Assembly: GCA_946902875.1 (NCBI GenBank)
Contig: OX336340.1
Coordinates: 5,415,739-5,479,738 of the forward strand
Source: Nematopogon swammerdamellus
Taxonomy: Eukaryota > Arthropoda > Insecta > Lepidoptera > Adelidae
Reading direction: 5' to 3'
DNA length: 64,000 nucleotides
This document shows positions 1 through 64,000 of this stretch, one piece after another. Below the pieces are notes generated by a model. That model was not told the origin of the DNA. It ran no database searches and worked only from the letters and a program-made list of their open reading frames with translations. Made by a program: the position numbers and the translations under genes. Each line of letters starts with the position of its first letter. The first letter of the stretch is position 1.

Positions 1-1
1 C

Positions 2-364
2 GTTCGAACACATCTAGAAAAAACCTGGCAACCTGCGACAGTCCTACAACGCACCAACAGGTACTCATATGTAATACGAACACCTGAAGGGTTAGAGAAA
101 AGACGTCACGCTGACCACATACGCCATCGAGTTGAACCTATTGAAGATGATGATGACATTCTCCTGCCGGAAAATACAAATATTGATGTTGTCATTCCTC
201 CTGCAGTACAACCTGAAACTACTTCATTGGCTGGATCGCCTGAAGCGCCAGCCGGACTAGCTGAAGCTCATGCAGAAATCGATGTCAACGAACTTCCTCA
301 ACCTCGGCGCAGTGACAGACTCCGAAGACGACCCAACCGTCTGATCGAAGAAGCTATTATTTAA
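2..364 (+). CDS. Ty3/gypsy-like retrotransposon pol, C-terminal integrase tail (partial)
   Basis: An open frame enters from the left edge and stops at TAA 362-364 (120 residues, no start in the window). It begins with a KTWQPATVLQRT-type stretch and a SYVIRTPEG segment, followed by KRRHADHIR. This resembles the small beta-barrel after the integrase core of Ty3/gypsy elements, which helps bind the element ends. The acidic, proline-rich tail ends in a basic RRSDRLRRRPNRL segment, as is common in these polyproteins. A purine-rich tract and a TG start of a putative LTR follow within 15 bases, which fits the 3' end of pol. The rest of the element lies outside the window. A BEL/Pao origin is less likely but not excluded. 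Confidence 0.6.
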   Translation, partial: VRTHLEKTWQPATVLQRTNRYSYVIRTPEGLEKRRHADHIRHRVEPIEDDDDILLPENTNIDVVIPPAVQPETTSLAGSPEAPAGLAEAHAEIDVNELPQPRRSDRLRRRPNRLIEEAII

Positions 365-376
365 AGGGTGGAGAAA

Positions 377-521
377 TGCTACATATTCTATGTTTGAGAT
401 GTCATGCACTGAGCGTTGCCATAGCAGCATTAGATTATTATTTTCATATGATGTCAAACATGACTAAAGAATTAAAGATTATTTTTCATTTCCTTTAAAA
501 ACGTTTATTATTACAACAATC
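377..521 (+). mobile_element. Putative 3' LTR start, truncated
   Basis: Directly after the pol stop comes the purine tract AAAGGGTGGAGAAA and then TG, the normal order polypurine tract then LTR. The putative LTR runs only about 145 bases before a SINE begins at 522, so its end is missing or displaced. Confidence 0.4.
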
Positions 522-810
522 TCTCCCCGTGCATGTCGTAAAAGGCGACTAAGGGATATGACTCCCTTCTTATATTACTAGGTGGTAGGGTTTAACCCAC
601 CCGGGTTGGTAGCACCGCACTGAATGAAAGGTCGGTCGAAACGGCTATGTAAATAGTTTGTTTTCCGTCCAGTTCAGTGTAGCCGACACGACCGAAGGGA
701 AGCACTGACGTGGCACCAAGTTCACCCGGTGTTATGGGCTGACATCACGGATGTTGTAGGTGATGTAGCCAACCGTGTCAGTTTCAATAAAAAAAAAAAA
801 AAAAAAAAAG
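522..810 (+). mobile_element. SINE, chimeric B-head/A-tail copy
   Basis: Starts within the family-B head (TCTCCCCGTGCATGTCG), continues through the shared core (ACTAGGTGGTAGGGTT) and the family-A tail (GATGTAGCCAACCGTGTCAG), and ends in a run of about 20 A. The 5' end is truncated relative to the copies at 3773 and 30548. Confidence 0.75.
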
Positions 811-1372
811 TTGTCATCCAAGACAAAATCCGTTTGCACACAATAACTAAAAATTAGACGCCGAACGAAACTCGGTCGCCCAGGTAGTTATGATGTTTAC
901 GGGTATACCTGATCTGGTATAAACGTGTTTAATCAATGTTTCCGATGGTGCAGCGGCCAGCCTCACGCGCGTCTCATTATCAATTCCAGAAGAGTGATCC
1001 GGACTCGAGTTCCGATTACAATTTATCTTCAAGTCACACTCGTCCGGGGAGGGTTCTTTTACATTTATAAAGGTATTTCGTGCGTACCTACTGAGCGAGC
1101 AAGTTTAGGCATTCTCGGCCCAGAGCGATCTCCTTACGGACAGCTATGCGGAGCGAACGTTGAACGAGGGGAGGCACTTTGTCTTTCTTCCTGATGTGGA
1201 CTTTGCGACAGATTCAGTTAAATAAATTTATTTCGGCATAAAGAACACACAATTAACAATATTTTGTTGACACAAATGCATATTCAGTATGGCCAGTTAT
1301 AATAATATTTAGTTTTGTCCATATTGTGTATAAGTAGCAATAATTAAAGATATTTATTGTGCTACTTTTTTT
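811..1372. other. No recognised feature
   Basis: No gene or repeat recognised. Open frames here are short and show no domain. An ACTCGTCCGGGG-type GC patch near 1020-1180 is not repeated in the window. Confidence 0.3.
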
Positions 1373-1650
1373 TATACACGGTGTTGCAGTTGCCCCCGTA
1401 ATATTTTTAACTGACATAAGGGGGTTATTCTATATGTGAAACTAAACAACTTCTGTGAAGAAAAAAAAAATCTTTTGAAAGAAAAAAAAATTTTTTTTCC
1501 ATACAAATTTTAAATACGTATTCCCAAAATGTATGGAAAAAAATTTTTTTTTTCTTCAAATAAAAAAGTCGTAGAACAAAAGTTGTTCTATTTCACGTAC
1601 AGAATCACCCCCTTTCGGGTTTTACGGTTGGGGTTGCAACACCGTGTATA
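1373..1650. mobile_element. MITE with long terminal inverted repeats (TATACACGGTGTTGCA ends)
   Basis: The left end TATACACGGTGTTGCA is the reverse complement of the right end TGCAACACCGTGTATA. Complementarity continues inward, including GGGGG...TATTCT against AGAATCACCCCC, and through the A/T-rich middle. At 278 bp with no open frame it is a non-autonomous DNA transposon. The ends resemble those at 34148 and 42743. Confidence 0.65.
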
Positions 1651-1984
1651 ATTGTTTCCGTACCAGCACGGGCACCTAATTACTAAACCTACGCCATCCG
1701 TCTGTATGTCAGTAAAACATATTAACATATGCGCGGCTCGGCCTCAACATCGAGCGCCGACCTTGACATAAACTCAAATATTTCGTAAAATAATGAAGCT
1801 AAATCATTGGCTAAATTAATGATTTTTTTTCACCTTATAGGAAACGAAACACGAAATATTTGGAAACAAAACAAAAAAAACAAAAAAAAATAAATTATAT
1901 TGGATTGATTGTGCCTGAATACGTAAGTGAAAACGCCACGCGATATCGATTGAGTAGTTTTCGTCTTATAAGACCCTGGTATAC
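1651..1984. other. No recognised feature
   Basis: A/T-rich sequence with an oligo-A run near 1870-1890. Nothing else recognised. Confidence 0.3.
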
Positions 1985-2120
1985 TTCAGTGTAGCCGACA
2001 CAATGAAAGGGAAGCACTTTCATGACACCTATGTCACCAAGGTGTTATCGGCTGACATCGCGGACGGATATTTCGAGTCATGTAGCCAACCGTGTCAATT
2101 TTAAATTTTCATACAAAAAA
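1985..2120 (+). mobile_element. SINE family A tail fragment
   Basis: Matches the family-A 3' part from the TTCAGTGTAGCCGACAC block to CATGTAGCCAACCGTGTCA. It is diverged and faces the minus-strand copy that starts at 2141. Confidence 0.6.
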
Positions 2121-2140
2121 AGTCTACTATAAGCGCGTTT

Positions 2141-2424
2141 TTTTTTTATTGAAACTGACACGTTTGGCTACATCACCTACAACATCCGTGATGTCAGCCC
2201 ATAACACCGGGTGAACTTGGTGCCACGTCAGTGCTTCCCTTCGGTCGTGCCGGCTACACTGAACTGGACGGAAAACACAAACTATTTTCACAGCCGTTTC
2301 GACCGACCTTTCATTCAGTGCGGTGGTACCACCCGGGCGGGTTAAACCCTACCACCTAGTGATATAAGAAGGGAGTCATATCCCTTAGTCGCCTTTTACG
2401 ACATACACGGGGAGAGATGCGTGT
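2141..2424 (-). mobile_element. SINE, chimeric B-head/A-tail copy
   Basis: On the minus strand it has a short poly-A, the A tail (reads here as GAAACTGACACG...TTGGCTACATCACC), the core ACCACCTAGTGATATAAG, and a truncated B head (GTCGCCTTTTACGACATACA). It converges on the copy at 1985, so the two form an imperfect inverted repeat. Confidence 0.75.
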
Positions 2425-2748
2425 CGTTCATTTGCCTGCATCGTCGCGCAAAATACGTCGAAATTCAATATTAGCTTGAAAGGAGCGAGGGAAATCCATC
2501 AGACGGCGTCAGGGCCTCGAGGCGGAATATAGGAACAAAAGATAAGCATCAAAAATGCATCGCATCAGAGGCGCGGGGCCCGCCGCCGGGCTGATTCCAG
2601 ACTTGGCTCCTCAATTTCAGAGGCGTAGTTCGGTTAAACGCTGCCCCTACGAGATCGACAAAGTTAAGGCTACGAGTATGTAGGTGTATCAATAATTAGT
2701 AGAAATAGGTGGCAAATTCTCTTATCATCAATACATACTAATAATAAA

Positions 2749-3137
2749 ATTTGTAAGGGATTGTCATGGAGTAAGTTACTTTATTTTATGAGATACTGCG
2801 TCTGTAGACTCTGTGTATGATACTAAAAGTAAATTGAGGATTTTTAGAAATCTTTTCTGTATGTATGTATGTTCCTCCATAACTATTAATCCGGTCACCC
2901 GAATTCAATCAAACGTAGTAGGTACACGCACATTTAGATAATATATGAAATACAGGATAGGCTAAATAAAATTCAGTTCCAGCTACGCTAAGATGACGTG
3001 GCTCTCATACAAACCGAATTGTTCCGCGCGCCGAAATAAAGGTAGTATAATGTAAGGTTTTTTATTCTTTTTAAGGTTAAATTTATTCTTTTTAAATACG
3101 AATTTCACGCAAGCGAAGCCGCGGGCAAAAGCTAGTT
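2749..3137 (+). mobile_element. Helitron-like non-autonomous repeat
   Basis: Shares TGTAAGGGATTGTCATGGAG, the GAGATACTGCGTCTGTAGACTC block, and the end GCGAAGCCGCGGGCAAAAGC followed by TAG|T with copies near 6855 and 36059. A CTAG end before a T, preceded by a GC-rich short palindrome, is the pattern of Helitron 3' termini. No Rep/helicase coding is present. Class assignment is an inference. Confidence 0.5.
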
Positions 3138-3169
3138 ACTAAAAAAAACTGAAACCTCGGTCTTTTGTC

Positions 3170-3570
3170 AGCAACGGTAGCTCAGTGGTGCGCTCGGTCG
3201 ACTGTCGTTCGTGATCATAAACACACCTGGGCGCGATCAGTATTTGGACGGGTGACCATTCGACCGTTGGAGGCTGACCGTGGTCGGATGCCACGTAAAA
3301 CTAGGTCCCTTCCCTTTTTACCTTACTAGGTGGTAGGATTTAACAAGCCCGGGTTGATACCACCGCACTGACTAAAAAGTTGGTCAAAACGTCTACATAA
3401 ATAGTTCGTTTTTTCCGTCGAGTTCATTGTAGCCGGAGCGATCGAAGGGAAGCACTGACATGACACCTAGTTCACAAAGGTGTTTTGGGCTAGCAATCAC
3501 GGATGTACTATGTGATGTAGCTATTTCTATGGATGTAGCAAAACGTGTTAGTTTCTATACAAATACGAAA
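3170..3570 (+). mobile_element. SINE family A, full-length copy with tRNA/5S-like head
   Basis: Starts with a tRNA A-box-like GTAGCTCAGTGGTG. A 5S rRNA-like block follows at about 3214-3280 (GGGCGCGATCAGTATTTGG then ACGGGTGACC), with a weak B-box-like GTGGTCGGATGCC after it. Then come the core CTTACTAGGTGGTAGGATT and the A tail. It lacks a long poly-A. Confidence 0.75.
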
Positions 3571-3772
3571 TATATTTTATATATTTCGGCTTTCGCCGAA
3601 ATATATAAAATGTGTATAAAAAAAACATGTTTTCTTTTTCAATAAATAATAGAAGCACTAAAAAGTGATATGTATATTTTCTTATAATATAAAAATATAA
3701 TAAATTCATTTTCTATACAAAACAAATTTAAAAAAAAATCTATTTCACTTCGCCCACACGGCGTACACGGCG

Positions 3773-4105
3773 TGTACCGTGTGGGGCCGGTACTTTAAAA
3801 GAATAGCCCCACTGCATCTCTCCCCGTGCATGTCGTAAAAGGCGACTAAGGGATATGACTCCCTTCTTATATTACTAGGTGGTAGGGTTTAACCCACCCG
3901 GGTTGGTACCACCGCACTGAATGAAAGGTCGGTCGAAACGGCTATGTAAATAGTTTGTGTTTTCCGTCCAGTTCAGTGTAGCCGGCACGACCGAAGGGAA
4001 GCACTGACGTGGCACCAAGTTCACCCGGTGTTATGGGCTGACATCACGGATGTTGTAGGTGATGTAGCCAACCGTGTTAGTTTCAATAAAAAAAAATAAA
4101 AAAAA
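3773..4105 (+). mobile_element. SINE, chimeric B-head/A-tail copy (near full length)
   Basis: Begins with the complete B head (GTACCGTGTGGGGCCGGTAC) and passes directly into the A core and tail, ending in an interrupted poly-A. It is nearly identical to 30548-30890, so this chimera was copied as a unit. Confidence 0.8.
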
Positions 4106-4369
4106 CGGCATGTTCACGCTGAAATACGCCCCTGCCCTGGAAGTCGGCCACACCCGTCTATATTTACAGCAGCGTGAAGTCGGAAGGCATATTCCCCGCT
4201 TCACCGGAAGTGTGAGCACAGAGACGGGGCGCCACACTCAGAATACTACTCTCATGGAGTTTAGATAAATTTACCTGTGGAATGGGCATTATGAGTAACA
4301 CTTCTGGTTTTTATACTGACTCCTTCACTTTCTAATCTGAATGTCTATGGAGCTCGTTGCCGTACAGGC

Positions 4370-4440
4370 CCCGCGTCCATGGGCGGCGTTAGATACCTTA
4401 TTGGTGGCACTGCGCCGCATTTCGTAGTTAAAATAAAATA
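4370..4440 (+). mobile_element. LINE 3' tail fragment (NSLP/GRHGIRNP type)
   Basis: GTCCATGGGCGGCGTTAGA and the following bases match the 3' end of the LINE family seen at 6178, 13437 and 50505, ending in an A-rich run. Confidence 0.5.
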
Positions 4441-4759
4441 AAAATCCGCCAAGGGCGAGTCGGACTCGCGCACCGAAGTTTCCACACCACAAAAAGAAAA
4501 CGTTGAAAAAACACGTGTCTTGTATGGAGACCCCCTTTAATTTTGAACTTTTTCATTTTAAAATTTTTTTCTTGCCAATTTTTTTTTATTAATTTGTTTA
4601 TCCGCCAAAATAACCCATATTCTGTGAAAATTTCAACCGGCTAGCTCTTACGGTTACATAGACCGCCTTCGGACGGACGGACGGACAGACAGACATACAG
4701 ACAGACACACTTTGTAGGCTTAGTAATAGGCTTCCGTACGGGGTACGGAAACCTAAAAA
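4437..4759 (+). mobile_element. Dispersed repeat family D
   Basis: Opens with CCGCCAAGGGCGAGTCGG, contains the (GGAC/AGAC)n stretch at 4673-4710, and closes with CTTAGTAATAGGCTTCCGTA and GGTACGGAAACCTAAAAA. Ten or so copies lie in the window. The class is unknown to me; no coding is seen. Confidence 0.7.
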
Positions 4760-5042
4760 AAGGTGAGGTGTCTTGTTACATACGATAGAAGCGAAACTTT
4801 TTACTTTTTGTATATAAAATCAAATTATTAATTCCTTTCAACTTATTCATTCACAACCTAGATATCAATCAATACAATGGTTCGACTTCAAAAGACTCTC
4901 ATAGATGGCGCTCAGCGCAAACAATACGCGCTGCCCAGCCAGTGAGGAGCGTTGCAACTTACTTTCGTACTTTCGTGACGTTTCACTTTTTCTGAGTTAG
5001 GTCCCCATCCCAAACGTGCGTTAAAAAGCTTCGCTTTAAAAA
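4760..5042. repeat. Dispersed repeat K, copy 1
   Basis: About 280 bp similar to 11463-11770. Shared blocks include TAGATGGCGCTCAG, GAGCGTTGCAACTT, CGTACTTTCGTGACGT and TTTTTCTGAGTTAGGTCC. No coding and no obvious terminal repeats. It follows a D element directly. Confidence 0.65.
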
Positions 5043-5880
5043 AGTACTGACAGACAAGTCATACAGACAAGTAGATAGACAATTCGATGTTCTATCTATG
5101 CCTACTTCCCCGTCACACGCCAACTACCACGCGGAGTCCGCGGAGGTAGTATTGTCGTCGTTGGAAAATTGTGTGGAAAATCTGAAAGGATTTTTGCTCC
5201 ACTGCTTTCTTTGTGGGTCTATTTTTATTTTTATATAGCGCGAGAATATATTTTAGATACAAATTGGGGGTTACGATAGGGGCTTACGTTGGCCGGTGAA
5301 ATCAATGCTTGTTGGAAAGATAGGTTGGTTTTTAGGCTTCCGTATCAGCGATGCTGGCAGGATCGCTAAAAATCAAAAATAAATCGATCAGGTCTCTGTC
5401 CGTCAGTTCGTCCGTTCATTCGTGATAGAATCGTCCTAATTCCTTACTCATTGACTACCTACTTCTATAACTTTAACATGCAATGGAATTAAAATATGAA
5501 ATAAAATAAAATGAAATGAGATGAAAATTAAATAAAAATATACTTTATTTTATTACACACAAAAAAGCTTACAAAATGTGAACTTAATTCTTAAATGAAT
5601 TTTCTACCAGTCATGCTTGGGATTGTGGGTAAGGTTGATTAATTATGCGAAATTAACTAACATATTATAAATAATATTAATATACTTACTTATACATATA
5701 GTTAACACATAAAAATATATACATTTAATACACCTAAACAAACGTTTGTATAGTACACATATATTTTTCCTCGTCACCCTTTTACGATGTACGAGTACCA
5801 ATATCCCCAAAGCATAAAACTAAACTACATCGCTTCCTCTTAGAAAACTGAAAAGTTTTCAATCCCTTTGCGTTTCTTGG
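5043..5880. other. No recognised feature
   Basis: A/T-rich sequence. The block near 5500-5570 (AAATAAAATGAAATGAG, then TACTTTATTTTATTACA) is low complexity and may be the tail of an old LINE, but it has no partner in the window. Confidence 0.3.
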
Positions 5881-5899
5881 CAGTAGAGGAGAACGGTTT

Positions 5900-5965
5900 A
5901 GACGTTCGGAGAGAGGGAGAGAGGGTGATGGAAGAGAGGGAGAGGGAGGGAGAGTAATAGAGCGT
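5900..5965. repeat. Purine-rich (GAGAGG)n simple repeat
   Basis: About 60 bases of GA/GGGAGAG units. Overlapping open frames here are repeat artefacts. Confidence 0.7.
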
Positions 5966-6177
5966 TCTTTGAGCGTGGCGTGGGCAACATCCTTGGCTAA
6001 CGAACCAAGAATATGAACCATTACAAAGAATGGCCCGTAGCGGCGAGGCTCTGACAAGTAGAGGAGTGTTTCACAGGGAAAAATGTATCGACGCATTCGC
6101 CCGTGGAGGTAGCACTTTTACGAAAGCTGACACGTTTGGATACAGTATCTCGTAATATTATAAGCCATTTTTTTAAT

Positions 6178-6530
6178 TGAAAGCGCGACATTGGTGCAGA
6201 GTCACCCACAACGTGACTAACGACATCCATGGACATTCGGTCGTATGCGGGGTTGCGAATGCCATGCCGGCCTGTCAGGTGCCTCTTCACGCTCCTCTTG
6301 AAGGACCCGAGACTTGTACTTGGGGTAAATATACGAGTAGGCAGAGTGTTCCAGATTTTACTGGTTCTGCAGAGGAAAGATCTGCAGAACCGATTGGTGC
6401 GCCATCCGCTGAAAGTCCAGCGTGTAGGGATGCAATCCATGGCCTGTGCGTGTGGTGCGTAGGTGGAAAGGGTACAGCGGGATCGCGTTAAACAGCTTCT
6501 CGAAGCAATTCCAATCGCACGTTCTTCTTG
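6178..6530 (-). pseudogene. LINE reverse-transcriptase ORF C-terminus and 3' end (degenerate)
   Basis: Minus-strand translation gives SKIWNTLPTRIF, then LGSFKRSVKRHLTGRHGIRN. This NTLP...FK..V..HL...GRHGIRNP pattern is the carboxy end of the ORF2 protein of a non-LTR retrotransposon. Related ends occur at 13437, 26335, 50505 and 51975. The frame is interrupted and 5'-truncated. The element end near 6178 reads as a T-rich run on the plus strand (poly-A on the minus strand). Confidence 0.65.
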
Positions 6531-6739
6531 TCGGAACTAGGTGCGGTGTCAGCAATGCAGTTTCATTGTATTAGTTACACTGAACTGGCGGATCACGAAC
6601 TATTTCTCATAAATGACCCTTAATATTACTTTACCATAACCACAGAAAACTGAGTAAGTATAATCTACTTTATTCATATTATAATTGTTTGATTATGAAA
6701 CCCAGGATGCGCGGCTGTGCCGAGGGAGTAGACTACCAG

Positions 6740-6840
6740 AGTTACCCAAAACCGTCAAATCCACGTCACCTCGCGAAGCCACGGTCAGCGAGACACCATA
6801 ACAGTGGATTTGTGGACTATGCAAGCGCTATCCACATCAA
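6740..6840 (-). mobile_element. LINE 3' end fragment (GCGTGGTTTCGCGAGG family)
   Basis: CACCTCGCGAAGCCACGGTCAGCGAGACACCA is represented here in parts (TCGCGAAGCCACGGTCAGC). It is the reverse complement of the 3' part at 17870-17960 and 55550-55600. Confidence 0.5.
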
Positions 6841-6854
6841 TAATCAATAATCAA

Positions 6855-7579
6855 TAACAATAAATCTGTAAGGGATGGTCATGGAGTAGTTACTCTGTTT
6901 TATGAGATACTGCGTTTGTAGACTCTATGTATGATATTAAAACTAAATTGACGATTTTTTGAAATTATTTCTGTATGTATGTATGTTTCTCCATAACTCT
7001 TAAACCGATTATCCGAATTCGATTAAATTCAGTTCCGGTTACGCTAAGATGTGGCTCTCATACAAACCGAATTGTTCCACGCGCCTAAATAAAGATACGG
7101 TAGCGGGCTTACTTACTTTATCTTCGGTAGGTAAAGTAAGGGACGCACATGTTCCTGGCTGATTGTGTGAGTGTGGGCAAGAGAGCCCTGGATCCCTTAT
7201 AACCTGCTTGTGTTGCGGGGTCGGGTGAGCGCTCGAACTCCTCGATCGGCGGTGCCCACGCAGCTGTGGTGTCCAGGCCTAGACGTGGGGGTTACACCGA
7301 GACGAGTCCTCTGGTTTGCACTCGATTGAACACTTGGCGTGATTCTTGAAGCCCTGGCGTGGCACATTCGCTATTGCGACACTTTTCTTCAAGAAAATAA
7401 TAGCTACCAAGCTCTAAACGTGGTGACTCAGAAACGAACTTTTTTCGACTCATAGTTTTTTCTTCTGGTGTGAAGATTGGAGAGGAAAGGGAGGGTAAGC
7501 AGTAAAATTATGCCAACTGGCGATCTTTACAAACCAATCTTCTACGATTTCATGAAAGCGAAGCCGCGGGCAAAAGCTA
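6855..7579 (+). mobile_element. Helitron-like repeat with an internal insertion
   Basis: Begins like the copy at 2749 (TGTAAGGGATGGTCATGG) and ends with AAGCGAAGCCGCGGGCAAAA then GCTAGT at about 7554-7580. The middle, about 7110-7545, has no counterpart in the other copies and is taken to be an insertion or captured sequence of unknown origin. Confidence 0.5.
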
Positions 7580-7583
7580 GTTG

Positions 7584-7680
7584 TTAATATATTTGAAGAC
7601 TCCCAGGTTGAAAATATCGGGGAACACACTCAGCGGTAAACAATTCCGCAGTCCAGAGAGGAACAACCACGAGTCAGTAA
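7584..7680 (-). pseudogene. LINE ORF C-terminal fragment
   Basis: The minus-strand frame contains LRNCLPLSVFPDIFNLGVFK, matching the (W)NxLPxxVFP...FNLGVFK signature found again at 17740 and 55420. It is truncated on both sides. The adjoining 7680-7850 shows no recognised homology. Confidence 0.5.
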
Positions 7681-7859
7681 GCCTGGATACGAAATACGGC
7701 ATCGTTTGTATGAGAACCGAGGTAGCCGCCAAAGGGGTGTGAAGTCTGAGGCGGGAGCGGCGCATGGAACGCCGTGATTGGCCGAGCGAGTAGGTAGCCA
7801 CGTGACGCCAGTCTTCCATACGTTTGAACGGGATTCATACAATAAGTCGCTCATTGTGT

Positions 7860-8305
7860 CGATTCGCGATGAAAAGATGAAACGGATTTAACAATATTTA
7901 ACCCTTCTTTACATCAAGGGAATAATATAACTTTCTCTTAAATGAACAAAGGCAACGCCCCTTTCACAATTTTGCGAATTTGCAGATTTTCGCATAAACA
8001 CGATAATAGTTCTAAGTTCTGAGATACCTCGGATACTTTATTATAAATCTACATCAACTTTCCAAAACAATGATATGTAAGACCTCGTACATTGGTATTA
8101 TCTTATTGGAGTATTAGTTATTGGAATTTTCCAAAATTAAAAAAATAATGTTAGAAAGTCGAAAAGTTTTGTAACCAAAAAAAAAATTATTATATTATTA
8201 ACAACTATTTGCTAATTACTTAGCCAACGATATGACAAATTATATTGCAATATGACTTCGCGAAAAATTCGCGAAAATCTACCCTACCATAAAAAATTTA
8301 TGAGT
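7860..8305. other. No recognised feature
   Basis: A/T-rich sequence, nothing recognised. Confidence 0.3.
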
Positions 8306-8463
8306 ACCCACCTCGATATTTAATTTTTTTACGGTAAAATGAGGTTTTCCAGGCTTTGCCTTTTTTAACAAACTAACCAGCCATACCCACCTGGATATTT
8401 AATTTTTTTAGGGTAAAATGAGGTTTTCCAGGCTTTGCCTTTTTTAACAAACTAACCAGCCAT
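8306..8463. repeat. 79-bp tandem duplication
   Basis: Two adjacent copies (8306-8384, 8385-8463) sharing TGAGGTTTTCCAGGCTTTGC and ending AACTAACCAGCCAT. They differ at only a few bases, so the duplication is young. Confidence 0.85.
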
Positions 8464-8780
8464 GCAGCTAGAGCCTTATAAAATGTACCATGCGTCTCTC
8501 TGTCAGTTTGACGGTGTGAATTCGTTATATAAGGGTTAATAAAATAACAAATGAAAGGCTGTGTAGTCTGTAATAGAAACATATATTTGAAACAGAACAA
8601 TAATTTACTTAATTATTAATTTATAGATCGGTATCTATATTAAAATTTTCATTTGGTAACTTTTGAACAATTGAATTAAATTTAAAAGCACAATTTACGA
8701 CATTTACATTGTTACTGTTTACATTGTTGACATTTACATTGTTATTGTTGAACTAAAGAACTAAAGAACTAACATGTGTC

Positions 8781-9312
8781 TCGAGAGATGGTCGCGCAAC
8801 AGATGGATAGATCTCACCGAGACCTAAAGTTTGAGTACCAACACGATGGATCTAGCACCAGTGGTTCTCGAGTTATGACCAAAACAAAAGTTCATGTGAC
8901 AGATGGATAGATCTCACCGAGACCTGAAGTTTGAGTACCAACACGATGGGTCTAGCACCAGTGGTTCTCGAGTTATGACCAAAACAAAAGTTCATGTGAC
9001 AGATGGATAGATCTCACCGAGACCTAAAGTTTGAGTACCAACACGATGGATCTAGCACCAGTGGTTCTCCAGTTATGACCAAAACAAAAGTTCATGTGAC
9101 AGATGGATAGATCTCACCGAGACCTGAAGTTTGAGTACCAACACGATGGGTCTAGCACCAGTGGTTCTCGAGTTATGACCAAAACAATAGTTAATGTGAC
9201 AGATGGATAGATCTCATCGAGACGTTCAGATTGAGTACCAACACGATGGGTCTAAGTCCAGTGGTTCTGTAGATATGACCAAAACTAATGATCACGTGAC
9301 AGATGATAATTC
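8781..9312. repeat. 100-bp tandem repeat array
   Basis: The motif AGATGGATAGATCTCACCGA recurs at 8801, 8901, 9001 and 9101, with decayed copies at 9201 and 9301. The period is exactly 100 bp. Odd and even copies share private variants (CTAAAG with GGATCT, CTGAAG with GGGTCT), so a 200-bp dimer was the later amplification unit. No open frame spans it. Confidence 0.9.
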
Positions 9313-9346
9313 CGACCCCTCACTCGCATGATCGCATCGCATTTCG

Positions 9347-9600
9347 CATTTAGATGCTAGCTAGCTAGCTAGCAGCGGAGCGCAGGCGCTATATAGCATT
9401 TAGCATTTAGCAGTACCACAGATAAATAGCACATACTTCATTGCTTTGTGCGTTCCAAAACAAACGAACCAACAAAGTTTTACGAACGAAACAGCAATGC
9501 TAATTAAAATTAAATGTGATTATTGCTTAGCATTTAGCATTAATTTTTATTCATCAGGGCGCTTAGCAGTGCTAAATGCTAACGGGGTATTCATTATGAA
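9347..9600. repeat. CTAGC / TTAGCATTTAGCA palindromic-repeat region
   Basis: Contains GCTAGCTAGCTAGCTAGC, several TTAGCATTTAGCA words and, near 9560-9585, the reverse complement TGCTAAATGCTAA. This may be the eroded terminal part of a DNA element. No coding seen. Confidence 0.4.
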
Positions 9601-9997
9601 TTAATTTTGTTAATGCTAAGCATAACAAGACTAATTCCCGGTAGACGCATGACCTAAAGAAATTAATTCCTTTCTCCTTAAAGTCGCTCAAAAGTAAAAA
9701 CCGGTAGGTACTGGTTGAATGAAAAAAGCGCGATAAACGAATATTGAACGAGGAAACCTGCTGAGGTTGACTAGAAGAAATGTCCTTTGGCAATAAGGCA
9801 GAATGCATGAAATATCTGTATACATTTAACATACATATTTATCAATAAACAAAAAAAATTACAGGAGCTAACTGCATCCAACACGATAGTCGACCTATGG
9901 TGGGTAAGCAGAAAAGAGCTCTCCATACATATTTACGCCGATGTTTGTTACTGAAATTCAAGCGAAAAATGCTATCAAATTGAATGAAAGTACTTAC

Positions 9998-10077
9998 TCG
10001 TGAAAGGTGACTCCATCTGTGTTCAAGTTTGAATTTTTCGACGACTTTTTGCACCAAAGCACTGCACAATGAGGCAT
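9998..10077 (-). CDS. THAP zinc-finger protein, putative first coding exon
   Basis: On the minus strand an ATG at 10077 opens 26 codons reading MPHCAVLWCKK...GVTFH and then a strong splice donor, GA|GTAAGT, with the exon ending at 9998. The opening Cys4-x4-Cys9 pair and the TFH at residues 24-26 fit the start of a THAP domain (C2CH zinc finger, Cys-x2-4-Cys, then FHxFP), a sequence-specific DNA-binding module. The donor leaves GA, so the next residue would be Glu or Asp, also compatible with FH-x-FP. I did not find the next exon (remaining Cys, His and AVPTIF-type motif) downstream. A GC-rich promoter-like block lies immediately upstream. THAP domains occur both in host regulators and in P-element-type transposases, so host origin is not proven. 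Confidence 0.5.
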
Positions 10078-10079
10078 TT

Positions 10080-10230
10080 TGTGACAGACGCGCACATTCG
10101 CTCCACCTGAGCGGCGGACGGAGACTAAGATCGGTCGCCGGCGCTAGACTGACGCGCTGGCGCGTGTGCGCCGACGCGCGGCTACCCCTGTCCTCCTATG
10201 TATAGCGCCTCCAGGCTTACTGACTCGTGG
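10080..10230 (-). promoter_or_regulatory. GC/CpG-rich putative promoter or 5' UTR of the THAP gene
   Basis: About 150 bases with a high density of CG dinucleotides (GCGCTGGCGCGTGTGCGCC and nearby) in otherwise A/T-rich DNA, directly upstream of the THAP exon. No TATA box was seen. The promoter role is inferred from position and composition. Confidence 0.3.
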
Positions 10231-10344
10231 GAACAACAGACAGAGGAACTATTTTGAGAAACGATGGGTCCTCGAAAGCCCAATTTTAACAACAAAAGGG
10301 TTTTCTATTTCATAATAATATACTGCGTACACCTAACGACATAC

Positions 10345-10645
10345 ATATGTACATAAATACCGCACGCTGTATCCCGACAATCTGGGTAAGCAGAATAATC
10401 GGTGTTGTGCTGCAAGGTCTCTGGTAAAATATACAGCACAACATCGACCACCGCTTCCAGCAAAGGATTCCGACAAGATAACTATCAAGCGGCAATTGAG
10501 GCACAAAATCCACCGGGAGCATGACTCGATGGAATGATCGCACCAAGGTGAGAGGTGGCTACCCTGTCGCCCTTTAGAACGGCATGTCGTCCATATCCTT
10601 TAGTCGCCTTTTACGACATGCAGGGTAAGTGATGCAGTGGGGATC
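10345..10645 (-). mobile_element. SINE family B copy
   Basis: Minus orientation. It starts with the CATACATATG tail and CACGCTGTATCCCGACAATC, passes the conserved complementary blocks around GGTGTTGTGCTGC, and ends with TCGCCTTTTACGACATGCA and ATGCAGTGGGG. Confidence 0.8.
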
Positions 10646-11462
10646 AGTGAGTTAATATGTATTCTACGAGAAGCATCATTACGAAGACAGATACAAATAA
10701 AATTGTATCCCAACAGCTGAGGTATGAGGTAAGGTATCGGGGCGGCGGAGCGCAGAGCCGAACGGTAGAGGGGAGCCAGCCAAGGCAAACCCAAGACATG
10801 CATTGGACGCCATCAGTTTTTCCAATATCTGTGGTATGATTTTTGCAATATCGGAATCCACAACCGGGCATAATGGCTGACGCGAGGCAGGCGGAGGTGG
10901 CGGTGGCGCGTGCAACGAGTTCGGCCGCTCGCGATCGACTGGTCTCAACTGGCCAATTTGGTCTCAACTCGGTGGAGCGATGCCCGTTGCCCGAGTAAAT
11001 ACTCTAGTAGAATTCTTAGTAGCTCACTGGTAGAAATATTATTTTTGAGTACCGGCCCCACGGTACATTTATGTGAAATATAATTATTTACGTACAAGCG
11101 ACTATGTTTTGGTTGGTACACTCAATGAGACCAACACACATCGCTGCGATATACACATAATCACCGCGAACTAAATTCGAAATTACAAATATAAAGTAAA
11201 CACTTTACAAACTCTTAGCAGAGATAAACAAGAGCTCCTTTGAATATTCATGCCTTCCAACAATGTTGTTATTACATTTGAAATATTATTACTGAGGTTT
11301 AAAATTAATACCCACTCGGCTGTTTAAACGTTTGATACAGGGCGACCGGTAACTCGGCGTATTCCTTCTAAGCCGTGATGTATGAAATTGTGCAAATGTC
11401 AATAGTTTCTGATATATAATATTTTTGTGAAAAAAAAATTACTTTAAAATGATATAAGCAAA
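10646..11462. other. No recognised feature
   Basis: Short overlapping frames at 10657-10967 reflect a GC-rich patch (GGCGGAGGTGGCGGTGGCGC) and show no domain. The rest is A/T-rich. Confidence 0.3.
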
Positions 11463-11770
11463 TGGTGAGGTGTCGTGGAACATACGACAGAAGCAAAGCT
11501 TCTTACGCTTTATTAATTAAAATCATTTAATTTTAACCGAAATAGCGTCTTCTATGCGATATTCCTTTCAACTTATTCTTTTACAACATAGATAACAACG
11601 AATACAATGGTTCCACTTCACAAGACTCTTATAGATGGCGCTCAGGGGCAACAAAACGTGCTGCAAAGCCAATGACGAGCGTTGCAACTTCCGTTCGTAC
11701 TTTCGTGACGTATCGCTTTTTCTGAGTTAGGTCCTCATCCCAAAGGTGCGTTAGAAATCTTCGCTTCAAA
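11463..11770. repeat. Dispersed repeat K, copy 2
   Basis: Second copy of the element at 4760-5042, in the same orientation, opening GGTGAGGTGTC and closing near TTAGAAATCTTCGCTTC. It has about 30 extra bases near 11510-11560. Confidence 0.65.
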
Positions 11771-12237
11771 AATTTATTCATTTCTGATGTTTAACTTTAA
11801 AATGGAATATCACAGCTATAAAACAAATAAAATAGGTGCCAAAAAATACTACTTTTTTTAAATTTTTGTGGCTCTTTTATTTTTTCTGCAAAAACTTTAA
11901 AATAAAAAATATTAGAAACTTTTAAGAAGACTTACATAATGCTTAATGGTTTAATTTATTGCTTACAACCCTTACTATCAAACTTTAGAAGTAATACTTT
12001 TAATTATCGGTCACCCTGTATATTTGTGTGCGTGTAATCAGCCGTAAAGCCATAACAATACGGGTTCAGTAGGTGGTATGGCCAACCATGTCAGATTCCA
12101 TAAAAACAAATTACTTACTTCAAAGAAACGAAGATGAAATCGAAAATGAAATATGAACGCTATTTTTTTATAACACATTTTATATTCGGAAATGCCTTTG
12201 CAAGAAATACTCCCCACTAAAATAGGAGCTGAAATGT
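11771..12237. other. No recognised feature
   Basis: A/T-rich. A short GGCCAACCATGTCAGATTCC at 12079 resembles the end of SINE family A. Confidence 0.3.
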
Positions 12238-12393
12238 ATTTTTTTTTATGGAAACTGACACGGTTGGCTACATCACCTACAACATCCGTGATGTCAGCCC
12301 ATAACACCGGGTGAACTAGGTGCCATGTCAGTGCTTCCCTTCATTTCATGTCGGCTACACTGAACTGGACGGAAAACAGGAACTATTTACATG
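12238..12393 (-). mobile_element. SINE family A, 3' part
   Basis: Minus orientation: T-run, ATGGAAACTGACACGGTTGG, then the A tail as far as ACTGAACTGGACGGAAAACA. 5'-truncated. Confidence 0.8.
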
Positions 12394-12559
12394 TTGCGAG
12401 AAACTCAACATGCTGCACTTTCGTTTTGCACTTTGGAAGCCAACTACCTAATAGATTTATTTTTGAGTACCGTCCTATATGAGGCATTCCGTCAGTTGTA
12501 GGTCTTTCGATCGAAATAGAAAATAATATAATTGTTTGGAGTCAGAATAAGAACTCCTA

Positions 12560-12800
12560 TCTAACCGGATGGTCGGCACGGTCTTGGCTTGGACTTTTGA
12601 TCTGAGCGTCCGAGGTTCGATTCCGGCTGACATACACGAATGAGCTTTTTTTAAAGAAAAATTTAGACGCATACATACACCTGCTGCTTCACCGTTCGGA
12701 ACCGGTGTAAAAATGTAAGTCCCTTCCCTTGCCCCTTACTAGGTTGTAGGCTCGAATAAAATTGTAACCGACTGGTTTGGACTCAAGTACTGATTGGATT
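12560..12800 (+). mobile_element. SINE family C, 5' part
   Basis: Contains the tRNA-like T-arm GGTTCGATTCC at 12613, the CTGCTTCACCGTTCGGAACC block and the core CCCTTCCCTTGCCCCTTACT. The 3' half is missing. Confidence 0.7.
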
Positions 12801-12825
12801 GGACACCCATTACCGGATTAAAAAA

Positions 12826-13340
12826 AACTGTCAAGTGCGAGTGAAACTCGCATAGAGAAGGTTCCGTACCATTTCGTTTTCCGTGAGAAATTTAAGACTT
12901 AGGATTTTCGATAGGTTTTTCTGTCAGCTCTGAACCCCAATATTATCCATTTTTACAAAATGTTATACTCAGTAGTTTGGTTTTTTAAAATGCTCGATTT
13001 TATTTTATATCTTTTAAACTATTCATTTCAAAATTATAAAAAAATATATATTTGTATTTCTTAAAACGAGCCCTTTCCATTGATTGATACGTCACATGAT
13101 GCACTTGAAAAATAAAATAGCTTTCTAATTTGTCCCCCAAAAACGAAATTCGTTCATTTCGTAGGTACGCTACAAAGTCCGTGTTTGGGTCATCAAACTC
13201 TATATAATATGTACAATTTCGACCTTTTTTCGTCCAGTAGCTTCGGAGAAAATAAGCTGTGACAGACGAACAGACAGACATGAGAGCGATCCTATAAGAG
13301 TTCAGTTTTTTCCTCTTTTGAGTTACGGAACCTAAAAATA
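12826..13340 (+). mobile_element. Diverged dispersed repeat family D variant
   Basis: Opens AACTGTCAAGTGCGAGTG...GGTTCCGTACC and closes TGAGTTACGGAACCTAAAAA, with CAGACAGACAT near the end. The interior differs from other D copies and resembles the fragment at 34828. Confidence 0.5.
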
Positions 13341-13436
13341 CTTATAAACCGCAAAACGGTACCTACTGATGCGCGCCGTCTCGTCAAATTTATGTTTACT
13401 TATATGTAAGTCGAGACTTAATCAATTTATATGCCC

Positions 13437-13603
13437 ATATCTTTCCCCACAAGTACAGTCTCGGGTCCTTCAAGAGGACCGTGAATAAGCACCTGTCAGA
13501 CCAGCATGGCATTCGCAACCCCCGCATACGTCCATGGGCGTCGTTAGACACCTTAGGGGTACATCGGCACCAAATGTCGCGCTTTCAATAAAAAAAAAAC
13601 ATG
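13437..13603 (+). mobile_element. LINE 3' end (GRHGIRNP type) with poly-A
   Basis: Carries GTCTCGGGTCCTTCAAGAGG, then GGCATTCGCAACCCCCGC, and ends AATGTCGCGCTTTCAATAAA with a poly-A of about 9. Heavily 5'-truncated. Confidence 0.65.
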
Positions 13604-14728
13604 GGGAAACCGGCACCATAATCCCCAAAAACAAGCCTCTAAAACACCGAATGAGCTATTTCGCTCCGTGTAGCATATTACACGCAAGACCAAAAATGAA
13701 GCCAACTTCAACCATATGGATGGCCGAGAGGTAAAATTAATATAACTTCACAATTGTTGAAAGTGATAATAACGTTTCGTATCGCTTACAAAAACCTCGA
13801 ATTGAATATATTTTAAGTATGAACCAAACTTTTCACTTTGAAGCTAAAATACACCATTTTGTACGTACTCGCTGTCGAACTCCGGGAGGGGGGTTGTCGG
13901 CGACTCTTAGCAAACGAATTTCCTGGAGGAGGGTGATGGGGGGGGGGGGGGGGGAAGACGTAATTGTGTCTCGGAAAGTGAGACATGCTACGAGTGAAGA
14001 AACGTGTATGTACGTACAGTTGGCAAAAAAACTTATCAAATGGTCTCAAAAAGAATGTCTCTATATAGGATTGTAAAAATAAAATTGTAAAAATTCAAGC
14101 GTAGTGCACTACCATGTACTACCTACCATACGAATGATTAAATGCTTAATATCTTAACTCCCATTTTCTCTCTCTTGTCATTCAGTTGATGGTGTTGTAC
14201 AACAGTACCACTGATTAATGTACAGTACCTGGGCGACCGAGCTTCGCTCGGCGTCTTTCGAGTTTGCCGTGGGAATGTGATAGCTTCCTGTGGGAAAAGT
14301 TGCTTATGGTCATTACACATATAATATATTTTTAGATTAATAATACTTACTAATACTCACTACATACGAGTACATAATATTAAACATTTATGAATATTTT
14401 GCATTACTCATTCACTATTTTCATACACAAAACATAAGAAGTGAAGTCGGTTAAAAATTAAATTCAAGAATGCACATCGTTGAGCTGCGTTCAGGAAGAA
14501 GCTAAACCTTCTTGAAGAAAGTAAGTAACTAAGGCGAGGCAGAAGGCCGAGCTACGTCCTGATAAATCGTATTTTCCGTCCAGACGGTGTCTACTAGTGT
14601 GGACATATGCATATACCCGCGGCATATTCCAAGATGCCCTCTAACAAATGTACACCGTAGAATTCGCGGGACACAATTTGTTCCTAGCGAATCCAAGGAT
14701 ATTTATTATTATTTGAAACATTTTGTTA
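13604..14728. other. No gene recognised; oligo-G tract
   Basis: A run of about 16 G lies at 13938-13954. Overlapping frames across it read as poly-Gly or poly-Pro and are not credible. The remainder shows nothing recognised. Confidence 0.3.
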
Positions 14729-14730
14729 AC

Positions 14731-15043
14731 ATACCGCACGCTGCATCCCGACAATCGAGGTAAGCAGAGTAATCGGAGTTGTGCAGCTGATACTCTTCTA
14801 AATTACAGCACAACACCGACCACCACGTTTAGCAAAGTATTCCGACAAGATAACTATCAATAGAAGCAAGTAAGGCAAGGAGATCCATGACTCGTTGGAA
14901 GGACCGTTCCAAGGTGAGAGTTAGCTAGCCTGTCGCCCTTTAGCACGGCATATTGTCGTTATCACGCACAGTCGCCTTTTACGACATGTACGGGGAGAGA
15001 TGTAGTGGGGCTATTTTTTTAAAGTACCGGCCTCATACGGTAC
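14731..15043 (-). mobile_element. SINE family B copy, near full length
   Basis: Runs from ATACCGCACGCTGCATCCCG to CCTCATACGGTACC. The left flank ...GTTAAC and right flank GTTAAC... may be a 6-bp target-site duplication. Confidence 0.8.
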
Positions 15044-15647
15044 CGTTAACCTTGATGTAAATTCATATGACATCCTTCTTATGAATTTTAAAACGCAAAG
15101 TTCCGCTATTCTCCCTTTACAAAGCTAACCGAATAACGGATCATTCGAGTATTTCTAATTTCTACCACAACCGCTCCGAAGACTAATTAAGAGCATAAAA
15201 CGTCGCGCGGGTTTGTGTGTGAGGTCTGAGGCCGAGGCGATTAGAGACACAAAGGAATATGTTATCGCGCGAAAACTGCGGAGTATTAACACCGAACAAT
15301 TCAAACGCATAGAACAGCTATCGTCCAATCTCCGTCCGAAGGTCGGTCGAAACGGCTATGAAAAAGTAGCTCATATTTTTCGCCCAGACGGTCGGAGAAA
15401 TTGCATCAATGTAATTTGACGTATCTCCGATACTTAGATGGATGTTGCCGTGCCATCCGAGGGACCAGAGGTACCCGGAACAGCCAATCCCTGGAGTCTC
15501 TGAGTCACAAACAATTTGTAGGGTCACTCAGTCTGTTCTACAGGTACTATCATTGAAGCTCCTTGGAGGAACTTGCTTCCCTTTTTCCTTGCCATCCCAC
15601 TTAACTTCGAAGAATTCGCCGCAGAGAAACTGAGCGCCCTTTTGTTT
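15044..15647. other. No recognised feature
   Basis: Several short frames (15213-15633) on both strands, none with a domain I recognise. The block GGTCGGTCGAAACGGCTATG at 15341 resembles SINE family A. Confidence 0.3.
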
Positions 15648-15829
15648 GTTTTTTTTTTATGTAATCCGGTATGGGTGGCTGAGTTGGAGGGGCTAAAGCG
15701 CATGCTCCGACCAGCCAATATCACCTCCGAGAACGTAGCTGCCATACCGGAGACTTCCCTGGATTGCTGGCTATACTGGACTAGAGGAGAACACAACCGA
15801 GGCTGCTATGCGGCCATCTTACATCCAGA
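15648..15829 (-). mobile_element. SINE family C, 3' part
   Basis: Minus orientation: T-run, ATGTAATCCGGTATGGGTGG, and onward to GCGGCCATCTTACATCCAG. Confidence 0.8.
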
Positions 15830-15888
15830 TATATAAAAAATTTGTTGTCTGTAAAGTCGGTTTACGGACGATAATTTTACGTGATATT

Positions 15889-17365
15889 GTTTATTGTTTA
15901 TTGTTTATTTAGCATCTATTGGCAGTACACTGCGCTCAGATTTGTCATATTTACATTGTAACATTCCGCCAGTTCGATTATCACAGCGAAGAAGAACTGA
16001 CAAGAAACTTCACTGGAAATTTTTCAATGTCCACTTAGTCTATACAAAAATGTTTGCCACTGCCTAGACACGCATGTGCTGATTTGTGACATGCAGCAAT
16101 TCATGACAAAGTGAAAACATTTTTACTATGAAATTGTATGGACTACTGGTTTCTGTCACAAACCACCACATGTCGTTATCACATAATTAATTAATTACAT
16201 TCATATGGCATCATTAATTATATTTATTTATCATGTGATTCTGACAACTTCTAAAGTATATAAGTATTATGTAAAAAGTCCGGTGTATAGTGCCATCGTC
16301 AAATTTGATAAGAAATTTTATCAAGTCATTATTTGATTTTGTTAGTAAGCAAGTAACATACTACAATGTAGTATAAAATGTCGAGGGTAAAAAAAAAAAA
16401 AAAAAATAGATACACAAGTACCCATTGTCTTAGAGTTAGTAGAGAACATTACGTTATGTCATACTTTTGTACTTAATTTATTATGTCAGAATCACAAAAT
16501 TCGTCAGTTAAGGCATCTTTAATACTGTAATAGCTTTTTTTGGTTAATATTTTTTTCAGGGTTATTTTGAAAGAATTTTCACCTAGATTCCTTATTTCCT
16601 GTGGTATTTTGTTATAAAGTCTAACACTATTACATATAAAACTTTTTGACATTTTAGACAACCTATGTTTTATTCCCAGTAGGTTATCCTTATGTCTAGT
16701 ATTATAGTTGTGATTGTCCGAGTTAAAAGTGGAGACTAATAGATGGTTTCTTGCATAACAAATGTTTTGAAAGATGTAGGCACCAGGTAAAGTCATTATT
16801 CCTATTTCATTAAATGCATAACGACAAGTGTCTCTAGGTTTCATTCCTAGTATACACCGTAGGGCTCTTTTCTGTAATACAAATATTCGGTTTGATTCCG
16901 CTGCATTTCCCCAAAACATTAAACCATATGACATAAGATTGTCAAAGTAGGCATAGTATACAGTCTTTGCGGCTTGAATGCCGCAGAGCTCTTTAATTTT
17001 TTTTATAGCGTAGCAGGCTGAGCTTAGTTTGCCTGCTAGTTTATCTATATGAGCCTTCCAGGTTAAGCCATTATCAAATATTAAGCCCAGAAATGTAATT
17101 TCATTAGCTATTTTGAGGGATAATTCATTTACAGTGTTCACAATGTCATCTTGTATGCGTTTCCGAGTACCCAATGCGAAGTGCATTACATTAGTCTTAT
17201 TTACATTCAATAGTAAATTATTAGATTGAAACCATGACTGTAGTAAATTTATTACTATTACAAATGACTTCCGTAGTTCCTCCATACATAAATCTTTCAA
17301 GACAACAGATATATCATCAGCAAACATGACTAATTCTATGTCCTCTGGAACACAGCTAACGTCAC
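15889..17365 (-). mobile_element. 5'-truncated non-LTR retrotransposon (LINE), minus strand
   Basis: Contains the RT fragment at 16473-17327, a 3' UTR, and a tail that reads on the minus strand as (AATAAAC)n at about 15889-15915. A related tail and UTR (ATTCCGCCAGTTC, GCGAAGAAGAACTGACAA) recur at 43564-43750, which supports the 3' boundary. The 5' end at about 17365 is abrupt, as expected of incomplete target-primed reverse transcription. Confidence 0.7.
16473..17327 (-). CDS. LINE reverse transcriptase, C-terminal half (partial)
   Basis: A 284-residue intact frame starting MFADDISVVL. FADD is the catalytic YXDD-type motif of the RT palm (two metal-binding Asp at residues 4-5). TNVMHFALG and EITFLGLIFD (residues about 45-85) fit the RT segments after the catalytic loop, and the rest matches the thumb/C-terminal region of Jockey/CR1-like ORF2 proteins (SYGLMFWGNA, LQKRALRCILGM, SVRLYNKIPQEIRNL). 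The frame continues upstream a few codons to about 17353 before the element is cut off, so the endonuclease and RT fingers are absent and the copy cannot move by itself. No stop codons or frameshifts over 850 bp suggest a fairly young insertion. Confidence 0.85.
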   Translation of the reverse strand: MFADDISVVLKDLCMEELRKSFVIVINLLQSWFQSNNLLLNVNKTNVMHFALGTRKRIQDDIVNTVNELSLKIANEITFLGLIFDNGLTWKAHIDKLAGKLSSACYAIKKIKELCGIQAAKTVYYAYFDNLMSYGLMFWGNAAESNRIFVLQKRALRCILGMKPRDTCRYAFNEIGIMTLPGAYIFQNICYARNHLLVSTFNSDNHNYNTRHKDNLLGIKHRLSKMSKSFICNSVRLYNKIPQEIRNLGENSFKITLKKILTKKSYYSIKDALTDEFCDSDIIN

Positions 17366-17714
17366 GATAACGTCATAAAGAAACACAGCTATAAGAATTA
17401 CTGTATTTTTTCGTACGGCACCCCTATCGCTGCCGTACGCCGTACATTTGTCGATTTCTAGCCTCGATTACCGTACGATACGGCAATTACCGTACGTTTG
17501 GCAACACTGCCGCTTGGGCCGATTGTGCCTCTCTATCGCTTGTTACGCGCTCTCGCTTGCACATAAATGCTCAGATGGAACGTGACACTTTTTCGTGCGT
17601 GCAGCCGGTGTTCATCAATTTATAAGACGATAACGTCATAAAAAATATAAAACATACCTTCTCACATGTTGTTGACATTGGGCTTTTTAGAACCCATCGG
17701 TTCTCAAAATCATT
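17366..17714. other. No gene; direct repeat CGATAACGTCATAAA at both sides
   Basis: GATAACGTCATAAA occurs at about 17367 and again at about 17628, enclosing a segment rich in CGTACGG words. This may be an old insertion with a long duplication, but no terminal repeats were found. Confidence 0.3.
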
Positions 17715-17960
17715 TATTTGTTGCACCGCTAGAGTCTGGATGACACGTGGGAGACACCAGGCGAGTGTGTTTCCCGAATCCTTTCACCTGGCTGTCTTCA
17801 AAAGTCGTATCAATGGTCTAGCTAGACAGTCTGGCAATAGTCCGCAATTATGCAGGCACGGCGCATCACTGAGCGTGGTTTCGCGAGGAGAGGTGTTTTT
17901 GGTTCTGTGGCCTGTACCATTGGTCCCTCAGTACAGCCACCCATGTTGGTTAACATTAAA
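17715..17960 (+). pseudogene. LINE ORF C-terminus and 3' end
   Basis: Plus-strand frame ASVFPESFHLAVFKSRINGL matches the LPxxVFPxxFNLxxFKxRI signature of LINE ORF2 ends. The following GAGCGTGGTTTCGCGAGGAG block is shared with 33455 and 55420. 5'-truncated. Confidence 0.65.
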
Positions 17961-18065
17961 AAAATCCACCTCACCTTGCGAAACCGCGCTCAGTGAGACA
18001 CCATACTGGCAGATTTGCAGACCATAGAAACGCTATCCAGTTTGTTAATACGACGGTTGAAGCCT
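17961..18065 (-). mobile_element. LINE 3' end fragment, inverted
   Basis: Reverse-complement copy of the same family's 3' part (TTGCGAAACCGCGCTCAGTG and CACCATACTGGCAGATTTGC) directly after the plus-strand copy, giving a tail-to-tail pair. Confidence 0.5.
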
Positions 18066-18271
18066 ACGACTAAGGGCTGAAATTTTCATTCGGCATATAG
18101 CTTGGACCAGTTTACGCAGGTACGCAAATTTATTTGGGAGCGAACGGTGCGCGTGCGCGGTGAGGAGGGCGGCGGGCGACTGGCCAACCAATCACGCGGT
18201 CTGCAGGCGCTCTCCCCGCCGTCGCATCCCGCGCCCTCCACCAAAGAGACCCTCAAATCGGCTACTGCACT

Positions 18272-18401
18272 GCAGGTCTATTCTTGTAAATTCTGACAGT
18301 GGAATCAGCGCTGATGTGGCGCTGAGAGCCGCTTTGGTAAGTGGCTCTCAGCGCCACAACAGCGCTGATTCCGCTGTCAGAATTTACAAGAATAGACCTG
18401 C
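18272..18401. repeat. Near-perfect 60-bp-arm hairpin
   Basis: Left arm begins GCAGGTCTATTCTTGTAAAT and right arm ends ATTTACAAGAATAGACCTGC. The arms pair almost fully around a loop of about 5-10 bases near 18336, including GGCGCTGAGAGCC against GGCTCTCAGCGCC. It is either a very short foldback MITE or a transcribed hairpin (pre-miRNA or hairpin-siRNA like). No other copy was seen in the window. Confidence 0.85.
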
Positions 18402-18754
18402 TGGTTCAAGTTATATGCCGTCTTGTACACATGGCACACCGCGCCACTTTCTTCATATAAATTTCTTGCAGTTCCACCTATAGTGGGGCCGAACTTTATA
18501 GGTGAATATTCTTTGTAAGAAACTGTATGCGGCAGCGCGCTGCGCGGCGCGGCGCGGCAAGTAATTAATTCTTATGACACTTTATGCCACCTAATGTGTG
18601 TTGAGGGCGAACTTTTTGCCTTAGAAGAGAAATAATTCGTACGGATAATTTTGTGCTGTGCCGCCGCATCGTGCGGGTTCGCTCCGCCACCGCGCAGTGC
18701 GGCCTCACCTCAACACTGCGGGTACAGCTAGTTATCATGCAGTTCGCACCGGAT
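18402..18754. other. No recognised feature
   Basis: GC-rich patch CGCTGCGCGGCGCGGCGCGG near 18538. Nothing else. Confidence 0.3.
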
Positions 18755-19118
18755 GGCTCTTAACACGCGTCCTGATAAAGACGCGCGGGACTTGGCTTGG
18801 TCTCTTGGTATCTGGGTCCGAGGTTCGTATACGGCCGACAAGCACGAATACGTTTTTTCTGACGTAAAAAATTACATGACTACGTACACCTGCTGCTTCG
18901 CCGTTCGGAACCTGTGTTAAACTTTAGGTCCCTTTCCCTTGCCCCTTACTAGGTGGTAGACTCTAACTGTAGCCGACTGGGATGATACCACCGTACTGGA
19001 TGTAAGATGGCCGCATAGCAGCCTCGGCTGTGTTCTCCTGTACTCCTCGGAGGTAATATGGGCTTGTCGGAGCATGCGTTCCAGCCCCTCTGACTCAGCC
19101 ACCCCCATACCGGGTATT
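18755..19118 (+). mobile_element. SINE family C, near full length
   Basis: tRNA-like head with GGTCCGAGGTTCGTATACGG, the TTTTTTCTGACG linker, CTGCTTCGCCGTTCGGAACC, core CCTTGCCCCTTACTAGGTGG, and 3' region to CAGCCACCCCCATACCGGG. It has an internal deletion near 19040. Confidence 0.75.
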
Positions 19119-19493
19119 ACCATGATGCCTCTTCAATTACTTTTAGTTCTTTGAATAACACCTATTGTAAGTGTATGCCGTTTGAGAGCACGACAAGTTT
19201 TTGTGTCCTTCGGAATGTGTTAAAGAGTGAGGGTGTGAGTGAGGGGTCTCTCGCAATGTGTGTTAGAAAGTGAGGGTGTGACACACACGAACATACCCTG
19301 TGTTCGTGCGTGTTCGTTATGTGACTTGGAGACAGTTTTGGAAAGCGTTCGATAGTCGGATAGTTTTGTGATGATGATGGGCCTATAGGGTCGCATACTT
19401 GATATTCGGGAAACAGAAATGACCAATGAAATATTGTGGGTATAGTTGAAATTATTATAGTATAATAATAGAGCATGCGGAGCCAGGGTGACA
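19119..19493. other. No recognised feature
   Basis: GTGTGAG-rich stretch at 19215-19290. Frames on the minus strand here show no domain. Confidence 0.3.
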
Positions 19494-19612
19494 CTCTGGT
19501 AAGCGTGGTGGTCGGTGTTGTGCTGTAATATACCTGACTTATTGCAGCACAACACCGATTGATTACCCCGATTGTCAGGTTATGGCGTTATGGTAAGTAT
19601 GTATGGATGTAT
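19494..19612 (+). mobile_element. SINE family B, 3' fragment
   Basis: GTGGTGGTCGGTGTTGTGCT...GCAGCACAACACCGATTG followed by a TATGTATGGATG tail. The stem blocks of the B hairpin are preserved. Confidence 0.7.
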
Positions 19613-20139
19613 TTAAAAAAAAATTTATAGCTCTTTTCCTAAAATTTGATCACCCAAGTAGGGAACCCAAGTGGTCTTTATGGGCAGTGCTCATTGTATT
19701 CCGCCACTTGAATGGATGGACGGACAATGAATTTAATCAGAAAATTATATTTGTATGATATTTTGCTACAGAATCCTATAAAATTTTACCCAAGTTCGAC
19801 GCTTATATTGGCATTCCATATCTGTCTTGCGGTAGGATAATAAGGGTTCGATCCAAAGAAATCGCTTTGAAATTGTGTATTTTTTTCTGAATAATAAATC
19901 TAGATCTTTCCATAGCAGGACGTATCTAAATTGATATCAATTGCGCAGTCGTAAAGTTTTAGATGGAAGGGAAACGCGCGAATATCATTCGGATACAACA
20001 GCAGAACAACGAATCGTGCGCGCTCTAACAGAAGGGTCCAATAAAACTGTGTAAAACAATAGGTCCCTTCCATTGCCTTATACTAGGTGATACAACAGCT
20101 CCTCCGAGCACTCCCTATGGAACAAACAATAGAACATAC
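19613..20139. other. No recognised feature
   Basis: A core-like CCCTTCCATTGCCTTATACT at 20065 recalls the shared SINE core. Otherwise nothing. Confidence 0.3.
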
Positions 20140-20440
20140 ATGCATTTATTTATGTAATCCGGTATGGGTATCTGAGTCAGAATTTATTTCGCTGGGCCAG
20201 AGCATACCTGTGACCGTTGATTTATATGGCATCCATCCACGGGGCTCCTATGATATGCGGCCATCTTACACATTCAATACGATGGTATCAATCCAGTCAG
20301 CTACAATTTGAGCCTACCACCTAGTAAGGAGCGATGGAAGTGACCTACAATTTTACAGTGCATTCGAACGTTGAAGCAGCAGGTGTTGGCCGGAATCGAA
20401 CCCCGAACCTTGAGATCACGAGTCCAAGCAAAGACCGTGA
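20140..20440 (-). mobile_element. SINE family C, diverged copy
   Basis: Minus orientation from TATGTAATCCGGTATGGGTA through GAGCCTACCACCTAGTAAGG to a tRNA-like GGAATCGAACCCCGAACCTT. Several internal deletions. Confidence 0.65.
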
Positions 20441-20489
20441 CAATGTATCATTTTATTCTATGCACGTACTACATAAAATGATACGGTAA

Positions 20490-20917
20490 GCTCCCACCCA
20501 CTCATATGACCTTCCATACGAAGAAACTCCCTCACTCATCTAACCTTCCATACGAAGGTGCTCACTCACTCATATGACGTTCCATACGAAGAAGCTGCCT
20601 CACTCATGAGCTTCCATACGAAGAAGGTGCTCACTCACTCATAGGACCTTCTATACGAAGAAGCTCCCTCACTCATATAACCTTCCATACGAAGGTGCTC
20701 ACTCACTCATGACGTTCCATACGAAGAAGCTGCCTCACTCATGAGCTTCCATACGAAGAAGGTGCTCACTCACTCGTAGGACCTTCTATACGAAGAAGCT
20801 CCCTCACTCATATAACCTTCCATACGAAGGTGCTCACTCACTCATGAATGACGTTCCATACGAAGAAGCTGCCTCACTCATGAGCTTCCATACGAAGAAG
20901 GTGCTCCCTCACTCATG
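20490..20917. repeat. Minisatellite (TTCCATACGAAGAAGGTGCTC units), left part
   Basis: Units of about 30-37 bp alternating CACTCATATGACCTTCCATA and GAGCTTCCATACGAAGAAGG. A four-unit higher-order block recurs with GACGTTCC at 20576, 20711 and 20850 (about 135-139 bp). Open frames along it arise from the repeat. Confidence 0.85.
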
Positions 20918-21363
20918 TCAGTCAGTCAGTCAGTCAGCGTGTAAGCGTCCACTGCTGGACATACGCCTCTCCAATTTTCCTCCAGTCCTCCCGGCCTTCA
21001 GCGATACGGAACCACTGCTTTCCGCCGACGTACTTGATGTCGTCGTCCCACCTGGCGGGTGGTCTTCCCACACTCCGTTTTCCTGTCCACGGCCGCCAGT
21101 GTAGGACACGGTTACTCCAACGGTCATCGTCTCTTCGGCTAACGTGCCCAGCCCACTGCCACTTGAGCTTTGCCACCCGGTGTCTATTATCGACTACTTT
21201 GGTGCGTCGGCGGATTGCCTCATTGCGCACCATATCACGTAGCGATGTTCCCAGCATGGCTCGCTCCATTGCTCGCTGGGCAACTTTCAACCTTTGGACA
21301 ACAGCGACCGTCAGAGTCCACGTTTCACACCCGTACGTCATAACCGGGAGGACACACTGGTCA
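20918..21363 (-). mobile_element. RTE-like LINE 3' fragment with (TGAC)n tail, inside the minisatellite
   Basis: The minus-strand frame 20934-21341 (135 residues, intact) reads MTYGCETWTLT, then RAMERAMLG, KLKWQWAGHV, SVGRPPARW and ends GEAYVQQWTLTR. These are the standard C-terminal motifs of the common animal endonuclease-reverse transcriptase LINEs. The frame runs back to about 21362 before truncation. The stop is followed directly by a (CTGA)n microsatellite, the expected 3' tail. Minisatellite sequence resumes on the other side, so the insertion postdates the array. Confidence 0.8.
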
Positions 21364-21612
21364 TATATATTCCATACGAAGAAGGTGCTTCCTCACTCAT
21401 ATGACCTTCTATACGAAGAAGCTCTCTCACTCATATAACCTTCCATACGAAGGTGCTCACACACTCATGACGTTCCATACGAAGAAGCTGCCTCACTCAT
21501 CATGAGCTTCCATACGAAGAAGGTGCTCTCTCACTCATATGTCCTTCCATACGAAGGTACTCACTCACTCATACGACCTTCCATACGAAGGTGGTCCCTC
21601 AATCATATAACC
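21364..21612. repeat. Minisatellite, right part
   Basis: Continuation of the 20490 array (TTCCATACGAAGAAGGTGCT, TATAACCTTCCATACGAAGG), ending near 21610. Confidence 0.85.
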
Positions 21613-21945
21613 ATGCCATCTTATATTTCTTTGTTCCTTGGACAGGACCTTTTCTTATCTGCAATGGCTTATTGTGAATCGAAGGATCAGTCGCTCCTTA
21701 CGAGGTATACGGATTTCGGTACAGAAGGATGGGACCAAATTATACGGGCACAATGGATTCCAGTAGATTTGTTTCGTTGACTTTATTTTGAAACATCAGA
21801 CGGTAAAGTGAAGTATCAACATTCAACACGACTTAATTAGCCGATGTCAACAAAATCTGAAGCGGGAAATTGAATAACATTGGTGAAAGGCACAGAACAG
21901 CGATTGGTGGCCGTCTTCCGCCAGCCGGCCGCCAGCCGCCACGTC

Positions 21946-22050
21946 ACAGTCGCAATCCCCCGCGTCAACAGTCGCGATCCCCCGCGTCAACAGTCGCAAT
22001 CCCCCGCGTCAACAGTCGCAATCCCCCGCATCAACAGTCGCAATCCCCCG
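21946..22050. repeat. 22-bp minisatellite, about 5 copies
   Basis: Unit CAGTCGCAATCCCCCGCGTC plus AA, repeated five times with single-base variants. Confidence 0.9.
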
Positions 22051-22184
22051 TGACTACTGACTTCCTGCACATGTATACACCGAAGCATGACTTACGTCAG
22101 TAACATTTACATAGTCATATCTGCCATATAGCCAGCTCTGACGCCAGCGACTTACTCAATATGAAACTGCGTTAACTGCCTTAA

Positions 22185-22560
22185 CTAACTGCGATAGCTC
22201 AGTGGTGCGGTCGGTCGAATGTCGTTCGCGATCATAAGCACGCCTGGTCGCGGTCAGAACTTCGATGGGTGACCGTTTGACCGTTGGAGGCTGACCGTGG
22301 TTCGGATTACACGTAAAACTGTAGGTCCCTTCCCTTCATACCTTACTAGGTGGTAGGGTTCAACACGCCCGGGTTGGTCCCATCACACTGAATGAAAGAT
22401 CGTTCGAAACGGCTATGTAAATAGTTCGTATTTTCATCCAGTTCAGTGTAGCCGACACGACCGAAGAGAAGCACTGACATGGCACCTAGTTCACCAAGGT
22501 GTTATGGGCTGACATCAAGGATGTTGTAGGTGAAGTAGCTAACCGTGTCAGTTTACATAA
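22185..22560 (+). mobile_element. SINE family A, full-length copy with tRNA/5S-like head
   Basis: A-box-like ATAGCTCAGTGGTGCGG at 22193. 5S-like GTCGCGGTCAGAACTTCGAT then GGGTGACCG at about 22233-22275. B-box-like GTGGTTCGGATTACACG at 22298. Then core and tail to GAAGTAGCTAACCGTGTCAG. Confidence 0.8.
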
Positions 22561-22597
22561 ACTGTATTTAAAGGTGCCAGCTGTCCGTCTGTCTACC

Positions 22598-22776
22598 GTA
22601 CAGTTACCGGCAGCAAATAATGCGTGTTTAGCTTCAGCAAGCAGATTGTCTCTGCTTGTAGAGCGTCGTCTCTGTCGCACTAACTCGCACGTCTCTGTGC
22701 GACAGGGACGACGCTCTAAAACCCGATTGTCTCTTTCTAGAGCTCGACACGCATTATTTGCCGCCGGTAAATGTAC
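22598..22776. mobile_element. MITE with TIRs and nested internal hairpin
   Basis: Ends GTACAGTTACCGGCAGC and GCCGCCGGTAAATGTAC are inverted repeats extending through AAATAATGCGTGT. In the middle GCGTCGTCTCTGTCGCAC pairs with GTGCGACAGGGACGACGC. A TA flank is possible (Tc1/mariner-like), but this is not proven. Confidence 0.7.
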
Positions 22777-23467
22777 TAAAGTTAGTTACACATATTACTA
22801 AAGTTAATAAATGAAATGATAAATTGCGTTTTCCTTACTACACAAACTCCTCACCAACCACTTTCCACGAAAAATATTCTTTTCAGCTCAAAAAATATAT
22901 GGAAATTTTTATTTCATGCACATAATTTTACTTAAATTGTCCGCTCGATTTAACGGGATCGAAAGTCCTGAAGGACAGGTAGATGATTTACGTAACCATT
23001 AGTATTATACTCGTAGGTATATCCTCCAACATCTGATAAATATATTTCAACCTTTTCAATAATTCAAATACCTGTTATTTATTTTTTATTGAAAGTATTG
23101 AAACTGACAATGTGGACTACATCACATATAAATTGTAATGCATTTTAAAATATGTAGATTCGCCGGAAGACAGTTCCAAACCCTAGCGGTGCGACAAAGG
23201 AAGGTATTACATTGAGTGCATGCAAAAATATGGGCCTGTGTTTCCTAGATTTTCTTTTAGGAATTAACAAAATTAATAAAATTCGCAATTTTAACAATTA
23301 GAATCTTTTATAGCATCTATGCTATTAGATAATTTAGTCTTATATACGGCCTCCTTAAATATGGATAAATAAATAGCGATATTGAATATGCATATGCAAG
23401 TGGGTAACAATATATGGTTTGATAAATCGATATATATATACATTACTTGTACACTAACTATTCTCAA
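22777..23467. other. No recognised feature
   Basis: A/T-rich. A weak SINE family A-like GAAACTGACAATGTGGAC lies at about 23100 (minus). Frames at 23291-23605 are produced by the hairpin that follows. Confidence 0.3.
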
Positions 23468-23576
23468 ATCAAAACAAACGTGCAGTTCGCATAATAAAGT
23501 TTTATGGCTTAGTAAAGGGAATCTCCCTTCACTAAGCCATAAAATTTTGTTGTGCGAGCTGCACGTTTGTTTTGAT
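23468..23576. repeat. Hairpin with ~50-bp arms
   Basis: ATCAAAACAAACGTGCAGTT pairs with GAGCTGCACGTTTGTTTTGA, and TTTTATGGCTTAGT with ACTAAGCCATAAAA, around a loop at about 23520 (AAGGGAATCTCCCTT). Pairing is about 90%. This may be a small foldback element or hairpin RNA. Confidence 0.85.
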
Positions 23577-23608
23577 AATAGATAGGTATGCAATAGTTCG
23601 AACACCTA

Positions 23609-23784
23609 GAGAATTTTCTAGCCTCGTTCCAGTATTAGAAAGTATTAGAATTTCCTTTACTAAAATCTTAAACCCGGGGGGAGGGGGCGAGGGTTAGAGA
23701 ATTTTCTAGCCTCGTTCCAGTATTAGAAAGTATTAGAATTTCCTTTACTAAAATCTTAAACCCGGGGGAAGGGGGCGAGGGTTT
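23609..23784. repeat. 88-bp tandem duplication
   Basis: GAGAATTTTCTAGCCTCGTT starts at 23609 and 23697. The copies differ only near the CCCGGGGG segment. Confidence 0.85.
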
Positions 23785-23993
23785 TAAGATTTATCCTTCC
23801 CCACTAAAATCCTGGGCACGCCCGTGAATCGATATAACTACATGTATCCGCTTTCGCAAGATAACAAGAAGATTTCTTCGACTCTATTAAAACTTGCGAG
23901 CTGCACTGTTTCGCCAAACCTCAAGACCTCAATTCGAATAACCGTTACAACGCGACATTGCCAACTTTTAAAGTAAAATGTAAGTGTCGACAA

Positions 23994-24147
23994 ATTATAT
24001 AAAAGCCGGCATTAAGTAAACTGGGAACAAGCGGCTTAGTTAAAGTACAAAAGTGCAATAAAAGAGAATAGTCCGAGTATAACCCGATTGCGGCGGGCGG
24101 GCTCACTTTGTCGCCACCTCGGGAAGGCAGGGGAAGTCACACGACTG
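23994..24147 (+). promoter_or_regulatory. Possible TATA promoter and untranslated first exon (or LTR-like unit)
   Basis: TATATAAAAG at about 23996 is followed about 35-40 bases on by GGCTTAGTTAAAG, an initiator-like site. A GG|TGAGT donor-like site is at about 24147. AATAAAAG at 24057 would instead suit an LTR polyadenylation signal. Nothing downstream settles which, because a family D repeat begins at 24154. Confidence 0.25.
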
Positions 24148-24153
24148 GGTGAG

Positions 24154-24895
24154 TAAAAACCGGCCAAGTGCGAGTCGGACTCGGCGCACCGAGGGTTTCG
24201 TATCACTACGCAATTGGCCGTTTCTTTTTTATTATACATACATACATATCACACACGCTGAATCCCGACAATCGGGGTAAGCAGAGTAATCGGTGTTGTG
24301 CTGCAAGTACTCTAGTAAATTACAGCACAACACCGACCACCACGTTTCGCAAAGTATTCGAACAAGATTAAATCGATCAAGCAGCAAGTAAGGCACGAAG
24401 ACCCACCTGCTGCATGACTCGGTGGAAGTACCGTGCCAAGGTGAGAGGTGGCGAGCCCGTCGCCCTTTAGCACGACATCTTGTCCTTATCCCTTAGTCGC
24501 CTTTTACGACATGCACGGGGAGAGATGCAGTGGGGCTATTCTTTTTAAGTACCGGCACCACACGGTTTTTATTATTAGTTGTTTTATTTAAGAGTTTGCG
24601 CTATAATCACACCTATCTAAGTTTGACGCCTGTATGTATGACTATTTTTACGATAGAGCAAAAAAAAACTAAAAAAAGACAAATTTCTTGTATGGGGACC
24701 CCCTCATTCTTTAACTTTTTTATTATTATTTGTTAGGATAGCCGCCATAATAATATATTATTATTCTGTGAAAATTTCAACTGGTCATATATTGCGGTTT
24801 CTAAAAGATACAACCCTTTAAACGTACATCAGACGGACGGAAGGATGGACCGACAGACGGCGTAGGCTTAATAATAGTGTCCCGCAAGGTACGGA
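24154..24895 (+). mobile_element. Dispersed repeat family D, split by a SINE
   Basis: The left part 24154-24235 opens AAAAACCGGCCAAGTGCGAG. The right part, from about 24566, runs through TTGTATGGGGACCCCC and the GACGGACGGAAGG stretch to GGTACGGAAACAA. The family-B SINE at 24236-24565 separates them. Confidence 0.75.
24236..24565 (-). mobile_element. SINE family B copy with 10-bp target-site duplication
   Basis: Flanked by TTTTTATTAT at 24226-24235 and 24566-24575. Full-length, from the (ATAC)n-type tail and CACGCTGAATCCCGACAATC to CCGGCACCACACGG. Confidence 0.85.
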
Positions 24896-25370
24896 AACAA
24901 TCCACCGAAAATCTATACGAAAGCAGAAAGATACGAGTCAAAATTGCGCTCATTCTGAGATATGTGCCATTAATATTACTCACCTGTCATATTCAGTTTT
25001 AATATACGAGTTAATTGTAAAACTTCATCTACCAGGGCGGATCGATAGATTTTTGAAAATACCATTTGATTAATTTCGCTCTATAGAAAAAAAAATGAAA
25101 AAGACTATGAATTTACTTACAAAGACTTTACTATATCGATCAATAGCTTTTCAGTTTTTTGTTTCAGTTCGCAGTTTTAAAATAAAACAATCAAACCCCT
25201 ATTTTCGCTTACGCATCCTACTCAATCCCGAAAAAACTGCGTATCAAAAAACTTACTTAAAAGTGGTGGTCTTAAAAATTATTACGCTCATAAGTAATGT
25301 TGGGAGCAGCAGATAATGATCGCCGTGGTTCTCTCACCGAATGAGCTACGCACGCAATGAGCCTGTTCCT
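24896..25370. other. No recognised feature
   Basis: A/T-rich. A 73-codon frame at 25095 shows no domain. Confidence 0.3.
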
Positions 25371-25720
25371 TTTTAACCCCGACGCAAAAAGAGGCGTGTT
25401 ATAAGTTTAACGAGGGTGTGTAGGGTGTGTCTGTCTGTGGCATCGTAGCTCCCAAACGGATGGACCGATTTGGATGCGGTTTTTTTTTAAAGCTTGAAAT
25501 GAAAGTTAAATTACAAATTTAAAAAACCCTCCACCGTCCGACCCTTAAAAAGTCAAAAATAATTTGCGTTTACTTACTGATAGGAGTCGGGGGACCGCTA
25601 AGTTAATAAAATATAATAACTCAGAGCTGCGCGGGAATTTACTTAGCGGTCCGCCGACTCCTTTAAGTAAACGGAAATTATTTTTTTATTTTTAAGGGTC
25701 GGAGTTTTTCAAATTTTTAA
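25371..25720 (+). mobile_element. Dispersed repeat (CCCCGACGCAAAAAGAGG type) with inner inverted repeat
   Basis: Opens TTTTTAACCCCGACGCAAAA, contains GTGGCATCGTAGCTCCCAAA and GGATGGACCGATTTGG, and closes with an imperfect stem (CCGACCCTTAAAAAGTC at 25539 against TTTTTAAGGGTCGGA at 25690). The inverse copy is at 46020-46445, and a multiplied fragment lies at 48032. Confidence 0.65.
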
Positions 25721-25963
25721 TTCCTTTATGTTCCTGTTTCAGCATGATGTAAGAGAAAATAAAAATGAGAAATAAATTTCCAAAGAGTTTGTATTACGTC
25801 GCTGGAGCGCAGCGACGTAATACAAACTCTTTGTAAATTTCATTCTATTAAATTCTAGTCAAGGAGCTGTTCCAAAAATGTATATGTAAGAACTATAAAG
25901 TACTTGATGAGTTTTTCTCATACATCATTTGCGAAAAAACATGTCATCGACCAAAGGAGCTTT

Positions 25964-26272
25964 TTTTTTATGGGAACTGACACGGTTGGCTACATCACCT
26001 ACAACGTCCGTGATGTCCGCCCATAACACCGGGTGAACTAGGTGCCATGTCAGTGCTTCCCCCTTTGATCCTGCCGGCTACACTGAACTGGTCGGAAAAC
26101 ACAAACTATTTTACATAGTCCTTTCAACCGACGTTTCATTTAGTGCGGTGGTACCAACCCGGGCGGGTTAAACCCTACCACCAAGTAAGATTAGGAGGGA
26201 AGGGACCTACAGTTTTACGACAGTTTTTTTAGCGACAGTTGACTGTCTGCACCACTGAGCTATCGAGGCTGA
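25964..26272 (-). mobile_element. SINE family A, 5S segment deleted
   Basis: T-run, ATGGGAACTGACACGGTTGG, A tail, core, then a direct join to TGTCTGCACCACTGAGCTAT (A-box). The 5S-like block of the copies at 22185 and 60965 is absent. Confidence 0.8.
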
Positions 26273-26334
26273 CAGCTTGTAAGCTGTTTTCAAAATGACT
26301 GATGTTTGTGATAAATAGCTCACCTTTTTATGGA

Positions 26335-26460
26335 TAGCGCGACATGTGGCATCGTTTCACCTACGAGTAGGTGTCTAACGATGCCCATGGACATTCTGTG
26401 ATGCACGGGGACTGCGAATGCCGTGGCGGCCTGACAGGAGCCTTTTACCTTATCGTCTTA
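26335..26460 (-). mobile_element. LINE 3' end fragment (GRHGIRNP type)
   Basis: Minus orientation: GCGCGACATGTGGCATCG, GTGTCTAACGATGCCCATGG, GGACTGCGAATGCCGTGGC, as at 51975. Truncated. Confidence 0.6.
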
Positions 26461-26984
26461 TGTCCGCAAATAGGTGAGTGAGGGACATCAGAGCATTCAT
26501 ATCATGAGATAGCTTCTAATGCGAGCGTTTTGAAGTGATCATGATGACAAATGCATGCGAAGGCACGCACGTTTTATTTACCGACAGGTAACACATTTTA
26601 TCGCGCTTTGCCGCTTCTAGCGTTAAGTTCGGTGTATGTAGGTACGATCGAGGCACTGGTCATGCCGCATCGCCCGAGCCGCTGGCCCGTTCCTTGCATT
26701 TTTCATCAGGACAGTCGGCGGCGCACGGGTAAAACTTTTAAGCACGAAAACTTCGTAACAAATAACAACTAAGGCGGTCGCGATGAAAATGCCATTTTAT
26801 GCCGGAAACGTCCATAATGAACCTATAGGGAAGCGTGCTGGAGTCAAAAAGGGCTTTCACTTGATTGCCTCGTCAACGATACGAAGTAGTAAGTAGAAAA
26901 TTGTAAAGCTCTGTAGGGTGATATTCTCATTGTCATCTGACTGCGGGGAAACCAAAAAATACTTACTCCTCTTGGTAGATAGCG

Positions 26985-27110
26985 GGCCCGGTTTTTTTTT
27001 ATGGATGCCCGACACATTTGGTGCCTTGCCACCTAAGATGTCTAACGACGCCTATCGACATTCGGTCGATCTAGCCAACAGTGTCAGTTTCTGTAAAAAA
27101 AAAAATACGT
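26985..27110. mobile_element. Mixed LINE-tail / SINE-A-tail fragment
   Basis: The first part (CGACACATTTGGTGCCTTGC, GATGTCTAACGACGCC) is a minus-strand LINE tail. The last part (GATCTAGCCAACAGTGTCAG with poly-A) reads as a plus-strand family-A end. Probably a nested or recombinant scar. Confidence 0.4.
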
Positions 27111-27885
27111 ACTGTAAGCAATAAATTATTATCAATTACACCATTTACGCTATATTATTTCTTACATCATAAACGACTAATAATTAATTTATCAAATAGA
27201 TCAGATAGAATCAACAAGTTTAATTGTGTTATTTTAGTTTAATTTATGATTGTATTTTAATTGTTAAAGCATATCGTATTTTCTGTTGTGATTGTATTAA
27301 GTATATTATTTTGTTATGAATTAATTGTATTACTTTCCTGAATAAATCAAGTTAGATTCCATAAACGACTGCGCGACTTCCTCATATAACTTTTGTCCGA
27401 ATTTTCATTCCTATAGAACATTTTCTGTTAACTTACACTTAACCCTCTATAAGTCCTTCTTTCACATCCCAGTGGTTTGAATAATGCCCTATGGCATTAA
27501 ACTCACATTTTCTACGTCTGTTTTGAAACAGCATATTTAGCAAACAGCGCGTTAATAAGCACTAAAATTGAACTACTAGACAATCGTTTTCCGCTCTTTT
27601 TTACTGTTTTAGCGCCGCAGCCTAGATAAGACGGGAATAGGTTCATGTCAGCAGAATTATCATTTGGCGAGTCCTATCGAGTCGCCCCGCGACGGCCGAT
27701 GCTCAGCGCTCCGAGATAATCGCTCTCTAAGGACGCGTGATCCTTAAATATTCAAATGTAAGCGCTCCTCCAGATCACAAATGTAAAATGGAGAGGTGAA
27801 GCACGGACGGAGATGTGCGCGATAGAACGCAAATGCATTTGATAGTTGCTCATCTACTCGTATAATTCAATTAAAACGCAACATC
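27111..27885. other. No recognised feature
   Basis: Unique-looking A/T-rich sequence without open frames or repeats. Confidence 0.3.
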
Positions 27886-27901
27886 TTTTCTAAGCCTACG
27901 C

Positions 27902-27933
<32 letters not shown>

Positions 27934-28137
27934 CGTCCGTCCGTATGTCTGTCCGAGGGCTGTATCTCTTGAACCGTAATAGGTATCCCGTTATTATGGC
28001 GGATATTACAAAAAATTATAAAAAATAGAAAAAGTAAAAAATTAAGGGGGTTCCCATACAAGAAACGTGTTTTTTTTCAAATTTTTCTTGTGCTGCGGAA
28101 ACCTCGATGCGCGAGTCTGACTCGCACTTGACCGGTT
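27886..28137 (-). mobile_element. Dispersed repeat family D
   Basis: Minus orientation with (GTCT)n at 27903-27935, TGTATCTCTTGAACCGTAAT, and the end GAGTCTGACTCGCACTTGAC then CGG. The next D copy abuts it head to tail. Confidence 0.75.
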
Positions 28138-28535
28138 TTTTAGGGTTCCGTATCCGGTAACTGACCCTATTACCGTCTGTCTGTCTGCCTGTTTGTCTGG
28201 CCGTCGGTCTGTCTGTCCGAGGGCTGTATCTCTTGAATCCTAATAGGTAGTCGGTTGAAATTTTCACAGAATATGTGTTATTATGGCCGATATAACAACA
28301 AAAATAATAAAAATAAGAAAAAGTAAAAAATTCACGGGGTTCCCATAGAAGAAAGCAAAAAGTTTATGCGCGCGCGCCATCTACCGAATAGATTATGAAG
28401 AATTTTAACTAATAATGACATTTAACTAATATGAAGGATTTCATAACACGACATCTAGATGGCGTGAGTGGCGCTAGCCATGACATGGCGATACGGGACC
28501 CTCGGTGCGCGAGTTCGACTCGCACTTGGCCGGTT
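28138..28535 (-). mobile_element. Dispersed repeat family D, adjacent second copy
   Basis: Minus orientation from TTAGGGTTCCGTATCCGG to GAGTTCGACTCGCACTTGGC. It includes an inner block (GCGCGCGCCATCTACCGAAT, ATGACATGGCGATACGG) shared with the copy at 50868. Confidence 0.75.
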
Positions 28536-28634
28536 TTTTATTTATAAAAAAAGCGTACGCAGATCTTTCACCAGCTTGATCTGCAGCCTATTTACAGATG
28601 TAGGTAAATAATATTTTTAAATAATTTTTTTTTG

Positions 28635-28840
28635 TTATTTTTTTTTTTTTTACATAGACGCAAACCCGAATATGAAGCAGAAAACAAATACGTCCCGAAC
28701 TCCCGACCAGGAATCGACCCTGGAACTCCGGCTTGAACCGCCAGCGCGTTACCGTTTCGCCGTCGGATCGATGACGTATTCTCTCTAAATTTTGAACAGT
28801 TTCATCTTCTATTAGTAGGTATGACGCAATCAACTTTTAA
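28635..28840 (-). mobile_element. tRNA-like foldback family, single arm
   Basis: TACGTCCCGAACTCCCGACC, GAATCGACCCTGGAACTCCG and GACGTATTCTCTCTAAATTT match the right arm of the foldback at 40204-40750. The tRNA-like part is decayed. Confidence 0.6.
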
Positions 28841-28888
28841 TATTTGTTTATAACCCAACACTTATGGAGATATAATTTTTTTTGTTTT

Positions 28889-29295
28889 TTTTTTATGTAA
28901 TCCGGTATGGGTGGCTGAGTCGGAGGGGCCAAAGCACATGCTCTAACCAGCCAATATCACCTCCGAGAAGGTAGGTGCCATACCGGAGACTTCCCTGGAT
29001 TGCTGGCTATACTGGACTAGAGGAGAACACAACCGAGGTTGCTTGCGGCCATCTTACATCCAGTACGGTGGTACCAACCCAGTCGACTACAATTTGAGCC
29101 TACCACCTAGTAAGGGGCAAGGGAAGGGACCTACAGTTTTACACCGGTTCCGAACGGTGAAGCAGCGGGTGTAGGTATGCACGTAAATTTTTTCGTCAGA
29201 AAAAACTCATTGGTACACGCCGACCGGATTCGAAGCTCGGACCTCCCGCATGAGAAGCCGATGCCCAAACTACTCGGCCACCCGCCGCTTGTGTT
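28889..29295 (-). mobile_element. SINE family C, full length
   Basis: On the minus strand it starts with a tRNA-like head at about 29219-29290 (GGTGGCCGAGTAGTTTGGGC, anticodon-stem region GGCTTCTCATGCGGGAGGTC, T-arm GCTTCGAATCCGG). This resembles tRNA-Ser/Leu types with a long variable arm. It is followed by a TTTTTTCTGACGAAAAAATT linker, the core with ACTAGGTGGTAGGCTCAAAT, a 3' region ending TACCGGATTACATAAAA, and a poly-A. This is the best reference copy in the window. Confidence 0.85.
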
Positions 29296-29344
29296 TCGAT
29301 TGTTTATGTTTTACAAACTAATTACAATAATATTGTAGGTATTG

Positions 29345-29480
29345 TTTACATAGATAGATAGATAGATAGAAATACTGTATTGATCCAAAACACTTTACAG
29401 TAAAACGATAAGTAATTTACATGAGAGGCAAAGGCGGACTTATCCCTTACAGGGATTTCTCCCAGTCAACCTTTGGATGT
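29345..29480 (-). mobile_element. LINE 3' UTR with (ATCT)n tail
   Basis: On the minus strand: GACTGGGAGAAATCCCTGTA, AAGGGATAAGTCCGCC, then (ATCT)n as the tail (TAGATAGATAGATAGATAGA on the plus strand at 29351). These are 3' UTR motifs I associate with insect LINEs. No coding remains. Confidence 0.5.
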
Positions 29481-30231
29481 TTGATAGTCGTATGGTGTGT
29501 GTGAGATATAAGACTTGAGTGTGTGAATGTAAAATATAATATAAGGAAAATAACTATGATAAACTATAATATACTACATATAAGTACAGTTAATTAAAAG
29601 TATAAATAATAAAAGTATTTTGTTTACTTTCGTATGAAAAGGAAAACTCATCTCAAGGAAAAATTTTACCAAAGATTTTGCTCCAAATGATCAGGGAAAT
29701 GCCCTGGCGAAAAGTAAGAACTGGCACAGTGGTCATACATACCCAAGAGTCCATTTGACCATCAGACACAGCCAACAACGTCACTCCTCGCGAAATCACA
29801 CACAGCGAGGTGCCATGCCAGCGACAAGCTGAACAAAAATATTGCCGTATGCTTGATCATACAATGAATTGTAAATATAAATGTCATTGTCTCGCCTTTA
29901 GTGACGCTTTTACATAATGGTGAACAATAAAGTATATTTTCATTTAATTTTAATTTAATTTTAATTTAATTTAATTTGAATTTCATTTAAATTTCGATTA
30001 AAAAAAAAAAAACTCCTCACTATTATGTGTTCTGTGGTCAGGAGATCAGCCCGCACTCTACCGGTTCTAGAGTGCGGTCTCAACTGCTCCAACTACGGAG
30101 CTTTCAGTGTGCATGCACGTGCGAGCGAATTCTGCTGACTCTCACTCTAGAAAAACTCTGCCTACCACATTGGGAAACAGGTGTGATGATGTCTTACACT
30201 ATGACGTTGAAAAAATTATTATATTATGATG
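29481..30231. other. No gene; (TTTAAT)n low complexity
   Basis: 29938-29995 is a run of TTTAATTTTAATTTAA. A short inverted fragment of the GCGTGGTTTCGCGAGG LINE family lies at 29785-29825. Confidence 0.3.
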
Positions 30232-30455
30232 TCAGTCAGTCAGTCAGTGAGTCAGGCAGAGTGTATGCGTCCACTGCTGGACATACGCCTCTCCAATTTT
30301 GCTCTAGTTCTCCCGGCCTTCAGCGGTACGGAACCACTGCTTTCAGCCGACGCACTTGTTGTCGTCGTCCCACTTGGGTGTCTCTTCCCACACTCCGTTT
30401 TGCTGTCCACGGCCGTTAGTGTAGGACACGGTTACTCCAACTGTCGTGTCGTCTT
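30232..30455 (-). mobile_element. RTE-like LINE 3' fragment with (TGAC)n tail
   Basis: Second copy of the 20918 element. TCAGTCAGTCAGTCAGTGAG tail, then a minus-strand frame with GEAYVQQWT and KQWFRTAEGRE preserved and an in-frame stop near 30350. Confidence 0.75.
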
Positions 30456-30547
30456 CGGCTTCGGCCGATTATGACGAATAACATTATTATATTCTTTGAA
30501 TTCTATTATAAATAATCAACATATATTACCGCTCACGAGAACATTAT

Positions 30548-30890
30548 TATATTTTGTGTACCGTGTGGGGCCGGTACTTTAAAAGAATAGCCCCACTGCA
30601 TCTCTCCCCGTGTATGTCGTAAAAGGCGACTAAGGGATATGACTCCCTTCTTATATTACTAGGTGGTAGGGTTCAACCCGCCCGGGTTGGTACCACCGCA
30701 CTGAATGAAAGGTCGGTCGAAACGGCTATGTAAATAGTTTGTGTTTTCCGTCCAGTTCAGTGTAGCCGGCACGACCGAAGGGAATCACTGACGTGGCACC
30801 AAGTTCATCCGGTGTTATGGGCTGACATCACGGATGTTGTAGGTGATGAAGCCAACCGTGTCAGCATCAATAAAAAAAAAAAAATTACAG
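30548..30890 (+). mobile_element. SINE, chimeric B-head/A-tail copy (full length)
   Basis: ACCGTGTGGGGCCGGTACTT (B head), GGGATATGACTCCCTTCTTA (junction), ACTAGGTGGTAGGGTTCAAC (core), and the A tail with 13 A. Same junction as at 522, 2141 and 3773. Confidence 0.85.
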
Positions 30891-31011
30891 CATAACCGTG
30901 AACACATAAGAATCTGACCACTCTGCCTATCAACATACCTACACGCGAGTACATCTGGTGTATAATGCCATCGTCAATTTTGTTACTGAAATATATAAAG
31001 TAAATAAGTTT

Positions 31012-31080
31012 TTTTTATTTCCGTGATGTAAGCCCATAACACCTTGGTGAACTAGATGCCATGTCAGTGCTTCCCTTCAG
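31012..31080 (-). mobile_element. SINE family A tail fragment
   Basis: CCGTGATGTAAGCCCATAAC to GTCAGTGCTTCCCTTC, minus orientation. Confidence 0.65.
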
Positions 31081-31108
31081 AATTTTTAGAAAAAAATTGA
31101 ATATTTAA

Positions 31109-31424
31109 CATACATACATACGTACCACATGCTCTATCGCGACAATCGGGGTAAGCAGAGTAGTCTGTTTTGTGCTCCAAGTAATCTTGTAATTTACAGC
31201 ACAACACCGACCACCACATTTAGAAAAGTATTAGGACAAGATAAGGCACGAATACTCACCTGCTACATGACTCGGTGGAAGGACCGTGCCAAGGTGAGAG
31301 GTGGCTAGCCTGTCGCCCTTATGCACAGTATATTATCCTTACCTCTTAGTCGCCTTTAACGACATGCACGGGGATAGATGCAGTGGGACTATTTTTTTTG
31401 CAAGTACCGAACCCACGCGGTACA
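31109..31424 (-). mobile_element. SINE family B copy
   Basis: CATACATACATACGTACC tail, TCGCGACAATCGGGGTAAGC, and through to ACCCACGCGGTAC. Confidence 0.8.
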
Positions 31425-31576
31425 TAAAAAAAATTTAAGCTAAAAAAGAAATTCCTCTAAATGACTGAATGAAACTCAGTTAAAATTTGTAGTCAATAAA
31501 TTGGTCGACTGAAATTGGAAAGCCTGAATTTCACATATATTGAAGCATGAACAAATATTGAGTGGTTAGGTACATC

Positions 31577-31870
31577 CACAGAGCATCAAATACCTACCGC
31601 GGGCGCCCCCTACTAGAGGCGCCCTAAGCGATGATATTTGAAACCCAATAACCGTACGCTGAGCTGCTAGCGCTTCGTATGTGTGTGTGTGTGCTAGTAT
31701 CGACACTACACACAAAGAGGAGCAAGTTAGGCACACGCACAAAACAAATGCATACGCACAACACACATGTGTAAGTCATAGGCCACGCCCACAGGCTTCA
31801 ACGCCGTTGTAGAGAAATCGCGCTCACGGCGCCTCTAGTAGGGGCGGGTGCGCGTATTTCATGCTCTGTG
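31577..31870. mobile_element. hAT-like MITE with 8-bp target-site duplication
   Basis: Flanked by GGTACATC at 31569-31576 and 31871-31878. The ends CACAGAGCATCAAATACC and TATTTCATGCTCTGTG are inverted repeats, continuing to CCTACTAGAGGCGCC against GGCGCCTCTAGTAGG (about 50 bp). 294 bp, no transposase frame. The 8-bp duplication fits the hAT superfamily. Confidence 0.85.
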
Positions 31871-32281
31871 GGTACATCGCTAGAAATTGGCAAATACTAA
31901 TTCCAAAATACATTACCAATCAAATTTCACGTATTACCGTTCAACGAGCTATAATTACAAAACGAGTAGGCGCCTCCTAGCATAATATACCGGTCGATGA
32001 ACCACAAATAACTCTATGAATAATATTGGATGCTGCGAGCGCGGTCGAAACGTATGGAAACTAGATGGGTACCTATGTTTAAATTGGCCGACAGAGTGGG
32101 CTCTCGAATCAACTGGAATACAGCGAGAGCACTTTCGTGCTTTATTAGAGGTGGGGAGATTAGACGTGGGGTTTAATTTAGGAAGGGCGAACCAAGCGGA
32201 AATACCTGTTAGATACTGTAGTATGAAAATACATTGGCTTAGAACACCACTAGGCTACAATTTATTGTAAATAATACACAC
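31871..32281. other. No recognised feature
   Basis: An 84-codon frame at 32016-32270 has no domain I recognise and no partner, so it is left uncalled. Confidence 0.3.
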
Positions 32282-32392
32282 ATACATATACATACAACAC
32301 ACGCTGTATCCCGACCATCAGGGTAAGTAGAGTAATCGGTGTTGTGCTGCAAGAACTCTGGAAAATTGCAACACAACATCGACCACCACGTT

Positions 32393-32867
32393 CTATTTTT
32401 TTTTATGGAAACTGACACAGTTGTCTACATCACCAGGCCTCACGCACTCTATGTAATTGCGCGCGCTAACTACCTACCGCCCGACGACGGGCCGCCGGCG
32501 GTCTATTTCAGTGGAAATTCGTCAGCCGCGCGAAGTATACATAGACGCTCACGCTCACCCACGCAACTGCGCGCAGCTGCAAAGCAATAACCACTTTACA
32601 CTCGATCATTAAGGTACATTTTCGCACGCAGCGATTGGCGACGTGAAGCAGTAGGCTATTAAAGCCCGAATGTAGGAACATTTTCTTGGGAGTGATTTAT
32701 CTGTTACGAAGAACTATTAAGTAATCTGTGACATCACCTACAACATCCGACCGACCGACATTTCATTCAGTGCGGTGGTACCAACCCGGGCGGGTTAAAC
32801 CCTACCACCTAGTAATATAAGAAGGGAGTGATAACCCTTAGTCGGGTATATCGCGACATAACGTTTA
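32393..32867 (-). mobile_element. SINE family A fragment inserted in SINE B
   Basis: TTTTTTTTATGGAAACTGAC at the left and CAGTGCGGTGGTACCAACCC with the core on the right. The tail between CATCC and GACCGAC has an internal deletion. Confidence 0.7.
32435..32730. mobile_element. 296-bp insertion with 8-bp duplication ACATCACC
   Basis: ACATCACC occurs at 32427-32434 and 32731-32738, on either side of a segment foreign to SINE A. The ends (AGGCCTCACGC / TAATCTGTG) do not form a clear inverted repeat. The length of the duplication suggests a hAT-type or retroposon origin. It contains a GC-rich CCGACGACGGGCCGCCGGCG block. Confidence 0.55.
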
Positions 32868-33140
32868 ACCGATCTTGTTATCGGACAAGATAACTATCAA
32901 GCAGCAATAGAGTCACAAAGACCCACCTGCTGCACAACTCGGTGGCAGGACCGCGCCAAGGTGAAAGGTGGCAAGCCTGTCGCCCTTTAGCAAGCCATCT
33001 CGTCCTTATCCCTTAGTCGCCTTTTACGACATGCACGGGGAGAGACGCAGTGGGGCTATTCTTTTTTACCGACTTAAAAAAAGGAGGAGGTTATCAATTC
33101 GACCATTTTTTTTTAATTACCGGCCTCACACAGTACCTAC

Positions 33141-33454
33141 ATAATTATCCGTAGTAAATATAATTATTATAAAGTTATTCTGTTTATATGGATTTTTTTA
33201 TACCTATTCTTTTCACTTTTTCAGGGTTCCGTGTCCATGCGGAAGTGGTCCGACTACGGAAAAAAAGTAGAATTTTCCAACAGTGAACAATTCTGTAGTC
33301 AAACAACATGTTGTTATTTTCGCTTCTAGAGAAAGCATTAGTATCATTTTGTATTTATCTCGTTTTATATTAGCTGTATATGATAATTTTTATTTTTCAA
33401 CTTTTTTCGGCGAGCATTACATGTCGTATTAAGCATATCAACACTCCGAAAATC
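33141..33454. other. No recognised feature
   Basis: A/T-rich. TTTTTCAGGGTTCCGTGTCC at 33219 is a short piece of family D. Confidence 0.3.
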
Positions 33455-33545
33455 TGCTGCTCGGCGCCTAACTCAGTGTGGCTTCGCGAGGAGAGGTGAT
33501 TTTTAACTCCGTTGATTGCACTATTGGTCTCTCGGCATAAAAAAC
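33455..33545 (+). mobile_element. LINE 3' end fragment (GCGTGGTTTCGCGAGG family)
   Basis: AGTGTGGCTTCGCGAGGAGA and CACTATTGGTCTCTCGGCAT match the ends at 17870 and 55555. Confidence 0.55.
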
Positions 33546-33579
33546 GTCCTGCGAACAGCAAGATTTTTCAAAAAAATTG

Positions 33580-33851
33580 CATACATACGACACGCTGTAT
33601 CCCGTCAATCGGGATAAGCAGAGTAATCGGACTTGTGCTGCAGGTACTCTTGTAAATTACAGCACAACACCAACCACCACGTTTAGCATGACCCGGTACA
33701 TGACTCGGTGGAAGGACCGTTCCAAGGTGAGAGGTGGCGAACCTGTCGCATTTTAGCACAGCATCTTGTCCTTATCCCTTAGTCGCCTTTTACGACATGC
33801 ACGGGGAGAGATGCAGTGGGGCTATTTTTAACTTCCGGCCCCACACAGTAC
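33580..33851 (-). mobile_element. SINE family B copy with internal deletion
   Basis: CATACATACGACACGCTGTA to CCACACAGTACC. About 45 bases after ACCACGTTTAGCA are missing. Confidence 0.8.
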
Positions 33852-34147
33852 CAACAAAATTTGACAAAACTAACAATATCAACAAACTTCAACACCAATC
33901 AACTCTACAGTGTCATCAAAGCACCGACTACACTCTGGGCGGCCTCGTTATGCCCAACGGCAACTTTTCGCCGCATTTAATAAGCCATACTCGTTCGCAA
34001 ACTTTGAATAAAAGAAACAGAAAATTTGCATACCCTAGAGGTGTCGTAAGTCGCCCGGGAAGAGCTTCCCCTCAAGAAAGGTCGGATGCTTCCCTGTAAT
34101 TTTCTCCGCATTAATATTTCATGAATTTATTCCGAGCAGAAAAACAT

Positions 34148-34642
34148 TATACAGGGCGTTTCAGGATAGGTTCGAGAAACTTCAAAAATAGAAAGTTATT
34201 AGAAGAAAAAAAATCCTTATCACTCAAATCCAAAGTCTGTACTCTTTTTTTTCATACAAATAAAATTGGAAATTGTATTAAAAACTCTATGGACAGTCAG
34301 TCTGGGGAGATTTGGCAACAGTGCTGTCTAGGTCTAGGGAGTGCAATGACCTAGTCCAGTCCCCTTTTTCTTTAGATGTTATTGAACTTTTAACTTACTT
34401 CTAGTTAAATATGAAACACCCATTTCTATTCGAGAATTAGGGATTTTTTTTTAACTCCCGACGCAAAAGTAGTGTATAAATTTTATTTAATAAAGGTGGA
34501 CGTTAACCGTCCACCAAATCATGATGAAAATTGTTCACCAAAAAGTGTAAGTCTATAAAAAGTTTCAGAGCTTTTCGTCTTCAAATATGGATCCCTTTCG
34601 AACCCTGAAGTTACGAAACCCTATCCGGAAACAGCCTGTATA
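34148..34642. mobile_element. DNA element with TATACAGG...CCTGTATA ends
   Basis: Left TATACAGGGCGTTTCAGGAT and right TATCCGGAAACAGCCTGTAT are imperfect inverted repeats over about 38 bp. 495 bp with no convincing frame. Ends resemble those at 1373 and 42743. Confidence 0.6.
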
Positions 34643-34827
34643 GACCGGTGCTGCGGCGGGCCTGAGTGGAAGATGGTGCGGTGAGTATCGGTTCTCTCGC
34701 TTCATACTGGAATATACCTATAGGGTACACCTTCGTACGCCTCACTGAGCGTGGTATTGACTGTATCAGACTGTCTTTATTCCACTGACTGTTGGAAACA
34801 GCCACACGTGCCAGTTCTCTAGAAAAA

Positions 34828-34925
34828 AAAACGGTCAAGTGCGAATCGAACTCGCGTGGAGAGGGTTCCGTACCATTCCGTTTTCCGTGAGAACTTTTAA
34901 GACTTAAGTTTTTCTGTAAAGTATA
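34828..34925 (+). mobile_element. Family D-variant fragment
   Basis: ACGGTCAAGTGCGAATCG, then GGTTCCGTACCATTCCGTTT, as at 12826. Only the start is present. Confidence 0.5.
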
Positions 34926-35171
34926 AGTGAGGTCCGTGCTTCCCTTCGATCGTTGCGGCTGAACTAACTGGACTGAAAACGCAAACCATTCACATAGCCG
35001 CTCTCTGTTTTCCTCCAAAATATTTTGTTGTTATTTATGTTTCGTATTGTGATTTGAAATGTAGATTAATAAACGCATTTTCTTTCTTCCTGTTTAAATA
35101 AATTTTGAATTCATATCTAGAGTTATTAACTATCTACACATATCTCGGTTAAGTGGTCTGTGTCTATCTAG

Positions 35172-35482
35172 TACATACATACCACCGCTGTATCCCAACA
35201 ATCGGGTTAAGCAGAGTAGTCGGTGTTGTGCTGCAAGCACTCTTGTAAATTAAAGCACAACACCGATCACCACATTTAGCAAAGTATTAGGCGGACAAGA
35301 TAACTATCAAGCAGCAAGTAATGCACGAAGACCCAGCTGCTGCATGACTCGGTGGAGGTAACGTGCTAAAGTGAAAGGTGGCTATCCTGTCGCCGTTATG
35401 CCCGGCACCTTGTTCTTATTTCTTAGTCGCATTATGCACGCAACATGCACGGGAAGAGATGCAGTGGGGATATTTTTTTTTA
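35172..35482 (-). mobile_element. SINE family B copy
   Basis: GTACATACATACCACCGCTG to GATGCAGTGGGGATATTTT, with the conserved GTGTTGTGCTGCAAGCAC block. Confidence 0.8.
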
Positions 35483-35762
35483 ATACATAGTTTACGTGCA
35501 ATACGTTATTTTCAGTGCATTTTCCTCAATTCTCGTGAATACATTGTGCCTCGATAAACATTTGTGCAAAATTTGAATGTTCATTATGCTAGAAAGTTAA
35601 AAGCAAACTTGAACACGAAGTTATTGCATACTGGGGAACGCTGATCGGACTGGTACGTAAAGTAAATGCATAAATTGACATACATACGTACTAGTGGCGT
35701 AAATAAATACAGATAAATTAAGAAGTAAGAACAGAGGAAATCGAAATTTCTAAGAAAATTTC
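35483..35762. other. No recognised feature
   Basis: A/T-rich sequence, nothing recognised. Confidence 0.3.
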
Positions 35763-36005
35763 CAACTTGAAGTGGCAGTGGACTGGGCGCATCTGTCGGA
35801 GACGTGAGGTAGACGGGTGCTCGCTCGGAGGAATCGTACAAGTGTACGTAGCGTAGACGCCGCGCCGCCTGGCTAGGTGGACAGACGATGTAAATAAAAA
35901 AGGTAGCCGGGGGTGGATGGATGAGAAGGGCGGAAGACCGCGTGTGGTGGCGTGCCTTGCGAGAGGCCTATGTCCAGCAGTGGACAGTGGATGTTATTGT
36001 TAAAT
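35763..36005 (+). pseudogene. RTE/R1-like LINE ORF end, degenerate
   Basis: The plus strand reads WQWTGRICRRR, RWTDDV and then a GGCCTATGTCCAGCAGTGGA block, the nucleotide form of the AYVQQW end of these LINEs. Frameshifts interrupt it. Confidence 0.6.
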
Positions 36006-36353
36006 TTGTATGTAAAATGTAATATATTTAAAGTAATAAACGATTTGAATTATTTAGAACTAGCTTTTGCCTGCGGCTTCGCTCGCGTGAAATTCGTATT
36101 TAAAAAGAAGAAAGAAAGTTAACCAGCTACCGCACCTCTATGTCGGCGCGCGGAACAGTACGGTTTGTATGAGAGCCACATCTGAGGGTAGCACGAACAG
36201 AATTTTATTTAGCCTATCCTGTGTCACATATTATAGTTAAATGTGCTTGTACTAAGTTTCATCGAATTCGGATGATCGGTTTAAGAGTGGATGGAGGAAC
36301 ATACATACGAGTACATACAGAAAACATTTCTAAAAATCGTCAATTCAGTCACT

Positions 36354-37631
36354 TGAAGCTACTTCAAAATTTTTGGCCGATAAAATTACAGTGATGGAGC
36401 GGATGTTCGATTTGCTTCCCTCGCTGCAGTCCCACGTTGCGTATGTTCTTTTAAAATTTTGCTTTGCTGTTCCAAAATTGGTTTATCTTATTAGGACGAC
36501 CCCCGTTTGGCTTTTTCCAAATGAAATTATGAAAATTGACAGTTCAATTAAATCTACTTTGGAATTGATTTTGAATATTAAATTAGACAACACACAATGG
36601 TTGCAGGCTTCCTTACCCATAAAATTTGGTGGACTGGGAGTGCGCCGTGTGTCCGATGTGGGCATTCCGGCCTTCTTGGCCTCGGCTTATGGCGTGTCAG
36701 AGTTGGTCACTACCATTTTATCCTCAAACAGTGTTCCACCTGAGATATGCCATTTGAACGAGGCCATTAATGCTTTCAATGCCCTGTGTCCCAGTGAGGA
36801 GCCACCAGTGCGGCAAAAATGCCAAAAAGTCTGGGACTCACTACTGGTTCAGCGGTCATACGATACGCTCCTAGCCTCCGCAATACCAACTGAACAGGCC
36901 CGCATCCGCGCGGTATCCACCCCGGAATCTGGTCAGTGGCTAAACGTCGTTCCATCTCCACATACAGGCACACTGCTCGACGATACAACCATGAGGCTCT
37001 CGGTTGCTCTTCGGCTCGGTTGCGACGTGTGCCAACCGCATGTTTGTGCCTGCGGCGCTGCCGTCGACTCGAAGGGACGTCATGGACTGAGCTGCACTAA
37101 AAGTGCTGGGAGATTTCAAGACACTCCACCCTTAATACCATAATAAAAAGGGCACTCAGTTCCATCGATGTTCCTTGTATCCTGGAACCAGTCGGTTTAT
37201 TTAGAGACGACGGTAAGCGCCCAGATGGGATGACGTTGATCCCATGGGCCAAGGGCAGGTCTCTCGTGTGGGACGCCACCTGCGTCGACACCAAGGCAGC
37301 TTCATATTTGAGCCAAACATGTAAGATGCCTGGTGCCGCCGCGGAGGCTGCCGCGCGGAACAAACACAGTAAATATTCAGAAATTAAAAAATCTTACGAA
37401 TTTTTGGCTTTCTCCGTCGAAACTTTAGGCCCCTGGAGTAAGGAAGTAAAAAATCTTGTGCACACTTTAGGCTCAAAATTAAAAATTATATCGGGCGACC
37501 CTCGTTCAGGAGTTTATCTCAAACAGAGGGTCAGCATCGCCATCCAGCGTGGGAATGCCGCGAGTATGCTGGGAACACTCAGCTCCATCCCCAGGCAAAA
37601 TTTCAGTGAAATATTTTATATAGTTATGTAA
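36354..37631 (+). pseudogene. LINE ORF C-terminus: RT thumb, zinc knuckle, endonuclease-like domain (one frameshift)
   Basis: The first frame (to 37143) carries SLPIKFGGLGVRRVSDVG, a region after the RT catalytic core. It then has a knuckle Cys225-x-Cys227-x9-His237-x3-Cys241 (numbered from 36373), followed by SAGRF. A single-base deletion after codon GRF (about 37118-37124) moves the reading to a second frame that runs to TAA 37629-37631. That frame opens RHSTLN and holds KRPDGMTLIPW and then VWDATCVDT, a PD...D arrangement like the restriction-like endonucleases placed after a CCHC knuckle in R2/NeSL-type LINEs. The clade is not settled: similar proteins are common in arthropod and cnidarian genomes without a clear name to me. 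The RT palm is missing, so the copy is dead. Confidence 0.65.
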
Positions 37632-37689
37632 GTAGTTTGTTTAGCATTTTAATTTTGTATTCATTTTATATCAAATAAATCCCTTCTAA
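36354..37689 (+). mobile_element. 5'-truncated LINE with target-site duplication AATTCAGT
   Basis: The host repeat reads ...GTCAATTCAGT before and TCTAATTCAGT... after the insert, so an 8-bp AATTCAGT duplication flanks it. The 3' UTR is short, ends TATCAAATAAATCCCTTCT, and has no long poly-A. Confidence 0.75.
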
Positions 37690-37832
37690 TTCAGTTTTAG
37701 TATCATACATAGAGTCTACAAATGCCGTATCTCATAAAACAAAGTATCTTACTCCATGACCATCCCTTACAGAGTCGTTTTTTGTTTTGTTTTCATTTAT
37801 TTAATGCCATCTGTCTCTTCTTGGCATTCAAT

Positions 37833-37890
37833 CACAGAGCAACAAATGCTCGCGCCCGCCCCTCGCGCGGTAGGTATTTGATGCTCTGTG
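37833..37890. mobile_element. 58-bp hAT-like micro-MITE with 8-bp duplication
   Basis: Flanked by CATTCAAT at 37825-37832 and 37891-37898. The ends CACAGAGCAACAAATGCT and GGTATTTGATGCTCTGTG match the ends of the 294-bp element at 31577. The interior is reduced to a few GC-rich bases. Confidence 0.8.
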
Positions 37891-38010
37891 CATTCAATAG
37901 TCGGTGAGTGATTTTCGAGAGTCGTGCGCAGTGGCACTTTCTTTTATCTTTTCCTGCTATACTGCCCGCATAGGCCTCGAGGGGCCTTCCTCTTCAGTAC
38001 CTATCTCGAA

Positions 38011-38294
38011 GACTTTTTTTTTTTATGGAAACTGACACGGTTGGCTACATCACCTAAAACGTCCGTGATGTCAGCCCATAACACCGGGTGAACTAGGTGC
38101 CATGTCAGTGCTTCCCCCTTTGATCGTGCCGGCTACACTGAACTGGTCGGAAAACACAAACTATTTACATAGCCGTTTTTAACCGACGTTTCATTCAGTG
38201 CGGTGGTACCAACCCGGGCGGGTTGAACCCTACCACCAAGTAAGATTAGGAGGGAAGGGACCTACAGTTTTACGAGGAATCCGAACCTCGGTGA
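38011..38294 (-). mobile_element. SINE family A, head truncated
   Basis: T-run, ATGGAAACTGACACGGTTGG, A tail and core, ending at the B-box-like GAGGAATCCGAACCTCGG. 5S and A-box parts are missing. Confidence 0.8.
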
Positions 38295-38457
38295 AAGACT
38301 TTACAAAAAGACTTTGTTCGTTCCCACTATTTAAAAACCTTATTTTATGCATTCCGTTTTCTTTCTTTCTACATTGAAACTGTGGAAACAGCACTCCTAA
38401 TTAGCACGACAAAATACACACCAGTATAATAATTAGCGTGTAAGTATATATAAGTAG

Positions 38458-39190
38458 GTACCGTGTGGGGCCGGTACTTAAAAATAATAGCCCCACTGCA
38501 TGTCTCTCCGTGCATGTCGTAAAAGGCGACTAATTTATTTAGTTCTTTACGTTTTACATAGATATAAAATATTTTATTAGGTAAGGATAAGATGCCGTGC
38601 TAAAGGATGACGGGCTAGCTACCTTTCACCCTGGCGAGGTCCATCCACAAAGTCATACAGCAGCTGGGTCTTCGTGCCTTACTAGCTGCTTGATAGTTAC
38701 ATACATACATACATTCTACACGCCGCCGTATCCCGACAATCGGGGTAAGCAGAGTAATCGGTGTTGTGCTGCAAGTACCTACTCTAATAAATTACAGCAC
38801 AACACCGACCACTACGTTTAGCCAAGTATTCGGACAAGATAACTATTAGGCAGCAAGTAAGGCACGAAGGCCCACCTGCTGCATGTCTCGGTGGAAAGAC
38901 CGTGCCAAGGTGAGAGGTGCCTAGCCTGTCGCCCTTATGCACGGCATCTTGTCCTTATCTCTTAGTCGTCTTTTACGACATGCACGGGGAGAAATGCAGT
39001 GGGGCTATTCTTTTTAAGTACCGGCCCCATACAGTACACACCTGATAGTTATCTTGTCCTAATACTATTGCTAAACGTGATGGTCAGTGTTGTGCTGTAA
39101 TTTATAAGAGTACTTGCAGCACAACACCGATTACTCTGCTTACTCCGATTGTCGGGATACAGCGTGTGGTATGTAGGTATGTATAATAAT
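38458..39190 (+). mobile_element. SINE family B copy interrupted by another B copy
   Basis: Plus-strand B as 38458-38699 (GGTACCGTGTGGGGCCGGTA...GCTGCTTGATAGTTA) and 39043-39190 (TGATAGTTATCTTGTCC...CAGCGTGTGGTATGTAGG). A foreign 45-bp A/T-rich stretch also interrupts it near 38536-38580. Confidence 0.8.
38700..39042 (-). mobile_element. SINE family B, precisely bounded nested copy (9-bp duplication)
   Basis: TGATAGTTA flanks it at 38691-38699 and 39043-39051. The element is 343 bp: CATACATACATACATTC tail on the left, CCGGCCCCATACAGTACACA on the right. It gives the true ends of family B. Confidence 0.9.
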
Positions 39191-39214
39191 TAGTCCTCAA
39201 CAATTATATAATGC

Positions 39215-39310
39215 AGATATATCATCATCATTATCATCATCAGCCTGTATCGGTCCACTGCTGGACATAGGCCTCTCCCAAGGCAAGCCACCACACGCGG
39301 TCTTCCGTTC
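39215..39310 (-). mobile_element. LINE 3' end with (ATC)n tail
   Basis: ATCATCATCATTATCATCAT, then GGTCCACTGCTGGACATAGG, CACCACACGCGGTCTTCCG. Same family type as 35763 in inverse orientation. Confidence 0.65.
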
Positions 39311-39723
39311 ACTTGCAGATATATAGCTCGTCGAAATTTCTAACACAAACAGATGCGTCCAACTTTCTGTTCGAGGCAATATTGTTGCACCCGATGTATT
39401 ATATGCGGAACTGTTGCATACATTGTATGCGGAAAAAGTACTCGAGTTATCGGCGGCTGGCTCGAGCGAAATATGACCTAACTTTCCAAGTCCCGCCCGA
39501 GGGCTGTGCGCTTCTGTTGTTGCTTATGACCACAGAACATGAACCACGAGAAGTATTAGCGCTTAAAATAGGCTGGAATGACAAATACTACAAGGAAGGG
39601 CTTGAGTATGTCAAATAGATACCTAGTAGGTAGGTATATCAATAATGGATAATGCACCAGGTACCTACTTACGGCCAGGTTGCATTGGTAAGTTTTGAGT
39701 ACTGTGGTACAGATTTTTATTTT

Positions 39724-40012
39724 TTAGGTTTCCGTATCCCATACGGAAGCCTATTACTAAGCCTAAGCCGTCTGTCTGTTTGTCCGTCCGTCCGTCTGTC
39801 CGAGGGCTGTATCTCTTGAACCGTAATAGGTAGCCCGTTGAAATTTTCACAGAATATGTGTTATTATGGCGAATATAACAACAAATAATAAAAAATCGAA
39901 AAAATAAAAAACTAAGGGGGATTCCCATACAAGAAACGTGTTTTTTTTTTCAATATTTTTCTTGTGATGCGGAAACCTCGGTGCGCGAGTCCGACTCGCA
40001 CTTGGCCGGTTT
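39724..40012 (-). mobile_element. Dispersed repeat family D
   Basis: TTAGGTTTCCGTATCCCATA, (GTCCGTCC)n, CCGTAATAGGTAGCCCGTTG, and closing GAGTCCGACTCGCACTTGGC. Near full-length. Confidence 0.8.
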
Positions 40013-40343
40013 TTATTTATTCAATTTCATATTATGTATTATCTTGACTCTGGCCTCCGGCTTCCCTCAGTAAAATGTTCACGCCACGCCACTGGTACCT
40101 AAATTATTAATTGAGATAAATAAAGAAACGTAAATAATGTTCTATGTTTATTAAACGGTTTTTTTATATGTTAGTATTAAGCACGTACTCGCTTTATACT
40201 ATAGTGTCCGATGCCAAATACGACTTTGATGACGACAGCATAAGGTTCAATATGGAACCGTGCACGTGCAAGTTGACTGTTCGGAAAAATTATGCGACAT
40301 CATGAAGGTGCAACAGAGCAAAAATTTTGAGATAATACGTAAC

Positions 40344-40416
40344 GGCCCGGTGGCGTAGTTGATTATCGCGTTGGCGGCTCAAGCCAGACACCCAGGTTCG
40401 AATCCTGGTCGGGATG
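40344..40416 (+). tRNA. tRNA-like sequence (probably pseudogene or SINE-type)
   Basis: A box TGGCGTAGTTGA at 40351, perfect B box GGTTCGAATCC at 40395-40405, and a T6 run at 40419-40424 that would stop RNA polymerase III. The T-arm stem CCAGG/CCTGG is perfect. The anticodon arm can be drawn with a CTCAAGC loop (CAA, Leu) or as GGC..GCC around GGCTCAA, and neither is fully canonical. The acceptor stem pairs only partly (CCCG with CGGG). It is more likely a mobile tRNA derivative than a working tRNA gene. Confidence 0.4.
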
Positions 40417-40540
40417 TATTTTTTCCAATGATTTTCGCTTTGCATTTTTCTAATTAAAAATATATAAATAATTTTCTATCTTTCTTCATTACATAAATGC
40501 AAAGCCGAAAATGAAGAGAGTCAAAAATAAAAGATAATAC

Positions 40541-40613
40541 GTCCCGACCAGGATTCGAACCTGGAACTCCTGGCTTGAGCCGCCAGCACTTTACCAATTC
40601 CGCCACCGGGTCG
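40541..40613 (-). tRNA. tRNA-like sequence, second arm
   Basis: On the minus strand: GGTGGCGGAATTGG (A box), CTGGCGGCTCAAGCCAG (perfect 5-bp stem, 7-base loop), GGTTCGAATCC (B box), CGGGACG end. It is better preserved than the left copy in the D arm. No T-run directly follows (the downstream sequence is TATTATCTTTTATTT). Confidence 0.4.
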
Positions 40614-40759
40614 ATGACGCATTCTCTTTAAATTTTCGAACCGTTGCTCTAGTAGGTATGACGCAATCTCCTGCGCTCAGTTAACTTGCACGATTCCATA
40701 TTGAATCTTATGCTGTCGTCACCAAATTCGTATTTGGCATCGGACACTAGAAGTTGAAT

Positions 40760-41916
40760 TGGGATTTTTAATATTAACGTTTCTATCGACCAAGGTGACT
40801 TTTTAACGACGAAGCGCCGCGCGCAGTTTCGCTTCCCTAGGTCATAAAACTTTATTGCCCGAACTGCCAGGACCGTTTGATAATACTATAGTTATGAAGA
40901 TCAGTATAAAACATAGAGTTATATATATTAATATACTCTAAAATATGTAAGATCATCTTTGCTGGGTTTTGGGGGAAAGGTGATGTATACGTCGGCGCAG
41001 GGCGCAGCGACTGACGTCTGCGAACGAACAGCTAACTGTAAGGATTCTAAATATTTTTTGTACAATTTTAAGTTCAGTGGCCTTAATAATATAGTTAAAA
41101 ATGTGCAAAAAATTACCCCCACCCCCTTTTCTCCTAGGTTTCTAAAGCCAAAATTTTGACTTTCATAGGGTTATTAGATATTAATCCATTACAAGATTAC
41201 AGGAAAACTTTTAATTTTTTCGACAATGTAATCTTTTCAGGGAAAAACATATTTTTGTTTTAGTACAGAACCATAATTGAATTGTATATTTTATAGTGTT
41301 TACTCATTAAAAGTATGGTTTATTTTTTTCAGTTAAAATTACCGCAATCTTAAAAAAACATAAAATCTTTATAATAACTCTTATTATTTCTTCCGCTAAA
41401 ATTTTTGTCCAACAATCATCAATTCATCACCCTTCTTCATCGCTCGAACCGTCAAATGAAACACCAACAGAAAGCAGACAGATTCCATGAAATGGGCGGT
41501 GTGGTTTTAACTCGGGCGTGTGTTATTTTAAACCGGCTGTAATTTTTTTTTTTTTTTTTTCAAAACGAATTTCCGCATTTGTTACGCCACCGTACGGCTG
41601 TAAGTAAAGCGAGACGGCGGCGGCGGCGGCGGCCCCGAAATGAAAACGGCATTATCGAAATTTAATTGGAGTCGCGCCGTCCACGTACGGCGGCGGAATA
41701 TAATGGGTTGGCCGGGATGTCAGACCACTAAATGAGTTTTCTGTATTTATAATTTGCGCGGATGCTCCGCCGCGAGAGCGAACTGTTCGTGCGGCTTCAA
41801 CTCATTTGGACCGAGATTACATTTTCGGAAATTTCGACGCGAAAATGTATATCGTCGCGACGATAGAACGTCGACATTTTGTGGAGGTTCTATAACAATG
41901 TTTTGTATTCGTTCCA
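40760..41916. other. No gene recognised; GC-rich block near 41600-41720
   Basis: A stretch with (CGG)n at 41616-41634 and GCGCCGTCCACGTACGGCGG contrasts with A/T-rich surroundings. It shows no credible frame and could be an intronic regulatory region of the DIP gene, which is a guess from position. Confidence 0.25.
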
Positions 41917-42222
41917 TGTGGGTCCTGTTACTTGAAAATAATGTCCCACTTCATCTCGCTCTGTGCAAGTTCTGAAAAGCGACTAAGGGATAACGACAAG
42001 TTGCCATTTATAAAGGACGAGAGAATAGTCACCTCTAGCACGGTCCTACCCAGTCATCTTTGTGCCTTGCTTTCTGCTTGACATTTATGTTGTCATAATA
42101 TACTTTGGTATAAACTTATTGGACGGTGTTGTGTTTACGCGAGTTCTTGCAGTGCAACACCGACGACTCTGCTCACCCCGAATATCGTGATAAATCGATA
42201 AATATGTATAAGTATGTATGTA
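41917..42222 (+). mobile_element. SINE family B, old diverged copy
   Basis: CATGTGGGTCCTGTTACTTG, GCGACTAAGGGATAACGACA, GGACGGTGTTGTGTTTACGC and a TATGTATGTATTTAC tail keep the B order with about 25-30% change. Confidence 0.7.
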
Positions 42223-42742
42223 TTTACTCGAGAAACAGTCGTAGAAGACGCCATAAACTATAAAACACACAAGCCACGGGGTCTAATTGCAAATACTAAA
42301 CTCTAAAAAGCAATCCAAACAAACGTCTTTGCGACGTTATTTCAACGCAGATACAAATTAATATCACGAATATAGTATCGAACATTTTAACTCTCTCGCG
42401 CAAATTAGTGTTGCCTTCGCGAGGACACGGAACTAATACGATAATAGTCGCGATGATATTTCTACGACTCGCACATTTGCATAAATGTAATATTGGTTTT
42501 AGAAGCATAATAAAGGCTGCGAGAATAACAAACATGTGCTTGATATTTTGATATCGTATTAGGCATTCGTGTGGGAAACTTTTCACGTTCAAGGCCAGAT
42601 TAAATAAATGTGTGCTGTGGAACATACAGAGAGCGTTCAGTTGGATTAGTGAAACGATGCCAGATGTCGCGCTTTCCATAAAAAAGGAAACTTTTTCTAA
42701 ATTTTTTGAACTAGAATTTGGTCCCTCGGCACAGATACCCAT
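42223..42742. other. No recognised feature
   Basis: A 158-codon minus-strand frame (42296-42772) has no domain, runs into the palindrome at 42743, and is not called. GATGCCAGATGTCGCGCTTT at 42655 is a LINE-tail fragment. Confidence 0.3.
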
Positions 42743-42998
42743 TATACAGGATGTTTGATGACTATAGGTCATAAAGCAAACCAGGTACTCCTGAGCCTAT
42801 TTGGAGCAAACAATTTGAATGACATTTTGCTCTACGTACGGTGAATTTTTTTCCATACAAAACTAAATATAATTATTTAGTTTTGTATGGAAAAAAAAGT
42901 TCACCGTAGAGCAAAATTTCATCTAACTTTTTTGCTCCAAATAGGCTCAGGAGTACCTGGTTTGCTTTATGACCTATAGTCATCAAACACTCTGTATA
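42743..42998. mobile_element. 256-bp near-perfect palindromic MITE
   Basis: Arms of about 125 bp pair around 42870: TATACAGGATGTTTGATGAC against GTCATCAAACACTCTGTATA, and CAGGTACTCCTGAGCCTATT against AATAGGCTCAGGAGTACCTG. Pairing is about 90%. The TATACAGG ends link it to 34148 and 1373. Confidence 0.85.
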
Positions 42999-43389
42999 CT
43001 GGTTCATATAAAAAAAACGTGTTTCAAATGTTGTCCTTGTACACTTTTCATTATAATCTTCAAATCCCCCTTCTATTTATTTACTTCGGTTCGTGTGTAA
43101 GGGGTGCCACTATGGGGATACTGTAAGAATATAATAAGGGCTTATTAGTGAGGCATTACTGTAGGGTGACGACGCGACGGCTTGCGTAAGCGAAATGGGT
43201 ATTTGCACATGTGTCGTTGGTGTGCTGGGAGCTTTGTTGCCAGCCTACAGTGTTGTCAGACGACTGTTCATAGGGACGTCAACGATTTTTAAATTATTTA
43301 TTTAATATTATTTTTGTGCGTTGGTAAAGATGGACTTATTACACGGCCCAATTAATTTCAGGTAACTTTGGACACAACACTTTAGGCAT
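42999..43389. other. No recognised feature
   Basis: Nothing recognised. Confidence 0.3.
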
Positions 43390-43925
43390 CGGCTTCTCAT
43401 ACAAGAGGTCCGAGGTTCGAATCCTGTCGGCGTGTAACAATGAGTTTTTTCTGACGAAAAAATTTACGTGCATACCTACACCTAATGCTTCGCCAGTTCG
43501 GAACCGGTGTAAAACTGTAGGTCCCTTCCCTTGCCCCTTACTAGGTGGTAGGCTCAAATTATAGCCAATATTGTTTATTGTTTATTGCATAATTTCATCC
43601 ATAGGTAGGTAACCAACGCTTGGATATGTCGAAAATTCCGCCAGTTCTAAATTCAATGCGAAGAAGAACTGACAAACATACTTCGCAAGTCACAATGTTT
43701 TGTTAGTACCTTATATAATATAAGTATTATATATAAGGTTATAATACGGTTGATATCACCGTACTGGATGTAAGATGGCCGCATAGCAGCCTCGGTTGTG
43801 TTCTCCTCTAGACCAGTATAGCCAGCACTCCAAGGAAGTCTTCGGTATGGCACTAACCTTCTCGGAGGTGATATGGGCTGGTCGAAGCAAGTGATTTGGT
43901 CCCTCCGACTCAGTTCAGCTTTCCT
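43390..43925 (+). mobile_element. SINE family C split by a LINE tail
   Basis: tRNA-like GGTCCGAGGTTCGAATCCTG at 43408, linker, core CCTTGCCCCTTACTAGGTGG, then an interruption at about 43564-43750, then ATATCACCGTACTGGATGTA to the end of C. Confidence 0.75.
43564..43750 (-). mobile_element. LINE 3' UTR/tail, same family as 15889
   Basis: ATTGTTTATTGTTTATTGCA tail, ATTCCGCCAGTTCTAAATTC, GCGAAGAAGAACTGACAAAC. Severely 5'-truncated insertion in SINE C. Confidence 0.6.
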
Positions 43926-45155
43926 TACTGTATTATCCTTCGCGAAAGTGGGAAGTCTAAGAAGATAAAATAAAAAAAATTCATCGTTCGAATGAAAGTT
44001 CATCAAGAAGTATGAAAAATTCATACTTCGAATCCCGGGTATGCAACCCGGGATTCGAACCCGAACCTATCGAATGAACCCGCATTTTTATGTACTTAAC
44101 TGTGTACTTAAGGAATCCGGAAGTTTCCATAATATCTTACCTAGAAGAATCCATAGCTTCAGAATATAATAAGCGTATTTTACGCCCTTTCTATTCTACA
44201 ACTGTATGTTGCTATGTGTTAATGCATTTTAATGTATGTGCGAAACTTCATTTGAATAAATGACCTATTTTATTCTATTCTATTTAATAGTTCACATTCC
44301 GTCTCGCTCTATACCTCTTACTTACGTTTAGATATATCTGACATACCTAACCATCTCCATCACAAACCTAACACCTACATCACAGCGAGCATAAAAACTT
44401 GACCCGATTAAAAACAAATCCCGCAACTCGAGTGGCAGCCCTGCTCGAGCACACAGTCGGTCGCGCGCGAGTGTGCGCGCGACACAAGAGGACCCCACGG
44501 ACAGGGTTGGCTCTGCATGAGACAGGTAAATAATTAGTACGCGATTGTTATTCAACCGGTTGTAAAATTTGAGTCAAGGATGGAGTGGCGAGGGTTGAAA
44601 AATTGGAAAAGGATCTTTGGGATGACGCGTGCGGATGCAAAGAATGATTGACGTTTTTATAATTAAAAAGCGTTTGTCCGATTAAATGTTCTAGAAAGGT
44701 AGTCTGGAATTTAATTTGTTCGAGTGGCTGTAAGTGGGGATGTTGGAAGTAATGGAACGATAGGAGCGGAGTATCTACCTGCCGTTGGTGAAATTACGTT
44801 AGGTACTTTACGTTAGGTACGTACTTTAGGTACGTAATACTGTGGGTCCTTGCTAATTGGACAAACGTTTTGAAGCAGAATATCGGATTATTGTAGAGTA
44901 ATCAGAGCAGACAATATTATCTCAATTTAAACTGAGAAACTAAAATACAATGGATTTGAACCTAATAAAAAAACCACTTAAATGTAATCTAAAACACTCG
45001 TATATAATCACGGATATTTAGACTTTCCACATTAAACTTTGGAATACTTATTAAATTTTATTATTTTCCTAATTTTTTTTAAGTTAAATAAATATCTCTT
45101 TATTACCACATCATTGATTTTTGCTGCTACTTCGATAAATATGTCGTGCCTACTT
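43926..45155. other. No gene recognised; short inverted repeat at 44025-44065
   Basis: TTCGAATCCCGGGTATGCAACCCGGGATTCGAA at 44029-44061 is given in parts: TTCGAATCCCGGGT pairs with ACCCGGGATTCGAA, a T-arm-like motif in both orientations. The rest is A/T-rich. Confidence 0.35.
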
Positions 45156-45484
45156 ACATACCACATGCTGTATCCCGACAATCGGGGTAAGCAGAGTAGT
45201 CGGTGTTGTGCTGCAAGACATCTGATAAATTACAGCACAACACTGACCACCACGTTTCGTAAAGTATTCGAACAAGATTCATCCGTGTCATTATCAATAA
45301 AAAAAAAAAAAAAAAATACCCACCCGCTGCACGACTCGGTGAAAGGACCGTGTCAAGGTGAGAGGTGGCTAGCTGGTCGCCCTGTAGCACGGCATCTTGT
45401 CCTTATCCCTTAGTCGCTTTTCACGACACGCACGGGAGAGATGCAGTGGGGGTATTTTTTTCAAGTACCGGCTCCACACGGTAC
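45156..45484 (-). mobile_element. SINE family B copy with a tiny SINE-A tail insertion
   Basis: CATACCACATGCTGTATCCC to CTCCACACGGTAC. At 45290-45318 the text CCGTGTCATTATCAATAAAA plus a poly-A of about 18 replaces the B sequence, apparently a drastically 5'-truncated family-A insertion. Confidence 0.75.
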
Positions 45485-46019
45485 TTGGCCCTTGAAAGAA
45501 ATATCTCGTAAGTACGATTTAAGAGCGATAATTTTATCTTTGCATATTATAACCGTAGACGGAAAATATTATAACAATGTGTTTGTGGAACAATAAACTG
45601 TAATTTAAACTTTTTTCCAAAAATTTAATTATTTGTCTGACCCTCATAAGTGTCTGGGTGAATAAATGAGTGAGTAAAATGGAATAACAGTACAACACGT
45701 CACAGACCTAAAGCATTAGCTTTTAAATTATTCGTGAACCATTTGAATTGCTTCGTTTTTTTTTCACCTTTGTTGTCCTGATCGGACAAACGAAAATCGA
45801 TCTCTCCCTGTTGACTTTGAAATGCGGCTCGCAAACAGATACGTTTTTATTTGCTCTATTACTATACAGCGCCATCCGATTAGGGTAATTGGTCGAATAT
45901 TGACTTCGCTTGCAGAATTTATACATCACTAAATTAGAGCTGAAAGGTTGTGTTTGGCTGGCACAAACACCCGAGCAACATTTAAATATTTATTTAGTGG
46001 TTTTACGTTTTAGATAGAT
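45485..46019. other. No recognised feature
   Basis: Nothing recognised. Confidence 0.3.
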
Positions 46020-46445
46020 AGAAAATAAGTTAAATTACAATTTAAACCTCCAGACCCTTAATAAGTCAAAAATTATTTCCGTTTACTTACTTAAAGGAGT
46101 TGGGGGACCGATAAGTAAATTCCCGCGCAGCTCTGAGTTTTTATATTTTATTTAGTAAGTAAATGGAAATTATTTATGACTTTTTAAGTATGTTTAAAAA
46201 AGCCACCGATAAATTAAACTTTTTTTTCAAGCTTTTTTTTAAAAGAGGCATGCAAATCGGTCCACTTTTAGTATAATAAATTTTTTTTATTACTTATTTA
46301 CTTGATTACAAACATTGATAAGAACCATCCCGATTCATCCAGCTTTCTCATAAAAAAACCGCTTCCAAATCGGTCCATCCGTTTGGGAGCTACGATGCCA
46401 TAGACAAACACACCCATACACACATCCGTTTGCGTCGGGGGTTAA
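46020..46445 (-). mobile_element. Dispersed repeat (CCCCGACGC type), inverse of 25371
   Basis: Contains GACCCTTAATAAGTCAAAAA, CGGTCCATCCGTTTGGGAGC, TACGATGCCATAGACAAACA and the end TTTGCGTCGGGGGTTAATAA. Confidence 0.65.
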
Positions 46446-46446
46446 T

Positions 46447-46693
46447 AAGGCAATGACGAAATGCCGTGCTAAATGGCGACAGAGTAGCCACTTGTCACAT
46501 TGGCACGTCAATTCTAGCGAGTCGTGCAGCGGTGGATATTCGTGCCTTACTTACTTGTTGCTCGATAGTTATCTCGTCCGAATACTTTGCTGAACATGGT
46601 TGGTCGATGTTGTTCTGTAATTTTTTACAGCCCAACACCGATTACTCTGTTTAACATGATTGCCGCGATACAGCGTGTTGTAGGTATATATTT
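46447..46693 (+). mobile_element. SINE family B, 5'-truncated
   Basis: GAAATGCCGTGCTAAATGGC to ACAGCGTGTTGTAGGTATAT. Confidence 0.75.
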
Positions 46694-46892
46694 AGAAAAT
46701 ACTTTATTGCTCCAAAAATATTTTAAAGAAATAAACAAAATACGAATATATCACTATTTACATGCCACCTCTACGACTTTTAAAGTTCAAACAATATTTA
46801 TGTTTCTTTGTCAAACTTGTGTTTTTCACTCATTCAGGGCCCTCTTGTAGATATTTTACGCTATGGCAGTGCCTCTACTCTCACAGTAGTAC

Positions 46893-47238
46893 CAGTGTGC
46901 TTCTACGTATCGTCGTAGCGGCTCGACGCTCGTCGTAGCGGTTCTACGCTCGCTGTAGCGGTCCTACGCTCGACTTAACCCTGCTACGCTTGTGGTGGCG
47001 GTTCCTTCTATCGCTGAAGCAAAGAACGCTTTTCGTAGCATCTCTACGCTCGTGTCGTGGCGTCGTTGTTGTAGCGGTTCTAAACGCTTGTCGTAAAGTT
47101 TGTACGTTCATTGTAAAGTTTCTACACTTGTCGTGGCGGTTCTTTCTACGTTCGTCACAGCGGTTCTACTCTCATATTAGCGCTGCTGCGCTTGTTGTAG
47201 CGGTTTCTTCGTTCGCGGTAGCGAAGGAAACGACAATG
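46893..47238. repeat. Degenerate minisatellite of CTACGCTCGTCGTAGCGGTT
   Basis: About 14 units of about 20-25 bp. The CTACGCTCGTCGTAG core is itself palindromic. Open frames across it come from the repeat. Confidence 0.8.
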
Positions 47239-47395
47239 TAGAGAGGAGAACACAGCTAAGGCTACTATGCGGCCATCTTAAATCCACTACGGTGGTGGTA
47301 TCAAGCCAGTTGGCTACAATTTGAGCCTACCACCTAGTAAGGGACAAGGGAAGGGACCTACAGTTTCACACCGGTTCCGAACGGTGAAGCAGCAA
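47236..47395 (-). mobile_element. SINE family C, internal part
   Basis: AGAACACAGCTAAGGCTACT, GAGCCTACCACCTAGTAAGG, ACCGGTTCCGAACGGTGAAG. Both ends missing. Confidence 0.75.
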
Positions 47396-48031
47396 TTTAT
47401 GAATGAATTACACTATTGAAAGTATATATTTCCTTTCAGGTCTCTGGGAGTAGTCAGTTTTACGAGACAGTCGTTCTCTCAAAGGCAGTTAAGATGAGAC
47501 GGCCGGTGTATGCTTTAGAATTCATAATTACACCTAAAATGTGTAAACTACATATTACTCTAAGGCGAGGAAATTAACACATCGGCCCGTACATAATTAT
47601 TGTACTAACGACGAGGTAGTCCCCGGGTGTGAGCGTGTCGGCCGCGCCGGGAAGGGTTGATCACCGGGGCGGGCCGTTACGACCCCCTCTCGTCCTCCCT
47701 CCCCCCTCCAACACCCGCGCAGGCAAAGCCCCTTATGCTGTTATTACTATCCATATGGATTACAATTTATTTTAAAGTGCCGGCATACAAGCAAGATCTA
47801 TTACGTTGGTGTCCTTGTTATTATTATTGTTGAAATTAGGGCAATCTGTGTTCCAAATTTAAATTGGTGCTTTATTTCGCTTGTAGGCGAATAAGGCAAG
47901 GCGGCTATTTGGAAGTCAGTGCTAATAAAGCATAGCCGCTATTTGGAAAACAGCTTTGTAGTTCTAATAGCTGAGACTGTGCCAGTGCCTAAAACCAGAA
48001 CACGGTTCGGGCAAAGGACGATGCGTTTTCT
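47396..48031. other. No gene recognised; GC-rich block 47600-47725
   Basis: GTCGGCCGCGCCGGGAAGGG and CCCTCTCGTCCTCCCTCCCC mark a GC/pyrimidine-rich island within the DIP intron region. No credible frame. Confidence 0.25.
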
Positions 48032-48365
48032 CGGACCCTTTTCTCTATAATAAAATTAATAAAGTTACAATTATATAAAACTAATAAAGTTAGAATTAAG
48101 ATTCATCCAGCTTTCTCATAAAAAAACTGCTTCCAAATCTGTCCATCCGTTTGGGAGCTACGATGCCACAGACACACTCGGACCCTTTTCTCTATAATAA
48201 AATTAATAAAGTTACAATTATATAAAACTAATAAAGTTATAATTAAGATTCATCCAGCTTTCTCATAAAAAACCGCTTCCAAATCGGTCCATCCGTTTGG
48301 GAACTACGATGCCACAGACACACTCGGACCCTTTTCTCTATAATAAAATTAATAAAGTTACAAAT
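48032..48365. repeat. 147-bp tandem repeat, 2.3 copies
   Basis: CGGACCCTTTTCTCTATAAT at 48032, 48179 and 48325. Each unit contains TCCATCCGTTTGGGAGCTAC from the dispersed repeat at 46020. Confidence 0.85.
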
Positions 48366-49023
48366 ATTAATATTTTGAGTTGTAGGGAGAGGGAAAGGAA
48401 AACGCGGCAGTGACTGCTGGAAAACAGTTATAATGAAACTGAAAAACTCTTTGAAATTATAAAGTAAAATAAATACAAAATTATAAATAGAAGGGACAAA
48501 AATATATTGAAATAATTTTTAATATATTGAAAATTTCATACTGTACTAGGCTAGGCTTAATAATAGGCTTCCGTACGGGGTACCAAAAAGGTTACCTAAA
48601 ATGGTGCCTAAAAAGGTACTTATATTGTATTGTATATATTTATTGCACTCAAATAGAATATGGGCAAAAGGTAACACTTAATGCCTCTAGGCATTTTCTA
48701 ACAGAATACCTTTGGGGTATGATAACTGCTAGGTGAGTGGCGGAAAGAGATATTATAAATATTATGATATGACAGATGTACGGGAATACAAAAGATAGAT
48801 ACACTTAAATATGAATAGTTTAAATACTATACCTATATACCAGATATATACATAAGATAGACTAAATATACTTAGTTATTACATATTATATATATTACTA
48901 ACTCTGAACATGAGAGACATAGTTTTGGATCAGATAAATTTCAACGACAAAAGTGTTTCTTTAAAAGAATTTTGAAAGTGTGAATGGAAGAAGAGAGACG
49001 CAGACTTGTACTGTACGACTGGA
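48366..49023. other. No gene; family D scrap and A/T-rich sequence
   Basis: TTAATAATAGGCTTCCGTAC at 48548 is the end of a D repeat. AAGGTTACCTAAAATGGTGC at 48588 is an outlying unit of the minisatellite at 49024. Confidence 0.35.
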
Positions 49024-49136
49024 GACTGTACTTAAAAGGGTACCTAAAATGGTACCTAAAATGGCACCTAAAATTTTACCTTAAAGGATACCTAAAACGG
49101 TGCCTAAAGGGGTACCTAAAAGGTTACCTAAAAGAA
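49024..49136 (-). repeat. Splice-site-like minisatellite, about 9 units
   Basis: On the minus strand, units of about 12 bp read TTTTAGGTACC with variants, each holding a TTTTAG acceptor-like and an AG|GTA donor-like word. It begins about 25 bases inside the intron after the exon at 49161. Confidence 0.85.
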
Positions 49137-49160
49137 CATATGGAAAAAATCTGTACTCAC

Positions 49161-49322
49161 CCTTTTTCCTCTTGTCGACAGAGATGGGCTGGCCGTCTTC
49201 CCTCCGCCACATGATCTTGGGCGCTGGGAAGCCGTCCGCCTTGCACACCAGGCTTATGTTCTGGTTCTCCCGCACCGCCACCGCCGACTGCGTGCTCTCG
49301 TTGTCGAGAATGTTCGGCGGCA
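49161..49322 (-). CDS. DPR-interacting protein (DIP)-like gene, exon with first half of Ig domain 2
   Basis: Minus-strand exon of 162 bp between a TTCGCAG acceptor and a GG|GTGAGT donor. It encodes PPNILDNESTQSAVAVREN..., with the Ig Cys at residue 26 (SLVC), the core Trp at 38 (IMWRRED) and a KRKK end. These are hallmarks of Ig2 of the neuronal DIP/lachesin family: Ig-domain cell-surface proteins that bind Dpr partners and steer synaptic matching. NES (residues 7-9) and NIS (21-23) are possible N-glycosylation sites. The exon begins and ends in phase 1: the upstream exon's final G completes GTG (Val, giving VVVPPNI), and the last G suits the GTN Val that follows KKK in relatives. Wording is closest to the DIP-eta/epsilon/zeta group. 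The next exon, with the second Ig2 Cys, was not found to the left. Confidence 0.9.
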
Positions 49323-49359
49323 CTGCGAACAGAGCACCCTCTATTAATACACTGTTTTT

Positions 49360-49458
49360 TTAAAGTAATCCGGTATGGGCGGCTGAGTCAGAGGGGCCAG
49401 AGCACGTGTTCCGGCCAGCCAAATAACCGTGAAGGTGCCATACCGGAGACATCCCTTC
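49360..49458 (-). mobile_element. SINE family C, 3' end
   Basis: AAGTAATCCGGTATGGGCGG to GTGCCATACCGGAGACATCC, only about 40 bases into the intron upstream of the DIP exon. Confidence 0.75.
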
Positions 49459-50504
49459 GGATAACCGATAGACGAAGGTTGAAGGATGAAGGTAAATTCA
49501 ATTAACCGCTAATAGTAAGTTTGAAGACATTATTCTTTTGATTCTAACTTTAAATTTTATTCAAAATTCAGTTGCAAGGTTTTTTTTATTTTTTTTATAA
49601 AAAATATACCGACATTGGATGCGATGTCCTTCGGAGCCAATCTTATTATGTTTGACCTTATATTCACATATGTGTCAAATAAAACCTCTAATCCCGCTTA
49701 ATTAATATAAAATTGTAAAAATGTCAAATAAAGCAAATAATAATATAAAAATATTTTAATATTGTTTAACATAAAAATTAATATGTTATTAACTTACAGA
49801 TCCATGGTGCATATACACATATAAACAAATATACATACATAAAAGATTGACTGAAAGTAATCACTAGGAAGTCATATGTATGTTAGTTTCGGCGATCTTT
49901 CACAATTTCGTAAGAACGAACTCGAAAAGTCATCGACGGTCTGCCGGGCAAGGCCTGCCTAACTTTGTGTCAATTTGGACCTAATTGACACAACTCAGTT
50001 AATAAATAATGTGGATAAAGGCAGCTTGGCTAAATATTTCGGTGAGATAATCGACCAGAACTCGCAAATTTCGTTACTAGCTGATTTTGAGCTAACCATA
50101 TTGTTTATCATAGGAATCCCATCGTGAAAAGGATAGTCCACGTTGGAAAGTTTTTAGGGTTCCGTAACGTATGTATTTGTGCTATTTCAACATTTGTGTG
50201 AAATAAAGAAGAAAGTGTATCTTTACATCGTTACGTTTCCAATTTCGAATTTACTCTTGAGAATTCTCCAAAAGTAAAACGAAACTACATAAAGACATTT
50301 TCAGTTTGAAAAGTACTTTGTGATTTTAGGAAGATTGGACCACTCTCTGGTATTTCAGTCTCTCGTCCTTTAAGTTCAGTAGTACAAGATTTATCGAAAT
50401 TTCAACCACGTAGGAACTTTCGTATAAAGAATCTTTAATTTAGGAAAGTAGTATATTTTTGCCATCAGAGGGTGATTCTGCATTGATAATCTGCTGTTCT
50501 ATCG
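49459..50504. other. No recognised feature (DIP intron)
   Basis: A/T-rich. TTTTTAGGGTTCCGTAACGT at 50151 is a D scrap. Confidence 0.3.
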
Positions 50505-50862
50505 CTTTGTACCACGGAGAGTGTTCCAAGGAGCTGCACGATGCGATCCCTCCATCCCCATTCTACCACCGTTCCGCAACAGGTTGGGAATGCATCCACA
50601 CACTGTCGATATCCCCCACTTAGGACAAATCGATACTGTAAATCCTTTATTTACAGGGTTGCCAACATGTGGAATGCACTCCCACCTGCATCCTTTCCTC
50701 TAATGTGCAGTCTGGGATCCTTCAAAGATAATGTGAAGTTGCACCTAGCCGGCCGACATGGTATTCGCAGCCCCCGTAAATATCCGAATGCCCGTGGGCG
50801 CCGTCGGACTACACCTCTGCGTTAATCTGGCGCGCGCCATATGTCGTGCTTACCATAAAAAA
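50505..50862 (+). pseudogene. LINE ORF C-terminus and 3' end with poly-A
   Basis: The plus-strand frame at 50541-50825 reads FIYRVANMWNALPPASFP, LGSFKDNVKLHLAGRHGIRS. This is the same ORF2 carboxy end as at 6178, here with fewer breaks. The 3' end is an A-rich run at 50850-50866. 5'-truncated. Confidence 0.7.
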
Positions 50863-50867
50863 TAAAA

Positions 50868-51241
50868 AAAACCGGCCAAGTGCGAGTCGAGCTCGCGCAC
50901 CGAGGGTTCCGTATCGCCATGTCATGGTTAGCGCACTCACGCCATCTAATGGTGTGTTATGATTAGTTAAAAGGCTTCACTCTATAGTCGGTAGATGGCG
51001 CGCGCGCCTTTATTTTTGGTTTCTTCTATGGGAACCCCAGTGAATTTTTACGTTTTCTTATTTTTATTATTTATTGTTATATCGGCCATAATAACACATA
51101 TTATGTGAAAATTTCAACGGGCTACCTATTACGGTTCAAGAGATACAGCCCTCGGACAGACGGATGGATGGACGGATGGACAGACAGACAGACGGCGTAG
51201 GCTTAGTAATAGGGTCCCGTACCGAATACGGAACCCTAAAA
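50868..51241 (+). mobile_element. Dispersed repeat family D, full length
   Basis: AACCGGCCAAGTGCGAGTCG, GGGTTCCGTATCGCCATGTC, GGTAGATGGCGCGCGCG, (GGAT/GGAC)n, GGCTTAGTAATAGGGTCCCG, and the end ACGGAACCCTAAAAA. Best-preserved copy in the window. Confidence 0.85.
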
Positions 51242-51974
51242 ACAAATAGTGAACACGATGTACTCACCGAACTAAATGCTAGAAGCGCCATAACGCGATG
51301 AAACTTGTTAAGAAATGTGCGTGCCTTCACATGGAATTGTCAATATGAATACTTTCAGACGATCTCATTACAAGCCATATCATGCTATGAATGCGTTAAG
51401 GCTCCTCACTCGCGTATTTGCGGACATAAAAAAAAACTCAAAATTTTATTTATTATTATTTTTGAGACACTTTACACAATCAGAAATTGTCCCTATTTCA
51501 TAACAAACTAATTGGCAATGATTATTCTGTTTTGTGTGCAAACACCATCTCCCAAACTGGCCTAACCGGCTGTATCATGAGAGACAGTGGGTGCATACAA
51601 TACCTATAACACTTGACCAAGCTACTCAACATCACAGCCCAGGAATATGTCAGGAATAAATAGTACCTACATATTACAGTGCTATATATATATATATCAC
51701 TTTTTGTAACACCTTAAAACATGAGAGAATTATTAAACACGAGATTAAACATGAGAGATATTGAGAGAACATGAGAGAAGACGATAAGGTGCGCCATATA
51801 ACGCAAGCGTCAATCATTGTGAAATAAGCTTATAAGCTGATTTGGTCGGTGGCATATTCTTTCGGGAGCGATGTATGAGATAGATTTTATATTTTGAGGC
51901 CATACAATTTCACTTTTCATGTAGGGAGGAATATGTTTGCCTAGAACAAAAGTGGTACATAACTACCTGCATAT
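51242..51974. other. No recognised feature (DIP intron)
   Basis: ATATATATATAT at 51683 and ACATGAGAGA words (51720-51780). The frames at 51305-51511 have no domain. Confidence 0.3.
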
Positions 51975-52175
51975 TTTTTTTTATAGTAAGCGCGACATGT
52001 GGCGCCGTGCTACCCATATTTAAGGTGTCTAGCGACGCCCATGGACATTCAGTCACATGCAGGGGCTACGAATGCCATGCCGGTCTGACAGGTATCCCTT
52101 GACGCTTCTCTTGAAGGACCCGAGACTATACTTGGGGGGAAATATGTGGGCAGGGAGAGCGTTCCAGAGTCACCT
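51975..52175 (-). mobile_element. LINE 3' end fragment (GRHGIRNP type)
   Basis: TTTTTTTATAGTAAGCGCGAC, with GGTGTCTAGCGACGCCCATG, GAATGCCATGCCGGTCTGAC, CTTGAAGGACCCGAGACTAT. Confidence 0.65.
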
Positions 52176-52861
52176 TTCAGTGGACCTAATTTGACAATTT
52201 AAACTTTTCGAAATATTTCAAATAGAACGTTTAACACGAAAAAGTGAAAGTCACATAAAAAAACCCCTTCGCTGCCCATACAAGTCATCAACTCCCCTCA
52301 AAACCAACACGGCTTCGGAGAGCCTAGCGGTGTCCCTAGCGCCATCTGTGTATAATTTTATAATACGCTCGTGTCCCAGTTTCGTGGACGTTGGTGGATG
52401 GCACAGATTTAGGAGTGCGCTACAGTAATTAATGATCCGCGTCCAGCGGACCCTTCAACTTGACGGCCATGAAGTAGCGTTTGCGATACAGCCTACAGTA
52501 CCGGTTGGGGAGATGCAGTGAATTTTAAAAGAACTGTGAGCTCTTTTAGGATCAGCAACATATAATATGTTTAGGTTTTATTTGTTTAATAATTTTAAGT
52601 ATGTGGCTTCGTTTTGGTTTCTCGTTTCATATACGTAATTAAAATAACATTCGTTTTTTCGTTTATCCTGTATATCAATTTTTAGCTGTTAGCCTGCTGT
52701 CTCTGTGGTTTTTCTGTCTATCGCAGCCTTATAGGGATTTTATACAGGACGATGAGATATAGCTAGTAGTGTATCAAATCTATGCTGTTCAAATTTGTGT
52801 GTATTGATAGGACACTAGATATAATTTCACCAAATCACGAATTTTGCATTTTCGGTAGCAC
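52176..52861. other. No recognised feature (DIP intron)
   Basis: Nothing recognised. Confidence 0.3.
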
Positions 52862-54681
52862 ATCACGGCGTTGTCGCCGCAAGCTGCAGATATACAGGTA
52901 CTCACCGATAACCTGCAGATAGCCGACCTGGCTGATCATGGGGTTGGTGTTGACCTGGGACATGTACTAGCTGCGGTCCTCCTGCTACACTCGGCTCACG
53001 TGCAGGAGACGCGTCACGTTGTCGCCGCACGGTGCAGGTATACAAGTACTCACCGACGACCTGCAGGTAGCCGACCTGGCTGATCATGGGGTTGGTGTTG
53101 ACCTGGCACATGTACTAGCTGCGGTCCTCCTGCTACACTCGGCTCACGTGCAGGAGACGCGTCACGTTGTCGCCGCACGGTGCAGGTATACAAGTACTCA
53201 CCGACGACCTGCAGGTAGCCGACCTGGCTGATCATGGGGTTGGTGTTGACCTGGCACATGTACTAGCTGCGGTCCTCCTGCTACACTCGGCTCACGTGCA
53301 GGAGACGCGTCACGTTGTCGCCGCACGGTGCAGGTATACAAGTACTCACCGACGACCTGCAGGTAGCCGACCTGGCTGATCATGGGGTTGGTGTTGACCT
53401 GGGACATGTACTAGCTGCGGTCCTCCTGCTACACTCGGCTCACGTGCAGGAGACGCGTCACGTTGTCGCCGCACGGTGCAGGTATACAAGTACTCACCGA
53501 CGACCTGCAGGTAGCCGACCTGGCTGATCATGGGGTTGGTGTTGACCTGGCACATGTACTAGCTGCGGTCCTCCTGCTACACTCGGCTCACGTGCAGGAG
53601 ACGCGTCACGTTGTCGCCGCACGGTGCAGGTATACAAGTACTCACCGACGACCTGCATGTAGCCGACCTGGCTGATCATGGGGTTGGTGTTGACCTGGCA
53701 CATGTACTAGCTGCGGTCCTCCTGCTACACTCGGCTCACGTGCAGGAGATGCGTCACGTTGTCGCCGCACGGTGCAGGTATACAAGTACTCACCGACGAC
53801 CTGCAGGTAGCCGACCTGGCTGATCATGGGGTTGGTGTTGACCTGGCACATGTACTAGCTGCGGTCCTCCTGCTACACTCGGCTCACGTGCAGGAGACGC
53901 GTCACGTTGTCGCCGCACGGTGCAGGTATACAAGTACTCACCGACGACCTGCAGGTAGCCGACCTGGCTGATCATGGGGTTGGTGTTGACCTGGCACATG
54001 TACTAGCTGCGGTCCTCCTGCTACACTCGGCTCACGTGCAGGAGACGCGTCACGTTGTCGCCGCACGGTGCAGGTATACAAGTACTCACCGACGACCTGC
54101 ATGTAGCCGACCTGGCTGATCATGGGGTTGGTGTTGACCTGGCACATGTACTAGCTGCGGTCCTCCTGCTACACTCGGCTCACGTGCAGGAGATGCGTCA
54201 CGTTGTCGCCGCACGGTGCAGGTATACAAGTACTCACCGACGACCTGCAGGTAGCCGACCTGGCTGATCATGGGGTTGGTGTTGACCTGGCACATGTACT
54301 AGCTGCGGTCCTCCTGCTACACTCGGCTCACGTGCAGGAGACGCGTCACGTTGTCGCCGCACGGTGCAGGTATACAAGTACTCACCGACGACCTGCAGGT
54401 AGCCGACCTGGCTGATCATGGGGTTGGTGTTGACCTGGCACATGTACTAGCTGCGGTCCTCCTGCTACACTCGGCTCACGTGCAGGAGACGCGTCACGTT
54501 GTCGCCGCACGGTGCAGGTATACAAGTACTCACCGACGACCTGCAGGTAGCCGACCTGGCTGATCATGGGGTTGGTGTTGACCTGGCACATGTACTAGCT
54601 GCGGTCCTCCTGCTACACTCGGCTCACGTGCAGGAGACGCGTCACGTTGTCGCCGCACGGTGCAGGTATACAAGTACTCAC
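52862..54681 (-). repeat. 148-bp tandem array of a DIP exon end plus its 5' splice site (about 12 copies)
   Basis: On the minus strand each 148-bp unit consists of about 119 bp matching the last part of the exon at 54682-54889 (from CGACAACG to GTCGTCG), then a GTGAGTACTTGT donor and about 29 bp of intron start. Copies step at exactly 148 bp (for example 53019, 53167, 53315 and on to 54499). All share two changes that create TAG codons in the Ig frame (Gln to stop, Tyr to stop) and a 3-base deletion. One mutated copy was therefore amplified. The leftmost copy (52862-53018) is the most diverged. No polypyrimidine/acceptor lies in the unit, so the copies are not ordinary cassette exons. Confidence 0.9.
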
Positions 54682-54889
54682 CGACGACCTGCAGGTAGCC
54701 GACCTGGCTGATCATGGGGTTGGTGTTGACCTGGCACATGTAGTAGCCGCGGTCCTCCTGCTGCACTTGGCTCACGTGCAGGAGCCACGTCATGGCGTTG
54801 TCGTGGGAGACGCTGAAGCGAGCCAGCCTCGATATCACGTGTCGGTGGATGGTGAGGATCATCTGTCGGTCTATGTGGATCCACGCCAC
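54682..54889 (-). CDS. DPR-interacting protein (DIP)-like gene, exon with second half of Ig domain 1
   Basis: Minus-strand exon of 208 bp between a TTTGTTCCAG acceptor and a CG|GTGAGT donor (exon ends at 54682). The 69 codons start VAWIHIDRQM (core Trp at residue 3). They continue through ILTIHRHVIS and TWLLHVSQVQQ to DRGYYMC (Ig Cys at 52), NTNPMISQVGYLQVV. This is the strand C to G part of the first Ig domain of DIP proteins, where the Dpr-binding face lies, and it is very close to the DIP-eta/epsilon/zeta wording. It starts in phase 0 and ends in phase 1, matching the exon at 49161. Reading past the donor would add about 50 residues from the first array copy and stop at 54530. Upstream exons (signal peptide, first Ig1 Cys) were not found to the right. 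Confidence 0.92.
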
Positions 54890-55174
54890 CTGGAACAAAG
54901 ATAATTCAATGTTGATAATCGAAGGTATGTAAGAGTGTTTATGAAGCTCATGGATCATCGCAATAATAATGTAGCCGCCATGGAGAAAGCTGTGAGTAAA
55001 CTCCGAGTAACCTTTATACCACCGAACTAGACCTATATAGAAGTGGTATAGCGCGATGGAATTTGCTGTCAGTAATCACGTGTGTGTGCCTTCATAATAT
55101 ACAATAGTTGATCACGAATACATTCAACCGGTCACATTAAAAACTATTTCATTATATGAATGCGATAAACCTCC
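54890..55174. other. No recognised feature (DIP upstream intron)
   Basis: A/T-rich intron start, nothing recognised. Confidence 0.3.
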
Positions 55175-55330
55175 TCACTAGCCTATCGCCCTTATGTAAC
55201 GCATCTTGTCCTTATCCCATACTCGCCTTTTACGACATGCACGGTGAGAGATGCAGTGGGGCTATTATTTTTAAGCACCGACCCCACACGGTATTTAACG
55301 ACATGCGCGGGGAGAGATGCACTGGGGATT
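55175..55330 (-). mobile_element. SINE family B, head part plus a second head scrap
   Basis: TAGCCTATCGCCCTTATGTA to ACCCCACACGGTATT, then a repeated ACGACATGCGCGGGGAGAGA fragment at 55299. Confidence 0.7.
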
Positions 55331-55419
55331 GTCTTATAATACAGTGCAAAAACGGTAGCCGAACAAAGACAATTTCTACAGGTGGTAAATAATTGTTTCT
55401 TAAGATCGCTTCTTTGTCG

Positions 55420-55645
55420 CACCGCGAGGGTGTGGAACTGTCTTCCGTCTAGTGTGTTTCCCGAATCCTTTAACCTGGGTGTATTCAAACGTCGTATTAA
55501 CAGACTAGACAGCCTAGCAAATAGTCCGTAAATCTGCTGGCATGGTATCTCACTGAGCGCGGTTTCGCGAGGAGATGTTATTTGGCTCTGTAGACTGCAC
55601 CTTTGGTCTTTCGGCACAGCCGGTTTTCTTAATGACTTCACGCTG
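55420..55645 (+). pseudogene. LINE ORF C-terminus and 3' end
   Basis: Plus-strand frame: RVWNCLPSSVFP-like start (GTGTGGAACTGTCTTCCGTC), FNLGVFKRRINRL, then GAGCGCGGTTTCGCGAGGAG. Same family as 17715. Confidence 0.65.
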
Positions 55646-56379
55646 GTCTTCTTAAAAATAGTTATGACATCATGGTGGCATCAAAACTCACAAATTCAAT
55701 TTACAAAGATTGTGTGGGAATTTGGTTACACTGGTCTTCAAATAGGTAATCGCACTAATTTAACACGTTTTTTTTACGTTCTGTGGTTAACACAATAAGC
55801 ACAGGTTTCATCCTGAACGCTGAACGATTCTTTGACGATTCCTTTCCAACACATTTCCTTAAAGGCTATCTGCTTTTGTGCTTACTTTAAACGTTCAAAT
55901 TATACCGTATTCTTATTTATATGAATAAGCCAGATGTGTTATTTCGGCAGCCGTATCTAACGCTTCCTCCTTACCTTACGTGACCTAAATAAGGGGTGAG
56001 TCAAAAGGTCTCCCAGATGAGTAATTCCCCCGCCGAGCTTTCCTCTTACGAAACACGCATCCGTCATAAAAACATCTCCCTTTGCCAATACCGACTCGAG
56101 CAGAGCACAAATCACCGTGAATCACTCGGGAAAGTTTTTTTTTCGAAACGCGAAGCGCTAAGTCTAAAAGTGGCGCCACGAAAATGACGGAGAACAAAAA
56201 CCGATAGGTAAAGCGGCTTACCGCTCCTGTTATGTGGAAAAATTAAAAGAGGGAAGTTTATCTGCCTACACACACCTTGTACCCGAGATATGTGATTAAT
56301 CTGAAATAGAAAATTTGGGGGAACTATATATTTTTCATATATATAAGTAGTTTTCAAAGTCAGTAAACTTTTCGGCCCA
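55646..56379. other. No recognised feature
   Basis: Frames at 55985-56453 on either strand have no domain. Confidence 0.3.
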
Positions 56380-56565
56380 GCATAACACTGTATCCCGAGA
56401 ATAGTAATCGGTGTTGTGCTGTAAATTGCCGCACCGATCACCATGTTCAGCACATAGATAAACTATCAATCAGCAAGTAGGGTAATAAATAACAGATACC
56501 TACTAAATTATTTTGACAGGACCGTGCCAACGCGAGAGGTGGCTATCCTACCGCCGTTTTGCAGA
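56380..56565 (-). mobile_element. SINE family B, diverged
   Basis: CACTGTATCCCGAGAATAGT, GGTGTTGTGCTGTAAATTGC, GACCGTGCCAACGCGAGAGG. Confidence 0.65.
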
Positions 56566-57169
56566 ACAGATACATTTATTAAAATCGAAAAATTTACGAC
56601 TGAAAATATGTATAACGAAATAGCTCAAATTATGATAATAATTACATACTTTGAACAATCGACCGACACTTTTGAACGGAAGGCAGGAACATCGCGCAAA
56701 TAAAGCGCCTATAAAAATAAACATATTTGGCAGATTAATCCTTAGCGTTTCATGCCCAAAAAGTTATGACCCATAAGCCAAGTGAGTTAGAAACTTCAGA
56801 GCAATAACCCCACAGCTTCAGCATCCATCAAGGTTGCTATCTACTGCAGACCCAATAAAACAGCTTTATTTATTGAGAGACCGAGCTCTTGTTTAAACAT
56901 TCAGAGGCCGTGCGAGCGCTACCCCCTTTGCGAAAAACGTAAAATTATTTATATAGAGGGGAGCACCGTCGACCAAGTCGGCGCCGCTTTGGGGGTCTCT
57001 CCGAAGAATTCTTGTTGGTGGAAGGGGCATGAATTGCTTTATTAAGTGGAAGTCATTAAAAATCCTGTTAAGGCGTAAATAAGACACAAAAGGTCAACTT
57101 TAAATGAAATTATGGTTGGTGTTTGGCTTACCATGGATGGTTGAAATTCGCGATCACTATGGCCGACGT
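56566..57169. other. No recognised feature
   Basis: A 64-codon minus-strand frame at 56893 shows no domain. Confidence 0.3.
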
Positions 57170-58625
57170 TTCGGACTGGCGCGTGCAGTCCATCATCAAG
57201 GCGACTGCCTGGCTGCGGTCGGGCCCGCTGTTAACAGAACACTGCCTGTCAAACGCGAGCGGCTGCGGAGATTGTAGTTACAGCTGTGGGTAGGCACTAA
57301 TTCGGCTTGGGCTGCGTTCCGCACCTCCGCGGTGGAGCAGAATGTACTGACAGTGTCTTCCTGCTGCTGCTGGTGCACACTGCCAGACCTGCCGCTCTTC
57401 AGGGGGGCGAGCACGGGATTCCATGCCGGAGACAGCCTGTAGGAGTTTTTTCTGTTGAAGTTGGCATGCTTCGAGATCTCGATGGACTCACGGATGATGC
57501 GTGGAAAGAGTCGTTTTCAGTGGCCAAAATTTTCACCTGAACGAATCTTATCTTTTGCTACATTCCCGAGTCGACATGCTCAACTATGGAAGATTTGGTT
57601 TTGTCCATGTTCTTGACTGCTCTGATGTGTTCGGAAATCCGTTCTGTGACGCTGCGTTTTGTTTGGCCGATGTATGATTTCCCACAGCTACACGGTATTT
57701 GGTAGACGCCTGGCGACTGTGTAGAGGATGTAAGGCGTTCTCGCTGATCGTAGGAGTTGTGCGACCTTCTTCGGGGGTTGGAACACTGTTCTGATACTAT
57801 ATTTATTCAGTGTCCTCCCTATTCGATCTGTAACTCCTTTTTTGTAGGGAAGGTACGCCTTTAGTCGCTGGGCCTCCTGTGTTGGGAGTGGTCTTGGCTT
57901 GGAAGATATGCCCGCCATGGCTCCAACCTTGTATCCGTTCTGGACCAAAACTCTCTTCACGAGTTCCCTCTCGTAGTTCCTGCTGCCCTCATCGCATATT
58001 CGCTCCGCGCGCAACAACAAAGACCTGACCACAGAATTTAGCTGAGCTGGATGGTGGTGTGAAGACGCGTGCAGATATCTATTTGTGTGCGTCGGCTTGC
58101 GGTAAACCTTATGTCCGAGAGAGCCATTCGGACGGCGCAACACTAGCAGATCGAGGAAAGCTAGACCACTGTGTCTTCAATCTCCATTGTGAAGCGAATG
58201 CATGGATGTACCTTATTAAGATGGTCCAGGAACTTCTGCAGGTCCGTACGGCCATGCGTTCAGATGGTGAAGGCATCGTCGACGTAGCGCAGCCAGATTG
58301 TGGGGGTCATAAGGGGGCAGTGGAGAGTGCCCTCTGCTCGAAGAACTCCATGAACAGGTTGGCAACTACTGGCGCGACGGAAGACCCCATGCTACACCGT
58401 CCTTCTGCATGTAGTAGTCACCGTTCCACAGGAAGAAGGAAGTCGCTTCGCGTCTATCTAAATTTAAATACAGGAATAAAATAGAAGGAGACGCCTCCGC
58501 ATCGATTCGGGGACAAAACGCAGGCAATTTTCGGAATTGTGCCGCAGAATTTGAGCTTCGCCGCAGCTGGGCTCGTGTGAGAGAACTTGCGAGAAAGTCC
58601 ATTGTTTTGGGCACTCGTGTGGTAG
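57170..58625 (-). pseudogene. Penelope-like element: RT and GIY-YIG endonuclease, degenerate
   Basis: Minus strand, in order. At about 58400-58600 YYMQKDGVA, then GSSVAPVVANLFMEFFE. At about 58270 WLRYVDDAFTI, the RT catalytic YVDD. At 57688-58143 an intact frame with KVYRKPTHTNRYLHASSHHH and LPYKKGVTDRIGRTLNKY. At 57540-57720 GVYQIPCSCGKSYIGQT, the GIY-YIG endonuclease core, with ERISEHIRAV. At 57196-57539 a C-terminal tail starting near IRESIEISKHANFNRKN and ending at 57196. RT followed by GIY-YIG is the hallmark of Penelope-like retroelements, which nick DNA and prime reverse transcription there. At least three frame changes and stops make this copy inactive. The N-terminal part is absent. 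Confidence 0.85.
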
Positions 58626-58899
58626 TAGGTATAGACGACCTGGCGAATAAAATTATAATGTATACCTACAATACAAGTGCATTCAGGTAAAATACATTTT
58701 ATTGTGCACAATAAAGAGGAACACAACGAGCGAGTTTAATGCAAAGTAGCAATCTTTACAAACTAACCTTTGGGATGTGGAGAAGTAAAGCGTGAAAATA
58801 AAACTATTAAATAAATTAACACAAATATATACATAGTTACATACATAAAATAAATCCTACAAGGTACGTACATAGAATAATTTAAAATAACTTTTTATT
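58626..58899. other. No recognised feature
   Basis: Nothing recognised. Confidence 0.3.
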
Positions 58900-59105
58900 A
58901 GCCGACTGGGTTGGTACCACCGTACTGGATGTAAGATGGCCGCAAGCAACCTCGGTTGTGTTCTCCTCTAGTCCAGTATAGCCAGCAATCCAGGGAAGTC
59001 TCCGGTATGGCAACTACCTTCTCGGAGGTGATATTGGCTGGTTAGAGCATGTGCTTTGGCCCCTCCGACTCAGCCACCCATACCGGATTACATAAAAAAA
59101 AAAAA
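58900..59105 (+). mobile_element. SINE family C, 3' part with poly-A
   Basis: GCCGACTGGGTTGGTACCAC to CACCCATACCGGATTACATA and an A run. Confidence 0.85.
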
Positions 59106-59240
59106 ATATTTAAAAACTAAATTTTAACGAATAAACTGTGGATAAAAACAAAATAGTTTTTACAGTTTATAGAATAAATTTTAGGCGGCAGCAAAAATTG
59201 CAAAATGCCGATCTATTAGGAACATTTTTTTTTTCTACAA

Positions 59241-59501
59241 TATACATACCACACGCTGTATCCCTTATAACCGGGGCAAGCAGAGTCCAATAAAAGTACA
59301 AGCGGTCTTGTGATGCAAGGATGCCAGCGTAATTTACCGCACAACCCCGACCACCACGTTTTGCAAAGTATTCCAACAAGATAACTATCAAGCGGCAGTA
59401 AGGCACGAAGACCCACCTGCTGCATGACCCGGTGGAAGCACCGCGCCAGGGTGAGAGATGGCGAGCCTTACGCCCTTTAGCACGGTCTTGTCCTTACCCT
59501 T
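59241..59501 (-). mobile_element. SINE family B copy, head truncated
   Basis: TATACATACCACACGCTGTA to CCCTTTAGCACGGTCTTGTC. An extra CCAATAAAAGTACAAGCGG lies in the middle. Confidence 0.75.
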
Positions 59502-59647
59502 AAAAAGGTGAAATCATTTGAGAATGCAAATTTTTCCAACCAAACTTTATTGTTTTTTTTTTTTTATATTAGGAGTAAGTATTAAGCATGTATCCTCTTA
59601 TATTCCTTCATTAGACAGATGCAATTCCGAAAATAAAGAGAAAAAAA

Positions 59648-59805
59648 AAACCGGCCAAGTGCGAGTCGAACTCGCGCCCCGAGGGTTCCGTATCGCCATG
59701 TCATGGTCAGCGCTGCTTCATACTGTTTTCGGTAGATAGCGCGCATATACTTTTTAGTTTCCTGTATGGGGACCCCCGTGAATTTTTTACTTTTTCTTCT
59801 TTTTA
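59648..59805 (+). mobile_element. Dispersed repeat family D, 5' part
   Basis: AACCGGCCAAGTGCGAGTCG, GGGTTCCGTATCGCCATGTC, GGGGACCCCCGTGAATTTTT, then cut by the next repeat. Confidence 0.75.
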
Positions 59806-60300
59806 ACCGACTTCCAAAAAAGGAGGAGGTTCTCAATTCGTCTGTATGTTTTTTTTTATTTTTTTTTTTATTTTTTTTTTTTATTTTTTTGTATGTTTGT
59901 TACGCGATTTCTCCGTCAATTGAGGGCCGATTTAGAAAATTCTTTTTTTGTTAGTTAGGTCATACTTCCGAGGTGGTCCCATTTAAATTTTATCGAAATT
60001 GGTTGAGTGGTTTTCGTAAAATCAGCATAATACTATAGTGTGTGGTTACCTTCAGCAAAACTTGTGATGTGGTCGTATTCGGCAATTTTTAGTTTGATAA
60101 ATTAGTATGGTGTGTGGTTACCTTCAGCAAAACTTTTGTGATGTGGACTTATTCAGCAATTTGCAGTCTGACACATATGGCGAATAATTCTGTACCACTT
60201 CAATCGATTTCGATTATTCGATTTCGATTATTCTTTTTTATGTAATATTACTAAAAAGAATGAAATAAAAACTGTTTTAAAAAATATTAAACCGATTTCC
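59806..60300 (+). mobile_element. Dispersed repeat E (AACCGACTTCCAAAAAAGGA)
   Basis: AGGAGGTTCTCAATTCGTCT opens it, followed by a T-rich run and TTACGCGATTTCTCCGTCAA. A 66-bp direct duplication follows (GTGTGGTTACCTTCAGCAAA at about 60040 and 60113). A second copy lies at 60620-60800. Confidence 0.6.
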
Positions 60301-60619
60301 AAAAAACAAAAAAAAAAAAACTAAAAAGTATTAAATACCTAATATTTTGAAATTTTCTCTGTCCTGTTGAAATACATGAATCGATATACTAGTGATACAT
60401 ATTCGGACCCTTGTTTCATGAATATTCTAAATTTGAAATTTTTTTATCTTTTCCGACCGGCGCTTAATTTATTATGGTACCTGGCCAGTACCTACTGTAC
60501 CGAGTACCATCGAGCTGGTTTGATGATGGAGACAGAAGGTGGCCATAGGAACTCCTAAACTACACATGATAAACCCATCGTGTTTGGGCTCGTTGCATTT
60601 GTCTTCACGAGAAATTTAC

Positions 60620-60800
60620 TTTAGACCTAAAAGATTGTCAATTCGACGGTATGTTTTCTTTTTTTTTGGATGTTTGTTACGCGATTACTCCGTCAATTGT
60701 GGGCCGATTTTGAAAATTCTTTTTTTTTTTTATTTGAAAGGGGATAACCCTGAGGTTTTTGAAGTGAAAACTTCTTTAGCGGCTCTTGGCACTTTTTTAG
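60620..60800 (+). mobile_element. Dispersed repeat E, second partial copy
   Basis: TTGTCAATTCGACGGTATGT, a T-run, TTACGCGATTACTCCGTCAA, GGGCCGATTTTGAAAATTCT parallel the 59806 copy. Confidence 0.55.
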
Positions 60801-60964
60801 GTGGGTAAAAATGTATAACTCGCGACATCGCGTCAGCGTCATTTTTAAAATGAAACCTTAAGTCATTGCGTTAAGGGTTAAGTTAGAGTGGCACGGGATC
60901 TGCCGGCACTCCCGGTGTGCAACTGTTAGGTAGGGTTCCGTAACACGTTTATGGCTGTCCATTC

Positions 60965-61325
60965 TACTAAGTTCTGCAACATCACCTACAACGTCCGTGA
61001 TGTCAGCCCATAACACCAGCGCCATGTCAGTGCTTCCCCCTTTGATCGTGCTGACTACACTGAACTGGTCGGAAAACACAAACTATTTACATAGCCGTTT
61101 CGACCGACGTTTAATTCAGTGCGGTGGTACCAACCCGGGAAGGTTAAACCCTACCACCAAGTAAGATTACGAGGGAAGGGACTTACAGTTTTACGAGGAA
61201 TCCGAACCTTGGTCAGCCTCCAACGGTCAGCGGTCACCCATCTAAGTACTGACCGCACCCAGCGTTGCTTAAAATTCAATAGCGACAGTTGACTGTCTGC
61301 ACCACTGAGCTATCGAAGCTGACGT
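60965..61325 (-). mobile_element. SINE family A, full-length copy with the clearest 5S-like head
   Basis: On the minus strand: A box GATAGCTCAGTGGTGC (61300-61318); a 5S rRNA-like block at 61211-61274 (AAGCAACGCTGGGTGCGGTC, AGTACTTAGATGGGTGACCG); B-box-like AGGTTCGGATTCCTCG at 61195; then core and tail. It lies in a HaSE-like A/T setting and ends near CAACATCACCTACAACGTCC. Confidence 0.85.
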
Positions 61326-61468
61326 GGTCCTATTTTAATTGGGTCAAGATCGGATTGGAAAGCGAGGCGGAATCGCGAGGCCGAAGGCCGAGCGATTCCG
61401 CCGAGTACATTAATAGCAAAAAATTACTAAAAAAAACTGTGAAATAAAAAAAAAGTTTTAAAAAACAT

Positions 61469-61861
61469 AAAACCGACTTCTTAAAAAAAGTAAAACTAAA
61501 AAACTATTTAAAATAAAAATATAAAAACCGCCTTCAAAAATATATGAAATAAAAACCTAAAAAAAAAAACCAACCCTAGAGTTGAAGGCGGTGCTAAAGC
61601 AAGCAAAAATGATGCATGAAAGAAAACATGAGTGGATGATAATATCCTTTGTGATTTGTAAAGCAAGCAAAAATGATGCATGAAAGAAAACATGAGTGGA
61701 TGATAATATCCTTTGTGATTTGTGTAGCCTTTTTAGCACCGCCTTCAACTCTAGGGTTGGTTTTTTTTTTTAGGTTTTTATTTCATATATTTTTGAAGGC
61801 GGTTTTTATATTTTTATTTTAAATAGTTTTTTAGTTTTACTTTTTTTAAGAAGTCGGTTTT
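61469..61861. repeat. ~390-bp near-perfect palindrome with duplicated loop
   Basis: Arms 61469-61598 and 61732-61861 are near-exact inverted repeats (AACCGACTTCTTAAAAAAAG against CTTTTTTTAAGAAGTCGGTT, and CCCTAGAGTTGAAGGCGGTG against CACCGCCTTCAACTCTAGGG). The loop holds two 64-bp direct copies (AAGCAAGCAAAAATGATGCA at about 61597 and 61661). Frames inside are palindrome artefacts. Confidence 0.9.
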
Positions 61862-61879
61862 TATTATTTGTCATATATC

Positions 61880-62052
61880 TGTCATTATGCCATGTTTATA
61901 TCGGCCATAATATCACATACTTTGTGAAAATTTCAATTGGCTACCTATTACGGTTCAAGAGACACAGCCTTCGTACAGACGGACAGACAGATAGACAGAC
62001 GGCGTAGTCTTAGTAATAGGTTCCCGTACGACGGATACGAAACCGTAAAGAT
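61880..62052 (+). mobile_element. Dispersed repeat family D, 3' part
   Basis: ATATCGGCCATAATATCACA, TTACGGTTCAAGAGACACAG, (GACA)n, TTAGTAATAGGTTCCCGTAC. Confidence 0.7.
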
Positions 62053-62214
62053 GCGTCCGGACAAAAATAAAAAATAAATAAACCACAGATTAAAAAAATC
62101 AATAAACATAAATTTGGCAAAAATTTCCGTTTCGTCTCCCTTTAATGGCTTGTTTAGAGCGAGATAAAACTAAAATGTTTGCAACAATCACGAATACGCT
62201 AAGCCAAGTGAAGT

Positions 62215-62280
62215 GCCGGCATAATGTCCGATACCAATACGACTTTGGTGACGACAGCGCCGCTGGCAACGTAACCCTAA
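62215..62280 (+). mobile_element. Lone terminal repeat of the tRNA-bearing foldback family
   Basis: TAATGTCCGATACCAATACG and CTTTGGTGACGACAGCG match the end of the element at 40204. Confidence 0.55.
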
Positions 62281-62404
62281 AAAGGTAAAACAATATTTAT
62301 GCATTTATTATTGCCCACGTGTCTTTTATTTTATTTTAAAATAACCTGAGTAATCATAATTGAGTAGTTATATCCAGACTGTGTCATCGTAATAAATCTG
62401 CCAG

Positions 62405-62720
62405 GTAAGCAAAAAATTTACGTGCATACCTACACCCGCTGCTTCACCGTTCGGAACCGGTGTAAAACTGTAGGTCCCTTCCCTTGCCCCTTACTAGGTG
62501 GTAGGCTCAAATTGTAGCCGACTGGGTTGGTACCACCGTACTGGATGTAAGATGGCCGCAAGCAACCTCGGTTGTGTTCTCCTCTAGTCCAGTATAGCCA
62601 GCAATCCAGGGAAGTCTCCGGTATGGCACCTACCTTCTCGGAGGTGATATTGGCTGGTTAGAGCATGTGATTTGGCCCCTCCGACTCAGACACCCATAAC
62701 GGATTACATAAAAAAAAAAA
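62405..62720 (+). mobile_element. SINE family C, head truncated, poly-A present
   Basis: AAAAAATTTACGTGCATACC, CTGCTTCACCGTTCGGAACC, core, 3' region, and an A run at 62708-62722. Confidence 0.85.
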
Positions 62721-62824
62721 AACAGTAAGTAATCTTATCTGCCAGGTAAGCAGTGAGTTCGCTTCCGCTAATAACGTTAAGTACATTATAAATAAAGAAG
62801 GAGATTAAACTCAGCATCTGAAGC

Positions 62825-64000
62825 CTTATAAACTTAATATAATATAATAATAATATAACCGTTTATTGGATGAAAAAAAGACAAAAGCAATATAACAAAA
62901 CACAGAGTAAAAATAAAACTAGATACTAAACTAAAGAAACAATAACAAATAAATAACAATTTTGAAGAAAAACATAGCTAATTATATAACTTTTATAGGT
63001 GAGTACATACTTTAAGTTTCTTTCCTTCATCCAATGGGTGAGGTTATTGCCCTATGGCAATCTCTTCCAGCTCACCCATTAGATTTAAGGGCACTAATTG
63101 TAATGGGGCGCAGCGAACAAGTGCTAAATTGTACGCACCTACAGAAAAAAAAATTATAAAAACACATTATGAATCAATATGAATCAATAAAACGATGGCA
63201 ACCGTGGATGGGGTCGAAAGAGACAGATCACTGTTGCGACAGGTAATGTTCCCTCAGGCGTGATTTGAAAATGTGCACACTCTGTGCACTGCGTATGGGC
63301 TCAGGCAATGCATTCCAGAGCCGCGGAGCATGAACAGAGAAAGAGCGAGACATAAATTCGGACCTGTGTTCCGGGATTAATAATAAGTTGGTTGATGTTG
63401 ACCTCAGAGGGACTCCATGGCCGGCCAGAAGACAGAACATATTTTTTATGTACGTGGGTGTCACGGGGTTCGTTAGAGATTTGTACAGAAAAGTTAATAT
63501 GTGTAGATTGCGTCGATCCCGTATTTTAAGCCACTTGAGTTCTTTCCGGTAGACTGAGACATGGTCATATTTTTTCAGATTAAAGATATATCGAATACAG
63601 GCATTCTGCATGCGTTCTAATTTATCTACTAATTCGCTCTTTAGGTCTAGATAGCATATGTCTGCATAATCAAGAAGGGGGAGTATATATGCTTGAGCAA
63701 GTTGAATTTTGATATGCTTGGGTAGGAATCTTTTCATTTTACGTAGCGAGTGTAAGCTGTAGTAAACCTTTTTGCTAACGTTATTAATATGCTCCTGCCA
63801 CGTAAGATTTTCATCCATGAAGAGACCCAGGTTTTTTACAGATTTCGAGTAGGGAATTGGTGTGCAGTCAACCAGGAGTGATGGTAGGGTGGATTTGTCA
63901 ATCTTTTTTGTTAACTTTCGACTGCCTAGAATTATTGCTTGTGACTTTATCGGATTTATCAACACACCAAACCGCCTAGACCAATCACAGATGCAACGCA
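62825..64000 (-). mobile_element. LINE running off the right edge, with (TTA)n tail
   Basis: Coding at 63228-63998, a 3' UTR of about 370 bp, and a tail of TTA repeats (ATAATATAATAATAATATAA on the plus strand at 62838). A distinct family from 15889. Confidence 0.7.
63228..63998 (-). CDS. LINE reverse transcriptase, C-terminal part (partial, continues beyond the window)
   Basis: Intact minus-strand frame. Reading in from the right edge, RCICDWSRRFGVLINPIKSQ is the segment after the RT catalytic loop. Then VKNLGLFMDENLTWQEHI is the conserved RT block after YXDD, followed by LAQAYILPLLDYADICY, LERMQNACIRYIFNL and the end SFSVHAPRLWNALPEPIR. These match Jockey/CR1/Kiri-like ORF2 C-termini. The true start lies outside the window, so the Met at 63965 is not the real start. 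The absence of stops over 770 bp means the right-hand neighbour sequence may hold a fairly intact element. Confidence 0.85.
   Translation of the reverse strand, partial: RCICDWSRRFGVLINPIKSQAIILGSRKLTKKIDKSTLPSLLVDCTPIPYSKSVKNLGLFMDENLTWQEHINNVSKKVYYSLHSLRKMKRFLPKHIKIQLAQAYILPLLDYADICYLDLKSELVDKLERMQNACIRYIFNLKKYDHVSVYRKELKWLKIRDRRNLHILTFLYKSLTNPVTPTYIKNMFCLLAGHGVPLRSTSTNLLLIPEHRSEFMSRSFSVHAPRLWNALPEPIRSAQSVHIFKSRLREHYLSQQ

Follow-up and report, generated by a model that had tools for sequence, protein, structure and literature searches.

Twelve tandem units of 148 bp lie directly behind a coding exon of a predicted DIP-delta orthologue in the moth Nematopogon swammerdamellus, each of them repeating the end of the exon, its 5' splice site, and the start of the intron. 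The array is likely to be a 'mirage', a minisatellite across an exon–intron boundary that is removed with the intron and is neutral; it is probably harmless to the gene. The anatomy of the array, its divergence from the exon, the reading frames, the homogeneity of the units, and the divergence at the edge of the cluster are read directly in the window (the whole stretch of DNA analysed, 64 kb). The features of the locus are listed below; a slash marks an exon–intron boundary.

54682..54889, minus strand: real coding exon, 208 nt, second half of Ig1 of the predicted DIP-delta orthologue; begins in phase 0 and ends in phase 1
54680..54681, minus strand: authentic 5' splice site, TCG/GTGAGTAC; U1 duplex of -10.8 kcal/mol, the same value as for the 12 array donors
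52907..54682, minus strand: array of 12 tandem 148-bp units (GGTGAGT ... GTCGTC), starting directly behind the exon
54533, 54385, 54237, 54089, 53941, 53793, 53645, 53497, 53349, 53201, 53053, 52905, minus strand: first GT base of each of the 12 extra donors, all TCG/GTGAGTAC
52906-~52859, minus strand: relic at the distal end, a partial copy; a diverged donor flank (34/38 to the first 38 bases of the unit), then CGACAACGCCGTGATGTG
49161..49322, minus strand: next exon, start of Ig2 (VPPNILDNESTQ...), 162 nt; acceptor TTCGCAG/TG, phase 1

Host gene and exon structure

The 208-nt exon at the end of Ig1 is preceded by the acceptor TTCCAG, adjoining position 54889, and followed by a donor GT from position 54681. 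Its product, VAWIHIDRQM...SQVGYLQVV, joins in frame (phase 1) to that of the exon starting at 49322, the position that a sequence-only reading of this DNA had named as the next acceptor, and 124 residues are joined in this way. The best match of the joined residues in the PDB is DIP theta (E 1.1e-41), followed by eta, alpha, CG32791 (which we take to be DIP-alpha), and gamma; to judge from these five best PDB matches, the Ig1–Ig2 sequence is nearest to the Dpr-interacting proteins. The nine best public protein matches, all from Lepidoptera with 95-98% identity, are unnamed or called lachesin or lachesin-like, and the name dpr-interacting protein delta stands on four other insect records (P0028, P0049, P0078, and P0095). 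Taken together, the PDB matches and the names of the protein records identify the host gene, on sequence grounds, as a DIP-delta ('lachesin-like') orthologue.

The exon borders are backed by odd records. Unrelated residues are inserted immediately before VAW in P0006, and the reading continues directly after VV in P0118 (another DIP), which backs the exon end. No convincing further exon of the gene was found in the window by tblastn with DIP fragments.

The window protein differs from the nine best lepidopteran records at two sites. It reads VISRL at 54830-54832, where the records read VITRL; S at this site is common, occurring in 67 of the 120 listed homologues. In the exon at 49161-49322 it reads LDNES, compared with LDEES in eight of the nine records and LDEKS in one.

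Structure of the array

Tandem Repeats Finder reports the array at 52869-54792, with a period of 148, 13.0 copies (the exon end included), 98% matches, and 0% indels. Its score of 3715 is the highest of the 35 rows in the window, the runner-up reaching 860. Cutting the sequence at GGTGAGTAC yields 13 donors at an exact spacing of 148 bases, corresponding to the real donor and 12 others. Coincidence is no concern with a repeat of this kind. The sequence-only reading had counted about 12 copies of a 148-bp unit behind the real exon, with ~119 bp taken from the exon end and ~29 bp from the intron, and both the count and the composition are borne out by the donor spacing and by alignment to the exon. 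Each unit opens with the final base of the exon, continues with 29 bp of intron starting GTGAGTACTTG, and closes with 118 bp aligned to the exon end. It thus ends in a copy of the exon end, which is followed by the next donor, and the first base of the array, 54682, doubles as the last base of the exon. The array is one of partial rather than whole exons, as had been proposed.

The unit and the exon end are identical in 112 of 121 aligned columns, and three of the remaining nine are a gap. The GC content of the unit is 60%, GC-rich like the exon, compared with 39% in the rest of the intron. Elsewhere in the 64-kb window, outside 52861-54889, the unit has chance-level matches only (E 1.1 and 3.7). 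A 26-base pattern from the unit has 0 matches in viral contigs, a set that is uninformative on moth genomes, and no inverted repeats of at least 20 bases occur at 50-58 kb.

At the distal end, the relic follows the undeleted form of the exon, CGACAACGCC, after its donor flank. An 18-nt stretch of it equals the exon at 16 positions; of up to 2000 random 47-mers drawn from the window, 0 scored as high (those within 52.7-55.0 kb were skipped).

Tandem Repeats Finder places other tandem arrays with a period of at least 64 bp at six places in the same 64 kb (8305-8463, 8799-9305, 20495-20917, 21370-21612, 23607-23783, and 61595-61723; with periods from 64 to 135 bp and roughly 2 to 5 copies each), indicating that such duplications are common here and that the overlap of one of them with an exon edge needs no special cause. 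Two of the six also resolve into 34-bp units.

Divergence and homogenisation of the units

Compared with the real exon, the unit carries six substitutions and a 3-nt deletion. The substitutions fall in five codons, all of which are altered, two of them to TAG, and both in-frame TAGs are present in 12 of the 12 units. The exon itself keeps the residues of eight lepidopteran orthologues (the stretch DNAMTWLLHVSQVQQEDRGYYMCQVNTNPMISQVGYLQVV is intact in it, as in 8/8 of those read), so the differences would have arisen in the array. All six substitutions lie within the 5' 58 of the 118 aligned sites, and no difference occurs in the final 60 bases or in the donor; under uniform placement, such clustering has p 0.012 in a one-sided comparison chosen post hoc. 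This uneven distribution may point to a recent exchange of sequence between the array and the end of the coding exon.

The units barely differ from each other. Eight of the 12 are identical to the consensus, the array comprises four distinct sequences in all, and the mean pairwise difference is 0.95%. Two variants are common to units 4 and 7, and one is common to units 9 and 12. Mismatch is at its minimum at a shift of three units (0.60%, compared with 0.86-1.06% at shifts of 1, 2, 4, 5, and 6), a figure that reflects few variants. The distal unit has the most changes (four), and the relic beyond it has diverged further. Homogeneous units with a diverged distal edge are best described as a minisatellite in concerted evolution, a pattern that unequal exchange usually leaves. 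Slippage or unequal exchange had already been suggested by the sequence-only reading, and either would fit the homogenised units, the variants common to units three apart, and the diverged distal end.

The following course of events is consistent with these observations. A segment of ~150 bp, comprising the Ig1 exon's end and the adjoining start of the intron, would have been duplicated in tandem. The downstream copy, freed of coding constraint, would have acquired the 3-nt deletion, the two stops, and the other replacements, and unequal exchange or slippage would have amplified it to 12 units, perhaps partly in steps of three units, as the few variants suggest. The final 60 nt of the real exon may also be subject to homogenisation.

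The array has four features of a mirage. The unit lies across an exon–intron boundary, its length of 148 bp is inside the cited range of 10-160 bp, GTGAGT follows 12 of the 12 unit ends, and concerted evolution inside the cluster is accompanied by an edge that is not homogenised, as in the amphioxus globin gene BflGb6.

The identity of eight of the 12 units would also be expected if mis-assembly had multiplied one or two genomic copies, and an amphioxus mirage was apparently assembled aberrantly in a draft genome (PMC3087553, in excerpt). However, the unit variants, the divergent distal unit, and the older relic, which differs in its deletion state, make up a graded series that is unexpected from multiplied reads. 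An assembly artefact is unlikely, although the copy number of the array may be off.

Splice donors and predicted transcripts

All 13 donors read TCG/GTGAGTAC. Their predicted U1 pairing is equal, at -10.8 kcal/mol, and by this measure they make up 13 of the top 14 among the 395 GT sites from the start of the exon to the next acceptor. The Ig2 exon's own donor is slightly stronger (-11.5). A donor-like TCG/GTGAGTAC at 51267 on the minus strand has 11 bases the same as the array donors and ties for the strongest U1 pairing. This site was considered as a relative of the unit and rejected as a coincidence, as it sits in dispersed repeat-derived sequence unrelated to the unit.

None of the 12 extra donors gives the normal protein when joined directly to 49322, because the first shifts the frame by one and the other 11 include a TGA. 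Read-through past the real donor is open across the first unit and is halted by the TGA in the GTGAGT of the second donor. Among five candidates found by shared words, no public protein matches the read-through peptide at E<=1.

Exon definition provides a basis for the donor nearest the acceptor to win. On the mirage reading, the authentic donor, which is nearest the acceptor, would normally set the 208-nt exon, and the whole array would be removed as part of the intron. A later donor, if used directly, would lead to a frameshift or a premature stop, and nonsense-mediated decay of the transcript would be expected. The sequence-only reading had placed a dozen competing donors behind one acceptor. 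The 12 extra donors are indeed there, but competition among them finds less favour, since their direct use brings a frameshift or a stop and since splicing over amphioxus mirages is described as undisturbed (PMC3087553 and PMC3902484, in excerpt). A tension with the use of the authentic donor arises from splicing factors: according to PMC5585400, SRSF1 favours intron-proximal 5' splice sites and hnRNP A1 intron-distal ones, and the intron-proximal donors here are the far, damaging ones.

Protein records cannot reveal an intronic array, but duplicated Ig1 ends were looked for in them by counting the Ig1-end motif. Among the 120 listed homologues (of 773 matches), the motif occurs once in 117 and twice in P0026 and P0118, and it is unmatched in P0059. 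Of the 120, P0118 alone continues beyond LQVVG, and the residues that follow there are other ones.

P0118 (Anopheles quadriannulatus) and P0026 (Heliothis virescens) are predicted proteins in which the Ig1-end segment is duplicated; in P0118 the sequence runs past the donor position, as LQVVGKYGAM..., and enters the exon a second time. Both come from other DIP genes, as they are at 51% identity. Their duplications may stem from errors in the gene models or assemblies, or other insects may have boundary duplications of a similar kind.

Regulated use of the extra donors

All 12 extra donors have kept their sequence intact and match the authentic donor in U1 pairing, and the frame beyond the real donor runs through a full unit before it meets the stop in the second donor. 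These properties would suit a functional ladder of donors, in which regulated use of the 12 extra sites, through unproductive transcripts or a truncated product with Ig1 only, tunes neuronal DIP-delta. We give this alternative little credence. Recent homogenisation alone explains the identity of the donors, and the array donors are unexceptional because the donor of the Ig2 exon pairs better. The read-through peptide has no counterpart among the candidates examined above, and the unit folds no better than shuffled sequences (z +1.06; 168 of 200 shuffles fold as well).

The strong form of this proposal, in which a 13-rung ladder of identical 5' splice sites tunes or times the output of DIP-delta with copy number as the dial, is very improbable. 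If it were true, the share of transcripts from the later rungs, all 12 of them unproductive if joined directly, would determine the level of an adhesion protein by which synaptic partners are specified. Provided that the array is real, it offers a natural experiment on the choice of 5' splice sites: 13 donors of the same sequence, in nearly equal upstream contexts of 119 nt, differ mainly by their distance from the acceptor.

Duplicated AGGT sites

Three AGGT sites are common to the exon end and the unit, all within the identical 60 nt. Splicing from an AG/GT in the exon to the same AG/GT in a unit, and from the donor of that unit to 49322, would leave the mRNA unchanged and create a silent intron. 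Of the 36 exon–unit combinations, 29 yield exactly the normal mRNA, with the intervening units leaving as a small intron. Intron gain through duplicated AGGT is an established mechanism (PMC3443670, in excerpt), and a related route starting from mirages has been proposed (PMC3087553, likewise in excerpt). Two of the AGs, both CAG, have more upstream pyrimidines than the real Ig2 acceptor by a crude count.

However, the sites are weak as donors: the middle one, CAG/GTCGGCTA, has a U1 duplex of -6.9 kcal/mol compared with -10.8 for the authentic donor. In addition, the sites lack a thymidine-rich tract, the T fraction being <=0.19 for the two CAGs compared with 0.31 and 0.63 at the real acceptors, and such splicing would be invisible in mature mRNA. 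A silent intron of this kind is highly improbable as an account of the array. Were it to occur, units could be excised silently through the duplicated AGGT sites, and an intron would be caught early in its birth, at a stage hidden from mature mRNA.

More generally, acceptors may exist inside the units. Four of the 12 AGs per unit score above the real Ig2 acceptor by upstream pyrimidine content, and none reaches the Ig1 acceptor. This heuristic is crude, since the real Ig2 acceptor scores lower by it than some unit AGs.

Dispersed repeats and alternative exons

Dispersed repeats are present in the flanking introns, and a dispersed satellite or transposable element that resembles or has captured the exon might in principle produce such an array. 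This origin is scarcely plausible: the unit equals the adjoining exon in all but nine columns, is contiguous with it in the same orientation, and includes its donor, and the masked 64-kb window holds no second copy.

At 16473-17372 on the minus strand, the window has an open frame of 299 aa, which by eye presumably resembles part of the reverse transcriptase of a non-LTR retrotransposon.

A Dscam-type array of alternative exons, with each unit a selectable ending of Ig1, would match an Ig-domain gene of neural wiring with tandem copies between constant exons, but can practically be dismissed, as the open frame of every one of the 12 units is broken by two in-frame TAGs, no AG is conspicuous as an acceptor (by the crude heuristic), and units that barely differ would give no diversity.

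Comparison with known systems

The preferred reading, a neutral boundary minisatellite, has its closest precedent in the 'mirages' of amphioxus, tandem repeats over the exon–intron boundaries of Adh3, TnC, and the globin genes BflGb6 and BflGb9, with a similar case in PGBD5. This account of them follows PMC3087553 and PMC3902484 in excerpt. The units of the globin mirages are 150-160 and 157 bp long, and many mirage repeats contain splice signals (both sources). In BflGb6, concerted evolution is combined with cluster edges that are not homogenised, and RT-PCR suggested regular splicing of the globin mirage genes (PMC3087553). The array of N. swammerdamellus probably joins this class. As in amphioxus, minisatellite-like units lie over one exon–intron boundary of an intact gene, and, as in BflGb9, it is the 3' (donor) boundary of the exon that is duplicated. 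In contrast to the amphioxus cases, the host is an insect, and the unit has an intact donor together with two stop codons. The copy number is 12 units in the one sequence analysed, compared with 6 and 3 in two haplotypes of BflGb6. No insect case of a boundary minisatellite was found in the open-licence literature. If the array is real, a little-known class, reported from lancelets and human duplicated genes, would be extended to an insect neural adhesion gene.

Minisatellite expansion at an exon–intron boundary also changes gene structure in human genes of segmental duplications (De Grassi & Ciccarelli 2009, PMC2812944, in excerpt). The human repeats average 30 bp in four copies, occur in recent paralogues, and are reported with new introns, whereas the present units are 148 bp in 12 copies and a new intron is not part of the case. 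Intron gain by tandem genomic duplication (PMC3443670) is similar in that an exonic segment with AGGT is duplicated, here with three such sites per unit. It differs in that the unit here also covers an existing donor and in that the AGGT sites are weak donors.

The Dscam arrays (PMC1397879, in excerpt) are likewise tandem and likewise found in an insect neural gene of the Ig superfamily. Each Dscam variant has its own donor and acceptor and a sequence that differs from the others, whereas the units here are partial, stop-bearing, and nearly identical. The contrast with Dscam drawn in the sequence-only reading is therefore right, but that reading missed both the closer precedent, the amphioxus mirages, and the duplicated AGGT sites.
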